From: Moorena sp. SS36440bin_2
GTDB taxonomy: Bacteria; Cyanobacteriota; Cyanobacteriia; Cyanobacteriales; Coleofasciculaceae
Direction of reading: 5' to 3'
DNA: 64,000 nt
NCBI GenBank assembly: GCA_011524395.1
Contig: WTKN01000389.1
Location: forward strand, 1 to 64,000
Every line of letters begins with the position of its first letter. The first letter of the stretch is position 1. The position numbers were made by a program, and so were the translations under genes. Below the pieces are notes generated by a model. That model worked only from the letters and a program-made list of their open reading frames with translations, did no database searches and was not told the DNA's origin. This document shows, piece by piece, positions 1 through 64,000 of this stretch.

Positions 1-28
1 TTGGGCATTTCACATTCTGATTGTGTAT

Positions 29-199
29 TCAGTCTATTATAACCGGATTTGGTATAATTCCCCGCCTTTCACTCTTGCCCAAGTCTTCAACCTCCTCAAT
101 CAGATTTTCTAAGTCAATCTCTTGCCAACGACCTTCTCGCAAGAACTGTGCTGTTTGTTGTGTCCAATAATTAAAGTCTTTTGTGTATGCTTTTTCCAC
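29..199 (-). pseudogene. DUF29-family protein fragment (N-terminal ~50 aa only; GTG start, early stop)
   Basis: Reverse-strand reading VEKAYTKDFNYWTQQTAQFLREGRWQEIDLENLIEEVEDLGKSERRGIIPNPVIID*; the WTQQTAQxLRxGRWxEIDxENLIEEVEDLGKSERR signature is typical of the cyanobacterial DUF29 N-terminus; the rest of the domain is absent. Not in the supplied ORF list (under 60 aa). Confidence 0.7.
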
Positions 200-260
200 A
201 ACTGTCTCTCCCTTTATATCCCCAATTTATCTCTTAAATTTATCTGTTATTTTATTAACT

Positions 261-316
261 CTTGCCTCTTGCCTCTTGCCTCTTGCCTCTTGCCTCTTGC
301 CTCTTGCCTCTTGCCT
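261..316. repeat. Short tandem heptanucleotide repeat (CTTGCCT) x8
   Basis: Eight perfect consecutive CTTGCCT units immediately 3' of the TIR-WD40 gene. Confidence 0.95.
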
Positions 317-330
317 TTCCTTAATCCAGT

Positions 331-3300
331 CTATTTTGATTTGGGTTTAATGCCATCACAAAGAGTGCGATCGCTTTGATCGATTGCAGAATTATACTTT
401 AGATAATCCCCTACCCAATCACAAGCCCGACCGAGAAGGTCATTGAAATCTAAACTTATATCCATATCCCACATAATCACATTGCCACTGGAGTCAGATG
501 AAGCCAGCATTTTGCCATCGGGACTGAAACTGAGGCTAAAAACCCCTTCATTATGTCCAATCAGAGTTTCAATTTCTTGCCCCTTCAAATTCCAGAGTTT
601 AACCGTTTTGTCACCACTAGCCGAAGCAATCATCTTGCCATCTGGGCTGAAACTGACGCTAAACACCTTACCCTCATGCCCTTTGAGAGTTCGGATTTCT
701 TTACCGTCTCTACTCCAAAGTTTAACCGTTTCGTCTTCACTACCAGAGACAAGCATCTGACTGTCGGGACTAAAACTGACACTCCAGATTACATCATCAT
801 GACCTTTGAGGATGGTAGGAGTTAAGCAAAAAGGCAAAAAATTTGTGTTATGGTCTGATTCAACTGCAGGTTTTAAGTTTGCAGGTTTTAAGTTTGCAGG
901 TTTTAATTCACCATTACATAAGTTTCCGCGACTCCAAAGCTTAATAGTATTATCATCACTACCAGCAGCAATCATCAGACCATCGGGACTAAAATTAACA
1001 CTTCTAAGCGCAGCCCTAAGCTTTTGAAACCTTTGGGGTTCTCTTCCTTTAAAACTCCAAAGCTTGACAGCGTTATCCCAACTGCCAGATACAATAGTCT
1101 GACTGTCAGGGCTGAAACTAACGCTAAAGACTCCAGCCTGATGCCCCTGGAGTGTTTGGATTTTTTTACCATCCTTATTCCAAAGTCTAACCCTACTATC
1201 CCGGCTACCCGTAGCAATAGTTTTACCATCGGGGCTAAAACTCACACTAAACACTACATCCCTGTGGTTTTCTAGAACGTTTGGGGTCAAACAAAAATCC
1301 AGCACATTGATAGTTTGACTAGAGCTTCTCTCCCCTAATCCTTCCTTGCCACAGGTATAATCTAAATGCCATAGCTTAGCAGTTTTATCTTCACTAGCAG
1401 TAGCCAAAGTTTTGCCATCTGGGCTAAAACTCACACTCCAGACATTACTCCTATGACCCTTGAAGGTGTGAGGTGTTTTCGCATCTAAGCGCCAGAGTTT
1501 AATCGTTTTATCTTCACTAGCACTAGCCAGGGTCCTGCCATCTGGGCTAAAGCTAAGGTCATAAGCTCCAGCCTGATGCCCTCGGAAGGTTTGGAGTTCC
1601 GAGCCATCAAGGCTCCAGAGTTTAACGGTTTTATCCCGACTAGCAGAGGCGAGGGTTTTGCCATCCGGGCTGAACCTGACGCTTCTGACTGCACTGAATT
1701 GCTTTGGAAAAGTCTTCAGTTCCCGACCATTAAGGCTCCAGAGTTTGATAGTCTTATCCTCACTAGCAGAAGCAATCATCTTGCCTTGGGGTGAGAAACT
1801 GACGCTATAAACCTCAGCCTCATGCCCCTTGAACGTTGCAATACTTGTCCCATCCAGCTGCCAGAGCTTGATAGTATTGTTACTTCCAGCAGAAGCCAGA
1901 ATTTTGCCATCCGGACTAAAGCTGATACTGCGATATCCAGCCGCAATACCCTCAAAGGTTTGGAGTTGCTTGCCATTGAGGCTCCACAGCTTGACAGTAT
2001 TATCATTACTAGCCGTAGCCAGCATCCTGCCATCGGGACTGAAACTGACGCTGCGCACTCCACGCTTATGTCCTTTAAAGGTTTGGAGATTTTTTCCGTC
2101 TAAGTTCCACAGTTTGACCGTCTTATCCTCACTAGCTGTAGCAATAGTCTTGCCATCTGGGCTGAAACTAATATTCCAAACGGTACCGTTATGTCCCTTC
2201 AAGGTTTTGAGTGCCTTACCGTTGCGGCTCCAAAGTTTGACAGTATGGTCTTTACTAGCAGAGGCAATCAGATTACCGTCAGGGCTAAAACTAACACTAG
2301 TAACCCAACTGTTATGGCCTACCAAACGGTTGTATTCTTTAACCCAAGACACTGCTCCATGCAATGCTGTCCTAACCAGAGCCTCAGTTTCAGGTTTTAC
2401 ACTGCGTATCTGTTTTTGCAGTTCCCGTGCAGCCCTGATTGCTTCGATCAGGGCATCAAATTCTTGATGTGATTTTCTCAGAGCCAGTGAATCTCGACTC
2501 AGAGCATTAATGTGAACTTCCCTAACCGTTTCTGCTCGTTTCCATTGCATGAAAGCAACCAAGCCAAAGCCAACAGCTGCTCCAAATGCTGCACTCATCA
2601 AACTAAGGGACAACCGTAAGATGACTAATCGACGCTTGTCCCGTTTTCTCAAAATCGATATGGCATCCCGACTTTTAGCAATATATTCCTTGTGTAAAGG
2701 TGTCGCAGTCGGCTGTTTATCATTGGTCTCGGCATCAAGCAACCATTGTTGGGCAATAGAAAATTCGCTGCCACGCAACAGCAAATCTGTATCTTGGTGA
2801 GACTGCTGCCATTCCCTAGCTCGCTGCAACCATTTAGTGTGACTGCGCACATGCTCTCGGTCAGTATCAAGGGTTCTGACCAATTCACTGAAATTGGGAT
2901 AAAAATCTCCTCGATGCCGGTTGAAATCAATCCACTGGATGCTAGCTAATCCAGGATGTAGCATTTTTGCTGGTACCTGTGTAGAAAGCACAGTCACAAA
3001 CCGTTTATTTAATGTCTGAGCATAGTCTACCTCCCCAGCACAGTAGCGTGAATTTACCGAAGCAGGGGAAATAATAAATAAGAAATTATCAGAATGTTCA
3101 ATTCCACGATAGATTTCCTCTTGAAAATCACTGCCCGGAGGAATACTTTCTTGGTCAAACCAAGTCGTTTTACCCTGTAACTGCAATGCCTCATTTAACT
3201 TCCTAGCCAAATCTGAATCAGTACGAGAATAAGAAATAAAAACGTCTAGATAAGATTCCGTTGGTTGATTCGTGCTAGCAGCAATAAATTCTTGATGTAA

Positions 3301-4476
3301 CTCTAGGGGTGGATGTTCCAGGCGTTGGCGATTTACGTTCAGCCAGTTTTCGTAATAGTTTAAATTGTGACCCCGCAATAAAATGCTAGAATTGCGGTTT
3401 TGGGTCAGCCATTTTAGCGCTTTGACTAACAAAAGCTTATGCTCTTCGTAATAGAGAGCATCTTGATTTAATTCTTTTAATAATTGAGCAGCCATGAAGC
3501 GGTAGTTTGCTTCATGGTTAGACTTAGTAAAATCCAGGAATTGTAATGAACTAATTTTTGGTGGGATTTGGTCTATATCCGTGTATTCAACCAGTAAGGA
3601 TATAATACGTTTATTGTGAGCAAAAGCGTGTTCAAGCTCTTGGTGACAGTATTTTGATTGAATCGAATTGGGTGAAATTAAGTAAATGAGATTATCAGCT
3701 TCCTCGATTCCTTGGTTGATTGCCGCTTGGAAGTCTATACCGGTTTTAATATCCGTTTCAAGTTTCCAGATTGTGATTCCTTCCCGCATCAGGGTTTTGC
3801 CAAGTTTATCCTTTATATCTTGATCTTTATCAGAATAAGATATAAACACTTGGGTCATTAAATTATTTGCATTTTTGGTGCTTTCACAAATAAAATCACA
3901 ATGTAAATCCGTTGGAACACAAGGAGCCTGCTCTTTTTTAAACCGCACCTTTAACCAAGATTCAGCTTGAATCCGTTCTGATTGGATTAACAGGTGGTTA
4001 GTTTGTTGTTGATTTCTGTCCCACTCCAAAGCTTTAACTAAAAACCGAGTATGCTGTTCTACATAATCAGCATGCTTACGGATCGAATTCATTAATTGTT
4101 TAAAGGACTCTTCAAAATCGTTGATTTTATCTTGGAAATAGATCCAGTTCAGTTTACGGATAATCGTAGGAATTTTCTCCCGAGGAGATTTAACATGCAC
4201 TAAAGGAATAATGCGTTTATTGTATTTAATAGCCAGTTCAATTTCTTTGAGGCAGTATTTTGAATTAACGGCATGGGGGGAAATGATAAAAATGAAGTTA
4301 TGAGTTCTCTCAATGCCATTATCAATCTGATGCTGCCAATCGACAGCAGGCGGAATGTCCTTCTGGTCAAACCAGACCGTTAAGCCAAATTGTGTTAATC
4401 TAGCTTCAAGTTTAGTAGCAAAGGCTTTGCTGTCAGCACGTCCGTAGGAGATGAAGGCATCGAAAAATGTAGTCAT
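331..4476 (-). CDS. Triple-TIR domain / single-TM / WD40-repeat protein (1381 aa)
   Basis: Three TIR blocks ([66 protein letters not shown]), hydrophobic segment [22 protein letters not shown], then 14 countable WD40 repeats ([21 protein letters not shown]). Confidence 0.95.
   Translation of the reverse strand: [1381 protein letters not shown]
869..910. repeat. 15-bp tandem repeat GGTTTTAAGTTTGCA (2 full copies plus a partial third) inside the WD40 coding region
   Basis: Encodes [14 protein letters not shown] in a linker between two WD40 repeats. Confidence 0.9.
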
Positions 4477-4584
4477 TTGTCCAGGGGTTTAGGTGAGGAG
4501 ATCTACTTAAGACTACACTTGTAACACCCCGGATTTCGTAAATCGAGCAAGTTTGAAGAATTTTCAGAAATAAATAAGGGCAAC

Positions 4585-4724
4585 GGGTGCATCTCATCTT
4601 TGTAAAAAAGAAGGGAAGTGCCGGAAGTGTCTGAAGCGTGGGGATTTTAGGGAGAGTGGGTAGTGTAGGTAGTGTCGGAATTTTATTAGAATTTTTGTCG
4701 AATTGCATGCATTGAGATGCACCC
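4585..4724. mobile_element. MITE-like non-autonomous element, 140 bp
   Basis: Perfect 12-bp terminal inverted repeats GGGTGCATCTCA (4585-4596) / TGAGATGCACCC (4713-4724), flanked by perfect 8-bp direct repeats AGGGCAAC (4577-4584 and 4725-4732). Confidence 0.85.
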
Positions 4725-4729
4725 AGGGC

Positions 4730-4762
4730 AACGGATGGGTAACGGATGGGTAACGGATGGGT
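4730..4762. repeat. 11-bp tandem repeat AACGGATGGGT x3
   Basis: Three perfect consecutive copies, overlapping the right target duplication of the MITE-like element. Confidence 0.9.
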
Positions 4763-4877
4763 AACAGGTGAACAATGGTGAGGATGTAGGTCTCACCTCT
4801 GGTGCTCTGCCCATAGCCTCAATGACTACCACAATAAAGCTAGTCTGTCAAGCCAGTAAATAATATTATAAATGATC

Positions 4878-5951
4878 TCATTTAGTATCGACTTTCTTAG
4901 ACGGAGACGGGTTTGTTCCCTTATCCTCCGACTGCTCGGTTTCACCATAGAGTTCTGCTAGTGCATCATTCATCTCTTGCACCCAACCTACATTTTCGCT
5001 TTGGATGGTTCTCTCTGTACTAATCACCAATAACTCAAATTTCTCCAATTTTTCCTCGTCTGAGAGACCATGCCACCAAGTGCTTATATCGTACAAATCA
5101 TCAGCTGCCTGGTTGTAAGCAATCAGCGTTGTCTCAACCCGTTTCAATTCCAGGAAACTAGAAAATGCCGCAGCTAAGGCTGTAGTGACCGCCACCGAGG
5201 TGTCTTGACCCAGCGCTACCAGAAATGAACCCACACCGCCTAAGATATATACCCCCCACTGGTAGCCATGCAATTGTATGTCAAGTTTCCTAGTTCGCTT
5301 TCGGTACCACTTAAACTGGTCTTCCACTCGCCAGACTAGGTAGTGTTCGGGGATGAGGTCAGAAAACTTATCGTCTTGATGATGCTGTTGAGCTTCCTGA
5401 TGTTTCTTGTCCTTGCTTGTCTTATCTTTGCTTAGTGATGAGCGTTTTCTTCGGGAAACTTCCCCCTCATAGGGGCTAAAACTAGTGTGGTGAACTGTGG
5501 TTCCCTTTAGCCTTTGACTAATCACCTTGACCTTGCGTGCCAGCTTAGCATCCCGCGAGGTGTTATCACTGTATTCCCCAACTTGGGCACGGTAACAGTA
5601 AATTTCCCTTTTAATTGCCTCGGCACTACCCCGTAACAGAATCCAATTGCCACCTTTGTCGAACTTAACTGCACCTGCTAGTAGTACACTTAGAGCAATT
5701 GGCACTAGTAGAAGAATGTAGTGAATCACTTTGACCGTCTGGTGTGAATCACCAAGGACGTCTACCAACTCTGAGTGGACCACAGCTAGCAAGGTAGCCA
5801 ACACACTCAATACCAGAATTCCGATCCGCAGCAAAAAGAAACGTTTCTGAGCCGCTGTGGCATTTTTGCTATAGGTACGCTGACGTTCCCAAGCACGTTT
5901 GAGGGTTGGGTTTGGCCCAGGGGAGTATGTAGGCTCAACTTCTGACGTCAT
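4878..5951 (-). CDS. SLATT/DUF4231-type membrane protein, apparently two SLATT units (about 4 TM)
   Basis: N-terminal hydrophobic pair RFFLLRIGILVLSVLATLLAVV / IHYILLLVPIALSVLLAGA followed by GGNWILLRGSAEAIKREIYCYRAQ, then a second pair YQWGVYILGGVGSFLVAL / VAVTTALAAAFSSFLELKRVETTLIAYNQAADDLYDISTWWHGLS, separated by a charged linker. Confidence 0.75.
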   Translation of the reverse strand: MTSEVEPTYSPGPNPTLKRAWERQRTYSKNATAAQKRFFLLRIGILVLSVLATLLAVVHSELVDVLGDSHQTVKVIHYILLLVPIALSVLLAGAVKFDKGGNWILLRGSAEAIKREIYCYRAQVGEYSDNTSRDAKLARKVKVISQRLKGTTVHHTSFSPYEGEVSRRKRSSLSKDKTSKDKKHQEAQQHHQDDKFSDLIPEHYLVWRVEDQFKWYRKRTRKLDIQLHGYQWGVYILGGVGSFLVALGQDTSVAVTTALAAAFSSFLELKRVETTLIAYNQAADDLYDISTWWHGLSDEEKLEKFELLVISTERTIQSENVGWVQEMNDALAELYGETEQSEDKGTNPSPSKKVDTK

Positions 5952-5968
5952 GACAGTCTATGTGTAGT

Positions 5969-6928
5969 TTATGTACTTTTTAATGTGTACATTGACTGTC
6001 TCGTCAGTCCCTCCATGAGGATTTTAGTCAATTCACTGAATGGTTGTGAGAGGTCGTAACAGGTCAAATTATTTTGTTGCAAGTGATTTGGTTGTAATAG
6101 TTCCGTAACAGATTCTCGTGCTTCTTGTTCTGGATAGCGTACTGCCATCGTAATTTCATCTGCCAACCGACCACTGCCCCCAAGAACTACCAATGGTCGT
6201 CCAGCTTTCTTGTTTTCAAATAAATCTACCAAGGTAATCGCCCCACCGTTAGCCATTACTGTCACTGATGGCTTTTCGTGTGCCAGGATAGTAGCTATAC
6301 GAGCCAACCAGGGTGATTCATCACCCCAGGTAGACCCAGGAATCAGCACAAAATGAGTATGATTTGGCTCCAGTGATGTTTGATCAGAAGATGAGGGGGG
6401 TGCATCAGGAAGCGCAATCTTGCCTACTGGGGCAATACCTACTAAGGGAAAGGTGCCAGCAATCTCAGCACGAGCTTGCCCCATCATCTGCATCACCCCA
6501 GTATCAGTACCACCATCCACCACACAGGCTCCTAGGGTTTCAGCAATGGGAGCTAGTACATTGACAAACAACAAGCGCAGACGAGCCATACTCTGATCAC
6601 TCATCTTGCTTGCCCCCCCGACTACCACTAGAACGGGACGGGAGCCGTGAAGACCGATTTGGTTTAGGGCAGCAGACAAGTCCACAGAATGATCCACTTG
6701 AATAGCACAAGCCCCTTGCCCATTCTTGAAGGTGAGTTTGAGAGGCTGGTTATTTAAGAACGGCTTGAAGAGGAGATGGTTTGGCTTGTTTCCATCCTGG
6801 GACAAAGCACCGGACTTCGCTAAAACCCTCCTCTTGCGCAATCGGAGGGGAGTGATGCCTGCGCATCTAGCCATTAATACCTTTTGGTCATTTGTTCGCT
6901 TTTGCTTTGTCTTGGCAGATCGAAACAT
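5969..6928 (-). CDS. SLOG superfamily protein, LSDAT (TRPM-like) prokaryotic type
   Basis: Rossmannoid core PVLVVVGGASKMSDQSMARLRLLFVNVLAPIAETLGACVVDGGTDTGVMQMMGQAR... and HFVLIPGSTWGDESPWLARIATILAHEKPSVTVMANGG; GGTDTG motif; start 17 bp upstream of the SLATT gene. Confidence 0.75.
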   Translation of the reverse strand: MFRSAKTKQKRTNDQKVLMARCAGITPLRLRKRRVLAKSGALSQDGNKPNHLLFKPFLNNQPLKLTFKNGQGACAIQVDHSVDLSAALNQIGLHGSRPVLVVVGGASKMSDQSMARLRLLFVNVLAPIAETLGACVVDGGTDTGVMQMMGQARAEIAGTFPLVGIAPVGKIALPDAPPSSSDQTSLEPNHTHFVLIPGSTWGDESPWLARIATILAHEKPSVTVMANGGAITLVDLFENKKAGRPLVVLGGSGRLADEITMAVRYPEQEARESVTELLQPNHLQQNNLTCYDLSQPFSELTKILMEGLTRQSMYTLKST

Positions 6929-6965
6929 TTAAAATCACCTATAGTGGTTTATAATATTCTATCTG

Positions 6966-7733
6966 CTAGATCATGCTCAGGGACATCAGCTGATCAGACA
7001 TCTCGAAATTGGCGGTGACATTTTGTACATCCTCCAAGTCTTCCAGAGCATCCATTAATTTTAAAAGCGTCCGCGCCAGATCTGAGTCAGTCACTTCCAC
7101 CGTATTATTAGGAATCCAGCGCAACTGCGCCTCACTGACCTCAAAGCCCTGATTTTTCAAAATTTGACTGAGGTTTTCCAGGTTGCTAACTTCTGTAAAT
7201 ACCTCAGCGGTTACAGCTTCGGAATCCTCGTTCAACTCATAAGTTTGAGCTCCCCCTTCAAGGGATGCTTCTAACAAATGGTCTTCTGTGATATCACCTG
7301 TAAGCGTAACGACACCCTTTTGTTCAAACATCCAGCTAACACAGCCTGTTTCACCCAGATTACCACCATTCTTAGTAAATCCTGAGCGCAGGTCAGCTGC
7401 TGTCCGATTCCGATTATCAGTAAAAGCTTCTATCAAGATCGCAACGCCTCCTGGACCATACCCCTCATAGCGAATCTCTTCAAGATTGTCACTCTCATTG
7501 CCTAGGGTACCGGCTCCTTTTGCGATCGCTCTTTCAATGTTGTCATTGGGAATCCCTGCTGCCTTAGCCTTTTCCACCGCTTGCCGCAGCTGAAAATTAC
7601 CCTCTGGATCCGGGATGCCATTGCGAGCAGCTACTATAATCTCCCGAGAGATTTTAGCAAAGGTCTTACCTTTAACTGCGTCAACCCTCGCTTTCTGACG
7701 CTTAATATTTGCCCATTTACTATGTCCTGCCAT
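6966..7733 (-). CDS. yebC: YebC/PmpR family protein
   Basis: MAGHSKWANIKRQKARVDAVKGKTFAKISREIIVAARNG... diagnostic N-terminus. Confidence 0.97.
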   Translation of the reverse strand: MAGHSKWANIKRQKARVDAVKGKTFAKISREIIVAARNGIPDPEGNFQLRQAVEKAKAAGIPNDNIERAIAKGAGTLGNESDNLEEIRYEGYGPGGVAILIEAFTDNRNRTAADLRSGFTKNGGNLGETGCVSWMFEQKGVVTLTGDITEDHLLEASLEGGAQTYELNEDSEAVTAEVFTEVSNLENLSQILKNQGFEVSEAQLRWIPNNTVEVTDSDLARTLLKLMDALEDLEDVQNVTANFEMSDQLMSLSMI

Positions 7734-7900
7734 AACGGTTAAGTTGATTACAACCCAACTAACAAAATACCTCCACTTCTTGGTTTAAATATAACCTACC
7801 CAAGTCATCTACTAAAAATATATTATTCTTTCTCCTAGGATAGCTACGAACTTCAGGAAATAAAGTCCATGGTAAATGGTATATCCTATATGGTTATTGG

Positions 7901-9016
7901 TCAAGGGAGTAGCCCTTTGGAGATTAGGGGTAGCATTACTTGCACTGTAGTTTGTTCTCCTAGTGTACTATCTATTGTTAATTTACCACCGTGTAACTCA
8001 ACTAGACGTTTAGCAATCACTAGCCCCAATCCTGAGCCTTGTTGTTCGTAGAGGTTACCTTTAAACTGTAAGTCCGCTTCCAATTCGGCCATTTCAGCTT
8101 CAGATATCCCTTGTCCCTTGTCGTGGACTGACAATATCAACGTATTATTTTCTGAATAGCTATTTACGCAAACAGGTGTTCCCTCTTCTGAGAATTTAAA
8201 CGCATTATTAATTAACTCTTCCAACATTTTATTAAGTCGGTTTTGTGATATAGCAATAGTAGCCTCTTGCCAATCTAATTGCAAATCCGCAACCCGTCCT
8301 GTCTTTTGAGCAAGATTCTGAATCAAATTAGCCAGAACTGCATTAGGCAATTTAGTGGTAGTCTTTCGCAGATTTTCTATTTTCTTGGAATCTGTAGCGA
8401 TTATTTCCAGCTCTGCATAAAGTAAAAAGTTCTGAATTAACCTTAATAACCTTTCACCCGACTGATGGATATCTTCTGCCATAGTCTTAATTTGATATCG
8501 TTCCAAACTTTCCCATTTCTCCATGATTAGTTTAGAAATATCCAGAATCCGATTGAGGGGTTTATCCATTTCATAGGGCAAATACAGTGTAATATTGCTG
8601 CGCAAATCATCCATTTTTTTATCTTTTTGCAACTCAAGGGCAGCTTGCTTTTCCAATCGAGTAGTAATTGCGCCTAGTAGTTCTACTCTAGTAAATGGCT
8701 TGGTTAGATAATCATCTGCTCCTAATTCCATTCCTTGGCGCTGATCAGTTTTTTCAGCTCTAGCTGTGAGAAACATAAAAGGAATAGTTGCCGTAGCAGG
8801 ATGTTTACGCAAGGTCTGCAATACCTGATAACCATCAAGTTCTGGCATCATGACATCGCAAATAATCAAATCCGGCGATTCATCCTGGGCTAACTCGATA
8901 CCAATGCGACCATTACTACCAGCAATCGCCTCAAAATCCTCAGCCTCCAGTAACTCCAGTATATTTTCTCGTACTGAAGGTTCATCTTCAATTAACAGAA
9001 TTTTTGTTTTTACCAT
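7901..9016 (-). CDS. Response regulator with C-terminal histidine-kinase-like HATPase (degenerate phosphoacceptor)
   Basis: REC domain (ILLIEDEPSVRENILELLEAEDFEAIAG...CDVMMPELDGYQ), HisKA-like LPYEMDKPLNRIL, HATPase NNAFKF / DKGQGIS / GSGLGLVIAKRLVELHGG. Confidence 0.9.
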   Translation of the reverse strand: MVKTKILLIEDEPSVRENILELLEAEDFEAIAGSNGRIGIELAQDESPDLIICDVMMPELDGYQVLQTLRKHPATATIPFMFLTARAEKTDQRQGMELGADDYLTKPFTRVELLGAITTRLEKQAALELQKDKKMDDLRSNITLYLPYEMDKPLNRILDISKLIMEKWESLERYQIKTMAEDIHQSGERLLRLIQNFLLYAELEIIATDSKKIENLRKTTTKLPNAVLANLIQNLAQKTGRVADLQLDWQEATIAISQNRLNKMLEELINNAFKFSEEGTPVCVNSYSENNTLILSVHDKGQGISEAEMAELEADLQFKGNLYEQQGSGLGLVIAKRLVELHGGKLTIDSTLGEQTTVQVMLPLISKGLLP

Positions 9017-9040
9017 TGTTTTGCGCTTTGTGAAACTAAT

Positions 9041-10777
9041 CTAATTGACTTGAGGTAGTGGGAAACCAATACCGCTATTGAGCAAACGTTTAAATTCCGG
9101 CGCTGGTAAAGCCCTACTAATCAAGTGACCCTGAACTCGATCACATTTATGAGAATAAATAAAAGCCAATTCTTCTTGAGTTTCTACTCCTTCAGCAATC
9201 AATTGTAGATTTAAACTTTTTGCCATTTGTATAATTGCCTTAGTAATAGCAGCCTGGTTAGGCTTATGCACAATATTACGGACAAAGCACTGATCAATTT
9301 TGAGAACATCAAAGGGAAATTGTTGTAAATAGCTTAATGAAGAATATCCTGTACCAAAATCATCAATTGCAATTTCTAAGCCTAGGTTTTTCAACTCATT
9401 CAACTGACGAATAGCCGTCTCAGTGTTTTTAACTAGTATACTTTCAGTTAGTTCTAATTCTAGAGTTTGATAGGTTAAATCAGTTGACTGCAAAATATTG
9501 ACTAAATTATCGTAAAAATCCGGTTTATTAAATTGACGACCTGATAAATTTACTGCTATGCGGAAAGAGGTAAATCCATCATTTTGCCAGAGTTTAGCTT
9601 GCTTACAAGCCTGCTGTAATACCCATTCTCCAATGGATAATATCAGACCGGTTTCTTCGGCGATCGGAATAAATTTTGCTGGGGGAACTAAACCGAGTTC
9701 TGGATGATGCCAACGTAATAGAGCTTCAGCACCAACAATTTTTCCTGTCTCGAGACTGATTTGGGGTTGATAGTAAACCTGGAATTCTTCCCGTTCCAAA
9801 GCATAGCGTAAACTACTCTGCAAACTAAGATGATTTGAAGAATTGACATTCAAGGCACTGGTGTAAAACTGATATTGATCACCCCCCTGACGCTTTGCCT
9901 GAAGCATCCCCTGGTTGGCATGATTAAGTAATTGTTCAACGTCTTCACCATCATGGGGATAAATAGCAATACCAATACTGGCGGTGATAAAAACTTCTTG
10001 ATCATCCAGAACGATAGTTTGAGAAAGGCTGTCAAGAATGCTTTGGACAACATTAATGACATCTTGTTTGTGTTTAGCTGTGGCTATAATAACAGCAAAT
10101 TGATCGCCATTTAAACGAGCAACTGTATCCTGATTTACCACACAATCAGCGAGGCGTTGAGCAACAAATTTTAGTAAATAATCTCCCCAAAAATGACCGA
10201 GATTATTGTTAACTTGATTAAACCGATCTAAACCCAAAGATAGAAAGGTAACCAGTTTTTGATTATCGTCGATGTGTTGTTTTACTTGCTTAAACCGTTC
10301 TCGCAAGGACAGCCGATTAGGTAGATTGGTTAAGCTGTCATGGTGTATCAAGTAATTGAGTTTATTTTTAGCTTCCTGAAGTTCAGTATTGTAATGCTTA
10401 TGAACAGCAGCTTTTTTTTTGAGTCTACTGGAAATTGACCCTAGAAGTTCTGCTCTAGTAAAGGGTTTGGTAATATAGTCGTCTGCCCCTAGTTCCATAC
10501 CCTGACGAAAATCATTTTTAGCAGCCTTTGCTGTTAAAAAAATAAAAGGAACTGTTGCCATCATTGAGTCTTGACGCAGGGATGTTAAGACACTGTAACC
10601 GTCCATTTCTGGCATCATGACATCACAGATAATTAAATCTGGGATAGTTCCTTTCGCTAAACTAACACCAACACGACCATTTTCTGCTCCAATGACATCA
10701 AACCCTTCAGCATCCAGGAGTTCTATAATGTTTTCCCGGACAAACTCTTCATCTTCAATCACTAATATTTTTCTCAT
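9041..10777 (-). CDS. Response regulator with GGDEF (degenerate, NGDQF) and EAL domains
   Basis: REC N-terminus, HHDSLTNLPNR..RLNGDQFAVI, then GAEALLRWHHPELGLVPP ... DDFGTGYSSLSYL. Confidence 0.95.
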   Translation of the reverse strand: MRKILVIEDEEFVRENIIELLDAEGFDVIGAENGRVGVSLAKGTIPDLIICDVMMPEMDGYSVLTSLRQDSMMATVPFIFLTAKAAKNDFRQGMELGADDYITKPFTRAELLGSISSRLKKKAAVHKHYNTELQEAKNKLNYLIHHDSLTNLPNRLSLRERFKQVKQHIDDNQKLVTFLSLGLDRFNQVNNNLGHFWGDYLLKFVAQRLADCVVNQDTVARLNGDQFAVIIATAKHKQDVINVVQSILDSLSQTIVLDDQEVFITASIGIAIYPHDGEDVEQLLNHANQGMLQAKRQGGDQYQFYTSALNVNSSNHLSLQSSLRYALEREEFQVYYQPQISLETGKIVGAEALLRWHHPELGLVPPAKFIPIAEETGLILSIGEWVLQQACKQAKLWQNDGFTSFRIAVNLSGRQFNKPDFYDNLVNILQSTDLTYQTLELELTESILVKNTETAIRQLNELKNLGLEIAIDDFGTGYSSLSYLQQFPFDVLKIDQCFVRNIVHKPNQAAITKAIIQMAKSLNLQLIAEGVETQEELAFIYSHKCDRVQGHLISRALPAPEFKRLLNSGIGFPLPQVN

Positions 10778-10779
10778 AA

Positions 10780-13050
10780 TTAATTTGATAGTAAGTAATA
10801 TATTGGCAGGGTTACAGTAAAGGTTGTACCGACAGTTACCTCACTTTCTAGATCAATTTGACCTTGGTAGATATCGATACACTTTTTGACAATTGTCAAT
10901 CCTAATCCAGTGCCAGTAATTGTTCCGACATTTGTACCTCGATGAAAGGTCTCAAATAGTAGTCCTTGGTCTTCTTCAGGAATACCAATACCTTGATCGC
11001 TGATTTTAAAGATAGCCTGATTGGCAGAGCAAGTGAGTTGAAGCTCAACCGTGGTACCATTGGGAGAATACTTCAGTGCATTACTCAGCAAATTCTCCAA
11101 AATTTGCCTAAGCAATTTTTCATCCATATACGGTCGGGTGGATGATAACGAAATATCCGCATTATTTTTTTCATGATTAATTCCTAATTGATAACCAATT
11201 TTTTCTAAGTTATAAATAAAAATTATTATGTGATTATTTCTATCATAAATATTAAAATCATTAATTAAATCGGTGCAAAATTTATCTAATTCTATCGGTT
11301 TTAAATTTAACTCTATTTTACCAGATTCTACCTTACCAATTAGCAATATATCATTCAAAATACTGGTCATATGTTTAACCATTTTTTGAATGCGATTTAG
11401 GTGATTCTTTTTTTTATAGTCTGACCATTTATTACCGTAATGTTCCAGTAACTCTGCTGATGAACAAATCGTTGTTAGAGGGGTACGAAATTCGTGAGAT
11501 GTCATGGTTATGAATCGAGTTTTTAGCTCCCCAAGTTGTTTCTCTTTAGCCAGTGCATTGAGAATTTCTAATTCTGTTTGTTTTCGTTTAGTGATATCTC
11601 TATCAACCCCTCGATAACCACAAAAATTGCCAAGACGATCAAAAATTGGTACACCACTGGTTTCCAGAATCACTAACTGACTATTTTTGTGAATTCTGGT
11701 ATTTTCAAAGTTGCTAAAGGGGTGTTTTAAAATTGTAAAGGAAGCCAAAATTTCCATCACACGTTTTCCCTCTTCCTGTGACATTAAGTCAAAGGGAGTT
11801 TTGCCAACTACTTCTGATGGTTCATAACCGAGTAAGTCCCAGACTTTCGGACTAGCGTAGGTATAGACAGCATTTTCATCCATCTCCCACATCCAATTAC
11901 TACTAATTTCTACGACATTACGAAACCGCTCTTCACTCTGCCGCAACTGCTCTTCCGCCTTCTGGCGCTCAATAATCTCCCCCTTAAGTGCTTGGTTAGC
12001 TTTCCTCAGAGCAGCAGTACGTTGTTGAACTATGACTTCCAAAGCATCATTGACTTGTGCTAGGGTGAGTCGTGCTTCAATACGCTCAGTGATATCCTGG
12101 ACAATAACAGCAACTTCATCTAACCCACTTTTAACAATACGAGCCTCAAAGTAGCGGAGTTTACCATCTTGTCTGACTGGGGACTCAATAACTTGCATCT
12201 CATCACTTTCTAGGGCTATTTCCACATGCTCCCAAATTAATCCTGCTACCTCAGTGGGTAAACAGTTATGTAAATGTTTCCCAATACAGTTATTGGTGAG
12301 AAACAGCACAGGGTTTTCAATGGCCGCTTTCCAATCCAAGTAAAAGCCATCCCGATTGACACGAAAGATTACATCTGGTATGGCTTCTAAGAGTGCTCGG
12401 TTTCTAGCCTCGCTTACTTTTAGTGCAGACTCTTTTTGTTTAAGTTCTTGGCTTTGTTTTTGATAGAGTTGCTCAAGTTCTTGGTGGGTTAGAGCAATGG
12501 CAAAATGATCGGCGATCCCTTGGATGAAGGCAATTTCTTGAACTGTCCATTCTCGTTCGTGATCGCACTGATACAAGGTCATACTACCCAGACAAGACTG
12601 CCCATGCAGCAGTGGCACCATCATGATGGCACGAATGTCACATGGATAGGTTAACTCCTTCAGTTCTGGTGGGAGTTTTCCCTCCGATTCAGGAATAATC
12701 AACGGTTTGCCCTGAGCTAGCCAGGAGTGATAACTCTCAAATAGGTGGCGAAATACCTCGATCAGACATGGCTCGGCTGTACTGTCCACTGATTGGGTAA
12801 TGGGAAAGCTAACTTGATGAGTTGCCATAGCTGGAGGGTCGTGAGTGGGAAACATTAAACAGCCACTCACTTGCAAGATTTGACGTAATTGATTAGCTAT
12901 GGTATATAGCAATTCATTGAGGACTAACGTCCTCCTTGTAACCTGGGCAATCTGGTTAATCATTTCCGCTTGGACTTTCAAGAGGTAATAGTCCACTCTT
13001 TGATGTCCAGTGCTCGATTCCATGGGTGCATGCTCAGGTAACATAACCAA
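10780..13050 (-). CDS. GAF/PAS-domain sensor histidine kinase
   Basis: GAF-like N-terminus, two PAS segments, intact H-box MTSHEFRTPLTTI, N-box ENLLSNALKYS, GTGLGLTIVKKCIDIYQGQ. Confidence 0.95.
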   Translation of the reverse strand: MVMLPEHAPMESSTGHQRVDYYLLKVQAEMINQIAQVTRRTLVLNELLYTIANQLRQILQVSGCLMFPTHDPPAMATHQVSFPITQSVDSTAEPCLIEVFRHLFESYHSWLAQGKPLIIPESEGKLPPELKELTYPCDIRAIMMVPLLHGQSCLGSMTLYQCDHEREWTVQEIAFIQGIADHFAIALTHQELEQLYQKQSQELKQKESALKVSEARNRALLEAIPDVIFRVNRDGFYLDWKAAIENPVLFLTNNCIGKHLHNCLPTEVAGLIWEHVEIALESDEMQVIESPVRQDGKLRYFEARIVKSGLDEVAVIVQDITERIEARLTLAQVNDALEVIVQQRTAALRKANQALKGEIIERQKAEEQLRQSEERFRNVVEISSNWMWEMDENAVYTYASPKVWDLLGYEPSEVVGKTPFDLMSQEEGKRVMEILASFTILKHPFSNFENTRIHKNSQLVILETSGVPIFDRLGNFCGYRGVDRDITKRKQTELEILNALAKEKQLGELKTRFITMTSHEFRTPLTTICSSAELLEHYGNKWSDYKKKNHLNRIQKMVKHMTSILNDILLIGKVESGKIELNLKPIELDKFCTDLINDFNIYDRNNHIIIFIYNLEKIGYQLGINHEKNNADISLSSTRPYMDEKLLRQILENLLSNALKYSPNGTTVELQLTCSANQAIFKISDQGIGIPEEDQGLLFETFHRGTNVGTITGTGLGLTIVKKCIDIYQGQIDLESEVTVGTTFTVTLPIYYLLSN

Positions 13051-13653
13051 TAAAATTAGCTAAGAGCGGAACTATCTAGCCTAGACTGGACATAGATTCA
13101 CCCGCCATCAACTCAACGCTTTACCATAATTTTCAGCCCATCCCCACCAATCAATTCGGGGGATTTGAGGTCAGTTGTCCATTGTCAGTTGCGCACGCAG
13201 CTACTAGCTTTTAGTTATGGGCTAAGTGCTAATTACATGCTAGCAAGCTGACCATTGACCACTGACCATTGCAAGGCGTCGATTCATGCCCATACCAAGA
13301 AAATAGGGGCAACACTCGCCGCCCAACCTTAGGTGATGATAAGATATTACACCACCCGATGATGCCTAAATTGTTGCACAGTCTTAGTTTCTATCCCTCG
13401 TGGAAACTACGGTGTCTTAGCTAGTTTGTCTATCTTGAAACCTGTAAATTTACGAACAGTTAGTGTATGATTGGTCTTTGGTGATTGGTTATGGGTCAAA
13501 GCGCGTTTCTCAGTCAGATTAACCCTAGGTCTTACCCGTTCGCGCCACTGTCGCCCCTTGGGCGAAAGGAAGTGTGAGATGATGAGTCAAAGGAGACTAT
13601 GGCTGTAGACTTTTGACAAAAAAACCTTAGTATGCTAAGGAAGCTTATACCCT

Positions 13654-14292
13654 TCAATTAAACCGGATGACATCTTGTGTCTGACTCAGGTGAGAGGTAT
13701 CTCCATTAAGTTCCATCACCCACTGTTTTTCTTGGCGCACTAGTTTAACTAAACAGCACAATGATGCTTTAATGTCTTGTGTGGAACCCACTAGTCCCTG
13801 AGTGGTTCCAACTACTGATGGTCCGTGACCAACCAGTAGTAAGTCTTCTGAAAATTGAGCGGTGATACGTTGTGCCGTTTCACCTGTTCGTTTAAGTAAA
13901 GCAACACTTGTTTCTGGATATTCAGGGATTACACAGGAAGTATAACTGGTGTCAATTCGCTGAAACTGCTTGTGCAAGACTTCATTAGGCAGTCTTTCTG
14001 GTTCAGTTGCCATCCACTCAGGATTGAGCCATTCACTTAAACCCAACTCTAGCTTAATAGGTAAATCCAGAATTTCTGCGACTTGGTTAGCCGTTTGGAC
14101 AGTTCGTAAAAACGGTGAGGCGAATATATGCCTAATTCCTTCTCCTACAAGGCGTTGAGCAAGTTGGGCGGCTTGGAGTTCCCCATCTCCTGAAAGGGGT
14201 GGATCATAGGGTCGCTCTGCCATGTTGAACCATTCGGGGTTAACAAAGTCAAGGCGGTTTCCGTGTCTGGCAATCCAAACTGTTTGCGTCAT
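13654..14292 (-). CDS. Histidine phosphatase (phosphoglycerate mutase) family protein
   Basis: VWIARHGNRLDF, FASPFLRTVQTA, LLVGHGPSV. Confidence 0.9.
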   Translation of the reverse strand: MTQTVWIARHGNRLDFVNPEWFNMAERPYDPPLSGDGELQAAQLAQRLVGEGIRHIFASPFLRTVQTANQVAEILDLPIKLELGLSEWLNPEWMATEPERLPNEVLHKQFQRIDTSYTSCVIPEYPETSVALLKRTGETAQRITAQFSEDLLLVGHGPSVVGTTQGLVGSTQDIKASLCCLVKLVRQEKQWVMELNGDTSHLSQTQDVIRFN

Positions 14293-14451
14293 CTTACCTT
14301 ACACCCTCTTCGGGAATTTAGTTAAGTTATGTTAATTTTATTAAAATAATTTAACTCAAATCCCACGAAGCTTATCATCTGGTTTGGAAAACCAGCATGG
14401 TTTGCTTTAATTTTCTTAATTTATATCTCACTGATAACGCCATCGAATCCA

Positions 14452-15411
14452 ATGAAAACCGCTCAGGACTCTACAGATTTAGTTCGTACTTATTTAAAGG
14501 AAATCGGTCGTGTACCATTACTGACCCATGAGCAGGAAATTTTTTATGGGAAAAAGGTTAAGCAGTTAACAACCTTAAAGGAGGTTAAAGAGTCCCTTGT
14601 CCAACAGCTGGGTCGTGAACCTACGTTTTCTGAGTGGGCAACAGCATCTTCCCTAACGGATTCTCAGTTAAAGTCTAGCATCGCTGTTGGTGAATCCGCT
14701 AAACGCAAGATGGTGGAAGCCAATTTGCGATTGGTGGTGGCAGTGGCAAAGAAATACATTAAGCGTAATCTCGAGTTGCTGGACTTGATTCAAGAGGGAA
14801 CCATCGGCTTGCAGCGGGGTGTAGAAAAATTTGACCCTACCAAAGGCTATCGTTTTTCTACCTACGCCTACTGGTGGATAAGGCAGGCAATTACTCGTGC
14901 GATCGCAGAAAAAGGGCGCACGATTCGCCTTCCTATCCATATTACCGAGAAGTTAAACAAAATCAAAAAAGCCCAGCGCCAACTTTCCCAAAAGCTGGGA
15001 CGAACAGCTACTATCTCAGAATTGGCAATTGAGTTGAACCTAACACCATTACAATTGCGGGAGTACTTCGAGCAAGCACGTCAACCCCTATCTTTGGAGT
15101 TGCGAGTGGGGGATAACAAAGATACAGAATTGGTTGAGTTGCTCGAAGACACCGGTCCTGGACCAGAAGACTTTGTGACTCAATCGTTAATGCAGCTAGA
15201 CTTAGAGAAATTCATGGATGATTTGACACCGCAGCAGAGGCAGGTGTTGAGACTTCGTTATGGCTTGGCAGAGGAAGAACCAATGACATTAGCCAAAATT
15301 GGTCAACACCTCAATATCAGCCGTGAACGAGTGCGACAAATCGAACGAGAAGCGATCGCTAAACTTCGTAAGCGTCAAGGGGATATGCGGGAATATATCC
15401 CAGCTAGTTAA
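14452..15411 (+). CDS. RpoD-like (group 2) RNA polymerase sigma-70 factor
   Basis: [104 protein letters not shown]. Confidence 0.97.
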
Positions 15412-15429
15412 GTTGTTCTGAGTCGGTTT

Positions 15430-15457
15430 AGTCATTAGTCATTAGTCATTAGTCATT
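15430..15457. repeat. Tandem heptamer AGTCATT x4 followed by inverted copies
   Basis: agtcattagtcattagtcattagtcatt..aatgactaatgaccaat in the intergenic region. Confidence 0.85.
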
Positions 15458-15657
15458 AGCCACAATCACCAATGACTAATGACCAATAGGTGAGAAAATC
15501 AGATCCTAGATGGTTCGGTTCCACCCACTTTGCCATGGTCATTTGCCTGTTAAAGTAATTAGAAATACGAAGCAGTAGAGCTAAACAGATAAACATCATC
15601 ATTGGCTGCCGACTCTAGTAGAAAAACCGGAATTAGCCATCGCTAGGAGGTAAAACG

Positions 15658-16005
15658 GTGAATAACGCATCCAATTCCAATCATGTTCCTGAGTTCTTTG
15701 ATAAAGATTCTGACAATAATTTACTCTGGCAGTATGTTCAATCAATGAGTCCAGAAACCATTACCCAGCTGTCTAGACCAACGTCTTCGGAAGTCTATCA
15801 GGTGATGGAAAACAATATTATGGGAATGTTGGGAAACTTGCCTTCCCAAGACTTTGGCGTAACTATCAGTACTAGCCGTGAGAATCTAGGTCGCCTTTTG
15901 GCTTCAGCCATGGTTAGCGGCTATTTCCTTAGGAACGCTGAACAACGTATGGTTTTTGATAAGTCTTTGCAAATAGCTGAATCTCAATCTGTGGAGGAAG
16001 ATTAG
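15658..16005 (+). CDS. DUF760 family protein
   Basis: NNLLWQYVQSMSPETITQLSRPTSSEVYQVMENNIMGMLG...; GTG start preceded by AGGAGG. Confidence 0.85.
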   Translation: MNNASNSNHVPEFFDKDSDNNLLWQYVQSMSPETITQLSRPTSSEVYQVMENNIMGMLGNLPSQDFGVTISTSRENLGRLLASAMVSGYFLRNAEQRMVFDKSLQIAESQSVEED

Positions 16006-16052
16006 TCAAACCTTGGCCCCATAGGGCTGAATCTATAGATTTAAGCGAGAAA

Positions 16053-17180
16053 ATGCCCAATCGAATATCGGCAGATCAATACCTGAGTCTGTCGGTTTCT
16101 ATTATTGAGGAACAAAGAAGATCACTCTTGGACTGGTATACCAGAGCTGGTCGAGATTTACCTTGGCGACGAAGTTGGGAACCCTATAGCATCTGGGTAT
16201 CTGAAATTATGCTACAGCAGACCCAGGTCAAAACGGTCATTCCCTACTATCACCGCTGGATGGAGCAATTTCCCACCCTCGAACATCTGGCATCTGCTGA
16301 CTTACAGCAAGTCCTCAAAGCTTGGGAGGGTCTGGGATATTACTCCCGTGCTCGCAACTTGCACGCCTGCGCTAAAACAATTATGCAGTGTCATGGTGGC
16401 GTTTTTCCCCAAAAGCTGAGCCAGGTCTTAGCATTATCAGGGATTGGTAGAACAACAGCAGGTGGTATTCTCAGCGCTGCCTTCAATCAGCCAGTGGCTA
16501 TTCTCGATGGTAATGTCAAACGAGTACTAGCACGATTGGTAGCATTGCCGATACCACCTGCCAAAGCCACTCAACAATTATGGAAGCTATCAGAAGCCTT
16601 ACTGGATCATCAACATCCTCGAGAGTTTAACCAAGCAATAATGGATTTGGGAGCAACTATCTGTACTCGGAAAACTCCCAATTGCCCTGATTGTCCCTGG
16701 AAATCTTACTGTCAGGCTTACAATCTAGGTATTCAATCTGAAATACCTATGCGTGAACCATCTTCTCCCCTACCCACAAAAAATATCGGTGTTGCTGTAA
16801 TCTGGAACGACCAGGGACAAATTCTAATCGACCGCCGACCTGCAAAAGGTTTATTGGGTGGTCTTTGGGAGTTTCCTGGTGGCAAAATTGAGCTTGGTGA
16901 AACTGTTCCGGAATGTATTAAACGCGAAATTCAGGAAGAATTGGGCATTGAGATTGAGGTTGGGGAACACCTGATCACAATCAATCACGCCTACAGCCAC
17001 TTTCGTGTGGTGCTAAGTGTACACCACTGTCGCCATCTCAGTGGTGTTCCGCAACCTATTGAATGTGATGAGATTCGCTGGGTCACCTTAGATGAAGTAG
17101 ATCAGTTTCCCTTCCCCAAAGCCAATACTCAGATTATTGCGGCTTTGCGCTCTCAAGAGGGGAGAAACGATGAAGTATGA
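16053..17180 (+). CDS. mutY: A/G-specific adenine glycosylase with C-terminal NUDIX-like domain
   Basis: DLPWRRSWEPYSIWVSEIMLQQTQVKTVIPYY, CTRKTPNCPDCPWKSYC Fe-S motif, GGLWEFPGGKIELGETVPECIKREIQEELG. Confidence 0.95.
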   Translation: MPNRISADQYLSLSVSIIEEQRRSLLDWYTRAGRDLPWRRSWEPYSIWVSEIMLQQTQVKTVIPYYHRWMEQFPTLEHLASADLQQVLKAWEGLGYYSRARNLHACAKTIMQCHGGVFPQKLSQVLALSGIGRTTAGGILSAAFNQPVAILDGNVKRVLARLVALPIPPAKATQQLWKLSEALLDHQHPREFNQAIMDLGATICTRKTPNCPDCPWKSYCQAYNLGIQSEIPMREPSSPLPTKNIGVAVIWNDQGQILIDRRPAKGLLGGLWEFPGGKIELGETVPECIKREIQEELGIEIEVGEHLITINHAYSHFRVVLSVHHCRHLSGVPQPIECDEIRWVTLDEVDQFPFPKANTQIIAALRSQEGRNDEV

Positions 17181-17375
17181 AGTGTCACTGCTAGTTGTGG
17201 GTAAAGTGTCAGTTAAGGTTTCTCCCATTTAACTTTTGGAACTCTGAAACTGAATCCCTGATAGTACCTTAGCTCGGTTCTCATAATTAATTAGATGCAG
17301 TAAAGCGCGATTACCTGATCGGTTCAACTAATAAAGCGCTTTCAACCTAAAAGGTTTTACCTTCAAACCCATTTC

Positions 17376-18593
17376 CTATCGATAAATCGGTAAGGTGAAG
17401 TTAAAACAGCTGCCACCCTTGATCGGTGAATCCACCCAAATGCGACCATAGTGGGCACGGATAATCTTTTGACATAGGGCTAAGCCCAACCCATAGCCTT
17501 CTATAGCTTCGTCTCGCTTAAGGCGGAAGTGGTCTTCAAAAATGCGATCGCGATTTTCTTGTGGTATACCAGGACCATCATCGCAAACGCTGACTTGAAC
17601 TTTCTGGGTAGTACGGTGGATGCTAGACACAGCAATTTTCCCCCCTTTGGGAGTATACTTAATGGCATTATCCAGCAGGTTAATTAGCACCTGACGCACC
17701 AATTCTTCATCGCCGTAGACAGGGGGCAAGTCTTGTGGGATGTCGGTTTGCAGAACCTGATCCTTGAGCTGAAACTGTTCGTGCATCTGAACTAGAACAT
17801 CTTGGCAAAGTCTGCCCAAATTCAGTTTATGAGGTCGGATGTTGAATTCAGCATTACTTCCCTTCCTAGCTTGCAGCAGATCCACCACCATCCGGTTGAT
17901 AGTGCGCAATTGATTACGAGCTTGCTCAAACAGCCGTTCCTTTAGCTGTGGCGTCAGCCCACGTTTTCTACCATTCTGGGCGACTGGTTGCTCTAGCTGT
18001 AGGGTTTCCAAGGCAATGGATACTGCTGTCAAAGGACTACGCAAGTCGTGAGCTAACATGGATATGACTTGGTCTTTAAATTGCAGCTGCTCAAGCAATT
18101 CTTCTCTATCTTTCTTGAGGCGAAAGACTTCGTCAGAGAGTCGAATCAGTTCCAAGGCACAAGCCAGGGAACCAGCTGTCTCTGGAGATGTCTCAGCGGA
18201 AGAGTTAGATGAGCGAACAGTCGGTTGTAAAGGCAATCCTTGGGTAAGTTGGGTTTGGTTTTCTTCTAGAGAGCGTTGCCAGCGGGGCCACCAACTCTTC
18301 AGCTGGCCGACTAGATTACTACCTGCAAGGGTTTGTTTGGGTTTCGGATTAATCTTAATCAGTGCTGGGGTTGCTACTAGCTTAAAGTGTTCAGCTAGAT
18401 AGGGTTGTTCCCCAACATCCACAACCTTTAGTTCAAAGGGATACTCTGTCTTAAGAGTTTCCAGATAATGGTGGATAGACTGGAGCTGTTTACGGGAACC
18501 GGGACGTTCATCGACAAACAGCAGCAGTTGTAGAAAGGTTGGGGAGTTAGTGTGTGTTTGTGTAGCTGCCTGCATGCAATTTGGTGTTAGCAC
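17376..18593 (-). CDS. sasA: Circadian-type adaptive-response sensory histidine kinase SasA
   Basis: N-terminal KaiB-like segment LQLLLFVDERPGSRKQLQSIHHYLETLK..., H-box MLAHDLRSPLTAVSIALETLQ, HATPase motifs. Confidence 0.93.
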   Translation of the reverse strand: MLTPNCMQAATQTHTNSPTFLQLLLFVDERPGSRKQLQSIHHYLETLKTEYPFELKVVDVGEQPYLAEHFKLVATPALIKINPKPKQTLAGSNLVGQLKSWWPRWQRSLEENQTQLTQGLPLQPTVRSSNSSAETSPETAGSLACALELIRLSDEVFRLKKDREELLEQLQFKDQVISMLAHDLRSPLTAVSIALETLQLEQPVAQNGRKRGLTPQLKERLFEQARNQLRTINRMVVDLLQARKGSNAEFNIRPHKLNLGRLCQDVLVQMHEQFQLKDQVLQTDIPQDLPPVYGDEELVRQVLINLLDNAIKYTPKGGKIAVSSIHRTTQKVQVSVCDDGPGIPQENRDRIFEDHFRLKRDEAIEGYGLGLALCQKIIRAHYGRIWVDSPIKGGSCFNFTLPIYR

Positions 18594-18814
18594 TCTTAAC
18601 CAATAAGGCTGGAATAAGACTAAGATTTATTATTTTTTGTTGGTGATGTGTGCTTCCTTACAATTTAATGTCTATTTTATTATTTTATAGTCTCGTTACT
18701 AACCAGCCCTTTTCTGGCACAATCCCTGTCTATTTGAGACTAAAATCTTAAAATAATGTAACATTATCGCGGATTGCGTCAATTCTCCTTTAGTAATCTA
18801 CCCACGGCTGCTAC

Positions 18815-20410
18815 TTGATCATGGCTATTGGCTACGTTGCTCTTGTCCTTCACGCCCATTTACCGTTTGTTAGGCATCCAGAAAGTGATTATGTTCTAGA
18901 AGAAGAGTGGCTATTTGAAGCCATTACTGAAACCTATATTCCCCTACTACATGTTTTTGAGGGATTAAAGCGGGATGGGATTGACTTCAAAATAACCATG
19001 AGTATGACACCAACTTTAGTGTCAATGCTACGGGATCCACTACTACAAGAACGTTATGAGCGCCATCTGTCACTGCTCGAAGAACTAGCCAAGAAGGAGG
19101 TTGAGCATAATCAGCATAATGGTCATATCCATTACCTAGCCCAACATTATGTTCAAGAGTTCAGCACTATTCGCCAAACATGGATACACTATGAAAGGGA
19201 TTTAGTCAAGGCATTTAAAAAATTTTTAGACTGTAATAACCTGGAAATTATCACCTGCGGTGCTACCCATGGCTATTTTCCTTTGATGAAGATGTATCCC
19301 CAAGCAGTTTGGGCTCAAATTCGGGTGGCTTGTGAACATTATGAGCAAAACTTTGGCTGTCCGCCCAAGGGCATCTGGTTACCGGAATGCGCTTACTACG
19401 AAGGGATTGAGGAGATGCTAGCAGATGCTGGTTTGCGCTATTTTCTGATGGATAGTCATGGTATTCTCTACGCTCGTCCCCGACCACGGTTTGGTACCTA
19501 TGCCCCCATTTATACTGAGACAGGAGTTGCTGCCTTTGGTCGTGACCATGAGTCATCCCAGCAGGTGTGGTCTTCGGAAGTCGGGTATCCAGGGGATCCA
19601 GTATATCGGGAATTTTACAAGGATTTAGGCTGGGAAGCAGATTATGATTACATTAAACCTTATATTATGCCCCATGGACAGCGCAAGAATACGGGTATCA
19701 AGTATCACAAAATTACAGACCGTGGTACGGCATTAGGGGAAAAGCAACTGTATGATCCGTATTGGGCAAAAGACAAAGCTGCGGAACATGCTGGAAATTT
19801 CATGTTTAATCGCCAGCAGCAGGTTAAACATCTAGCAGCAATCATAGACCGTTCTCCCATTGTGGTGTCTCCCTATGACGCAGAGTTATTTGGTCACTGG
19901 TGGTATGAGGGTCCTTGGTTTCTGGATGTCTTGCTCCGTAAGTCCTGGTATGACCAGAAGACCTATGAAATGACTCATTTGGCAGATTATTTGCGGAATC
20001 ATCCGATCCAACAAGTTTGTAAGCCTTCTCAATCTAGCTGGGGGTATCAGGGGTTTCATGAATACTGGCTCAATGAAACCAATACCTGGATTTACCCTCA
20101 TCTGCACAAAGCCACAGAACGGATGATTGAGCTATCAAGGTTGGAAGCTACAGATGAGTTGGAGTCGAAGGCATTAAATCAAGCAGCGCGAGAGTTACTA
20201 CTAGCGCAATCCTCAGACTGGGCATTTATTATGCGCACCGAGACAATGGTCCCTTATGCAGTTAGACGAACGCGATCGCATTTGATGCGGTTTAATAAGC
20301 TTTACGATGATATCAAGCTGGGCAAGATTGATGCTGGCTGGCTGGAGAAGGTCGAGGAGATTGACAATATCTTTCCCAAGATTAACTATCGCGTCTATCG
20401 TCGAGTTTGA
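18815..20410 (+). CDS. GH57 family 1,4-alpha-glucan branching enzyme
   Basis: GYVALVLHAHLPFVRHPE, GIWLPECAYYEGIEEMLADAGLRYFLMDSHG, C-terminal DUF1957-like region. Confidence 0.92.
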   Translation: MIMAIGYVALVLHAHLPFVRHPESDYVLEEEWLFEAITETYIPLLHVFEGLKRDGIDFKITMSMTPTLVSMLRDPLLQERYERHLSLLEELAKKEVEHNQHNGHIHYLAQHYVQEFSTIRQTWIHYERDLVKAFKKFLDCNNLEIITCGATHGYFPLMKMYPQAVWAQIRVACEHYEQNFGCPPKGIWLPECAYYEGIEEMLADAGLRYFLMDSHGILYARPRPRFGTYAPIYTETGVAAFGRDHESSQQVWSSEVGYPGDPVYREFYKDLGWEADYDYIKPYIMPHGQRKNTGIKYHKITDRGTALGEKQLYDPYWAKDKAAEHAGNFMFNRQQQVKHLAAIIDRSPIVVSPYDAELFGHWWYEGPWFLDVLLRKSWYDQKTYEMTHLADYLRNHPIQQVCKPSQSSWGYQGFHEYWLNETNTWIYPHLHKATERMIELSRLEATDELESKALNQAARELLLAQSSDWAFIMRTETMVPYAVRRTRSHLMRFNKLYDDIKLGKIDAGWLEKVEEIDNIFPKINYRVYRRV

Positions 20411-20501
20411 AATCTCCCCACACAATCGTTAGAAGATACAAGCAGATACATAAGATACAAGAAGATACAATAGTTAACGTTCCCTAAGCCAATCAAAATC
20501 C

Positions 20502-21284
20502 ATGACGCCTTCTGAGTTAGATACTGCTCCCCAGGAAAGTTTGGATACTCTCAAAGACCCTGAGACCTATCTCGACGAGGTACCTAATGATGTCGAGATG
20601 TCTATGTTCGACCATTTAGAGGAGTTGCGAAAGCGGATTTTTTACTCCCTGATTGCTGTATTCTTGTCCATGGCTGGCTGCTTTGTCGCAGTTAAGCCGA
20701 TTGTTCAGTTGCTGGAAATTCCAGCTAGGGGGGTCAAGTTTCTGCAACTGGCTCCAGGGGAATACTTTTTTGTGTCCTTGAAAGTGGCTGGCTATAGTGG
20801 CTTACTGGTGGCTAGTCCTTTTATTCTTTACCAAATCCTTCTATTTGTTTTACCAGGGTTGACTCGCCGGGAGCGACGCTTCATCGGACCTGTGGTTTTA
20901 GGATCAACAGTTCTGTTTTTCCTAGGCTTGGTATTTGCCTACATTGCTCTAATTCCTGCTGCTCTGAATTTCTTTATCAGTTACGGAGCAGATGTAGTAG
21001 AGCAGTTGTGGTCAATTGATAAGTATTTTGAATTTGTCTTACTGTTGATGTTTAGTACTGGCTTGGCATTTCAAATCCCAGTTATTCAAATGTTACTGGG
21101 GTTTTTGGGAATTGTTTCTTCCAAGCAAATGCTTTCTGGTTGGCGCACAGTTGTCCTAGGAGCAGCTATCTTGGGAGCAGTGCTGACTCCTTCGACAGAT
21201 CCTCTGACTCAAAGTTTACTGGGGGGTGCTGTACTTGGTCTGTATTTTGGTGGGATTGGAATGGTGAAGTTGGTTGGGAAATAA
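20502..21284 (+). CDS. tatC: Sec-independent protein translocase TatC
   Basis: [22 protein letters not shown]; six hydrophobic segments; TatC-typical motifs. Confidence 0.95.
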
Positions 21285-21630
21285 TATTAAGTCGGATTAA
21301 TCAACGGGCTATCAAAACTACTATCGCGCTTCTAAATCGAATCTTTCGAATACCACCTTTAGCATTTGCTGCATCCCCGTCGTCAATTGTCAGCGAACTT
21401 TAATTACCAACTAACTAATTGGCTGATTTTATGAGTACCAAAGCTCAGCTGAATCAGCATGCTAGAAGAGTTCACAATACTGATTAGGATCAATATCTAA
21501 ACCTGAAGGTAATTGAATCTTGGCTAAAAATACCTTCTGGGAATAGGGAATAGATAATAGGGAATAGTAGTATAATTACCAATGACCAATTACTAACTAA
21601 CTATTTTGAGCATTATTGTCGCTAATTATT

Positions 21631-21665
21631 AATAATAAGTCATGGCATAACCATGACTTATTATT
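21631..21665. other. Perfect 15-bp hairpin in long intergenic region
   Basis: AATAATAAGTCATGG - CATAA - CCATGACTTATTATT. Confidence 0.85.
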
Positions 21666-21939
21666 ATCGAGAAACAGATAATAAAGACTCTTTGTTACAA
21701 GTTGATGCTAATTTTAATTTCGCTTATGCTGAAAGCTTTACTAGTAATTCCTTTAACAGTTAAAAAACTGTTGATAAAGTCAAAATAATTACCCAGTAAG
21801 GCGATAATTGATTTGGGCGGTTATTTAGCCTAATATCTATGGAAGAGCTATTATCAGTGTATGTAAAAATGTAGCCTACTAAAGATAATTAATATCGGAG
21901 AATTACTCTCGATAGTTACTATTAGTAAACTGTCTCACT

Positions 21940-23940
21940 TTAACGCCAATCCTCCCAATTTTGATTAAAGATGGAAGTGTCTGGGAAAGCGGTGGGATTA
22001 CCGTTTTTTTCCAACTGCTGGCGTAGAGCTTGGAGTTCGGTTTGTTGCAGGAGTGGTTCTTGTATAAGCTGGTAAGGTGCTATCCCAGTTTCTAAGGAAA
22101 AAGCAGCGGTTGTACCAGCAGCAGCACCGGATGACCATTCAAAGGAATGCACCCGATAAGCAGCAGCAGCAATGTGACTGGTAGCAATACTTTTACCTGC
22201 TACTAAGAGGTTGTCAATTTTCTGAGGAATGATTGCTCGCAGGGGAATTTGGAACGGATAAGCTTGACCTGCTCCCCGCCGTTCCCCTTTACGCTCGGTG
22301 TTTCCTGGGGTTTCTGCTGGACTTAAGGTCATACAAGGATGAAAGTCGATGGCATAGTGACCAATACCCACAGAATCAGGATAGATAGTAGAGCGACTGC
22401 GTTGACTGACTTGATCTGGCTGGATTTTACCTTGAATCACAGAGGGGGCTTCTAATCCAGCCAGTACTGCCCACAAGCGGCGATATTCGTCTGGTGAGAG
22501 GGTCTGCCGATAATACTCATCCTGGTAGTCACGGCGGGAAATATCTACTTCTGATATCGTAAAGCCTTGAGGATAACCAAAGGAAGGGCGTCCAATAATC
22601 CGCCTCCCTTCCCTGATATAGGGATACTTAGACAACCCATGCATTGTCCCCATCGGAGAATCTAACCCGCTTAGATAGCGGTGATTGGGATGAGGCTCTT
22701 TTACCCCATCCCCAAGCTGGGAGTCCGTAGTCCCTGCGACTAGCCAATAGTAATAGCCGAGAGCGTTTTCTTCTCCTTTCCGTAGACTGTCCGTGCGCAA
22801 GCCTCCCATCCAGCCACCGGGAGCCAGTTGACCAGTAGTTCGTAATTGGCGACGGGTGTACACTAGATTATCTTCTGAAGTGCCAGGACGATAATCATTA
22901 CCCCATGTCCAGTTTTGCATGGAAATGTCCCCTGGAGTGGGAGCAGTAACCCCCCATCGGATCCGTTTACCCCGCTTAGAACTCCAAATTCGCCGATAGG
23001 TGAATACTCCTTCAAAGTCAGCTAGCCGCTGTAATTCATAGCTGTAGTAGGGTTGGTATTGCGGGTAAAAGGATGGCATTTCTTGGGTTTGAACCTCCTT
23101 GGTTTGCTCCATGGCAAAGGTGTAGGTAAAGCCTTGGGTGCAATAGGGGTCGTCAGTAGCACTAGATGCGGAAGGGTTTAGGTAGGAGCGGGAGTCAATC
23201 CCCAACTGGTAGGGAACGTCAGCTAGGGCAATAATTTCACCAGTTTCTGTTGCGTCGATAATATACCAATTAGAACTATTGTCTTGGGTCTGTTGGGGGA
23301 CAATGCGCAAAATGCTTTTCTCAAACCGGGAGGAATTCTCGTAGCTATACCAATCTTCAATGGTTTGAGATAGGGGAAAAGTGTTCAGGGGAGGAGCATC
23401 AGCAGTACCTTTGTGTTGAATAGCAATCACACTGTCAATGGTTTTGCCATCAGCGCTAATCTCTAGTTCCTTAACCACAGTAGAGGGAAACCATTTTAAT
23501 CTCCCTTTCCCCCGTTTGGCAGCCTTTCGTAAAATATTAAACAGGATTTGGTGAGCATCACGGGGTAGAAAACAGGATTCGCTTACCCAGCAGTCCCCAG
23601 GATTGAGTTGACGGTAGTAGCGCTTGATGCGATCGCGTAATTCTAGATAGCCCTTAGGATAGAATAAACGCGATCGCTGAGTGGGTCGTTCATCCAGAGC
23701 AGAGGTTCCCTGGGCAGAAATTTGTCCCCCTACCCAGTCGGTAATCTCAGTTAAGCACACGGTTTGCCCTGCCAATAAGCCTTCGTAGGCAGCCGCTGCA
23801 CCAGCCAATCCACCTCCAATCACTAAGATTTCACAGGCTTCGGTTTGGTCTGGAGTTCTAGGGGGAGCTGCTATACCAGGAGATGGAGTAAACCCTAGTA
23901 ATGATAAGAATAGGGAAATACGGACAAGGGATCGCTTCAT
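21940..23940 (-). CDS. FAD-dependent oxidoreductase with signal-peptide-like N-terminus
   Basis: CEILVIGGGLAGAAAAYEGLLAGQTVCLTEITDWVGGQIS; MKRSLVRISLFLSLLGFTPSPGIAA leader. Confidence 0.88.
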   Translation of the reverse strand: MKRSLVRISLFLSLLGFTPSPGIAAPPRTPDQTEACEILVIGGGLAGAAAAYEGLLAGQTVCLTEITDWVGGQISAQGTSALDERPTQRSRLFYPKGYLELRDRIKRYYRQLNPGDCWVSESCFLPRDAHQILFNILRKAAKRGKGRLKWFPSTVVKELEISADGKTIDSVIAIQHKGTADAPPLNTFPLSQTIEDWYSYENSSRFEKSILRIVPQQTQDNSSNWYIIDATETGEIIALADVPYQLGIDSRSYLNPSASSATDDPYCTQGFTYTFAMEQTKEVQTQEMPSFYPQYQPYYSYELQRLADFEGVFTYRRIWSSKRGKRIRWGVTAPTPGDISMQNWTWGNDYRPGTSEDNLVYTRRQLRTTGQLAPGGWMGGLRTDSLRKGEENALGYYYWLVAGTTDSQLGDGVKEPHPNHRYLSGLDSPMGTMHGLSKYPYIREGRRIIGRPSFGYPQGFTISEVDISRRDYQDEYYRQTLSPDEYRRLWAVLAGLEAPSVIQGKIQPDQVSQRSRSTIYPDSVGIGHYAIDFHPCMTLSPAETPGNTERKGERRGAGQAYPFQIPLRAIIPQKIDNLLVAGKSIATSHIAAAAYRVHSFEWSSGAAAGTTAAFSLETGIAPYQLIQEPLLQQTELQALRQQLEKNGNPTAFPDTSIFNQNWEDWR

Positions 23941-24035
23941 GATTCGAGATATTCACTAAAATCTTCGATGATAAACTACCCTAACTTATCAATACTGTCA
24001 TCTCCCAAACGTTGTATCAATTATGCCATGGCATA

Positions 24036-24452
24036 TCAAAGCACCCGAAAAATATACGGGTAGCGATAGGGCTGATTAGGATTTTCCAGCACCTTCACTA
24101 AAGCAATTATGGGCATAATTAGACTTACAAGACCTAATATAATTAGCAGCGGAATCCCAATAATCACCACAGCCAGTATCAAAAAAATTACCACATATAT
24201 ATAAAGGCAAATGTGAAAATTTAGAGCTTCTTTCGCATTTTCTTTGACCACTGAGTCTTCGGTGAGCAAAAAAATGACTATCGGGATGGCAATAGAGACC
24301 ACCAGAGAGCTAAAAAATATTGAGCCATGACATAACAGTGATAAAAGCTTTCGTTGATCCATGTCATTCATCCAATAAATCCTCCCATGCTTCCCCAGGG
24401 TTACCTTTATGGATTTTCTCTTCCATAATACAGCTAAGTTGGTAGAATTCAT
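24036..24452 (-). CDS. DUF4870-like small membrane protein
   Basis: MDQRKLLSLLCHGSIFFSSLVVSIAIPIVIFLL..KENAKEALNFHICLYIYVVI; a later ATG (MNDMDQRK) may be the true start. Confidence 0.8.
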   Translation of the reverse strand: MNSTNLAVLWKRKSIKVTLGKHGRIYWMNDMDQRKLLSLLCHGSIFFSSLVVSIAIPIVIFLLTEDSVVKENAKEALNFHICLYIYVVIFLILAVVIIGIPLLIILGLVSLIMPIIALVKVLENPNQPYRYPYIFRVL

Positions 24453-24563
24453 TGAACAGAACGAATTTATGTAAAGATATGTAAATGATTAATAAATACG
24501 ATGCCTAATTCGGTGTCGTTGGCTGATAATCTTTGTGACATACTCCCGACGCCGAATCTTTGA

Positions 24564-25876
24564 TTACGGCGCGGGCTTCTTAACCTCACGATTAAGAGTT
24601 TCTGCGTAGCACTTATCTAGGTACAAAACCCCCGACAGTACGCTATCAGCAGACAGTTTCCTTTCCCCAATTGTCCTTGGGTACTTATTGATTCCACGAT
24701 TACGCATTACTTCGGCTGAAGCGACATCTCTATTGTTGGAATACCCGCATTCATCACAGGTATGCCAACGGATTGAGAGGTTATTATCCCACTCGGTTCC
24801 ACATTCAGGACATTGCTTTGATGTCCCTTTATGGTCAACTTCTGCGAAAAACTTTCCTCGTTTCCAACATACCCATTTCAATAATTCTCTGAACTGACCA
24901 AAGCCAGCATCAAGAGAATGCTTACCCAGAAAGCCCTTTGCCATTACTCTGTAATCAATGTCTTCTACAAAAATTGAATCAGCCTGGTCACAGAGTTGAT
25001 GTGCAACTAAAGAGTGAAAATCTTTACGGGTATTACCAATTTGGTGATGTAACCGTGCTACCTTGATTTGTGCTTTTTCGTAATTCTTAGACCGTTTCTT
25101 TTTTCGAGATGCTCTACGTTGCAGCAACTCGCGCGTTCCCTAGCGCCGTGCGACGGCGCGGGGTCGCTCGTCAATTTCAGCTCGCGTTGTAGGTCTATGA
25201 AAAACCTCGGTCTAGGAATCGTTAAATTATCTGATGTAGCTAGGAAATCAATCAACCCGACATCTACTCCGATTGCTCGTCCAAAAGCCTGGTTTTCCGG
25301 AACAGAAACATCAGCTTTAATGGTGATAACAACAAACCATTTTGTTCCTCGACATCTTGATACAACTCGTACAGTCTTGATTTGAAATCCTTCAGGAATT
25401 TCTCGATGTAATCTCAGATCTACAAGCCCAATCTTGGGTAGTTTGATTTGATCCCCCTTAATTGGATTAGTCGCAAACTGAGGAAACAAAAACGATTGAT
25501 AGCGACCGTACTTTTTAAATCGTGGAAAACCTTTTCCTCTTTGTCTGAACGACTCCCAAGAAGTATGTAATCGCTTAATGACATCTTGAGTGACTTGAGA
25601 GTGAACTTCTTTCAAGTCAGATTCAGTCTTTTTCCATTGCGTTAACTGTCGCTTCTGTGACCTGTATCCGGGGAATGGAATGTCAGGCGACATGATATAT
25701 TCCCTATTAAGCGAGCACCGATCAACTGCACACTTCCGACTATTCATCCAGTCCTTTAAGTCTCGCAGGCAACGGTTATAAAGTCGTCGGCAAGTTTCTA
25801 GCCAACTCAACATTAATTCCTGTTGAGCTGTATCTGGATAAATTCGATAAGTGTAGTTCATGATTAGTGCCATCAA
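24564..25876 (-). pseudogene. tnpB: TnpB (RNA-guided endonuclease family), frameshifted by a 47-nt insertion
   Basis: N-terminal part 25058..25876 (MNYTYRIYPDTAQQELMLSWLETCRRLYN...IGVDVGLIDFLATSDN) and C-terminal part 24564..25127 (RRASRKKKRSKNYEKAQIKVARLHHQI...CPECGTEWDNNLSIRWHTCDECGYSNNRDVASAEVMRNRGI) are in different frames; junction carries a foreign GC-rich palindrome. Confidence 0.92.
25128..25174. repeat. 47-nt GC-rich palindrome-bearing insertion within tnpB
   Basis: CTCGCGCGTTCCCTAGCGCCGTGCGACGGCGCGGGGTCGCTCGTCAA; perfect hairpin GCGCCGT-GCG-ACGGCGC (25143-25159); removing it restores K-L-L-Q-R-R continuity of TnpB. Confidence 0.8.
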
Positions 25877-26257
25877 AGTATCTTAACACAAACCAGGTGA
25901 ATGATAACTGTTAATTTACATAAACCCTGTTCCGGCTATCATCCCGACACCAAATCAAAGATTATGGTGCGGGGCTTCTCGCCGGGGTAGCTAAGGCAGA
26001 ACTACCAGTCGTCATATCCAGCCTTTGGTATTGCCTTCACTGGTCCCTTCCCTAAATTCCGAGTTTCAGTCTTAAATCACGATTCGGCTACAGTTTGAAA
26101 GTGCTGGCAATGAATTTAGTCTTGCCATACTGCTCCTGAGGGGTAAGCTTTACTATTTGGTGTTCCCTGAAACGGCTAACTTAATTTTCTCAACGCTTAT
26201 CCAATCCTTAACCTCTGCTCAAAGGCCACCAATTAATAACCCCCACCCCAATAAGTC

Positions 26258-27862
26258 ATGGGAAATCATCTAAAATTTAATCGACCTACATCTGCTCAAT
26301 GGTCTAAGTATTTAATTCTTATTATCTTACTCCTGGGGATAGTTTTTCGATTAGTCAATATTGACAAAAAAGTCTATTGGATTGATGAAGCCTATACATC
26401 CTTGCGAATTTCTGGCTATACCAAAGCAGAAATTATCCAAGAAATTGATGGTCGTCAAATTAATGTTAAAGATTTACAGCAGTATCAGCGTCCTAATGAT
26501 AACAAAGATGTAGGTGACACGCTCCAAGGGTTAGCCTTACATGAACCACAACATTCACCGTTATATTTTGTGATGGCTCACTTTTGGGCAAAATTGTTCG
26601 GTTATTCCGTAACGGTGATGAGAAGTTTACCAGCCTTGATTAGTCTCTTGACTTTGCCGTGCATTTATTGGCTGTGTTTGGAGTTGTTCGAGTCTCCCCT
26701 AACGGGATGGATTGCGATCGCATTGCTGTGTGTCTCTCCATTCCATGTGTTGTATGCCCAGGAAGCTCGACAATATAGCTTGTGGAGCGTGACCACTTTA
26801 GTTTCCAGCATAGCCTTGCTGAGAGCCATGCGTCTTAGCACAATGATGAGTTGGGTAATCTATGCCATAACAGTTTCTCTAAATCTCTACAGCTATTTGC
26901 TTTCTGGATTAGTTTTTATTGGACATGGTATCTATGTTATTTGTATAGAAAAATTTCGTTTGAGTAAACAAGTCTTTAGGTATGGATTAGCTTCGATTTT
27001 CGGGATTATCGCCTTTATTCCTTGGTTAAGATTGGTAATTGAAAACGGTATTGAATTGGGGGATTGGGCGGATAAAGAGACTCCAATAGGTAAACTTATC
27101 ACCCGCTGGCTTATCAATCTTAGTTCTGTTTTTTTCGATATCCAGATTGGCTATAACAATCCCTTATTTGATGTGCGCTCAGGTCGAGACCTAAAGTTTA
27201 ACTACGACCATTTACTGATTTATTTCGATATCCTAATTTTAATTATCGTCGGCTATTCTATTTATTTTCTGTGTCGTAATACTCAGCAACGGGTTTGGTT
27301 ATTTATTTTGACCATGATCACAGTTGTTGGGATGTTTCCCATTGCTCAGGATTTAATTTTAGGAGGACAGCGCTCCAGCATGGCTCGCTATTTCATTCCT
27401 TGTTACTTGGGTATACAACTTGCTGTTGCTTACCTCGTTGGTAAAAAAATTAATCCCCTTAATGCTAATACAATCAAACAACAACAACTATGGCGATTAG
27501 TTACTATTATAGTTATTTCAGGAGGTGTGCTGTCTTGTGCCATTAGTTCTCAAGCAGAAACGTGGTGGCATAAATACAGTAACTATTACACTCCTGAGGA
27601 AGCTCATATTATTAATGAAGCCAATCGTCCCTTGGTGATTAGTAGTGATATCATGCGATTAGTCTCTCTCAGTTATTTACTTGAGCCAAACGTGACCTTA
27701 CAGTTAATCAAAACTAAGGATTCTCCTAAAGTTTTTTCTAGTTTCAGTGACGTCTTCTTATATAGACCTTCTCCAAAACTGCGACAAAAATTTGAAGAGG
27801 AGTCACCCTATGACGTTAAACCAGCTCATAAACGCAAGCATCTCTGGAAGTTAGTGCAGTGA
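26258..27862 (+). CDS. GT39/ArnT-like integral membrane glycosyltransferase
   Basis: LLGIVFRLVNIDKKVYWIDEAYTSLRISGY... EPQHSPLYFVMAHFWAKLFG; multi-TM GT-C architecture. Confidence 0.85.
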   Translation: MGNHLKFNRPTSAQWSKYLILIILLLGIVFRLVNIDKKVYWIDEAYTSLRISGYTKAEIIQEIDGRQINVKDLQQYQRPNDNKDVGDTLQGLALHEPQHSPLYFVMAHFWAKLFGYSVTVMRSLPALISLLTLPCIYWLCLELFESPLTGWIAIALLCVSPFHVLYAQEARQYSLWSVTTLVSSIALLRAMRLSTMMSWVIYAITVSLNLYSYLLSGLVFIGHGIYVICIEKFRLSKQVFRYGLASIFGIIAFIPWLRLVIENGIELGDWADKETPIGKLITRWLINLSSVFFDIQIGYNNPLFDVRSGRDLKFNYDHLLIYFDILILIIVGYSIYFLCRNTQQRVWLFILTMITVVGMFPIAQDLILGGQRSSMARYFIPCYLGIQLAVAYLVGKKINPLNANTIKQQQLWRLVTIIVISGGVLSCAISSQAETWWHKYSNYYTPEEAHIINEANRPLVISSDIMRLVSLSYLLEPNVTLQLIKTKDSPKVFSSFSDVFLYRPSPKLRQKFEEESPYDVKPAHKRKHLWKLVQ

Positions 27863-27941
27863 AACCAAAAGTCAAAAGCCAAAATTAACTTGATCAATGA
27901 CCAATCACTGACCAATCACTCACGACTAATGACTAATCAAT

Positions 27942-29600
27942 CTAATCAATTTTTTTCCACAACAGAGTTTTCCGTTTTTTAAAGCCAATATTTCCTTCGT
28001 ATATCAGATTAAATTGATAGTTATTCTGTTTTTCCATACTGGGGCGTAGCAATGAGGGTGATGGAATATTTTCCAAAACAAAAATATCACTAAAGTTACC
28101 TGATATTTTTGGTAATTTTTCTTCAGGTATTTCTGAAATATTTTTAATTTTTTTTATGAGTTGTAACTTAACCTTGGGGTCAAGTTTATGGCTCATGGAT
28201 AGAATTCGATTGTGAGTACTATCGCTGAGTACAAGGGGAGCAGGAGACTGATTAATAATATTAGCAACGTCTGCATTATAGTAATCACTGTACTTCGTCC
28301 ACCAAGTTTCAGCTTGGACAATCATCACACCAGATATAACACCACAAGAGACTAATATAACTGTAGTCAATCGCCATAAACGTTTTTGCAAAATACCAAT
28401 CGAAAACTTAGTTAGTTTGGTAGAGAGTAAATAGGAAATAGTCAGTTGAATCCCGATGTAAGTTGGAAGTTGATATCGAGCAATCGTTGAGCGCATGCCT
28501 CCTGAAATCACATCTGGTAGCACTAGGGGTAGACTAGTAAATCCCATCAGGAGCAAAACAAATAGCCAAACCTGTTTTGGAGTATAGCGACAGAGAAAAT
28601 ATAGCCCATAAATCATTAGCCCCACAATTGGTAGCACTAGGTAAGTTCTCGGCTGGGTGTAGCTAAAGGTTAGGTCAAACGGGTACTCCTTGCCTAGGGG
28701 TACATCAAAAAAGCCGTAGAGTAGATTCTTCAGCCAATATCGACCAAGATCCAGGGGGGGTAATTCTTTAATCACCCATCCCCATTCCTTGCTAGCTCTA
28801 GGTTCGTTTTCCAAAAAAACAGCTAACCAAGGTGAAAATATCAGGAGTGCTGCTGTGACCGCACAGATGTAAGCAATTACCCGTTTACGGCCTTGCCAAC
28901 CTGCGATGATCAGGACATAAATGCCGTGACCTAGGATAATTGGTGCTGAAAATAAATGAGAGTAGAAGGATAGCGCTACAGAAAGTGCATAAATGCACCA
29001 ACTCATCCTAGTGTTGACTCGCATCGCTCGTAACAGGGAAGCACTCGATAGCAAGATACTCACAGTCCACAGACTATATTCCCGAACTTCCTGGGCATAC
29101 AAAATATGGATCGGTGAAACAGCGAATAGCGAGACGGCAAGCCATGGGGTCAATGATGCTCCAAATAGTTCTAAGCACAACCAGTACAGGCAGGGTAATC
29201 CCAGCAAGCTAATCAAAGCAGGTAAAGTGCGCTTGAGTGCTAGGGAATTACCAAGCCATTGTTCCCAGAATCGGGCTAAAATATAGTAAACTGGCGGGTG
29301 TTGTGGCGCTTCTTCCCCTATAATTCGTAAGGTATTGGCGAGGTTACGGTCAGAATTAGGGGTCTGGTATTTTTGTAATTCTGTAGCGCTAATGACTTGA
29401 CCAGTGTAGATATCCCCGATAATTTCTTCCGCTGAATAGCCAGCAATTCTAGAGGAGCTGAAAGTTTCATCCCCCCAGTAGACTTTGCTGTCGAGATTGG
29501 CTAAGCGAAAGACTATTCCTAAGAGCAGTAGGGTAATGCATAATAGTCGCAAGGGAGGTTGAGGTAATTTCCCTAGCTGTAATCGTTTGGTTTCCATCAC
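27942..29600 (-). CDS. GT39/ArnT-like integral membrane glycosyltransferase (paralogue of the preceding gene)
   Basis: LLGIVFRLANLDSKVYWGDETFSSSRIAGY... EAPQHPPVYYILARFWEQWLG; clearly alignable with 26258..27862. Confidence 0.85.
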   Translation of the reverse strand: MMETKRLQLGKLPQPPLRLLCITLLLLGIVFRLANLDSKVYWGDETFSSSRIAGYSAEEIIGDIYTGQVISATELQKYQTPNSDRNLANTLRIIGEEAPQHPPVYYILARFWEQWLGNSLALKRTLPALISLLGLPCLYWLCLELFGASLTPWLAVSLFAVSPIHILYAQEVREYSLWTVSILLSSASLLRAMRVNTRMSWCIYALSVALSFYSHLFSAPIILGHGIYVLIIAGWQGRKRVIAYICAVTAALLIFSPWLAVFLENEPRASKEWGWVIKELPPLDLGRYWLKNLLYGFFDVPLGKEYPFDLTFSYTQPRTYLVLPIVGLMIYGLYFLCRYTPKQVWLFVLLLMGFTSLPLVLPDVISGGMRSTIARYQLPTYIGIQLTISYLLSTKLTKFSIGILQKRLWRLTTVILVSCGVISGVMIVQAETWWTKYSDYYNADVANIINQSPAPLVLSDSTHNRILSMSHKLDPKVKLQLIKKIKNISEIPEEKLPKISGNFSDIFVLENIPSPSLLRPSMEKQNNYQFNLIYEGNIGFKKRKTLLWKKID

Positions 29601-29816
29601 ACAAAAAAGTACACGGAAAAGTATACAGGAAAGTACAAAGGTAATTTATTCGTCTTCGTTTAATTTGGATATTGTACTTGATAGCTTTTTATTGACCGTT
29701 TCATGATTACTGTTAACGATAATATTTCACTGCTAATAATACTTAATCTAGAAAATTACCTATAACCGTCACCCCATTATTCCATTTTAAGTGTCTCTAC
29801 CCAAACACAAAAAAGT

Positions 29817-31532
29817 ATGAATCCCTCAGCCTCGAATCCCCCTAAAAACCAAGTAATATTTTGGTTTAGCTTGAGCCTAGCATTTGCTATGGTTTACAGC
29901 CTGATCGCCCTGGATGAAGCCTTTAGTAATCAATACATTGTACAAGATGATGCCAGACAGCATGTATTTTGGATGCAACGGTTTTTTGATCCCAGCTTAT
30001 TTCCCGATGATCTGATTGCCAATTACTTCCAATCTGTAGCACCCGCTGGCTATACTACCCTCTATCGGCTGATCGGATTTGTCGGGATTCATCCCCTCTT
30101 ATTGAATAAACTACTACCGATGGTGCTAGGGTTGATTACCACTAGTTACTGTTTCGGGCTTTGTCTACAAATGCTGCCGATCCCAGCTGCAGGATTTATT
30201 GCGTCTTTGCTCCTAAATCAAACCCTATGGATGCTCGATGATTTAGTATCAGCAACCCCTAGGGCTTTCATTTATCCCCTGCTGCTAGCATTTTTATACT
30301 ACCTATCACGGCGCTCATTGATCCCCTGTCTGGTAGTGATCACCCTCCAGGGTTTATTTTATCCTCAGTGCGTTTTCCTGTGTTGTGGGGTTCTGGTGCT
30401 GAAACTGTTGTGTTGGCGAGAGGGTAAAATCAGACTATCCTCCCAAAAGAATGACTATTGGTTTTGTGCAGCTGGGTTAGGTGTGGCATTCATCGTCCTG
30501 TTGCCCTATGCTTTGACCACTTCTGACTATGGTCCAATTATCAGCGCACAGCAAGCCAAGACCATGGCAGAATTTGAACCAGGAGGGCGAGTGGCCTTTT
30601 TCGATCACAACCCATGGGATTTCTGGTTGGAAGATGCTCGCAGTGGTCTATTTCCCCGAAGAAAGCGTTTACCTATAGCTGTCTGTGCTGGTTTACTATT
30701 GCCTATCCTGCTACGATTTCCCTCATGGCTACCGTTAGTGAAGAAAGTCAAAGGGGAAACGGTACTCCTAACTCAACTGGCTCTAGTATCCCTTGGCATG
30801 TTCATTATGGCTCATGCTGTCCTTTTCCGACTGCATCTACCCAGCCGTTACAGTAAGCATAGTCTGCGAATTGTGCTAGTCTTAGCTGCTGCGATCGCTA
30901 TAATTCTATTACTCGATGCTATTATTCAAGCTTGCCAGAGGCTTGCTTTCCCTCCAATTCAAGGGAAACCAGTGTTGGGACGAGCGATCGTTACACTCGT
31001 GGGAATAGCTCTAATCTTGTCTCCTCTTGGTTTCCATAATTTCCCCAAAACTAACTATGAGGTTGGCAGGAAACATGACCTCTATGAATTCTTTGCTAAA
31101 CAACCAAACGACATCCTGATTGCCTCACTATCAAAAGAAGCGGATTTCTTGCCAACCTTTTCTGGACGGTCAGTCTTAGTCAGTAGAGAATACGGTATTC
31201 CCTATCATACTAACTATTATAACCAATTTCGCAACAGAGCGATTGACTTAATTCAAGCCCAGTACAGTCCAAACTTAGCCGAAGTCAAACACTTTATTAG
31301 GCAGTACGGCATTGATTTTTGGTTGTTAGATAAAACAGCATTTAATCCCCAATATATAGCTGATAATCGCTGGATTATGCAGTATCAACCAGTAGCAGCA
31401 GAAGCTCAAGCTCGACTCAAACAAGCGATTGTTCCGGCAATTGTTAACGTTATCGATTCCTGTTCTGTTTTTGATACAGAGAAGGTTGTGGTGTTGGATA
31501 CCGAATGTATTGCGATAACTAGTAACAGTTAA
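29817..31532 (+). CDS. Multi-pass membrane protein, GT-C-like, unknown specificity
   Basis: 571-aa ORF with many hydrophobic segments and acidic motif VQDDARQHVFWMQRF. Confidence 0.75.
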   Translation: MNPSASNPPKNQVIFWFSLSLAFAMVYSLIALDEAFSNQYIVQDDARQHVFWMQRFFDPSLFPDDLIANYFQSVAPAGYTTLYRLIGFVGIHPLLLNKLLPMVLGLITTSYCFGLCLQMLPIPAAGFIASLLLNQTLWMLDDLVSATPRAFIYPLLLAFLYYLSRRSLIPCLVVITLQGLFYPQCVFLCCGVLVLKLLCWREGKIRLSSQKNDYWFCAAGLGVAFIVLLPYALTTSDYGPIISAQQAKTMAEFEPGGRVAFFDHNPWDFWLEDARSGLFPRRKRLPIAVCAGLLLPILLRFPSWLPLVKKVKGETVLLTQLALVSLGMFIMAHAVLFRLHLPSRYSKHSLRIVLVLAAAIAIILLLDAIIQACQRLAFPPIQGKPVLGRAIVTLVGIALILSPLGFHNFPKTNYEVGRKHDLYEFFAKQPNDILIASLSKEADFLPTFSGRSVLVSREYGIPYHTNYYNQFRNRAIDLIQAQYSPNLAEVKHFIRQYGIDFWLLDKTAFNPQYIADNRWIMQYQPVAAEAQARLKQAIVPAIVNVIDSCSVFDTEKVVVLDTECIAITSNS

Positions 31533-31692
31533 ATAGGTAAGCCCAAATCAATGTAGCTATGTAACTATATATAAACAAATCTATCTAAACATGCTGGCTC
31601 AAGGGAATAGATTGAATTTCTAGATATTTTACAAAACTTTATATAATTCGGTTCCATTGGTCGGTTCACTCATGCCTACCTATTTAATGGGT

Positions 31693-31729
31693 ATGGTTAA
31701 TGGTTAATCCTCAATTAACCATTAACCAT
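31693..31729. other. Perfect 16-bp palindrome built from TTAACCA heptamers
   Basis: ATGGTTAATGGTTAAT-CCTCA-ATTAACCATTAACCAT between convergent genes. Confidence 0.85.
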
Positions 31730-31777
31730 TAAAAAAAAGCAATCAACCATATTAGAAGTTATTAACTGGACTTCATA

Positions 31778-34075
31778 TCATCTCATGTTCTGATCTAGAA
31801 GCTTTTTCACCTTCATGGTTGCTGAATCGGTTGTATAGTAGTCCTGATGGTGATAATAGGAGCTAGTTGCGTAGTTCTCAACATCATTAGCAACAATACC
31901 TAAAAGATTAGTCCTAGAGGTTTTGAGTTCATCCAAGGCTTGCATTAGAACTGAGCGGTCAGTCTTATTTAATCTACCTACCAAGACCATACCATCCGTG
32001 TTAGCTGCTAGGAGGCGGCTATCGGCAAGTCCGATGACAGGAGGTGTATCATAAATAACTAAATCAAAAACAGCATTAAAATGCTCCATCAAAGTTCCCA
32101 TCTTTGGCGAACATAGTAACCGAATCGGATCCTGTGCTGGGGAACCAGCAGTTAGCACATGAAGATGATCCCACATGGGCACTTGCTGGATGGCTCGGTT
32201 AGCTTTGATCCGCTTACTAAGGACGTTACTCAAACCAAGTTGATTGTTCAAACCAAAAATTTTATGTACCCGGGGACGGCGCAGATTTGTATCCACCAGT
32301 AGCACCCGCCGACCCATAGCAGCAGCCACTATAGCTAGGTGGACAGCAACGGTAGATTTCCCGTCTTCTGGTCTAGCTGAACTAATCACAATAGATTGGA
32401 TGGGCTGATCGCAGCCCAGTAAGCCGATATTGCGATGGAGGAACCGGAAAGCCTCTAAAAAGGGAGAAGCTTGTTGCAGTTTTGGCGTTGAGTTATTTTT
32501 CTGTACCTTAGGGAAGCTAGGAACAAAAGGTATACCTTTGCGACTGCTTGATGAGTTGGTGGGCTTAAGTGCTTGATGGTAAGGAATAACACCAATAAGA
32601 GGCAATTGGGTGTGATGTTTAAGTTCGTCGGGAGAGTGGAATACATGGTCTAAGCGCTCCATCAACCACCCTGTTCCTGTACCCAGTAATATACCTGCGA
32701 TCGCTCCCAAAATAATCTGAAGTTCCTGATGTTGCGGAATCGGATATTGAGGCTGTTTGGGTTTGAGAATAAGTTGCCAAGAATAAGGCTGGAAGCTTTC
32801 CTTGAGCGCCAACAGAGTATCTAATCGTTCGGTTTTCTCTCTAAGTTTCTGCTGTAAACTGGTGTACTTTGGATCTATCACCAACATCTGTTTCATGTCT
32901 TGCTCAAGACTTTCTTCTTCCTCAGCAAGAGCTTGTTCTCGTGCTTCTAAAACTGATATTTGGATGCTTTGATCTACCAGTTGTTGAGTGAGCTGCTGGT
33001 GAATTGAATTGGGTGATACCTTAGGAACATCTGTATCTGTAAGTTTGATCCCCAGTACCTGTTCAGCTTCAGAGCGTAACAGGGATAAGAAATTATACTT
33101 TTGCTGCTGTAGGGTCTTGATGGTGGGACTGTTTGGAGTATAGCGGCTTGACTCGATAGCAATCTCAGCCTCAACCTCTTCTAGGTGGTTGAGCATCTTT
33201 TGGTAGTAGGGGTTTTCGGCCAAAGTCACTTGAGCCAGAGCTAACTCCGAGGCGCGAGAGTCCTTGACCTGATTTGATGACAGTCCTAGCTTTTGAGAGA
33301 TGATCTGGTAGAAGGACTGAGCTTCCTTAAGCTGGATGTGAGTATCTAATTGCTGTTGCTTAATCTGGCTAATCTGAGTTGAAAGCTGCTGTTTTTGATT
33401 ATCATAGTCAATTAACTTGTACCCTAGCTCCAACTTCAGCAGTTCTTCCTGCAGTCTGTCTACCTCTTGGCGAACTTGAGGCAACTCTCTATTTGCTAGC
33501 TCAAAGTCTTTGTTATGGTAACTTGCTTCTTGTTGGCGGGAGTACTTGATATAATTATCGGCAAGCTGTTTTAAAACAAAGTGAACTTTTTGAGGATCAC
33601 TATCCCGGTAACGAACTTCTAAGACACTAGTTCCTTCAATATGTTTGATCCTCAGGTGATTATTCTTGACTAAAGACTTGTAGCTAGTTTTGCCATAGCG
33701 CTTGTTTATTTCCTCAATCACCGGAGTGATGAGTTTCTCACTACGCAGTACCAGCATTTGGGTTTTATAAGCCAAGGTTTCAAAATCTGGTGTCGATTGA
33801 TTTTCATCATCATCCTGTCCTGTCAGAGGCTCCAGACTGAGTCGGAACTTGCCTTCGTACAGAGGTTTCTGATTAGAAGTCCATAAAAAAATACTAGCTG
33901 TTATCGTAATTGCTACACCAGCAGCCACTAAAAAGCGACGCCGTATGATCGTCCAAATCTCCTTTAGCTTACGCCCATCCTGATAGTATTTTGAGTTTCT
34001 AGTGTGGTAGATGACGGGCTGTGAGTGGATATATTTACCATTCCCCTGTGGGAAAAGCTCTGATTTATTGCCCAT
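31778..34075 (-). CDS. Polysaccharide biosynthesis tyrosine autokinase (Wzc-like, BY-kinase)
   Basis: Wzz-like N-terminus, coiled coil, SSARPEDGKSTVAVHLAIVAAAMGRRVLLVDTNLRRPRVH, C-terminal tyrosine cluster SSYYHHQDYYTTDS. Confidence 0.92.
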   Translation of the reverse strand: MGNKSELFPQGNGKYIHSQPVIYHTRNSKYYQDGRKLKEIWTIIRRRFLVAAGVAITITASIFLWTSNQKPLYEGKFRLSLEPLTGQDDDENQSTPDFETLAYKTQMLVLRSEKLITPVIEEINKRYGKTSYKSLVKNNHLRIKHIEGTSVLEVRYRDSDPQKVHFVLKQLADNYIKYSRQQEASYHNKDFELANRELPQVRQEVDRLQEELLKLELGYKLIDYDNQKQQLSTQISQIKQQQLDTHIQLKEAQSFYQIISQKLGLSSNQVKDSRASELALAQVTLAENPYYQKMLNHLEEVEAEIAIESSRYTPNSPTIKTLQQQKYNFLSLLRSEAEQVLGIKLTDTDVPKVSPNSIHQQLTQQLVDQSIQISVLEAREQALAEEEESLEQDMKQMLVIDPKYTSLQQKLREKTERLDTLLALKESFQPYSWQLILKPKQPQYPIPQHQELQIILGAIAGILLGTGTGWLMERLDHVFHSPDELKHHTQLPLIGVIPYHQALKPTNSSSSRKGIPFVPSFPKVQKNNSTPKLQQASPFLEAFRFLHRNIGLLGCDQPIQSIVISSARPEDGKSTVAVHLAIVAAAMGRRVLLVDTNLRRPRVHKIFGLNNQLGLSNVLSKRIKANRAIQQVPMWDHLHVLTAGSPAQDPIRLLCSPKMGTLMEHFNAVFDLVIYDTPPVIGLADSRLLAANTDGMVLVGRLNKTDRSVLMQALDELKTSRTNLLGIVANDVENYATSSYYHHQDYYTTDSATMKVKKLLDQNMR

Positions 34076-34621
34076 CTCTATATGTGCCTTTTGATTTATT
34101 GGTTTAAGTTATGTTCAAGAGTAACTGAAGCTATGGCTAATTGCTCCCCTATCATACCTTCGGTAGTTGCCACTAACCATCAGCTCTGTAGTTAGTTTGT
34201 GTTAACAAACTAGTTTTTGACACTAGAACTGGAAAATTTTACGCAAAACTTATCAAATATCCGGATAAAATGAAGGAATGGTTAAGTTAGGGCAATGGTG
34301 TTTGCTGGTACCAAGTGACATTCATAGCTAGCACTATCTACCTATCTCCCGATTACCTGATCCTCCTGTCTAGCTAAATAACACTTGAAGAATGGAATTG
34401 AGTTTAGTAGTATGGTCTTGAATTTAAGTTATAAATATAAAAAGGAAAAGGTCAATGGTTAGAATTCCTTGCCCTTTCCCCCTTTACTAAACTTTTACAG
34501 TGTAATCAGGAAGCAGTTATACAAACTATCATCTTAAAATATTGCCCCTGACAATGAAAAACTGATCATGGGGTATTTGCCTCGAATCAGATCAATTTTC
34601 CCGTTTTCCATTGACGAATGA

Positions 34622-35395
34622 TCAAGCAAAGCTAGAAAAGCCCATATCTAGAGGGATATCTTGTAACCTTCCAGGACCGACTGCTTGAATAGCTTCTTTG
34701 AGAGACATATCTCCGGTGTAAAGCGCACGACCAACAATTACACCCGTAACCCCTAGAGGTTCGAGAGTAAGTAGACTCAACAGATCAGTGATTGAACTGA
34801 CACCCCCAGAGGCAATCACGGGGATCGAGATATGACTTGCTAGTTCTCTTAGAGCGTCTAGGTTTGGTCCAGACAGAGTTCCATCCCGGTGAATGTCGGT
34901 GTAAATAATCGTAGTTACTCCCAGCTGAGTCATTTGTTGAGCTAGGTCAATAGCTGCAATTTCTGAGGTTTCTAACCAACCGTGAGTGGCCACCCATCCC
35001 TGACGAGCGTCAATACCAACTACAATCTTCCCTGGGAATTCAGTGCAAAGCTGTTCCACTAGGGAAGGGTCTTCCACCGCTGCCGTTCCTATAATGACTC
35101 TATCTACGCCTAGAGTCAACAGTTGAGTGACTCCGGAGCGGGAGCGTAATCCACCACCGACTTGTACTGGCACAGGTACCGCCTGCACAATTGCTTCGAT
35201 TGCCTTAGTGTTAACTGGCTTACCCAGTTTTGCACCATCCAAATCAACCACATGCAGCCGTGATGCACCTTGTTCAACCCATTGTTTCGCTACCTCGACT
35301 GGGTTATCGTTAAATACTTGCGCACGTTGGTAGTCTCCCTGGACTAACCGCACACATTTTTCTTCAAGTAAGTCTATAGCTGGAATAACATCCAT
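34622..35395 (-). CDS. hisA: 1-(5-phosphoribosyl)-5-[(5-phosphoribosylamino)methylideneamino] imidazole-4-carboxamide isomerase
   Basis: [32 protein letters not shown]... VQVGGGLRS.. VIASGGVSS. Confidence 0.96.
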
Positions 35396-35564
35396 GACTC
35401 AATTTCCCCCTAACCTATAGTGAACTAGCCGACACCCATCCCAGCAGGTATGGTGTACGCTTGTGACATCACCGGGTAGCCCAAGTCTAGGAGTTACGTC
35501 CTCGATTTAGTCTTAGATCCCCTCCAAACCACTTCTTTCCGGCTACCCTTGCTAGTAGTAGTCC

Positions 35565-37262
35565 TTATGGTTCGATTGAAGCACTACCACTGGGCAATTC
35601 TGCCACAATCTTAAACCGCACATGATTAATGGCTAACTCACCAATCGAAATATCTTCCTTTTTCACAGGTACCCCTTGACTCTTCAGGATTTCAAACTTA
35701 ATTCCTTTACCGATCTCTACATGGTACCAGGCAAGACCCATTAAAAACCGAGTGGGATAAGGACCCCCTTCAACCGTATCATCAGCACTCGATTCCATCG
35801 GTAGCCAGCCGATTCCTGGGATATAAAATTCCATCCAAACATGATTAAAATCTGGTACCAAAGGAATACCGATTTGGTCAGGATGGGGAGGGCATTTGTA
35901 ACGACCAACAGTACGGCACGCGATACCATTAAGGCGTCCCAAAGCTAGCAATACTCCCAAATACTCGCCACAAGACCCCACACCCCTTCGTAGCACAATG
36001 TCTGGAGTATCTATTTTAGGGGTCACGTGGTAGGAAAGTTTGTCGTAGACATAATTGCGAATACTGTAGACTTGCCGCAACAGATTCGTCTCGCTACCAA
36101 TTGCTTCTTGAGCCGAACGTCTGATGATTTCTGTATCCATGGCTAACTTGTCATCATCCACCAAATAACGGTTCTGAAATTCTGGCGGTAACTCAGGCAA
36201 CCCCTCCATATCCCGTGGTGTCAGGCGGTACTTGATACTCCAAACTTCTAGGAGTGCCTTCCAGCCAAAGATATGGCGTTCCCCTGGCTTGAGGTTGTCA
36301 AACTTAAAGACGGCAACTTGTTGACCATCTTGAACGTCTATAGTAAAGGGTATACCCACGGATTCGACTTTTAAGACCTTTTGTCGGTCAGTTTCCGATG
36401 GCAAGGCAATTCGCCATTCCAAATCATTCAACTCGATATCCTTGAGGGGGTCAAGTTCCTCGACGTAGGACATTTCGATTAAATAGCCATTGGACAGTGC
36501 GTAGCGACCTTCCGGATTGTAGGTAAAGTGTAACGGATGAATAAAAGTGCGATCGCGATACTGCAATTCATAATTAGGATCAGCGTTAGGGTTATCCCGG
36601 ATGTAAGCCTCCTCAGTTGCATAAGCAACATAGAGGGTATCGTCTCCCGTCTCGGGGTCAGTACAAAACGCTAAACCAGTAGGATTTTCAAAGGGGGTGA
36701 GTACACTGAACTGAATTTCGCCAGTTGCTCGATCAAGACAGTAAACGGTCTGTTCTTGGTCATCCGATACCCACAGTTCTTCATCGCGGATTGTTATATG
36801 TTCAATGCCAACTCCGGGAGAACGCAACCGGGTAATCTCATTACCTGTCTGACTGCTATATATAATAATAGATCCCAGTTTTTTACAGGTAACATAAACA
36901 GTTGAATCTTTAACAGCGATTCCATTAGCGGTGTAAGGCAAATCAACAAAGTGTTGCAGAGTTAATTTTTTATTTATCTGGCAAAAATATACACTATTTT
37001 GTAACGTTAACCATAGGGTTTCTCCTGCCAAGGCTAAACCAGTAACACCGACCAAATCTGATTCACGATCTGGATTAAAAATCGTTGTGTTATCCGTAAA
37101 GGTATCAATTTTTAGGAGATAGCCCTTTATGGAGTCGATAGCAATTATTTTTTCTTGCAAAAATGCTATCCCTTGCAAGGAAAATGCTCCAATTGGTCGG
37201 ATAGTTTTGTCAATTTTTTTGCGTTCTTTAAAAACTGGATTTGAATTAAGAATCATGAGCAA
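35565..37262 (-). CDS. Beta-propeller plus transglutaminase-like domain protein
   Basis: C-terminal catalytic triad context RRGVGSCGEYLGVLLALGRLNGI..FNHVWMEFYIPGIGWLPMESSADD; N-terminal propeller-like repeats. Confidence 0.85.
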   Translation of the reverse strand: MLMILNSNPVFKERKKIDKTIRPIGAFSLQGIAFLQEKIIAIDSIKGYLLKIDTFTDNTTIFNPDRESDLVGVTGLALAGETLWLTLQNSVYFCQINKKLTLQHFVDLPYTANGIAVKDSTVYVTCKKLGSIIIYSSQTGNEITRLRSPGVGIEHITIRDEELWVSDDQEQTVYCLDRATGEIQFSVLTPFENPTGLAFCTDPETGDDTLYVAYATEEAYIRDNPNADPNYELQYRDRTFIHPLHFTYNPEGRYALSNGYLIEMSYVEELDPLKDIELNDLEWRIALPSETDRQKVLKVESVGIPFTIDVQDGQQVAVFKFDNLKPGERHIFGWKALLEVWSIKYRLTPRDMEGLPELPPEFQNRYLVDDDKLAMDTEIIRRSAQEAIGSETNLLRQVYSIRNYVYDKLSYHVTPKIDTPDIVLRRGVGSCGEYLGVLLALGRLNGIACRTVGRYKCPPHPDQIGIPLVPDFNHVWMEFYIPGIGWLPMESSADDTVEGGPYPTRFLMGLAWYHVEIGKGIKFEILKSQGVPVKKEDISIGELAINHVRFKIVAELPSGSASIEP

Positions 37263-37481
37263 ATCAGATGAAGATCATATGAAGATTTAGACAAAATTAT
37301 AAGCTTAGAGTGGTGATGTCTCAAATACCTGAAGTTATTGTTAAAATGATGCAGGTAAGGTTTGAAAACCTGATCCTCTTAGAGGGGTTACAGGTCCCTC
37401 CAAGGGCTGTTGTTCTGCCATACTTCTCACTTATCCTGCTTACTTAAGAGAAACTTGGCTCTATCAGGGAATAGTTTTATC

Positions 37482-38333
37482 ATGGCTTGGTTAACACGTT
37501 CATCAAAATTTACGCTCTTAACGGTTGCTTTGGCTTTGAGTCTGGCAGTCAATCTTCCAGCCCAGGTAAAAGCTCAGGCGAGTTTTTCCCTAGGGAGGGA
37601 ACTGATTGAGAAGATACCGAACCACTGGGAAAGTTATTTATCTGAATTTAATCCACCTTCAGACGGCGAAAATGGTACACCCTCGGATCTCGGACGTCCT
37701 GGAGGAACTAGGGGAGGAAATATTGCTTCTGGAGGAACTATGGCTCCCAAATGCCAGAAATCAAACCTGAAAAATCCTGTAGCGTTGGTGCCCAGTTCTG
37801 GGATGGGAACAACGGTTGCTGAATACCCCACTTTCTCTTGGTATATGCCCTGTATGGAATCAGCATCAGGGCTAGATTTAGAGTTTGTGCTGAAAGATGC
37901 CATAGGAAATGAGGTTTACTCAGTCAAGTATCCCTTACCGGATACGGTAGATGCTGGAATTAGGAGTATAACCCTTCCTACCTTTGTTAACCTACCTCCC
38001 TTAGAAGTTCATCAGAACTATGACTGGCAGGTAAGATTGATTGATCCCAACAACTCGTCAAACAATATCTATATTGATGGTGCGGTCAAGCGAGTTAAAG
38101 AAAATCCAAACCTAGCGGAGCGTCTAAAGCAAGCAACCCCCCAACAGCGTGTTGTGATCTACGTAAATGATCGACTTTGGTACGAAACATTAACGACTCT
38201 GTTAGAGTTGCGAAGGCAGCGCCCCAATGACGAGAACTTGGCAGAAGCTTGGCACAAACTGCTGACTTCGGTCGGGTTAGATCCAATTGCCAAAAAACCC
38301 TTGTTTGAACAAGCCAGTAGGACTAACAACTAA
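37482..38333 (+). CDS. DUF928 domain-containing secreted protein
   Basis: MAWLTRSSKFTLLTVALALSLAVNLPAQVKAQ leader; LVPSSGMGTTVAEYPTFSWYMP; ORF track start 37410 is probably too long. Confidence 0.85.
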   Translation: MAWLTRSSKFTLLTVALALSLAVNLPAQVKAQASFSLGRELIEKIPNHWESYLSEFNPPSDGENGTPSDLGRPGGTRGGNIASGGTMAPKCQKSNLKNPVALVPSSGMGTTVAEYPTFSWYMPCMESASGLDLEFVLKDAIGNEVYSVKYPLPDTVDAGIRSITLPTFVNLPPLEVHQNYDWQVRLIDPNNSSNNIYIDGAVKRVKENPNLAERLKQATPQQRVVIYVNDRLWYETLTTLLELRRQRPNDENLAEAWHKLLTSVGLDPIAKKPLFEQASRTNN

Positions 38334-38378
38334 ATAACGAAATATATTAGGTTATTATTACCTGTATGAATACAACGT

Positions 38379-38804
38379 ATGAATACAAATCGGTATAATA
38401 ACACTCAAGACCCTGACCAAGAAGAGATTCTCAGTCCTATAGCCCAAATTCTCCAACAAGACTATCAAAGGTTCCCAGCTGACCAAACTTATAGCATCTA
38501 CGCCTCAGACGTCTATTTTAAAGACCCCCTCAACCAGTTTCGCGGGCTTGAGCGTTACAAACAAATGATTGCCTTTATCAATCGCTGGTTCCTCGAGCCC
38601 CATCTAGATTTGCAACACATTTCCCAGTCAGGAGATACAATTAAGACTCGCTGGACTCTCAGCTGGACTACGCCATTACCCTGGAAACCTCGAATGACTA
38701 TTCCTGGCTGGAGCGAGTTAAAGCTGAATGCTGAGGGGTTAATTGTTTCTCATATCGATTATTGGGACTGTTCACGCCTGGACGTAATTAAGCAGCTTTT
38801 GTAG
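38379..38804 (+). CDS. DUF2358 (SnoaL-like) family protein
   Basis: QILQQDYQRFPADQTYSIYASDVYFKDPLNQFRGLERYKQMIAFINRWF. Confidence 0.88.
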   Translation: MNTNRYNNTQDPDQEEILSPIAQILQQDYQRFPADQTYSIYASDVYFKDPLNQFRGLERYKQMIAFINRWFLEPHLDLQHISQSGDTIKTRWTLSWTTPLPWKPRMTIPGWSELKLNAEGLIVSHIDYWDCSRLDVIKQLL

Positions 38805-38857
38805 AGTAATGTAAAGTAAATAAATGTAAACTTTTCTCAGAACAGCTGGAGCATACC

Positions 38858-40048
38858 ATGCGCGTAATTTTGATGACCGGTAAAGGAGGAGTAGGAAAAA
38901 CCTCTGTAGCCGCTGCTACTGGCTTGCGTTGTGCCGAGTTAGGCTACAAAACCCTAGTTCTGAGTACTGACCCAGCTCACTCCCTAGCAGATAGTTTCGA
39001 TATTGAACTAAGTCACGAACCCCGATTAGTCCGCCCCAACCTTTGGGGAGCAGAACTTGACGCTCTGATGGAATTGGAAGGAAACTGGGGAGCGGTTAAG
39101 CGTTACATTACCCAAGTGCTGCAAGCTAGGGGCTTAGATGGGATACAGGCAGAAGAATTAGCCGTTCTTCCTGGTATGGATGAAATTTTCGGTCTCGTCC
39201 GCATGAAACGCCACTACGATGAAGACGAGTACGATGTTCTGGTTATTGATTCAGCTCCTACTGGTACTGCGCTACGGTTACTGAGCTTACCAGAAGTCAG
39301 TGGCTGGTATATGCGCCGTTTTTATAAGCCACTACAAAGTATGTCAGTTGCTCTGAGACCTTTGGTTGAACCGTTATTCAAACCCATTGCTGGCTTTTCT
39401 TTACCAGATAAAGAGGTCATGGATGCTCCCTATGAGTTTTATGAACAAATTGAAGCCCTAGAGAAGGTACTCACTGACAACCAACAAACATCAGTGCGTC
39501 TGGTCACTAATCCTGAGAGAATGGTGATTAAGGAGTCCTTACGAGCTCATGCTTACTTAAGCCTATACAACGTTGCCACTGATCTAGTTGTTGCCAATCG
39601 GATCATTCCTGACCAAGTAACTGACCCATTTTTCCAACGCTGGAAAGAAAATCAGCAACAGTACCGCCAAGAAATTCACGACAATTTCCGCCCTTTACCC
39701 ATTAAAGAAGTTCCCCTCTATTCCCAAGAGATGTGCGGTATTGAGGCGTTGGAGCGTCTCAAAGAAACCCTGTATGCTTCAGAAGATCCCACTCAAGTGT
39801 ATTACCAAGAAAACACCATTAGAGTAATACAGCAGAAAAATGAGTACAGCCTAGAACTCTACCTACCTGGTATACCCAAAGACAAAATACAGCTGACTCA
39901 AACAGGAGATGAATTGAATGTTCGCATTGGTAACCATCGGCGCAATTTAGTCCTCCCCCAAGCTTTAGCAGCCCTAAAACCTTCAGGAGCCAAGATGGAA
40001 GAGGATTATCTAAAAATCAAATTTACCACTGGTGCAGTTAAGATTTGA
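38858..40048 (+). CDS. ArsA/GET3-family ATPase with C-terminal HSP20-like domain
   Basis: [48 protein letters not shown]-terminus [38 protein letters not shown]. Confidence 0.92.
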
Positions 40049-40089
40049 TCATGCCTTGTAGAATGGGAGTCAATCTACAAAGCACTGAA

Positions 40090-40509
40090 TTAACCCTTTT
40101 TTAGATCCTGAGCCATTTTGAGGAAAGGATCCAGGCTGGAGTCAGGGCGACGGCGTTGAGAGCTTACCTGACCGTTTTGTCCTGATGTAGCTCCAGACTC
40201 GGATGTAGCTCCAGACTGGGAACCAGGCTCAGACGTGGCCATAGGTGTCTGATTTTGGGAAAGGGTGACTTTATCCGTAGCAGAGATCTGCTCTACCACT
40301 TCACCCCTTAAAACAGCAGTTTTGGTCTTGGGATAGGATTTCTTGACCTTAACGCTGCTGCGCATGTAGTCAATGTTTCCCATTGTTTTGGCTTCATCTG
40401 TGTCCAAGAAATACTCTTGGGACTGGTTAGCTTCTATGGACTGTGCCATGTCCTGGCTGTCCTCATCAACGTACTTGGTCTGAGAGTTTAACAAATTAAA
40501 GAGTCCCAT
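40090..40509 (-). CDS. Conserved-looking hypothetical protein, low-complexity C-terminus
   Basis: 139-aa ORF, MGLFNLLNSQTKYVDEDSQDMAQSIEANQSQEYFLDTDEAKTMGNIDYMR...; Ser/Gly/Gln-rich tail. Confidence 0.6.
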   Translation of the reverse strand: MGLFNLLNSQTKYVDEDSQDMAQSIEANQSQEYFLDTDEAKTMGNIDYMRSSVKVKKSYPKTKTAVLRGEVVEQISATDKVTLSQNQTPMATSEPGSQSGATSESGATSGQNGQVSSQRRRPDSSLDPFLKMAQDLKKG

Positions 40510-40604
40510 AGTTAATTTTTCCTGCCTCTAGGTAATCTATTGTTATTTTATGTTAACTATCATAAATATTTATATCATAAATCTGCAAAAACTGATATCA
40601 ACAC

Positions 40605-40654
40605 AAAAAAAACCTCAGCCACAAACAGAGAATATCCTCTGTTTGTGGCTGAGG
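40605..40654 (-). terminator. Rho-independent terminator (minus strand)
   Basis: 18-bp perfect stem CCTCAGCCACAAACAGAG / CTCTGTTTGTGGCTGAGG (40613-40630, 40637-40654) followed on the minus strand by an oligo-T run. Confidence 0.9.
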
Positions 40655-40726
40655 GAATTAGTCAGGGTGCATTTAGTACTTCTGTATCTAGTACTTCTCT
40701 ATCCCGCTGGGTTGTCAGATATTGAG

Positions 40727-40900
40727 TTAATAAGAAACGCCACGATATTTGAGGTTGACTTTGTCTTGCACAAGTGGTAAACCATGGGCACTACCCAACC
40801 GGTAATTCAGTCCCCGGTACTTGCCAACAAAGTCAACTGCTGTGGTGGAAACTTTGCAAGGATGGTATTGGTAGCTAACACCGCGATAATAAAGTTTCAT
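40727..40900 (-). CDS. DUF4278 domain-containing small protein
   Basis: MKLYYRGVSYQYHPCKVSTTAVDFVGKYRGLNYRLGSAHGLPLVQDKVNLKYRGVSY; true start taken as MKLYYRGVSY, not the 40990 start in the ORF track. Confidence 0.85.
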   Translation of the reverse strand: MKLYYRGVSYQYHPCKVSTTAVDFVGKYRGLNYRLGSAHGLPLVQDKVNLKYRGVSY

Positions 40901-41161
40901 AGTCTTCGCCTCATAATGTGAGTGTAGTGATAAGAGGCGCGTTCCTTCAGGATTTATCCTTACTTCCGTCTCTCCATGAAGCTTGATCACCTATGGTTAA
41001 GTCATGAAAAGATGAACGTTTTTCTTGTTTATGTATCTATTTTTACAGTTTTCCAGGTAAATCTCAATATCTTCATAAAAGTTAATAGTTTCCCGTTGTC
41101 GCCAGTTCTAACCTCAGGCGCTACAGTTAAATAACTGCAAGCTTGTGGGAGTGGCAAGACT

Positions 41162-41629
41162 ATGAGTGATAAAGGTGAAAGTTATAAAGTTATTAGTGAT
41201 AATCGACAAGCTCGTTTTCTCTACCAAATTTTAGAGACTTACGAGGCGGGGATTGAGTTAAAGGGAACGGAGGTGAAGTCTATCCGAGTTGGCAAGGTCA
41301 ACTTGCGGGATGGCTATGGGTTGATTCGTGGTGGAGAAGCGTGGCTGCTCAATGTCCATATTTCTCCGTACCAAAATATTAACGAATATTTTAATCATGA
41401 CCCCCGTCGCAGCCGAAAACTACTGCTGCACCGTAAGGAAATCAATAAGCTCACCGGTAAATTAGAACAGCAAGGTTTAACCCTTGTCCCCTTAAAGATT
41501 TATTTGAAGCGCGGCTTAGTTAAAGTCAGCATTGGTTTGGGCAGAGGGAAAAAGCTCCATGATAAGCGCGAGACGATCAAGAGGCGTCAGGATCAGCGAG
41601 ATATGGCAAGGGCTCTCAAACGTTATTGA
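41162..41629 (+). CDS. smpB: SsrA-binding protein SmpB
   Basis: NRQARFLYQILETYEAGIELKGTEVKSIRVGKVNLRDGYGLI..AWLLNVHISPYQ..KLHDKRETIKRRQDQRDMARALKRY. Confidence 0.97.
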   Translation: MSDKGESYKVISDNRQARFLYQILETYEAGIELKGTEVKSIRVGKVNLRDGYGLIRGGEAWLLNVHISPYQNINEYFNHDPRRSRKLLLHRKEINKLTGKLEQQGLTLVPLKIYLKRGLVKVSIGLGRGKKLHDKRETIKRRQDQRDMARALKRY

Positions 41630-41744
41630 AGGTTGAACGCGCACGCGTGGCCTTTTGACCAAGGTTGTTTGGTCAACATTAAAAAACTAACAACCTGTAA
41701 CTTGGTAACTTGTAACCTCAAACCTGCAAAGCAACCTACAAACT

Positions 41745-43127
41745 TTAAACTTTTGAGGACTCAGAATTCGGATTGACATAGAAACTGGCAATAATGGCAA
41801 CGACTAGCCACCATAAGGTCTGCACTTGAGGACGGTACCAAACGGTATCTACCAGACCATGGGCAAGCATTCCTGACATGGTAGCAATGGCTCCCATCAG
41901 CCAAAATCCCTGACGGTTAGCTAAATTTCTCAGACGACTTAGTTGTTGCATACCTTGGTTTATAGTGACCATCAACAACCAAAGGAAACATAACATCCCG
42001 ATCAAACCCATTTCTACTGCAGTTTCTAGGAAAATGGAATAGGCACTGAGGGCGGTATATTTGGGGCGTTGGAAAAGGGGATAGATTTTGTTGAAGGCGT
42101 TGTTACCTGGACCAATGCCAATGATAGGTCGGTGACGAATCATATCCACCACAGCAGACCAAACATTCATGCGGAAGTTGTTACTACTATCTTCCCGACC
42201 AACAAAAATACTAGCAATGCGATCGCGTATAGCTGGAACAAACATGACTGCGAGAAGCATAACCCCAGCACAACTGGTTAATAAGGCTGGCATTGCCCAA
42301 GGGCGTAATTTAGGGGGCAACTGTACACTGTACCAATACACCAGCAGGATCAAGAAGACGAAAATACAAACAACAAAACCAATCCATCCACCCCGACTAA
42401 AGGTTAGCACTAGACAAACTGAATTCACGACCACCATCGTCAGTGCTAAGGCTTTAGGGAGCAAACCCTGCCAGACAAATACTGCTGCCAAACTCAATGA
42501 TACTGCTGGGATCAGATAACCAGCTAGTAAATTCGGGTTGCCCAGATAACTATAGACCCGTGTCAGTTTTGCTGCTGCTGAAGTGGGGTCTACCCAGGTA
42601 GCTAATGCTTCAGCCCCAAAAAACCACTGTCGCAAGCCGTAAATACTGACAATTAGTGATATATGGAGAAACAGGGTAATAATCCAGCTACGAAGCGGAC
42701 CGGAACGCAATACCCTTGCCATCAGGGCAAAAAACAACAAATAAAGGGTTAATTTCACCAAACCACTAGAGGCAGCCCCTTTCACCGGAGAGAGTGCGGT
42801 GGCTATAGTGGCAACACTCCAGTACAAAAAAACTAAAAGATGAATGGGGCTTACCTTCGGCTTTCCTATATCATCGGATAAGGTTAGCAATACCCAGAAC
42901 CCTGCACTTGCCATTAACAAGATGCCTACTAGAGCATTGGAGACAAAAGGAGCTAAACCGAACACCAGAGCAACTATCATCGCTCCTATTGGGTCAGAGC
43001 ACTGTAGGAGCAAGCTACTCTGACGCCAAGAATCTAGGAGTCCTACCAGACGATACAAATAGCTAGTGCCTCGCCACCGATACAGCTGTAAATTTGAAAG
43101 AGTAAACTTAGCCCATGCTGAATTCAT
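41745..43127 (-). CDS. ictB: IctB-type O-antigen ligase-like membrane protein
   Basis: DSWRQSSLLLQCSDPIGAMIVALVFGLAPFVSNALVGILL; RPIIGIGPGNNAFNKIYPLFQRPKYTALSAYSIFLETAVEMGLIG. Confidence 0.88.
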   Translation of the reverse strand: MNSAWAKFTLSNLQLYRWRGTSYLYRLVGLLDSWRQSSLLLQCSDPIGAMIVALVFGLAPFVSNALVGILLMASAGFWVLLTLSDDIGKPKVSPIHLLVFLYWSVATIATALSPVKGAASSGLVKLTLYLLFFALMARVLRSGPLRSWIITLFLHISLIVSIYGLRQWFFGAEALATWVDPTSAAAKLTRVYSYLGNPNLLAGYLIPAVSLSLAAVFVWQGLLPKALALTMVVVNSVCLVLTFSRGGWIGFVVCIFVFLILLVYWYSVQLPPKLRPWAMPALLTSCAGVMLLAVMFVPAIRDRIASIFVGREDSSNNFRMNVWSAVVDMIRHRPIIGIGPGNNAFNKIYPLFQRPKYTALSAYSIFLETAVEMGLIGMLCFLWLLMVTINQGMQQLSRLRNLANRQGFWLMGAIATMSGMLAHGLVDTVWYRPQVQTLWWLVVAIIASFYVNPNSESSKV

Positions 43128-43447
43128 TGTCTATTTTTTATTTGAACCCACCCCATCTATAGTCTTTGATTATAGATCACGATTCATTCACCAAATACTA
43201 AAAAACTTTTCGACGCTTCCCGAAAAGCTGGCGTTTTCAGGGGGTCTTTAGTACTTTTGCTATCGACCACTTCAGAAATACTAAGCAAAATTAAACAATT
43301 TATTAACTCAGCAACCCTTATCAGCCGTTAGTCTTCTATTTATGAGTTTTTTTGATAGATACGGTCTATGTTTGCTGGGTATATAACCTTGACAGTAATG
43401 TTGCCCATATTAGTTTAACATATCAGTCAATGAATTGAAACAGTGGT

Positions 43448-45073
43448 TTAACAGTTTTGATCAGAAGACTCTAATTTAGGTAAAGTAATCACGTAGCGAT
43501 ACCCTAACTCTGGCATACCTTGAACAGAAATTTTTCCTCTATGGCGTTTAGCTAAATGGCAGCTTAGTAATAGGCCTAAACTTTCACGAGATTCACTATT
43601 CTGAGGTGTTTTTTCCGATTCAGAACCCCAACTACTGGTTTCTGGCTCAAAAGAACTGGATAAAAACTGATTGTCACAGAGGAAGTTTGAACTCGAAGGT
43701 AGTTCACTTATTCCTAGTGGTTCAGTGATGAATGGGGTTTCTAAAGCATTAGCAACCGCTGCTGCTGCTGAGGGGGATTGTAACGGTAACTCAGAAATTT
43801 GTCCGTACATTTGAGGTAGACCATCTCCGAGCCAGGGGTGAGAAACCCAAACCGCGATTTTCAAAGACACGACATTAGCCCTCTCCAAATCAGTTTTTCG
43901 AGAGACATGGATGCGTACTTCACCCCCTGCCTCAGCCGAGTAGATAACACTGAATATAAGGTAATATAGCATTTGTCGCACCTTTTCTTTATCCAGAAAC
44001 CAGATACGATTACCTGGCTCTACAGATAGATGCAACTTTTGTCGATGTTGCTGCGCTATCTGTGCTAAATTGTTCATTGCTTGTTGACAGAGCATTTCAA
44101 TATCTACAGCAGTTAAATTTAGTTGTTCGCTGTTTTCCTCAAAAATCCCCAAGCAAAGGATTTCATCAACCATCAAGACCAGCTGACGACCACTGCAATA
44201 AACAATTTCTAGATATTCTTTTTGTTTATCAGTCAAAGACCCATAAACTTGGCGACTTAATACACTAGCCATTCCCATAATCGATGTTAGAGGTGTGCGC
44301 AATTCTTGTGTAAGCTGAGTTAGTAATTTGTACTTAATAGTGTGAACTGAGTTAAAACCAGCCATCCCATCTAGAGATAAATTCTTAGGGCTAGAAGTTT
44401 CCCGTTCATACTCCATTTCCTTAGAGTGCTGAGCCTCTGTGGAAGAGTTAGGTAGCCATTTAACAAACCGGTCACGCTCTTTTTTCAAAAAATGATTCCG
44501 CTCAAATTCACTGAGACTCCAACGAGCGGTAATTGCCAAAAACTCATAATCTTTGGTGGTAAAATTGCGAGGTACTAAATCCATAACTGCTAGAGTACCT
44601 AAACACTCTCCGTCAGCAGTTAACAGTGGTGCACCTAAGTAAGAACGGATACCGTAGTGGTGAACCAGTACACTACTAGCAAAGACAGGGTTGGCGACTG
44701 TATCATTAATCGCCAACATTTGATGACTATCTACTACATAGCTACAAAAGCATTCACTACGGGGCAACTGACGGGACTGTGCCACTCGATTCATTAGACC
44801 GATTCTAGATAATCCCACAGCTGATTTGATGTGCTGTTGGGTTTGTACCATAAAGCCTAAAATGCAGATAGGCACATCTAAAAATCTGGCAGTAGTTTGA
44901 GTTGCCTCGTCGAAAACTGGTACTGTTTCTGCTTCGAGTAGACCTAAATCCCGAAGAGTTTTCAGTCGTTTTTTTTCCCGTTCTTTAGGAGTCAAACCAT
45001 CCAGAGTACAAAAAAGTTGATTTTCTTTTGCCATAACCAACCCATTTCCCATGCTTACTTTTGGTAGCACCAC
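43448..45073 (-). CDS. GAF-domain histidine-kinase-like protein (degenerate kinase core)
   Basis: GAF segment VPICILGFMVQTQQHIKSAVGLSRIGLMN...; HisKA-like LTQLTQELRTPLTSIMGMASVLSRQVYGSLTDKQKEYLEIV; weak HATPase motifs. Confidence 0.85.
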   Translation of the reverse strand: MVLPKVSMGNGLVMAKENQLFCTLDGLTPKEREKKRLKTLRDLGLLEAETVPVFDEATQTTARFLDVPICILGFMVQTQQHIKSAVGLSRIGLMNRVAQSRQLPRSECFCSYVVDSHQMLAINDTVANPVFASSVLVHHYGIRSYLGAPLLTADGECLGTLAVMDLVPRNFTTKDYEFLAITARWSLSEFERNHFLKKERDRFVKWLPNSSTEAQHSKEMEYERETSSPKNLSLDGMAGFNSVHTIKYKLLTQLTQELRTPLTSIMGMASVLSRQVYGSLTDKQKEYLEIVYCSGRQLVLMVDEILCLGIFEENSEQLNLTAVDIEMLCQQAMNNLAQIAQQHRQKLHLSVEPGNRIWFLDKEKVRQMLYYLIFSVIYSAEAGGEVRIHVSRKTDLERANVVSLKIAVWVSHPWLGDGLPQMYGQISELPLQSPSAAAAVANALETPFITEPLGISELPSSSNFLCDNQFLSSSFEPETSSWGSESEKTPQNSESRESLGLLLSCHLAKRHRGKISVQGMPELGYRYVITLPKLESSDQNC

Positions 45074-45232
45074 AGTCTACTGGCTACTGTAGTACTACCC
45101 ACAACACTTAAGGTTCCCAGATAGAGTAGTGAAGTAAACAAATTCTCAGGAAAATAAATGCTTAAATCATGCCATTTTTTTTGGTATCAGAAGCATTTTT
45201 GTGGTTTTTTCCTTCCTGACCCCTTATGGTAG

Positions 45233-45961
45233 TCATATCCGAGTAGACCAAGCTGGATGAGAAAGCAAAGAGGAAAATACCCGAACACCTCTGAGCTGAT
45301 TGGAAAGAGGCAAATGACCTTTTGGTGCACTGAGATCCCAGATAAACTCATGGGGATATCGGGTCCAGCGATTGCCAGTTTTCCAACCAATTTTTGGCCA
45401 AAGTTTTTCCCAGTTCTTGCCCAAAGACAACCAAAGCTCCCGCTGCACAGAAAATCCAAATTTGCCTTGAGAGTGAATAAACCACAAGATATCAATAGTT
45501 TGCAAATCTGTAATCGGGAAATTGTCTACTTCGGAAAAATACAGCCATCTTCTCTGTAGAGCAGCAGCTCCTGCTAACTCACAGAGTTTTTCGAGAGTAA
45601 GACGGTCAGCTGCGAGAAAATCTTGTTTAACTAACAGCTGTTGCACGGGTGTGTAATCAATGCCTGCTTCAGAACGTAGGGGTACAACCCCAGTAGGAAA
45701 ATAGGTTTGCAAAAATTCATTGGTTTTGGGCATATTGGCTTGATGGAGGGCTTGATAGGCAAAACCAGCACTGAGGATAGTCGGGTTGGCATGTTGCTCC
45801 TGTAAAAATTCCATTAACACGTCTAACCCGGCAGTGCCAGTGTTGGCAAGTTCCTGAATCAAAGCCTGTTGTTTTTTTTCAGAACTAGACTTTAGCTGGC
45901 GCTGGAGTTCGGCAACTGTGTTAGAGACTTCTGCTGGTAACCGGGCCGTTTGATCGCTCAT
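45233..45961 (-). CDS. gun4: GUN4 domain protein (tetrapyrrole regulator)
   Basis: VVPLRSEAGIDYTPVQQLLVKQDFLAADRLTLEKLCELAG..RRWLYFSEVDNFPITDLQTIDILWFIHSQGKFGFSVQRELW; start likely MSDQTARL (45961) rather than 45985. Confidence 0.93.
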   Translation of the reverse strand: MSDQTARLPAEVSNTVAELQRQLKSSSEKKQQALIQELANTGTAGLDVLMEFLQEQHANPTILSAGFAYQALHQANMPKTNEFLQTYFPTGVVPLRSEAGIDYTPVQQLLVKQDFLAADRLTLEKLCELAGAAALQRRWLYFSEVDNFPITDLQTIDILWFIHSQGKFGFSVQRELWLSLGKNWEKLWPKIGWKTGNRWTRYPHEFIWDLSAPKGHLPLSNQLRGVRVFSSLLSHPAWSTRI

Positions 45962-46463
45962 GAAGGGTAGGGTTTGAGGTTGCACTCAAGAAGATTGAAT
46001 GTGATAGGTTTTAAAGTCGAGAGTCAAGCAAGTTCATGCTTTTAACCTAGACTACGGCAAGGAACCGCTTGTATACAACCTTCCAGCTTATAATTGTCTA
46101 ACCTTAAACCTTTTACGATGAACAACTTGTGCCAAAATTGGTGCGATCGTAGTCCGTGAATTGTGTCTAGCGGTGCTTCACTCTAATCGCTGCTTGAACA
46201 ATTAACTTGCAGGTTAATTGTTAGGGGTTGGGGGTTAGGTGTTGGTTTAATGGTTAATGGTTAAGTGTGTAAGCGTGCTTAGTACCTAATGTAAGCCTGC
46301 TATTATGCCTAATGTAGCGTGCATATACTGAAGTATATAGGGATACACCAGCGAGTCTGAGACAACATCCGAGGGTATGAAAAGTTTTTTCCAAAATTGA
46401 CAAAGAATCAATTTACACCCACAAAAATTTACCAAATTTTAACGATTCTCTATTCTCACGTGC

Positions 46464-46952
46464 TTATCGAGCCTGAAGAATGCGGTTAATGATTTGAGTA
46501 GTGGAGGTAGGAAATTCAACCTGGACTAACTCAATCCGTCCCCCGTAGGATTGAACAATTTGGGCTTCTGGTAAAGTGGATAGACTGTAGTCACCCCCTT
46601 TAACGTAAACCTCTGGTTGCAGTGCTTCAATTAAACGATTAGCTGTGGTTTCAGCAAAAATCACTACCCCATCTACGGGTTTGAGAGTTGCCAGAATTTC
46701 TGCCCTCTGTATTTCAGGAACCAGTGGTCGGGAAGGATATCCTGGCTGTGATGGTTTAATGCGGTTTACTGATTGATCACTATTTAGCCCGACTACTAGA
46801 GCTGAACCCAAGGATTTGGCAATCTTTAAGTAACGCACATGACCAATGTGTAGTATATCAAAACACCCATTAGTAAATACCAGTGGTCGCCATCGCTCTG
46901 ACTCCTGGGTCATCAGCTGTTGTAATTCATCGGCAGTGTAGATTCCAGTCAT
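46464..46952 (-). CDS. rfaE2: D-glycero-beta-D-manno-heptose 1-phosphate adenylyltransferase-like (RfaE2/HldE C-domain)
   Basis: LVFTNGCFDILHIGHVRYLKIAKSLGSALVVGLNSDQSVNRIK..RPLVPEIQRAEILATLKPVDGVVIF. Confidence 0.9.
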   Translation of the reverse strand: MTGIYTADELQQLMTQESERWRPLVFTNGCFDILHIGHVRYLKIAKSLGSALVVGLNSDQSVNRIKPSQPGYPSRPLVPEIQRAEILATLKPVDGVVIFAETTANRLIEALQPEVYVKGGDYSLSTLPEAQIVQSYGGRIELVQVEFPTSTTQIINRILQAR

Positions 46953-47395
46953 CTCACTTGAAAATAGTTCTGAGTGCGTCAGGCAGACAACCTTGAGTTA
47001 AAAGGATTTACTCCTGTAGTAGGTTTATCTACTACCAAGGCTACTTCCCTCGCCCCGAAGGAGCTGATTTCTACTTTACCGTCTACCATATTGATTGGAT
47101 TTTTCACCAGGAGAGTCAGGGGGTTTGACAGATTTTATAAGCTCTGCTACCAGGTAAGTCTTGGATTTTAGTAAGTAGGGCAGTTTACTTACCAATAATA
47201 TTATACATACGGGTGATGTAAATCCGATTGCGAAAACATATGCAAAAAATTGCTCACTCATTGTTCCTTCACAATTTACCAAAAATTCTGGGTTTAAAGC
47301 CCCGTCCTTCTAGGACGGCTTTTTTTTTTGTACTCAGGTTTGACAGTTTTATACAAACCTGTTAGTATAAATATATATCGAAGGAGGTCGAGATT

Positions 47396-47429
47396 CGTTC
47401 GCGTAGCGTGACCGTTTGCATAGCGTGAC
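47396..47429. repeat. Imperfect 17-bp tandem CGTTCGCGTAGCGTGAC / CGTTTGCATAGCGTGAC
   Basis: Two copies directly upstream of the tnpB start; core matches the micro-palindrome family. Confidence 0.8.
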
Positions 47430-47444
47430 CGTTGGTCAAGGTCA

Positions 47445-48651
47445 ATGATCATATTAGAGTTTAAAGCCAAAGGGAAAAAGTCTCAATATTCAGCTATAGA
47501 TGAGGCTATCCGGACAGTTAAGTTCATCAGGAATAGCTGCATTCGTTTGTGGTTAGACAATAAAGGGACTTCGAAAAGTGACCTTAGTAGGTATTCTAAA
47601 ATTCTTGCCAAGGAATTCCCTTTTGCCAATGAACTAAACTCTACTGCCCGTCAGGCTGCATCCGAGAGGGCATGGTCATCGATTGTTCGCTTCTATAGAT
47701 AACTGCAAGAAAAAAGTCTCAGGTAAAAAGGGTTTTCCTAAATTCCAGAAACGTGCTCGCTCTCTCGAATACAAGAAGTCAGGATGGAAATTATCCCCTG
47801 ACAAGAAATCGATAACGTTTACGGACAAGAAGGGAATCGGAAAGCTCAAACTCAAGGGTACATGGGACTTATGGCGTTTTGATAAGAAACAAATTAACCG
47901 GGTTCGGATAGTCAAGCGGGCTGACGGGTACTACATTCAATTCTGTGTTGCTGTTAGCGCGAAAGAGGAAATAGGTTCGACAGGTAAGACTATTGGCCTG
48001 GATGTAGGACTCAAAGAGTTTTATACAGATTCTGATGGTCATTCTCAACCCAATCCTCGATTTTATCGCAAAGGAGAAAAGCAATTAAAGTTTCATCAAC
48101 GCCGGGTTTCCCGGAAAAAGAAAGGCTCTTCCAACCGAAAGAAAGCAGTTAATAGATTAGGCAGGCAGCACCTTAAAATAAGTAGGCAGCGTGAGGAACA
48201 TGCAAAGAGACTTGCACGTTGCGTAATCCGTTCGCGTAGCGTCGGCTTCGCCGAATCTAACGATTTGGTCGCCTACGAAGACTTAAGGGTTAAGAATCTG
48301 GTTAAAAACCACTGTCTTGCCAAGTCCATCAATGATGCAGGTTGGTATCAATTCAGGAAATGGTTGGAGCACTTTGGGACTAAATTCGGTCGGATAACTG
48401 TTGCAGTAAATCCCGCCTATACCAGTCAAAACTGCTCCGATTGTGGCGAAGTCGTAAAGAAATCCCTATCAACTCGAACTCATACCTGTAAGTGTGGATG
48501 CGAGCTTGATAGAGATCATAATGCCGCCATCAATATCCGAAATAGAGCTATAAGTACGACGGGGCACGTCGGAACTTGGGTTGTAAACCCGAACGCTTCA
48601 GGAGATTTGGCCTCTACTCTTTCTGGTTCCGGCCTGAAAGAGCCACGCTGA
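47445..48651 (+). pseudogene. tnpB: TnpB (RNA-guided endonuclease family), interrupted by a 1-nt frameshift
   Basis: 47445..47702 (MIILEFKAKGKKSQYSAIDEAIRTVKFIRNSCIRLWLDN...) and 47683..48651 (..NCKKKVSGKKGFPKFQKRARSLEYKKSGW...GLDVGLKEFYTDSDG...SQNCSDCGEVVKKSLSTRTHTCKCGCELDRDHNAAINIRNRAI) are one protein across a frameshift near ttctatAgataac (about 47696-47698). Confidence 0.9.
48234..48257. repeat. 24-nt in-frame micro-palindrome insertion in tnpB
   Basis: CGTT[CGCGTAGCGTCGGCTTCGCCGAAT]CTAAC; hairpin TCGGC-TTC-GCCGA; encodes RSVGFAES inside the usual VxRSNDLVAYEDL motif. Confidence 0.75.
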
Positions 48652-49754
48652 ATCGTTGATTGAAGAATCCCCGTCCTTCTAGGGCGGGGAGTGTCAAATC
48701 CTCTTCTTACTTCTTTGAAAAAGGGGAGCAAGCACGATTCAAGTTAACAATTCCACGACACCAGAATATTTTTTCCATAACTGAGGCGATTCTCTTCGAT
48801 TCCCAGTGCTTCAATGTTGCTACTCATACCAGCATCGTAACAAAACACGGTGAGCCTACCACAAGATGTGTCAGTGTGTTCCATAATTTCAGAGGTATCA
48901 ATACCCAATCAACTTGGGGCATGATAAACTCTGGCATCAGGGGAATCACCTGGGTATGACCGGGACACGCTATCACTGGGGTCACCACTCCGTGAATTTA
49001 GCAGGTATTGCCTAGTTTAAGGGTTCCTTGTTGAACAGTTTGTACAGTGAATTTTGTGCGAACATTAATATTCTCTGCCATCCATTGGCATCAATAACTT
49101 GCCCGAAAACCCTCGGAACTTCTCCCTCTCGGTTTCCACCACTCGCACCATCTTTTCAAATATTGCCAAAAAGTCTTCCCCCTTAGCTGAGCCCTTGTAA
49201 GGCTCGAATCTGATTGTCACTCGGTATCTGCTCCACCCCAAATAGACTTTGAGCATTGCTGAACCCTTTGCTTTCTGACGATGGTTTACCAGAAATGAAG
49301 GGGTTTGTGTAAAAAACACTTCCTTTCGCACTGGCAGGCTGCATCTTCCATGTTAAGGGAGCTTGTTCTTCCCTTTGCGCTCATCTGTCAGGGATTTCAG
49401 CCACTAGCGCACATAACTCACTATTGTGTCGAACAACCCTGGTGGTCTGGTGTGACTTCAACTCTCTTTGGTCATCCGGATATAAATACAGTACAGGAAT
49501 TTTGTCAATTTCAACACCTATTTACCAAAATGAGAATTGCTGAGTAGACCGAAAACTGGTTGCGGAAGAAGTTGAAAGCTGATAGCTTATACTTTAAGGG
49601 GTTAGCTTGTGGTCAGTCAGAAGTCAGGATACTGGCGCTTTGGGTGATAGCTGATAGTAGAATAAAAGGTCAGTTGATGTCTGTTGGAAGTATATATACA
49701 AGGCAGCTCCGTCAAAATCGAAGATTGACCAATAAACCCGATTTCGCCCCATGT

Positions 49755-50459
49755 CTACTCCTTGGGACGTTTGTATCCCTGCTCATAGGCAAAGCGCACC
49801 AATTGGCTACGATTATGTAGTTTCAACTTATGGAGTATACTACTTAGATGAGTCTGAACAGTACGAGGGCTGATAAATAGGCGATCGCTTATTTCTTTGT
49901 TGGTTAACCCCTGAATAACTTGCCAAAATACTCTTTCTTCTGCTGGTGTCAAGGGTAGAGGTTGAGGTTTTGCTCCTATCTGAGCAAAAGTCTTAGAATT
50001 CTCAACACCAACAGCTGTTGAGAATTGGTTAGCTAGATGGCCAGGATCTGGCCTACCTTGGATCAACCGAATAATTTCAGCATGGATACGGTGCGAGCGC
50101 TCTAGCAGTGCTTCGATTTTTGCCTCTAGTTCTCTAGGCGCAACTGGTTTAGTTAAATAATCATCTGCTCCCATAGAATGACCATTAATACGGTCTTCTA
50201 ATTCTGATTTGCTAGATAAAAAAATAAATGGCATCAGCCTACCATTAGGAATATTTCTCAGACGACGGCAAAACTCTAGACCATCCATCTCAGGCATTAA
50301 AACATCAGAAACTACCAGATCAGGGGGATTTTTGAGACAAGCTTCCAAGGCTTCAGTTCCCGAACACACTTGTTCTACCTGGTATCCTCGATGTTCCAGG
50401 TAGCGCTTCAAAAGAGTTAGCAGGGTTTTATCATCGTCAACAACTAAAATCTTTTTCAT
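49755..50459 (-). CDS. NarL/LuxR-type response regulator
   Basis: REC (KKILVVDDDKTLLTLLKRYLEHRGYQVEQV..VSDVLMPEMDGLEF) plus HTH LTPAEERVFWQVIQGLTNKEISDRLFISPRTVQTHLSSILHKLKLHNRSQLVRFA. Confidence 0.95.
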   Translation of the reverse strand: MKKILVVDDDKTLLTLLKRYLEHRGYQVEQVCSGTEALEACLKNPPDLVVSDVLMPEMDGLEFCRRLRNIPNGRLMPFIFLSSKSELEDRINGHSMGADDYLTKPVAPRELEAKIEALLERSHRIHAEIIRLIQGRPDPGHLANQFSTAVGVENSKTFAQIGAKPQPLPLTPAEERVFWQVIQGLTNKEISDRLFISPRTVQTHLSSILHKLKLHNRSQLVRFAYEQGYKRPKE

Positions 50460-51140
50460 ATTCTTTCTGGAGCCACCTTTTCTACAAACACTCCTGCCAA
50501 TTGGTCATGAATTGATGCTGCTGCCATCTGGCTGGAAGTCTGTGAAAAGCCCACTCAGACAAACAATACACCATATCTTTTGATTGGAATTCAATTGACC
50601 ATAGGCAGCATCTATGCTAGTAACACTGTAAGTTTCGGTGTTGAAGCCCTAACTATTGACACATCACCCAAGCAATTTTTTAGGAGCGATGGCGCTGCAC
50701 AAAGCAGCCTTGGCTGACTGTTGTAAAACAGTTGAACACCTTCCTATTACAGGAGAACTTAAGCTATAGAACCCCTATTTCAGCATAAAGGCTGATTTCA
50801 AACAGTTGAGCCATGGTGTAATAACTTCATCAAAGCTTTGAACTTGAACTACGTTCACTCATGCTAATACCCAGAAATGGGAATTTTCGGGAAGAAAGCT
50901 CAACAACTACCTGCTCTTTCTGCGACTCTTGCCCTGTAAAGTAGTAATCATCTTAATGAGAAGATTAACAAGGGTAGACTTTTTGCCATCCCCCTATGGA
51001 TAGACTTTACCTCAACTACCATCTAGCTGGGGTTGATCAGCAAAAAAGCTTAATGTCTCAAGCCCAGTGCAGGAGATCTGCTAGTTTTCTGACTATAGGT
51101 CTATTGCCAACTTCCATCTTAAATTCATTAAAACTACTTT

Positions 51141-52565
51141 ATGTACGAGAAAATCTCCCCTTGCCAGACTGGTTCTGCGATTACCTACAAGGATGGTCAA
51201 CCCATTGTTCCTGACAACCCAATTATTCCGTTTATTCGCGGAGATGGTACTGGCGTCGATATCTGGCCAGCTGCTCAGAAGGTAATTGATGCAGCAGTCC
51301 AATACGCCTATGGTGCCGATCGCAGCATCAACTGGTTTAAAATCTACGCGGGTGACGAAGCTTGCGAAAAGTACGGTACTTATCAGTATTTACCCCAAGA
51401 CACCCTCAATGCTATCAAAGAATACGGCATTGCTATCAAAGGACCCTTGACAACTCCTGTGGGTGGTGGTATACGCTCTCTCAATGTTGCCCTGCGGCAA
51501 ATTAATGACCTCTATGCCTGTGTGCGTCCCTGTAAATACTACCCAGGAACCCCCTCTCCCCACAAAACTCCAGAGAAACTGGATGTGATTGTCTATCGGG
51601 AAAATACAGAAGATATCTACTTGGGTATTGAATGGCCCAAAGGAAGCGAAGTTGCTGAAAAATTGATTACTTTACTCAATCAGGATCTAATCCCAGCGAC
51701 TCCAGAACATGGCAAAAAACAGATTCCCTTAGATGCTGGTATTGGCATTAAACCCATCAGTAAAACTGGGTCCCAGCGTTTAGTGCGCCGCGCCATCCAA
51801 CATGCCCTCAGGCTACCTAAGCCTAAGCAGATGGTGACTTTGGTACATAAGGGCAATATTATGAAGTACACCGAAGGCGCGTTCCGGGACTGGGGTTATG
51901 AACTAGCAATCACAGAGTTTCGAGCAGAATGTATAACTGAACGGGAATCTTGGATTGTGAGCAACAAGGAGCAAAATCCTGACATTAGCCTGGAAGAGAA
52001 TGCTCGCGCGATTGAACCGGGTTATGATGCCTTGACCCCAGAAAAACAGGGGAAAGTGATCCAGGAAGTGGAAAATGTCCTTAATTCGATTTGGGACACC
52101 CATGGGCAAGGTCAATGGCAAGATAAGGTGATGGTCAATGACCGGATTGCGGACAGCATTTTCCAACAAATCCAGACTCGACCAGCAGAATACTCTATTC
52201 TGGCTACGATGAATCTTAATGGTGATTACCTATCCGATGCTGCTGCTGCTATGGTTGGTGGATTAGGTATGGGTCCAGGGGCGAATATTGGTGACACGTG
52301 TGCGATTTTTGAAGCCACCCATGGCACAGCTCCCAAACATGCGGGTCTAGACCGGGTCAATCCAGGCTCTGTGATTTTATCAGCAGTGATGATGCTAGAG
52401 TATATGGGTTGGCAAGAAGCTGCTGATTTGATTAAGAAGGGAATATCAGATGCGATCGCTAACCGGGAAGTTACTTATGACCTAGCCCGGATGATGACTC
52501 CACCCGTAGAACCTCCGTTGAAGTGCTCTGAGTTTGCTGAGGCAATCATTAAATATTTTAGTTGA
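51141..52565 (+). CDS. icd: Isocitrate dehydrogenase (NADP+)
   Basis: [86 protein letters not shown]. Confidence 0.97.
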
Positions 52566-52799
52566 CACTTGAGTGTCTTAAGTTGGTAACCCGATCAACA
52601 GAGGTTTTGAACAAACTTGTTACGACAGGCCATGCCAGAAACTGGGTCGATGAACCGAACGTGCAAGTCTGCATTTAAGGGCAATCCTTGGGAAGATTTG
52701 CCCTAAGCCCTTGGTTGCTGTCAACCTGTCAGGTTAGGGCGAGTCGATTAACCAAGATCTATGAAGGGAGAATCCCCGCGTATGGGATACCGGGGACTG

Positions 52800-54056
52800 T
52801 CAACGATTGGGAATGATAATTTTAGGTCGCCTCAGTTGACTTGGTTCAAGCTTAGACTTTAAGCGAGGCTGATTGAAAAACTGATTTTGACTAGTAGACT
52901 GGGTAGAAAATTGCCCCAATTTACTAGTTTCTTGCGGTGCTACTGGTGTAAGCGGTGCTGCCGTTGGTACACCGGTAGCTTGCCGGAATGGAGTAGAGTA
53001 GGTGTTGGAATTGAGAGGAACTGTAGGTGTTGTCGGAAAAGTTCTATCGTTCCTTGTTCGAGGTAAATTGACTCCAGGATAATTAATTTGTCCCGAAGAA
53101 AGAGCGGTTGTCGGTGTGGTCGAGAAAGTCCTGTTACCGGTTACACCTGGTCTTATTGCTCCAGGATAGGTAATTTGTCCTGGATAGGAGGGAGTCGGTA
53201 ATGCTTGATTCCCAGTTGCCCTCAACGGTATTTCCCCCCTAGCTTTAATTTCCTGAATTCCTGAGTTCCCTTGTTGCTGAACTGCCCTGTTTCCATAGGA
53301 GATATTTGAAGGCAATATGTTAGCAGGTAGCTGAGCTTTGCTATTACCGGTATTAGACTTAGCAGCATTAAGCCTATTCAAAGCTTCCTGTAAAGGGCTG
53401 ACTGGTAAATCGGCTGGATTAGTGTAGAGAGAATTGAGGGAACCCAAGCCCAAGACAGAATTAGTCTGGTTCAGTGTGCTTGAGGATAAAGATCTCTGAT
53501 TAACAGAGTTAGGATTGGTCAGTAAGCCACTCCCAGGAACGGGAGGGATATTAAACAAATCGTTTGTAGATTTAGCAAAGGGATTTCTGGCTTTTGAGGA
53601 CTGCTGAGGTTGGAGGTTTGGGGTTAGCAAAGGTGATTTTGCTTGGGAGTTAGCTTTGGTTTGCTGAATAACTTTAGTAAATAACCCTTCTGAATTTTTG
53701 GTTTTAGACTTTTTGGCTTTCTTGGTTTGCTGTGGTGGTACTGATATAGCACTTAGGGCTTGGAGCTCTGCTAATAGCACGGCAGAATTATCAATATCAG
53801 CCAACGTTGCCGCTAGTTCATCATCTTCAGAAGACAGGGTTGCTTCAAAGGTGGGAGTATCAGTTTCAGCCACTTGATTGATCCCAATTGCCCTTAACAA
53901 TTCTGGACGGTTCCAGTATTCCCGGAGAAACCACAACATTAGGGATAACAAGACAGCTGCTCCCCAAAATGCTGGTCGTCCCAAAGGTTGTAGTTGAGCT
54001 TTCCAATAGCGGAGGTAAGCAGGAGGTTGATTACGAAAAGACATGGCACGTTTCAA
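52800..54056 (-). CDS. Single-TM, Pro/Ser/Thr/Asn-rich low-complexity protein
   Basis: N-terminal TM (FWGAAVLLSLMLWFLREYW) and imperfect repeats (PGQITYPGAIRPGVTGNRTFSTTPTTAL / SGQINYPGVNLPRTRNDRTFPTTPTVPL). Confidence 0.7.
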   Translation of the reverse strand: MKRAMSFRNQPPAYLRYWKAQLQPLGRPAFWGAAVLLSLMLWFLREYWNRPELLRAIGINQVAETDTPTFEATLSSEDDELAATLADIDNSAVLLAELQALSAISVPPQQTKKAKKSKTKNSEGLFTKVIQQTKANSQAKSPLLTPNLQPQQSSKARNPFAKSTNDLFNIPPVPGSGLLTNPNSVNQRSLSSSTLNQTNSVLGLGSLNSLYTNPADLPVSPLQEALNRLNAAKSNTGNSKAQLPANILPSNISYGNRAVQQQGNSGIQEIKARGEIPLRATGNQALPTPSYPGQITYPGAIRPGVTGNRTFSTTPTTALSSGQINYPGVNLPRTRNDRTFPTTPTVPLNSNTYSTPFRQATGVPTAAPLTPVAPQETSKLGQFSTQSTSQNQFFNQPRLKSKLEPSQLRRPKIIIPNR

Positions 54057-54158
54057 CGATGTTAGACATTTCAGCTTCGCTGTAACTTGATGCTAGCCTC
54101 TAATCAACGGATAATGGTTTACAATTAGCAACAATAACTGCCTATCTATCGGGCCTAT

Positions 54159-55325
54159 CTATCGGGCAGCCCTATATAACAACAATCCTCCCGCACCTAG
54201 TCCAAATAAATTAGGCAACCAGGCTGCCATCAAAGGAGAGAAAATGTTAACTAGACCTAGGGCATTCGTTATAAACCCTAATAAGTAGTAAGAAAAAATC
54301 ACTAAAACACTAATGCCGAAACTGGTTGCTTTACCTGTACGTTGAGGACGAGTTCCCAAGGAGGCTCCCACTAAACCAAAAACTAGACAAACAAAGGGAA
54401 AAGATATTTTTTGTTGAATTCTGATCCTAAGTTTACGGATTTTTTTAGCATTACCACTATGGCGTAATACCTCCAAACGCTCTAGAGACTGAGCAATGTT
54501 CATTTCACCATAGTCACGATTTTTTTTTGCCAAATCCAAAGGTGTTCTAGGAAGTTGTAGCTTTTGTTTTTGAAATCTTAGGATATTGCGGTAAGAAGCA
54601 TCGGGAGATATAATATAAATAGTCCCATCTAAAAAATCCCATAGATTTTCAGTGGGGTTCCAAACGGCAGACTCAGAGGTAACAATTTGTTCCAGACCGG
54701 TGTGAGAAAAGTCTAAAATTGTCAAGCCTCTCATCTGCTTACCATCAAATTCCTCGGCGTAGAACCAACGCTTAATTTTGTTGACTTTTTTGCCATTGGG
54801 TAGCTTTACTTTTTGATATTCGGGATAAAATATGTTCCTTTCCTGAAAGGATGGTCTTTCTTTTTTGAGCGCTTTGTCTAAGGTGATTTTGGACTGGTAG
54901 TTAGCCGCAGGAACCACTAATTCATTAAATACAAATGTCAGACTTGTAACGAGCAAACTCACCACTACAGCAGGTATTACGAGTCGGTAGATGCTTACCC
55001 CAAAGCTGCGCATGGCAATCAACTCACTATCGCTGCTGAGGCGAGAGTATGCCATCAGAGCAGCTAGGAGCATCGACATTGGTAAAGCATAGGAAATAAA
55101 CTGGGGTATCTGCAACAGTAGCACTTGAAGTGCAATTCCCAGTGGTAATCCTGCTTCAGTAACTTTGCGAACCAACTCAAATAGGGTTCCAATAGCTACA
55201 CCCAGTGATGAAAAAGCACCTATACCAAACAGCAATGGTGGGATTAGCTCAAATACGATGTAGCGATCCATCACTGATAAGCCAGGCATTAGTGCAATGA
55301 TGGACTTGGATTTACCAAATTTCAT
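54159..55325 (-). CDS. LptF/LptG family permease (YjgP/YjgQ)
   Basis: MDRYIVFELIPPLLFGIGAFSSLGVAIGTLFELVRK, ALPMSMLLAALMAYSRLSSDSELIAMRSFGVS. Confidence 0.93.
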   Translation of the reverse strand: MKFGKSKSIIALMPGLSVMDRYIVFELIPPLLFGIGAFSSLGVAIGTLFELVRKVTEAGLPLGIALQVLLLQIPQFISYALPMSMLLAALMAYSRLSSDSELIAMRSFGVSIYRLVIPAVVVSLLVTSLTFVFNELVVPAANYQSKITLDKALKKERPSFQERNIFYPEYQKVKLPNGKKVNKIKRWFYAEEFDGKQMRGLTILDFSHTGLEQIVTSESAVWNPTENLWDFLDGTIYIISPDASYRNILRFQKQKLQLPRTPLDLAKKNRDYGEMNIAQSLERLEVLRHSGNAKKIRKLRIRIQQKISFPFVCLVFGLVGASLGTRPQRTGKATSFGISVLVIFSYYLLGFITNALGLVNIFSPLMAAWLPNLFGLGAGGLLLYRAAR

Positions 55326-55363
55326 GATTTGCTAATCACTAAATTAATTTTTAATAGCTTTTT

Positions 55364-56101
55364 TTATCGTTGAAACCCTGTCCCTAAGTAATACTTACGT
55401 ACTAGAGGATTATCATAAAGTTCTTCAGCACTTCCGGCAGCCAGGATTTGTCCTTCTCGCATAATGTAGGCGCGGTCAGTAATCGCTAGGGTTTCTCTTA
55501 CATTGTGGTCAGTCACCAGAATTCCCATTTGGCGATCGCGTAATCGAGCCATAATTTTTTGAATCTCTGAGACAGCAATGGGATCGACACCAGCAAATGG
55601 CTCATCCAAGAATAAGAACTTCGGTCCAAGTGAACCAACAGCTAACGCTCTTGCCAGTTCTGTTCGACGTCTCTCTCCTCCAGACACTTGATTACCTAAG
55701 GTATTGGCAACTTTTTCCAAACGAAACTCTTGGAGTAAGTAATGCATTCTTAATCGCCACTCACTACGAGGCACACCAGTTTGTTCTAAGACTAATTGAA
55801 TATTGTCCCGAACACTAAGGTGGCGGAAGATACTCGCTTCCTGAGCCAGATAACCAATACCTAGCTGGGCTCGCCGATTGATCGGCATGGCAGTGATATC
55901 TTGATCATCTAGCCAAACCGTACCCAGATTGGGTTTTTCTAGACCAGTGGCAATGTAAAAGGTTGTAGTTTTACCAGCACCATTAGGACCAAGCAACCCT
56001 ACAACTTCTCCTTGGGAAACGGAAAGATTAACGCGACTGACAACACTGCGCCTACCATAGGACTTATGGATATTATCTAATAATATTTTCACAGATAGCA
56101 C
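55364..56101 (-). CDS. lptB: LPS export ABC transporter ATP-binding protein LptB
   Basis: GLLGPNGAGKTTTFYIATGLEKPNLGTVWLDDQDIT..RAQLGIGYLAQEASIFRHLSVRDNI..VSGGERRRTELARAL..FLDEPFAGVDP. Confidence 0.95.
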   Translation of the reverse strand: MLSVKILLDNIHKSYGRRSVVSRVNLSVSQGEVVGLLGPNGAGKTTTFYIATGLEKPNLGTVWLDDQDITAMPINRRAQLGIGYLAQEASIFRHLSVRDNIQLVLEQTGVPRSEWRLRMHYLLQEFRLEKVANTLGNQVSGGERRRTELARALAVGSLGPKFLFLDEPFAGVDPIAVSEIQKIMARLRDRQMGILVTDHNVRETLAITDRAYIMREGQILAAGSAEELYDNPLVRKYYLGTGFQR

Positions 56102-56251
56102 CTTTAATCAGTCATTAGTCAATAGTCCATAATCCTTATATCCTTAGGACTTGACCAATGACCAGGAAATGACCAGAAGTGGTTGCAGGCTATTCTATCA
56201 ATTAAGATCTAGTTTTTAAGCCATAATGGCTGATGGTAGGGGTTGATTTAG

Positions 56252-56821
56252 CTAGGGAAGCCCTGGAGCCGGTGATGTGGTGCTGTCTGAGTCTGTAACG
56301 ATGTAAATTGATTCTACCTGTTGGTTCTGTTGAGGCAGGGCTACAAAGCGTCCTTCATCAATCAAATAGGTAATGGTTTCACCCTGAATACTATTGCCCT
56401 CTTGCAAAACAAAAACATTGCCATTGAGAACTAGACGGCGCTCACGGCTGAAGTATTGGGCTTGGGCTGCAGTTGCTTGTATTTGGCGAGCGGGATAATT
56501 AATTTGGACATTGCCACGGGCTGTGACTACGCCAGTTTTGGAGTTAGCTTCCTGGACATCAGAGCGAACCGTCAAGGCACTTCCATCAGCTGCTGATCGC
56601 GCAGCGTGGCCTACGGCCTTTGGTTTATTTTGGGCTTGTGCTTGGGGGATGTTAAGGAAAGTTGGTAATGCGATCGCACCTACCAAGGTAACTGGCAAGA
56701 ATAATCTTAGACCTAGATTATGCCTTAATCGGTTAGTATATTTAAGGTCGGACTTCATGCTGTTGTGTGTGATGACTGATCTCGAATACCAATAAGCTGT
56801 TCTGCCTACTAGTTTAAGCAA
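56252..56821 (-). CDS. lptA: LptA/OstA-like protein
   Basis: LTVRSDVQEANSKTGVVTARGNVQINYPARQIQATAAQAQYFSRERRLVLNGNVFVLQEGNSIQGETITYLID. Confidence 0.85.
   Translation of the reverse strand: MLKLVGRTAYWYSRSVITHNSMKSDLKYTNRLRHNLGLRLFLPVTLVGAIALPTFLNIPQAQAQNKPKAVGHAARSAADGSALTVRSDVQEANSKTGVVTARGNVQINYPARQIQATAAQAQYFSRERRLVLNGNVFVLQEGNSIQGETITYLIDEGRFVALPQQNQQVESIYIVTDSDSTTSPAPGLP
56595..56621. repeat. Micro-palindrome-like GC-rich segment inside the lptA coding region
   Basis: GATCGCGCAGCGTGGCCTACGGCCTTT; GGCC-TAC-GGCC hairpin; shares the G[A/T]TCGCG.AGCGT core with 48230-48243. Confidence 0.65.
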
Positions 56822-56955
56822 ATCCAGCCATAGCTTGCTTATAAAATGGGCTTTTTGCTCTAAGGCACGTGTTTTAGTTTTGACGACTAGGCACCAACAA
56901 AGTTTCTCATCCCTTCAAAGCATGTGCTAAAAACTAATGGTTAACCATTAACTTG

Positions 56956-57387
56956 TTAACCATCAACTCCCTTGAGTTTTGGAAAACCCCTAACCCCTTC
57001 GCCAGCAACTACAACATCATTGCTGTCAGCCGCCTCTAACTGTCTAACAAAATCAGCAACTTGCTCTGAGCCGACGTTTTGCAATGCCTGTAGGAGATTA
57101 AAACTTTGAGATAGTAGCTCAGTGACATCAATCCCCCCATAGTCTGGCTGATAGTTACTCAGACGTCCGATCCCTTCACCGAGTAAAACCACTGCACCAC
57201 GCCAGTTTAGATTACCTAGGTGGTAGCAGCCAACAGATATTTGTAAAATACCTTGATAAAATCGCTTTTGGGGCTCAACTGCTTCTATCCATAAAGCTTC
57301 AAGGGTGTCGTGACAGGCGTAAAACTCTTGCTGATTAAATTGATCGACACCCTGCCAAAATTCTTCAGGTAGTACTATGGCTGTCAT
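56956..57387 (-). CDS. DUF309 domain-containing protein
   Basis: VDQFNQQEFYACHDTLEALWIEAVEPQKRFYQGILQISVGCYHLGNLNWRGAVVLLGEGIGRL. Confidence 0.9.
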   Translation of the reverse strand: MTAIVLPEEFWQGVDQFNQQEFYACHDTLEALWIEAVEPQKRFYQGILQISVGCYHLGNLNWRGAVVLLGEGIGRLSNYQPDYGGIDVTELLSQSFNLLQALQNVGSEQVADFVRQLEAADSNDVVVAGEGVRGFPKLKGVDG

Positions 57388-57749
57388 GCCATGCTATCTC
57401 GCGCAGCTTTAATTTCCTCTAGGGAAATTTCTTGCTTATCACCCGCAAAATCGTTATCCGGGGTTAAAAATAACATACAGTGGCACTCCTTGCGTTCCCG
57501 CATTGGGACACAAGGGCAATTCCAGAAGGTAGCTTTCACCTCTGCTTCTTTGTCTTCATAATGGCGGCAAGGGCATAAGGGAGCACCGAGTTCTTCTTTG
57601 TTTTTGGCAAGTCCCTCAATCACCACAGCCGTTACGCTTGGGTCAACACAGAAGTAAGTGTCAGTCCGCTGAGCATAAGTCTGAGCAAAGTTTTGCATCG
57701 CCTCCAGTTTACTATCACTGGCTTGATTAGCTGTTGGTGATGTAGTCAT
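57384..57749 (-). CDS. ftrC: Ferredoxin-thioredoxin reductase catalytic subunit
   Basis: Cys pattern LGAPLCPCRHYEDKEAEVKATFWNCPCVPMRERKECHCMLFL; 4-bp overlap with the DUF309 gene. Confidence 0.95.
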   Translation of the reverse strand: MTTSPTANQASDSKLEAMQNFAQTYAQRTDTYFCVDPSVTAVVIEGLAKNKEELGAPLCPCRHYEDKEAEVKATFWNCPCVPMRERKECHCMLFLTPDNDFAGDKQEISLEEIKAARDSMA

Positions 57750-57809
57750 TTAGTAAAATTGAGTTATGAAAGAGTTCTTAGAATTGTATCGTACTGTCTT
57801 ACAGGTAAA

Positions 57810-59258
57810 TCAGATATTTGTTGATCGTTGGGTTGACATCTCCCCCGGCTGAAGCACGGGGGATTCTACAAGGTTGCGAAACAGCACGGGTAAACCCGTG
57901 CTGTTTCGCAACCTTGTTCGGTATGATTTTTTTAGAGAGTTAAAAAGATCGTACCGATGTGGGAGTGTCAAACTCCCGCTACCCACCTTGGTCAAGTCAA
58001 GACCTAACTGTGTGGCTACTTTTTTGGCTATATTTGCGGCACCGTTACAATCCGCATTCACCAAATATCCAAAAGAAGTTTTGTATAACCCGCGTCTTAC
58101 TCTTTTACCTGAGGGTTTCCATCCACTGGTTTTTTCGCCGTGTCTAGGTAATGAATCCTCATCCAGAAAAGACGCCTTACTGCTATAAGCTTCTTCAGTT
58201 ACTGTTAGTTTGATTCCATATTCTGGGCAGAGTTGCTTTAATCTTTCGATTAGCCTTTTAGTGGGAATGACTACAAAATTTTGATTCCCTCGTCTCCCTA
58301 TATTTATTGAATCTTTTTGGCGTTCATTCCACCCAATGATAATATTTCCGATACGATCACTAAGACAACGATTAATAATAAATCGAGCAGCCTTATTGAT
58401 TGCATCCCGCATCTGGTTGTTGCGCTTCCTTTGTACCCGATCAAGGTTGCTGTCCCAATAGGATTCAGGCTTCCCAGTCTTGTACTTAGCAACCAGACGA
58501 GCATACCCCTGATTCATTGATTTAAGTTTCCGGCCATCAATAATCAAGCTTTTCCCATGAGTTGAAACTCCAGTTAGCCAGTTATCGCCACCATGGTCAA
58601 AGCTCCATGCTTGAGAGTAATTAAGGTTTGGGTTATCCTTTACTGCTTGTTTCCCATCATCTATTACCCAATCGATCCATAGTTGCCCTAGATATGGGCG
58701 AACAGTCACTTCTTTAACCCAGTCTGGATCGATGAAAGCCGGTGGCTCTAGTGTTATCTTACAAAGTAGTTCAGGCTTAGATTCTTTGCTAACCGATGGA
58801 TAGAACAGCCCTTTTTTGTAAGTAAGAGCTTGCTTTGGAAAAGTAACAGCAGCTAATCCACCTTTTTTGCGATACCTAGGAAGTCTTGGTCTGTCAACTT
58901 CGCCTTTGTAATACTTTTCAACTAGTTGATTATAGCTAGTCAGGGATTCTCCTACAGACTTCAACGTTTGTTGAGCTGATTGAGCAGCCATAGCCTTGTA
59001 GTGAGGACTCGACTTAAGGGCTTTGTCCAACTCGGGATACTTGACTGCACACTTGTAAGTCTTCCAGCCGAATTTGAGTACGTCGTCACGCCAGTAGGTA
59101 GTATAAGCTTCAGTTTGTTCACGCAACCATTCATAATGCTTCCTCTTTGCATAATATATAGCGCAGTTTATTAAGTTGTTAGCCTGTTGACATTGAAATT
59201 GCCAGAAAGCTTTTTCTTCCTCTGAAAACGTAGATTTTATCGGAATCGTTTTATACAT
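57810..59258 (-). CDS. TnpB-like IS200/IS605-family protein lacking the C-terminal zinc ribbon
   Basis: AWSFDHGGDNWLTGVSTHGKSLIIDGRKLK, IGNIIIGWNERQKDSINIGRRGNQNFVVIPTKRLIERLKQLCPEYGIKLTVTEEAYSSKASFLD, LVNADCNGAANIAKKV: RuvC-like D/E/D motifs, no CxxC pair between the E and last D motifs. Confidence 0.88.
   Translation of the reverse strand: MYKTIPIKSTFSEEEKAFWQFQCQQANNLINCAIYYAKRKHYEWLREQTEAYTTYWRDDVLKFGWKTYKCAVKYPELDKALKSSPHYKAMAAQSAQQTLKSVGESLTSYNQLVEKYYKGEVDRPRLPRYRKKGGLAAVTFPKQALTYKKGLFYPSVSKESKPELLCKITLEPPAFIDPDWVKEVTVRPYLGQLWIDWVIDDGKQAVKDNPNLNYSQAWSFDHGGDNWLTGVSTHGKSLIIDGRKLKSMNQGYARLVAKYKTGKPESYWDSNLDRVQRKRNNQMRDAINKAARFIINRCLSDRIGNIIIGWNERQKDSINIGRRGNQNFVVIPTKRLIERLKQLCPEYGIKLTVTEEAYSSKASFLDEDSLPRHGEKTSGWKPSGKRVRRGLYKTSFGYLVNADCNGAANIAKKVATQLGLDLTKVGSGSLTLPHRYDLFNSLKKSYRTRLRNSTGLPVLFRNLVESPVLQPGEMSTQRSTNI
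57868..57917. repeat. Perfect 23-bp palindrome with 4-nt loop
   Basis: ACAAGGTTGCGAAACAGCACGGG-TAAA-CCCGTGCTGTTTCGCAACCTTGT. Confidence 0.97.
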
Positions 59259-59317
59259 CTGGCATCACCTATTTTGTCTTGCTAGACTACTATTAGTAGA
59301 GTTTAGGGTTCTAATAT

Positions 59318-59515
59318 ATGTCAAGCGCTGAAGGACGGAAAACCAGAAAAAGGATGAGGGGAATACCCGTGCATTATAATGAGTTAAAAAAGCAACACGG
59401 CATTTTCTTAACAGATACCGCCTGGAAATGGTTGCAACTTTCAGCTAAAGATTCTGGAACTAGTGTAGGAGAGTTCCTTGAGCGTTGGATAAGAAGTGAA
59501 ATAGACAAAACTTAG
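59318..59515 (+). CDS. Small protein, divergent partner of the TnpB-like gene; possible DNA-binding/accessory protein
   Basis: 65-aa ORF MSSAEGRKTRKRMRGIPVHYNELKKQHGIFLTDTAWKWLQLSAKDSGTSVGEFLERWIRSEIDKT, divergent from tnpB with a 59-bp spacer; basic N-terminus, helical C-terminus. Confidence 0.6.
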   Translation: MSSAEGRKTRKRMRGIPVHYNELKKQHGIFLTDTAWKWLQLSAKDSGTSVGEFLERWIRSEIDKT

Positions 59516-59572
59516 GAGGAATACGGCGGGGTAAACCCCGTCGCGTCCGTTTCATCCCGGAGACGAAACCTT

Positions 59573-59647
59573 AGAATAAGGCAGCCTTAATCATAAAGTT
59601 TTAACCCTTTACCGATAACCGACCAACCATAAAGGCTGCCTTATTCT
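59573..59647. other. 16-bp perfect inverted repeat with 43-nt loop
   Basis: AGAATAAGGCAGCCTT (59573-59588) / AAGGCTGCCTTATTCT (59632-59647), downstream of the small ORF. Confidence 0.85.
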
Positions 59648-59858
59648 TGCGGTAACTTCTGACCCGGTCTAAAGACGCAGGGTTCTCACGTTCCCGGTTC
59701 TCTTGATAGCGATACATAGTTTAGGATAATGGTTTGATCGCTTGAATTGGTGTTAAGACATACCAAAACCTTCTGCTTTACCCTAAATCAGCAGACCAGA
59801 CTGCAAACAACCTGACCTTAGCTCCGTTCATAATCCGTTGTGTTCCACAGCTTATTTG

Positions 59859-61028
59859 CTATCGTATCGGTTGCTGTAACTGGGGTTTTAGGGGCTCAGT
59901 CGTATTAATTACAATTCCCAAACTATCGCGCTTAAGTTGTTGGACTGGCTTCCCCACGGATACATCTTTTGGCCACAGTAAGCAACGACTTCCAGGGGGT
60001 AGGGAGTTAAGACTAACAGGATTTTGAGTCAGCCAGATCAAGGGTAGATAGGGGGGCAAATAGGATTGCTCTTCAGCTTTCCCATCAACTCCGGCTTGGG
60101 TGGCAGCAAGGGCTTCTAACACTACTGAGTTACCGTGCAATAACCCTGTTATTGGTGTCCACAATTTCACATTTGGCTGAGTCCGACAAGCATAGGAGTA
60201 CATCGAAGCAGCAGCAATAACGGCTTGTTCAAAGTCTTCCGGATGCCATTGACTGGAGCTATCGAGGCAGATGATAATTTCTTGAGAACCAGTCAATACT
60301 TCTAACTCCCGTACCAGTAATTCACCGTAACGAGCACTGGTGCGCCAGTGAATCAGACGGGTAGGGTCACCAACTCGGTAAGGTCGTAGTGCTTTGGTAA
60401 GGTCTTGGCTAAGTGATTGAGATTTGCGATCGCTTTGGACTTGCATACTGTCCTCTTTACCAATTTCATCCACTAGGGGACAGCGAGTAAGGGGAAGTAC
60501 AGTGGGATAAACTACTGCCCTAGCACTAGCATATCGACGGCGACGGCACCAAAATAATCCCAAGGGTGTGGCAGTTCTCAATTGTACCTGTTGCCAGCGA
60601 TAGACTCCTCGTTTGGCGGTGGGATGGTAGTAAACCCAGCGATGGACACTTTGGGCTGGAATGCTAGCTACTGGTGTTTTGGTGATTGCTCCGAGTTCTG
60701 GTGGGAGCATATCCTGAATTTGTAATAGGCTTTGAGGTCCGAGGGTGGGGTTTTCGATTTCTAGTTCAATGGTTAACTGGTCTCCCACACTGACCGGTGA
60801 TATCGGATGTCGGCGTACTGATAGATGGTTAAGCGATCGCATTGGCAAGATAGCGGCAATTACCAGTAGGGCAAAAATAATCGCACTGATCACATAGAGC
60901 CATCCTGCCATGGTATTGGTGGCAGCGCCAAAGAAACAAATGGCAATTCCTGCTAAAAGAAAACCTCCATAGGCGGGATTAACCCAGTTGGTTTCTAACC
61001 ATTCGGTGGTTTGTTTGATAACGCTCAT
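59859..61028 (-). CDS. DUF58 domain-containing protein
   Basis: Two N-terminal TMs; LRPYRVGDPTRLIHWRTSARYGELLVRELEVLTGSQEIIICLDSS. Confidence 0.93.
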   Translation of the reverse strand: MSVIKQTTEWLETNWVNPAYGGFLLAGIAICFFGAATNTMAGWLYVISAIIFALLVIAAILPMRSLNHLSVRRHPISPVSVGDQLTIELEIENPTLGPQSLLQIQDMLPPELGAITKTPVASIPAQSVHRWVYYHPTAKRGVYRWQQVQLRTATPLGLFWCRRRRYASARAVVYPTVLPLTRCPLVDEIGKEDSMQVQSDRKSQSLSQDLTKALRPYRVGDPTRLIHWRTSARYGELLVRELEVLTGSQEIIICLDSSSQWHPEDFEQAVIAAASMYSYACRTQPNVKLWTPITGLLHGNSVVLEALAATQAGVDGKAEEQSYLPPYLPLIWLTQNPVSLNSLPPGSRCLLWPKDVSVGKPVQQLKRDSLGIVINTTEPLKPQLQQPIR

Positions 61029-61120
61029 GACTTTTTACAGTTATTCAACCCTCAACTTGTTCTCTTACCTGGTCTAATGGAATCTGTGAGCAATATGCTT
61101 TGGGGGTGTTCCTGAAAATT

Positions 61121-61145
61121 TTTGCCTACGGCACGCTTCGCGAAC
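61121..61145. repeat. Intergenic micro-palindrome-family sequence
   Basis: TTTGCCTACGGCACGCTTCGCGAAC; reverse complement GTTCGCGAAGCGTGCCGTAGGCAAA. Confidence 0.65.
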
Positions 61146-61388
61146 ACAAAACTTACATCTGATTCTGGTAGTTGGGTGTGATCTAGGAAAGAAGGAGGTA
61201 AAACAACCCGGTCAATACTTTGAGCCATGGTTTCGTGGGTCTGCTTCTACTGGTGGTATAGATTTATTTTGGCAGAATTTTTCATGAGTCAGGAATGAAT
61301 AAAATTTCCAATTATCTCCCTAACAACCATTAACTAAAGCATTCAGTCTAGGGCGTTGAGCACTTGATAATAACTCCCTTAAAGACAG

Positions 61389-62744
61389 CTACAAAATTTT
61401 GCGCCCAGTCAAAATTCCCCGCACTTCCAACATGGCAGAATAAGTAGGCAAAATATGAAGGGTTTCATGATCTGGAGTTTGTTCCAAAGCGGTAGCGATC
61501 GCGTCTGATAAATCTTCTTTAATAATCAATTGGCAATTAGTCTGGTCTTGATTCTGGTCTTGATTCTGGCTGTATTGTAGACGGATTGCCATATCATAAA
61601 CGCGATCGCCACTGACTACTACAGTTCCCCCTGAGTTCACTAATTTCTCTGTATCCACATCCCAAATCCAAGACACATCTGTGCCATCAGGGGTTCGGTC
61701 ATTGAGTACCACTAGCTTAGTGGATGCTCCACCTTGTTTTTGCAAGTCATTTACAGCCCGAATCGTTTCATTCATCCCTACTGGATTTTTGGATAACAGA
61801 ATCCGAACCCGCTTCCCATCCACAACTAATTCTTCTGCTCGTCCAAAGGCAGCGCGAAAGCTTTTAATACTGTTGTAGATGGTATCCCGGTCAATTCCCA
61901 TCTCTATGGCTAGTAATCCCGCTGCCAATGTGTTGTATTTGTTATAGATACCAATTAATATTTGTGGCCACTGGCTACTATTGACTCCGAGTTGAGGTTT
62001 ACTAAAGCCACATTGAGGACAGTGATAGTCTCCTAGATGGGACAGATAAACCCCCTCATAGTCCAGGGGATGTCCACAACTGGGGCAGTAAATTGAGTCA
62101 ACGGCATGGGGAATTTCATCAAGATAGAGATCTGGCTCATTTAACCCAAAGAAAAGAACTCTCTGGGGTAACTGTTGACCGAGGTAAGAAAGGGTAGGGT
62201 CATCGCCGTTTAAAACCACAACGGTTTCCTGAGGTAACGGAGCGATCGCATTTTGCCAGCGACGGCTAATGGTATCCACTTCGCCATAACGATCCAGCTG
62301 GTCACGAAACAGGTTTAAGCCCAAAATAAATTTAGGCTGACAATCAAGCAATACCAAGGGCAGCACATTTTCATCCACTTCCAAAAGGGCGTAGTCAGCA
62401 TCCAACTGACCAATGCCATTGGTATGAACTAGGAGTGCTGTTACTAAGCCATTAATCAAATTTGCCCCAGTACTATTGTGAGCAACTTGCCAACCAAGGT
62501 CTTCCAGGATAGTGCATAGAAGTAGAGAGGTGGTAGTTTTACCGTTAGTACCAACAATTAGAATCACACCTCGTCTGACCTGATCTAAGAGTAACGGCAG
62601 GACTTGAGGCTGGAGACGACGGGCAATTGCTCCAGGCAGAACACTTGCTGCCCCTAGGTTTAATAACCGAACCAGAGCGGTGACGGTTTTGGCAATGCCT
62701 ACGGATAACCCTAATCGTAATCTATCGATAATTGATCTAGTCAC
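61389..62744 (-). CDS. murT: Mur ligase family protein, MurT-type (lipid II isoglutaminyl synthase subunit)
   Basis: LILIVGTNGKTTTSLLL-type P-loop, CPSCGHPLDYEGVYLSHLGDYHCPQCGF zinc ribbon, DUF1727-like C-terminus; likely GTG start at VTRSIIDRLRLGL rather than the 62882 ATG in the ORF track. Confidence 0.9.
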   Translation of the reverse strand: MTRSIIDRLRLGLSVGIAKTVTALVRLLNLGAASVLPGAIARRLQPQVLPLLLDQVRRGVILIVGTNGKTTTSLLLCTILEDLGWQVAHNSTGANLINGLVTALLVHTNGIGQLDADYALLEVDENVLPLVLLDCQPKFILGLNLFRDQLDRYGEVDTISRRWQNAIAPLPQETVVVLNGDDPTLSYLGQQLPQRVLFFGLNEPDLYLDEIPHAVDSIYCPSCGHPLDYEGVYLSHLGDYHCPQCGFSKPQLGVNSSQWPQILIGIYNKYNTLAAGLLAIEMGIDRDTIYNSIKSFRAAFGRAEELVVDGKRVRILLSKNPVGMNETIRAVNDLQKQGGASTKLVVLNDRTPDGTDVSWIWDVDTEKLVNSGGTVVVSGDRVYDMAIRLQYSQNQDQNQDQTNCQLIIKEDLSDAIATALEQTPDHETLHILPTYSAMLEVRGILTGRKIL

Positions 62745-62951
62745 GGGATGAAAGCTAAAAGTTGTTCGTGGATAGAAAGAGTCGGAACACAAGATGAACG
62801 CATCAGGATCGAAATTTCCGATGAAAGCGAAAAACCTACCATTGATTAAGAGGATAATTAGGGAAGATTTCACGCCCACCACAGCGCAAGTGCTTCACTG
62901 TGTCCTTCATGCAATAGTGCTGCATCGTTCATCTTTGATACTTAATAGGCA

Positions 62952-64000
62952 ATGCTACCAGTTCAAGAAGCAGAGTCAATCATTCTCAATTTGGTTCAAC
63001 CCTTTGACCCACGGCTGGAAACACAGGTGGTAGAGCTATCCGCTGCCACTAATAGAATTCTGGCAGCAACAGTGACCAGTAACTTAGATTTTCCCCACTG
63101 GGATAATTCAGCCATGGATGGGTATGCCGTGCATTATAGCGATGTCCAATCCTGCAATCGCGAACAACCAGTAGTTTTGACTATTGTCGAAGAAATCCCT
63201 GCTGGATATCAACCCCAATGTGAAGTGAAACCGGGACAAGCCTCACGGATTTTTACTGGAGGTTGTATGCCAAAAGGAGCTGATACGGTGGTTATCCAAG
63301 AAAACACCAAGCTCCAGGACAACCAGGTGGTGATTTTGGAGGCTCCCCAACCCCAAGCGTTTGTCCGTCATCGGGCATCTTTTTACCAAGCCCAAACCAG
63401 TCTTATGAAACCAGGCATTAGGCTTGGTGCTCCAGAAATTGCCGTCTTAGCTGCAGCCCAGTGTAACCAATTGACAGTGTATCGGCGTCCTCGGGTGGCA
63501 CTTTTTTCCACTGGCAACGAGCTAGTAACCCCTGACCAACCCCTAAAACCTGGTCAAATTGTGGATTCTAATCAGTATGCCTTGGCTACCTTTGTCTCCC
63601 TATTGGGAGGAGTACCCATACCTATGGGGATTGTGCGCGATCAGCCAGACGATCTAAAAAATGCGATCGCAAACGCTATATCCCAAGCAGATATGGTTCT
63701 ATCTACTGGCGGTGTATCAGTGGGAGATTATGACTATGTAGACAAAATCTTAGCCCAGCTCGGGGCAGAGATTCACATCCACTCGGTTGCCGTTAAACCC
63801 GGTAAACCCCTAACAGTTGCTACCTTTACCTCCCCCTTGCCTAATTCCCCAGAAGAAAGTGATCTTTCTAATACTCCCTCCTGTTCAAAACGTCCAGTAC
63901 TGTACTTTGGTCTACCTGGGAATCCCGTTTCAGCACTAGTCAGTTGTTGGCGCTTTGTTAAACCAGCACTGTTAAAACTATCTGGTTTACCGGAGGAAGT
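62952..64000 (+). CDS. moeA: Molybdopterin molybdotransferase MoeA (truncated by window edge)
   Basis: Open frame from ATG 62952: MLPVQEAESIILNLVQPFDPRLETQVVELSAATNRILAATVTSNLDFPHWDNSAMDGYAVHYSDVQ...IFTGGCMPKGADTVVIQEN; STGGVSVGDYDYVDKIL. Not in the ORF list because it runs off the end. Confidence 0.95.
   Translation, partial: MLPVQEAESIILNLVQPFDPRLETQVVELSAATNRILAATVTSNLDFPHWDNSAMDGYAVHYSDVQSCNREQPVVLTIVEEIPAGYQPQCEVKPGQASRIFTGGCMPKGADTVVIQENTKLQDNQVVILEAPQPQAFVRHRASFYQAQTSLMKPGIRLGAPEIAVLAAAQCNQLTVYRRPRVALFSTGNELVTPDQPLKPGQIVDSNQYALATFVSLLGGVPIPMGIVRDQPDDLKNAIANAISQADMVLSTGGVSVGDYDYVDKILAQLGAEIHIHSVAVKPGKPLTVATFTSPLPNSPEESDLSNTPSCSKRPVLYFGLPGNPVSALVSCWRFVKPALLKLSGLPEE

Follow-up and report, generated by a model that had tools for sequence, protein, structure and literature searches.

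A conserved LSDAT-SLATT gene pair with an optional TIR-WD40 partner: a candidate TIR/SLOG-signalled membrane module in Moorena

The window (the whole stretch of DNA analysed here, 64,000 nucleotides from the filamentous marine cyanobacterium Moorena) begins at a contig end, and its first three minus-strand genes encode, in transcription order, an LSDAT-type SLOG protein homologous to TRPM MHR1/2 and predicted to be a nucleotide sensor (5969-6928, 319 aa), a tandem-SLATT protein predicted to be a membrane effector (4878-5951, 357 aa) and a TIRx3-TM-WD40 protein predicted to be a signal-making transmembrane receptor (331-4476, 1381 aa). From comparative sequence data we judge the LSDAT-SLATT pair to be real, conserved and functional, and a mechanism linking it to TIR signalling to be plausible. 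Our favoured reading, to which we give a probability of about one half, is a TIR/SLOG-signalled membrane module with an LSDAT-SLATT core that would respond to a TIR-made ADP-ribose-type signal. The original prediction had described these three consecutive ORFs with exact coordinates, and the domain identities that it proposed are confirmed by Pfam.

The LSDAT and SLATT genes are separated by 17 bp, as originally reported (5951/5969; gap 5952-5968, minus strand), a distance consistent with co-transcription. The spacer between the SLATT and TIR genes (4477-4877, 401 bp) contains short direct repeats. The corresponding distance in G064 is about 2.5 kb, the interval holding a lysine-2,3-aminomutase gene and one further ORF. 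This loose and variable spacing suggests that the TIR gene probably lies outside the tight LSDAT-SLATT operon. Short direct repeats flank the TIR-WD40 gene on both sides, at 250-320 (cttgcct units) and 4490-4860 (gggtaacggat units).

Directly upstream of LSDAT, after a gap of 37 bp, is a yebC-like gene (6966-7733, minus strand). Other Moorena share the yebC-LSDAT order, as does Symploca SIO2E9, in which neither SLATT nor TIR adjoins LSDAT; the yebC-like gene is therefore counted as a genomic neighbour outside the module. Together with a sigma factor and histidine kinases, yebC gives the locus flanks of housekeeping type. All four Moorena genomes retain the three module genes, which are under purifying selection (dN/dS 0.18-0.34); within the genus the constraint on yebC is tighter (0.08-0.13). 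At the N-terminus of the LSDAT ORF, ~58 residues (6755-6928) are weakly constrained (dN/dS ~0.65) and missing from other genera, so that the annotated start may be too early and the true start may lie further inside the ORF.

The conservation of the LSDAT-SLATT pair was assessed at two scales. Of 195 sampled genomes of the order, 34 have LSDAT homologues, 8 match the tandem-SLATT query and 69 contain DUF4231. Searching GTDB genomes with an LSDAT profile yielded 80 loci, every one of them cyanobacterial; in 52, LSDAT is directly followed by a SLATT/DUF4231 gene of the same orientation. The two genes mostly overlap or are 4-18 bp apart (≤20 bp in 41/52 loci); three gaps that were computed as large negative numbers correspond to overlapping genes. 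Moreover, LSDAT and two SLATT domains form one polypeptide on plasmids of Hymenobacter tibetensis (NZ_CP094670.1) and Ca. Chlorohelix (NZ_CP128403.1) (L099:9071-11233 and L100:8903-10855). The recurrence across loci rules out chance adjacency of LSDAT and SLATT. Direct same-strand neighbourhood and natural fusions together indicate that the two proteins very probably work as one functional unit, which is our firmest conclusion. A protein annotated as SUMF1/EgtB family, whose N-terminus matches TIR, is encoded 1.2 kb from the Chlorohelix fusion.

Both repeats of the tandem-SLATT protein are recognised by Pfam: DUF4231 at residues 25-134 (genomic 5550-5879; E=7.8e-14, 52.4 against a cut-off of 24.7) and SLATT_1 at residues 204-323 (genomic 4983-5342; E=1.3e-25, 90.3 against 26.3), the latter also exceeding its NCBIfam cut-off (114.2 against 41). 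By hydropathy, the N-terminal repeat has two clear transmembrane segments (residues 40-58 and 79-97) and the signal of the C-terminal repeat stays under the threshold. Tandem SLATT also heads proteins of ~1080 aa, seen in G041 and G133 and at L077:11153-14419, L078:9701-12928 and L079:7121-10357. In one copy (G041; L077) Pfam finds TPR-S and a weak YspA-like SLOG match after the tandem SLATT; the proteins of L077 and L078 adjoin LSDAT and another DUF4231 gene.

The LSDAT protein matches LSDAT_prok (PF18171) at residues 97-269 of 319 (genomic 6122-6640; E=1.3e-68, 230.6 bits against a Pfam gathering cut-off of 25.4). This SLOG is its sole Pfam domain, the TRP six-TM channel domain being absent. 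A profile search of the PDB returned TRPM2 as the best match (3e-24), and Foldseek with the AlphaFold model (pLDDT 83.9) ranked TRPM2 and TRPM4 first (7e-14). Since both searches return TRPM first, with TRPM2 MHR1/2 on top, LSDAT is homologous to TRPM MHR1/2 and its nearest solved relatives are the MHR1/2 of TRPM2. The original prediction had suggested structure comparison for all three proteins; by sequence and fold we found no relative of SLATT among the solved structures of the PDB, and its model is weak (pLDDT 68.6). A further match to LSDAT (TMt 0.74) is chain 6A of PDB 9nw3, a ciliary-tip protein of 346 residues named "cation channel family protein", which aligns along almost all of its own modelled part and so seems to be a SLOG domain of TRPM type that lacks a channel.

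In human TRPM2, Y295 and the beta5-alpha3 loop clamp ADPR, R358 contacts the phosphates and R302 the adenosine ribose (PMC6759353). The HMMER alignment pairs Y295 of hsTRPM2 with W201 of the window LSDAT, R358 with R254 and R302 with L208. W201 and R254 are invariant across 51 LSDATs, i.e. the Arg is retained and the Tyr swapped for Trp, and so are G139, G140, T141, G144 and M146 of the DGGTDxGxM motif. Position 208 is Ile or Leu in nearly all LSDATs, and the residue equivalent to R304 is likewise unconserved; these two positions rule out full conservation of the TRPM2 ADPR pocket. Judged by these residues, the predicted LSDAT pocket keeps its phosphate-binding side and differs on its adenosine-ribose side, which would fit a ligand related but not identical to ADPR, for example a cyclic ADPR isomer. 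The residues also appear to resemble a ligand-binding site and not a known catalytic one. No LSDAT match was found among 50,697 phage records, which rules out a phage-borne LSDAT acting as counter-defence.

The 1381-aa protein carries three TIR_2 domains (E=1.2e-86; TIR1 4072-4464, TIR2 3460-3855, TIR3 2857-3246) and 14 WD40 repeats (460-2328), as identified by Pfam on the minus strand. A single transmembrane segment, predicted from hydropathy at residues 617-635 (2572-2628), separates TIR3 from the repeats. This arrangement and the net charge of +5 on the N-flank of the segment make a topology with TIR in the cytosol and the sensor outside likely. Each of the three domains has the motif Glu (E78, E280 and E482, within S-K/R-Y-C-x-x-E), and that of TIR1 aligns with the Glu of AbTIR structures. 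As AbTIR requires its catalytic Glu for activity (PMC10022894), cleavage of NAD+ by the three TIR domains is plausible.

We then consider how closely TIR is tied to LSDAT. Of the 34 LSDAT genomes, 13 have a TIR_2 gene no more than 5 kb from LSDAT; they represent 9 of 20 genera, for 0.56 genera expected (P=2.5e-10); without the genus of the window the count is 8/19 (P=3e-9). The expected value was derived from TIR counts and genome sizes, and the test is conservative because the TIR domain count is an upper bound for TIR genes. The recurrence of LSDAT, SLATT/DUF4231 and TIR in cyanobacterial neighbourhoods, for which the original prediction had proposed a search, is well above chance. Among the 80 GTDB loci the TIR genes cluster within 2.2 kb (13 lineages, versus 7 at 2.2-10 kb, P=4e-5) and are on the strand of LSDAT in 11/13 (P=0.01). 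The TIR label changes at least 13 times over a tree of 103 LSDATs, 9 of these changes being forced by well-supported (starred) branches. Thus the link has been gained or lost repeatedly, with at least 9-13 changes. Enrichment and tree rule out chance adjacency for TIR as well. In Oculatella (L110) the order LSDAT-SLATTx2-TIR is identical to that of the window, and in M. bouillonii (G147) the three TIR_2 matches of the genome all come from this one gene. Clustering in defence islands could yield proximity without shared function, but the tight order, the common strand and the housekeeping-type flanks make this less probable.

Most LSDAT-SLATT pairs nevertheless have no adjacent TIR gene. TIR_2 has no match at all in G136 and G171 (95% and 93% complete), although both have the pair; TIR is therefore ruled out as an obligatory partner. 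In Symploca SIO2E9 (G100), LSDAT lies beside yebC and SLATTx2-TIRx3-WD40 is on another contig. These cases suggest that LSDAT-SLATT can do something without TIR, which may be one of several input routes. Wide conservation of the pair without a nearby TIR gene, together with TIR-WD40 homologues lying always elsewhere, had originally been named as the sign of a fortuitous association: the former is what we observe and the latter is false. On the genomic evidence TIR appears as a genuine but optional partner of LSDAT-SLATT. Conversely, pairs of SLATT/DUF4231 and TIR without nearby LSDAT occur in G000 (C288), G049, G024, G187 and G100 (C326). The first is a second locus of the genome studied here, with a DUF4231-TIRx3WD40-DUF4231-TIRx3WD40 tandem (L082:3768-15456); at G049:C55 a tandem-SLATT gene is followed by a TIR-TPR gene (L083:6294-9145), and G049 has no LSDAT match.

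Parts of the module are exchanged between loci. In five of them (L114, L126, L127, L135 and L152) LSDAT is directly followed by a patatin-like phospholipase (Pfam 2.6e-28 in L114) and then by TIRx3/4-WD40, so that, by domain assignment, another membrane-acting effector takes the place of SLATT; in L114 a DUF4231 gene nevertheless follows later in the locus. In three loci (L143, L146 and L181, two of them from Nostoc) the TIR protein near LSDAT carries, instead of WD40, CHASE2, an extracellular small-molecule receptor domain (PMC8195603).

In the mechanism that we propose, a stress or infection cue would act on the C-terminal sensor of the TIRx3-TM-WD40 protein (WD40, or CHASE2 in some relatives), and the TIR domains, clustered in threes, would cleave NAD+ and release ADPR or one of its cyclic isomers as the signal. 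This ADP-ribose-type molecule would bind to LSDAT, in a cleft corresponding to the MHR1/2 pocket of TRPM2, and LSDAT would switch on SLATT; the pair would consist of a nucleotide-binding switch in the cytosol and the membrane effector to which it is attached. SLATT would then open or disrupt the membrane, and the cell would be stopped or killed. NADase activity, ligand identity, gating, membrane damage and an anti-phage role are all inferred. The original prediction of a TIR signal passing through LSDAT to SLATT, with WD40 as sensor, gains from the recurrence of the trio above chance, the LSDAT-SLATT fusions, the domain swaps and the kinship with TRPM2 MHR1/2; it loses in that TIR is merely optional.

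Other explanations must be weighed. It is conceivable, although we regard it as unlikely, that LSDAT-SLATT is self-contained and senses an endogenous nucleotide, e.g. ADP-ribose arising through turnover of NAD+ or under oxidative stress, and that the TIR-WD40 gene belongs to a separate system settled nearby, as defence genes cluster. The wide occurrence of the pair without TIR, G136 and G171 included, is what one would expect in this case, as are the variable spacing and order of TIR and the persistence of yebC-LSDAT in Symploca with neither SLATT nor TIR. Such a separate system does not readily account for an enrichment of TIR far over chance and repeated across the tree, nor for its concentration within 2.2 kb on the same strand; the flanks resemble housekeeping genes and not defence islands, and TIR-WD40 remains beside LSDAT even where patatin replaces SLATT. 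TIR domains are also capable of NAD+ depletion or scaffolding, and triple TIRs could self-assemble. They might then be toxic depleters or scaffolds and not signal makers, with LSDAT-SLATT responding to falling NAD+ or membrane stress; we hold this to be very improbable, since by itself it leaves unexplained why a dedicated nucleotide sensor with a TRPM2-like pocket should be the neighbour.

The SLATT/DUF4231-TIR pairs without nearby LSDAT, and the TIR-SLATT neighbours of Firmicute phages presented in the accessible text of PMC9503650, could mean that the functional pair is SLATT with TIR-WD40, and LSDAT merely a modulator or a signal-removing enzyme. This is rather improbable: LSDAT is fused to tandem SLATT elsewhere, the immediate neighbour of SLATT is far more often LSDAT than TIR, and the LSDAT residues seem to fit a ligand-binding site better than a known catalytic one.

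Burroughs et al. (2015) reportedly described nucleotide-centric conflict systems including LSDAT-SLATT pairs, and may already mention the trio. LSDAT owes its name to its kinship to TRPM MHR1/2 (PMC13143021). SLATT occurs with TIR in GTPase-centred systems (PMC7159879) and, in the accessible text of PMC9503650, is predicted to be a membrane effector regulated by ADPr derivatives, with TIR-SLATT neighbours in Firmicute phages. As far as these sources can be consulted (PMC13143021, PMC9503650, PMC7159879), the nucleotide-centric LSDAT-SLATT pairs comprise the same two families, LSDAT being the SLOG family of TRPM MHR1/2 and SLATT a predicted nucleotide-responsive pore former; what differs here is the statistical tie to TIR receptors with swappable sensors, the patatin swap and the mapping of the TRPM2 ADPR-pocket residues. 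The phage loci likewise place a TIR gene beside a 2TM SLATT gene, but the accessible text of PMC9503650 describes no LSDAT there, whereas our receptor is a triple TIR with WD40 or CHASE2. We found no paper pairing DUF4231 with TIR. Both pairings, LSDAT with SLATT and TIR with SLATT, had been predicted or known before; what is new, as far as the accessible literature shows, is the three-way module whose sensor and effector can be swapped.

The module also invites comparison with Thoeris, which combines TIR with SIR2-SLOG or TM-macro effectors (PMC11204291). In both, a TIR-made ADPR-type signal (proposed in our case) would switch on an effector with a nucleotide-binding domain, and one type of ThsA carries a SLOG domain, the other being a TM protein. 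Unlike in the ThsB (TIR) and ThsA pair, the sensor here, a SLOG of the LSDAT family, is a protein of its own and the effector is SLATT. Neither the LSDAT nor the SLATT protein has a SIR2 or macro match in Pfam or is matched by any PADLOC 2023 model; ThcB4 scores 108 bits for a cut-off of 220, and the matches of the PADLOC ThsB models are generic ones due to the TIR domain. Membership in Thoeris is ruled out by the missing SIR2/macro domain and the ThcB4 score; by domain content the module would work like Thoeris without being a member. In TRPM2 an ADPR/cADPR-type ligand is coupled to a membrane channel through the MHR1/2 to which LSDAT is homologous; the module differs in having neither TRP channel domain nor NUDT9-H and in encoding sensor and membrane part as separate genes (fused in Hymenobacter and Chlorohelix).

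If the proposed mechanism is true, it adds a branch of TIR signalling whose sensor is homologous to the ADP-ribose switch of an animal ion channel, and SLATT, a predicted pore former for which we found no solved relative, gains a named trigger and a partner. The exchanges of SLATT for patatin and of WD40 for CHASE2 would then reflect a plug-in design, and the natural LSDAT-SLATT fusions would be ready targets for structural work on gating. We tentatively go further, at less than even odds: cyanobacteria, and Bacteroidota and Chloroflexota in the form of fusions, might carry a split TRPM2-like ADP-ribose-gated membrane effector: the ligand would come from a transmembrane TIR receptor and be bound by the MHR1/2 homologue LSDAT, and the membrane would be attacked by SLATT or by a patatin phospholipase in its stead. 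Ligand domain and membrane effector would in that case have been coupled before animal TRPM channels arose, and the origin of this coupling would lie in bacterial immunity.

Elsewhere in the window, three ORFs were judged by eye to be TnpB-like transposases (24564-25876, 47683-48651 and 57810-59258); the one at 24564-25876 appears to be split by a frameshift into two overlapping ORFs.
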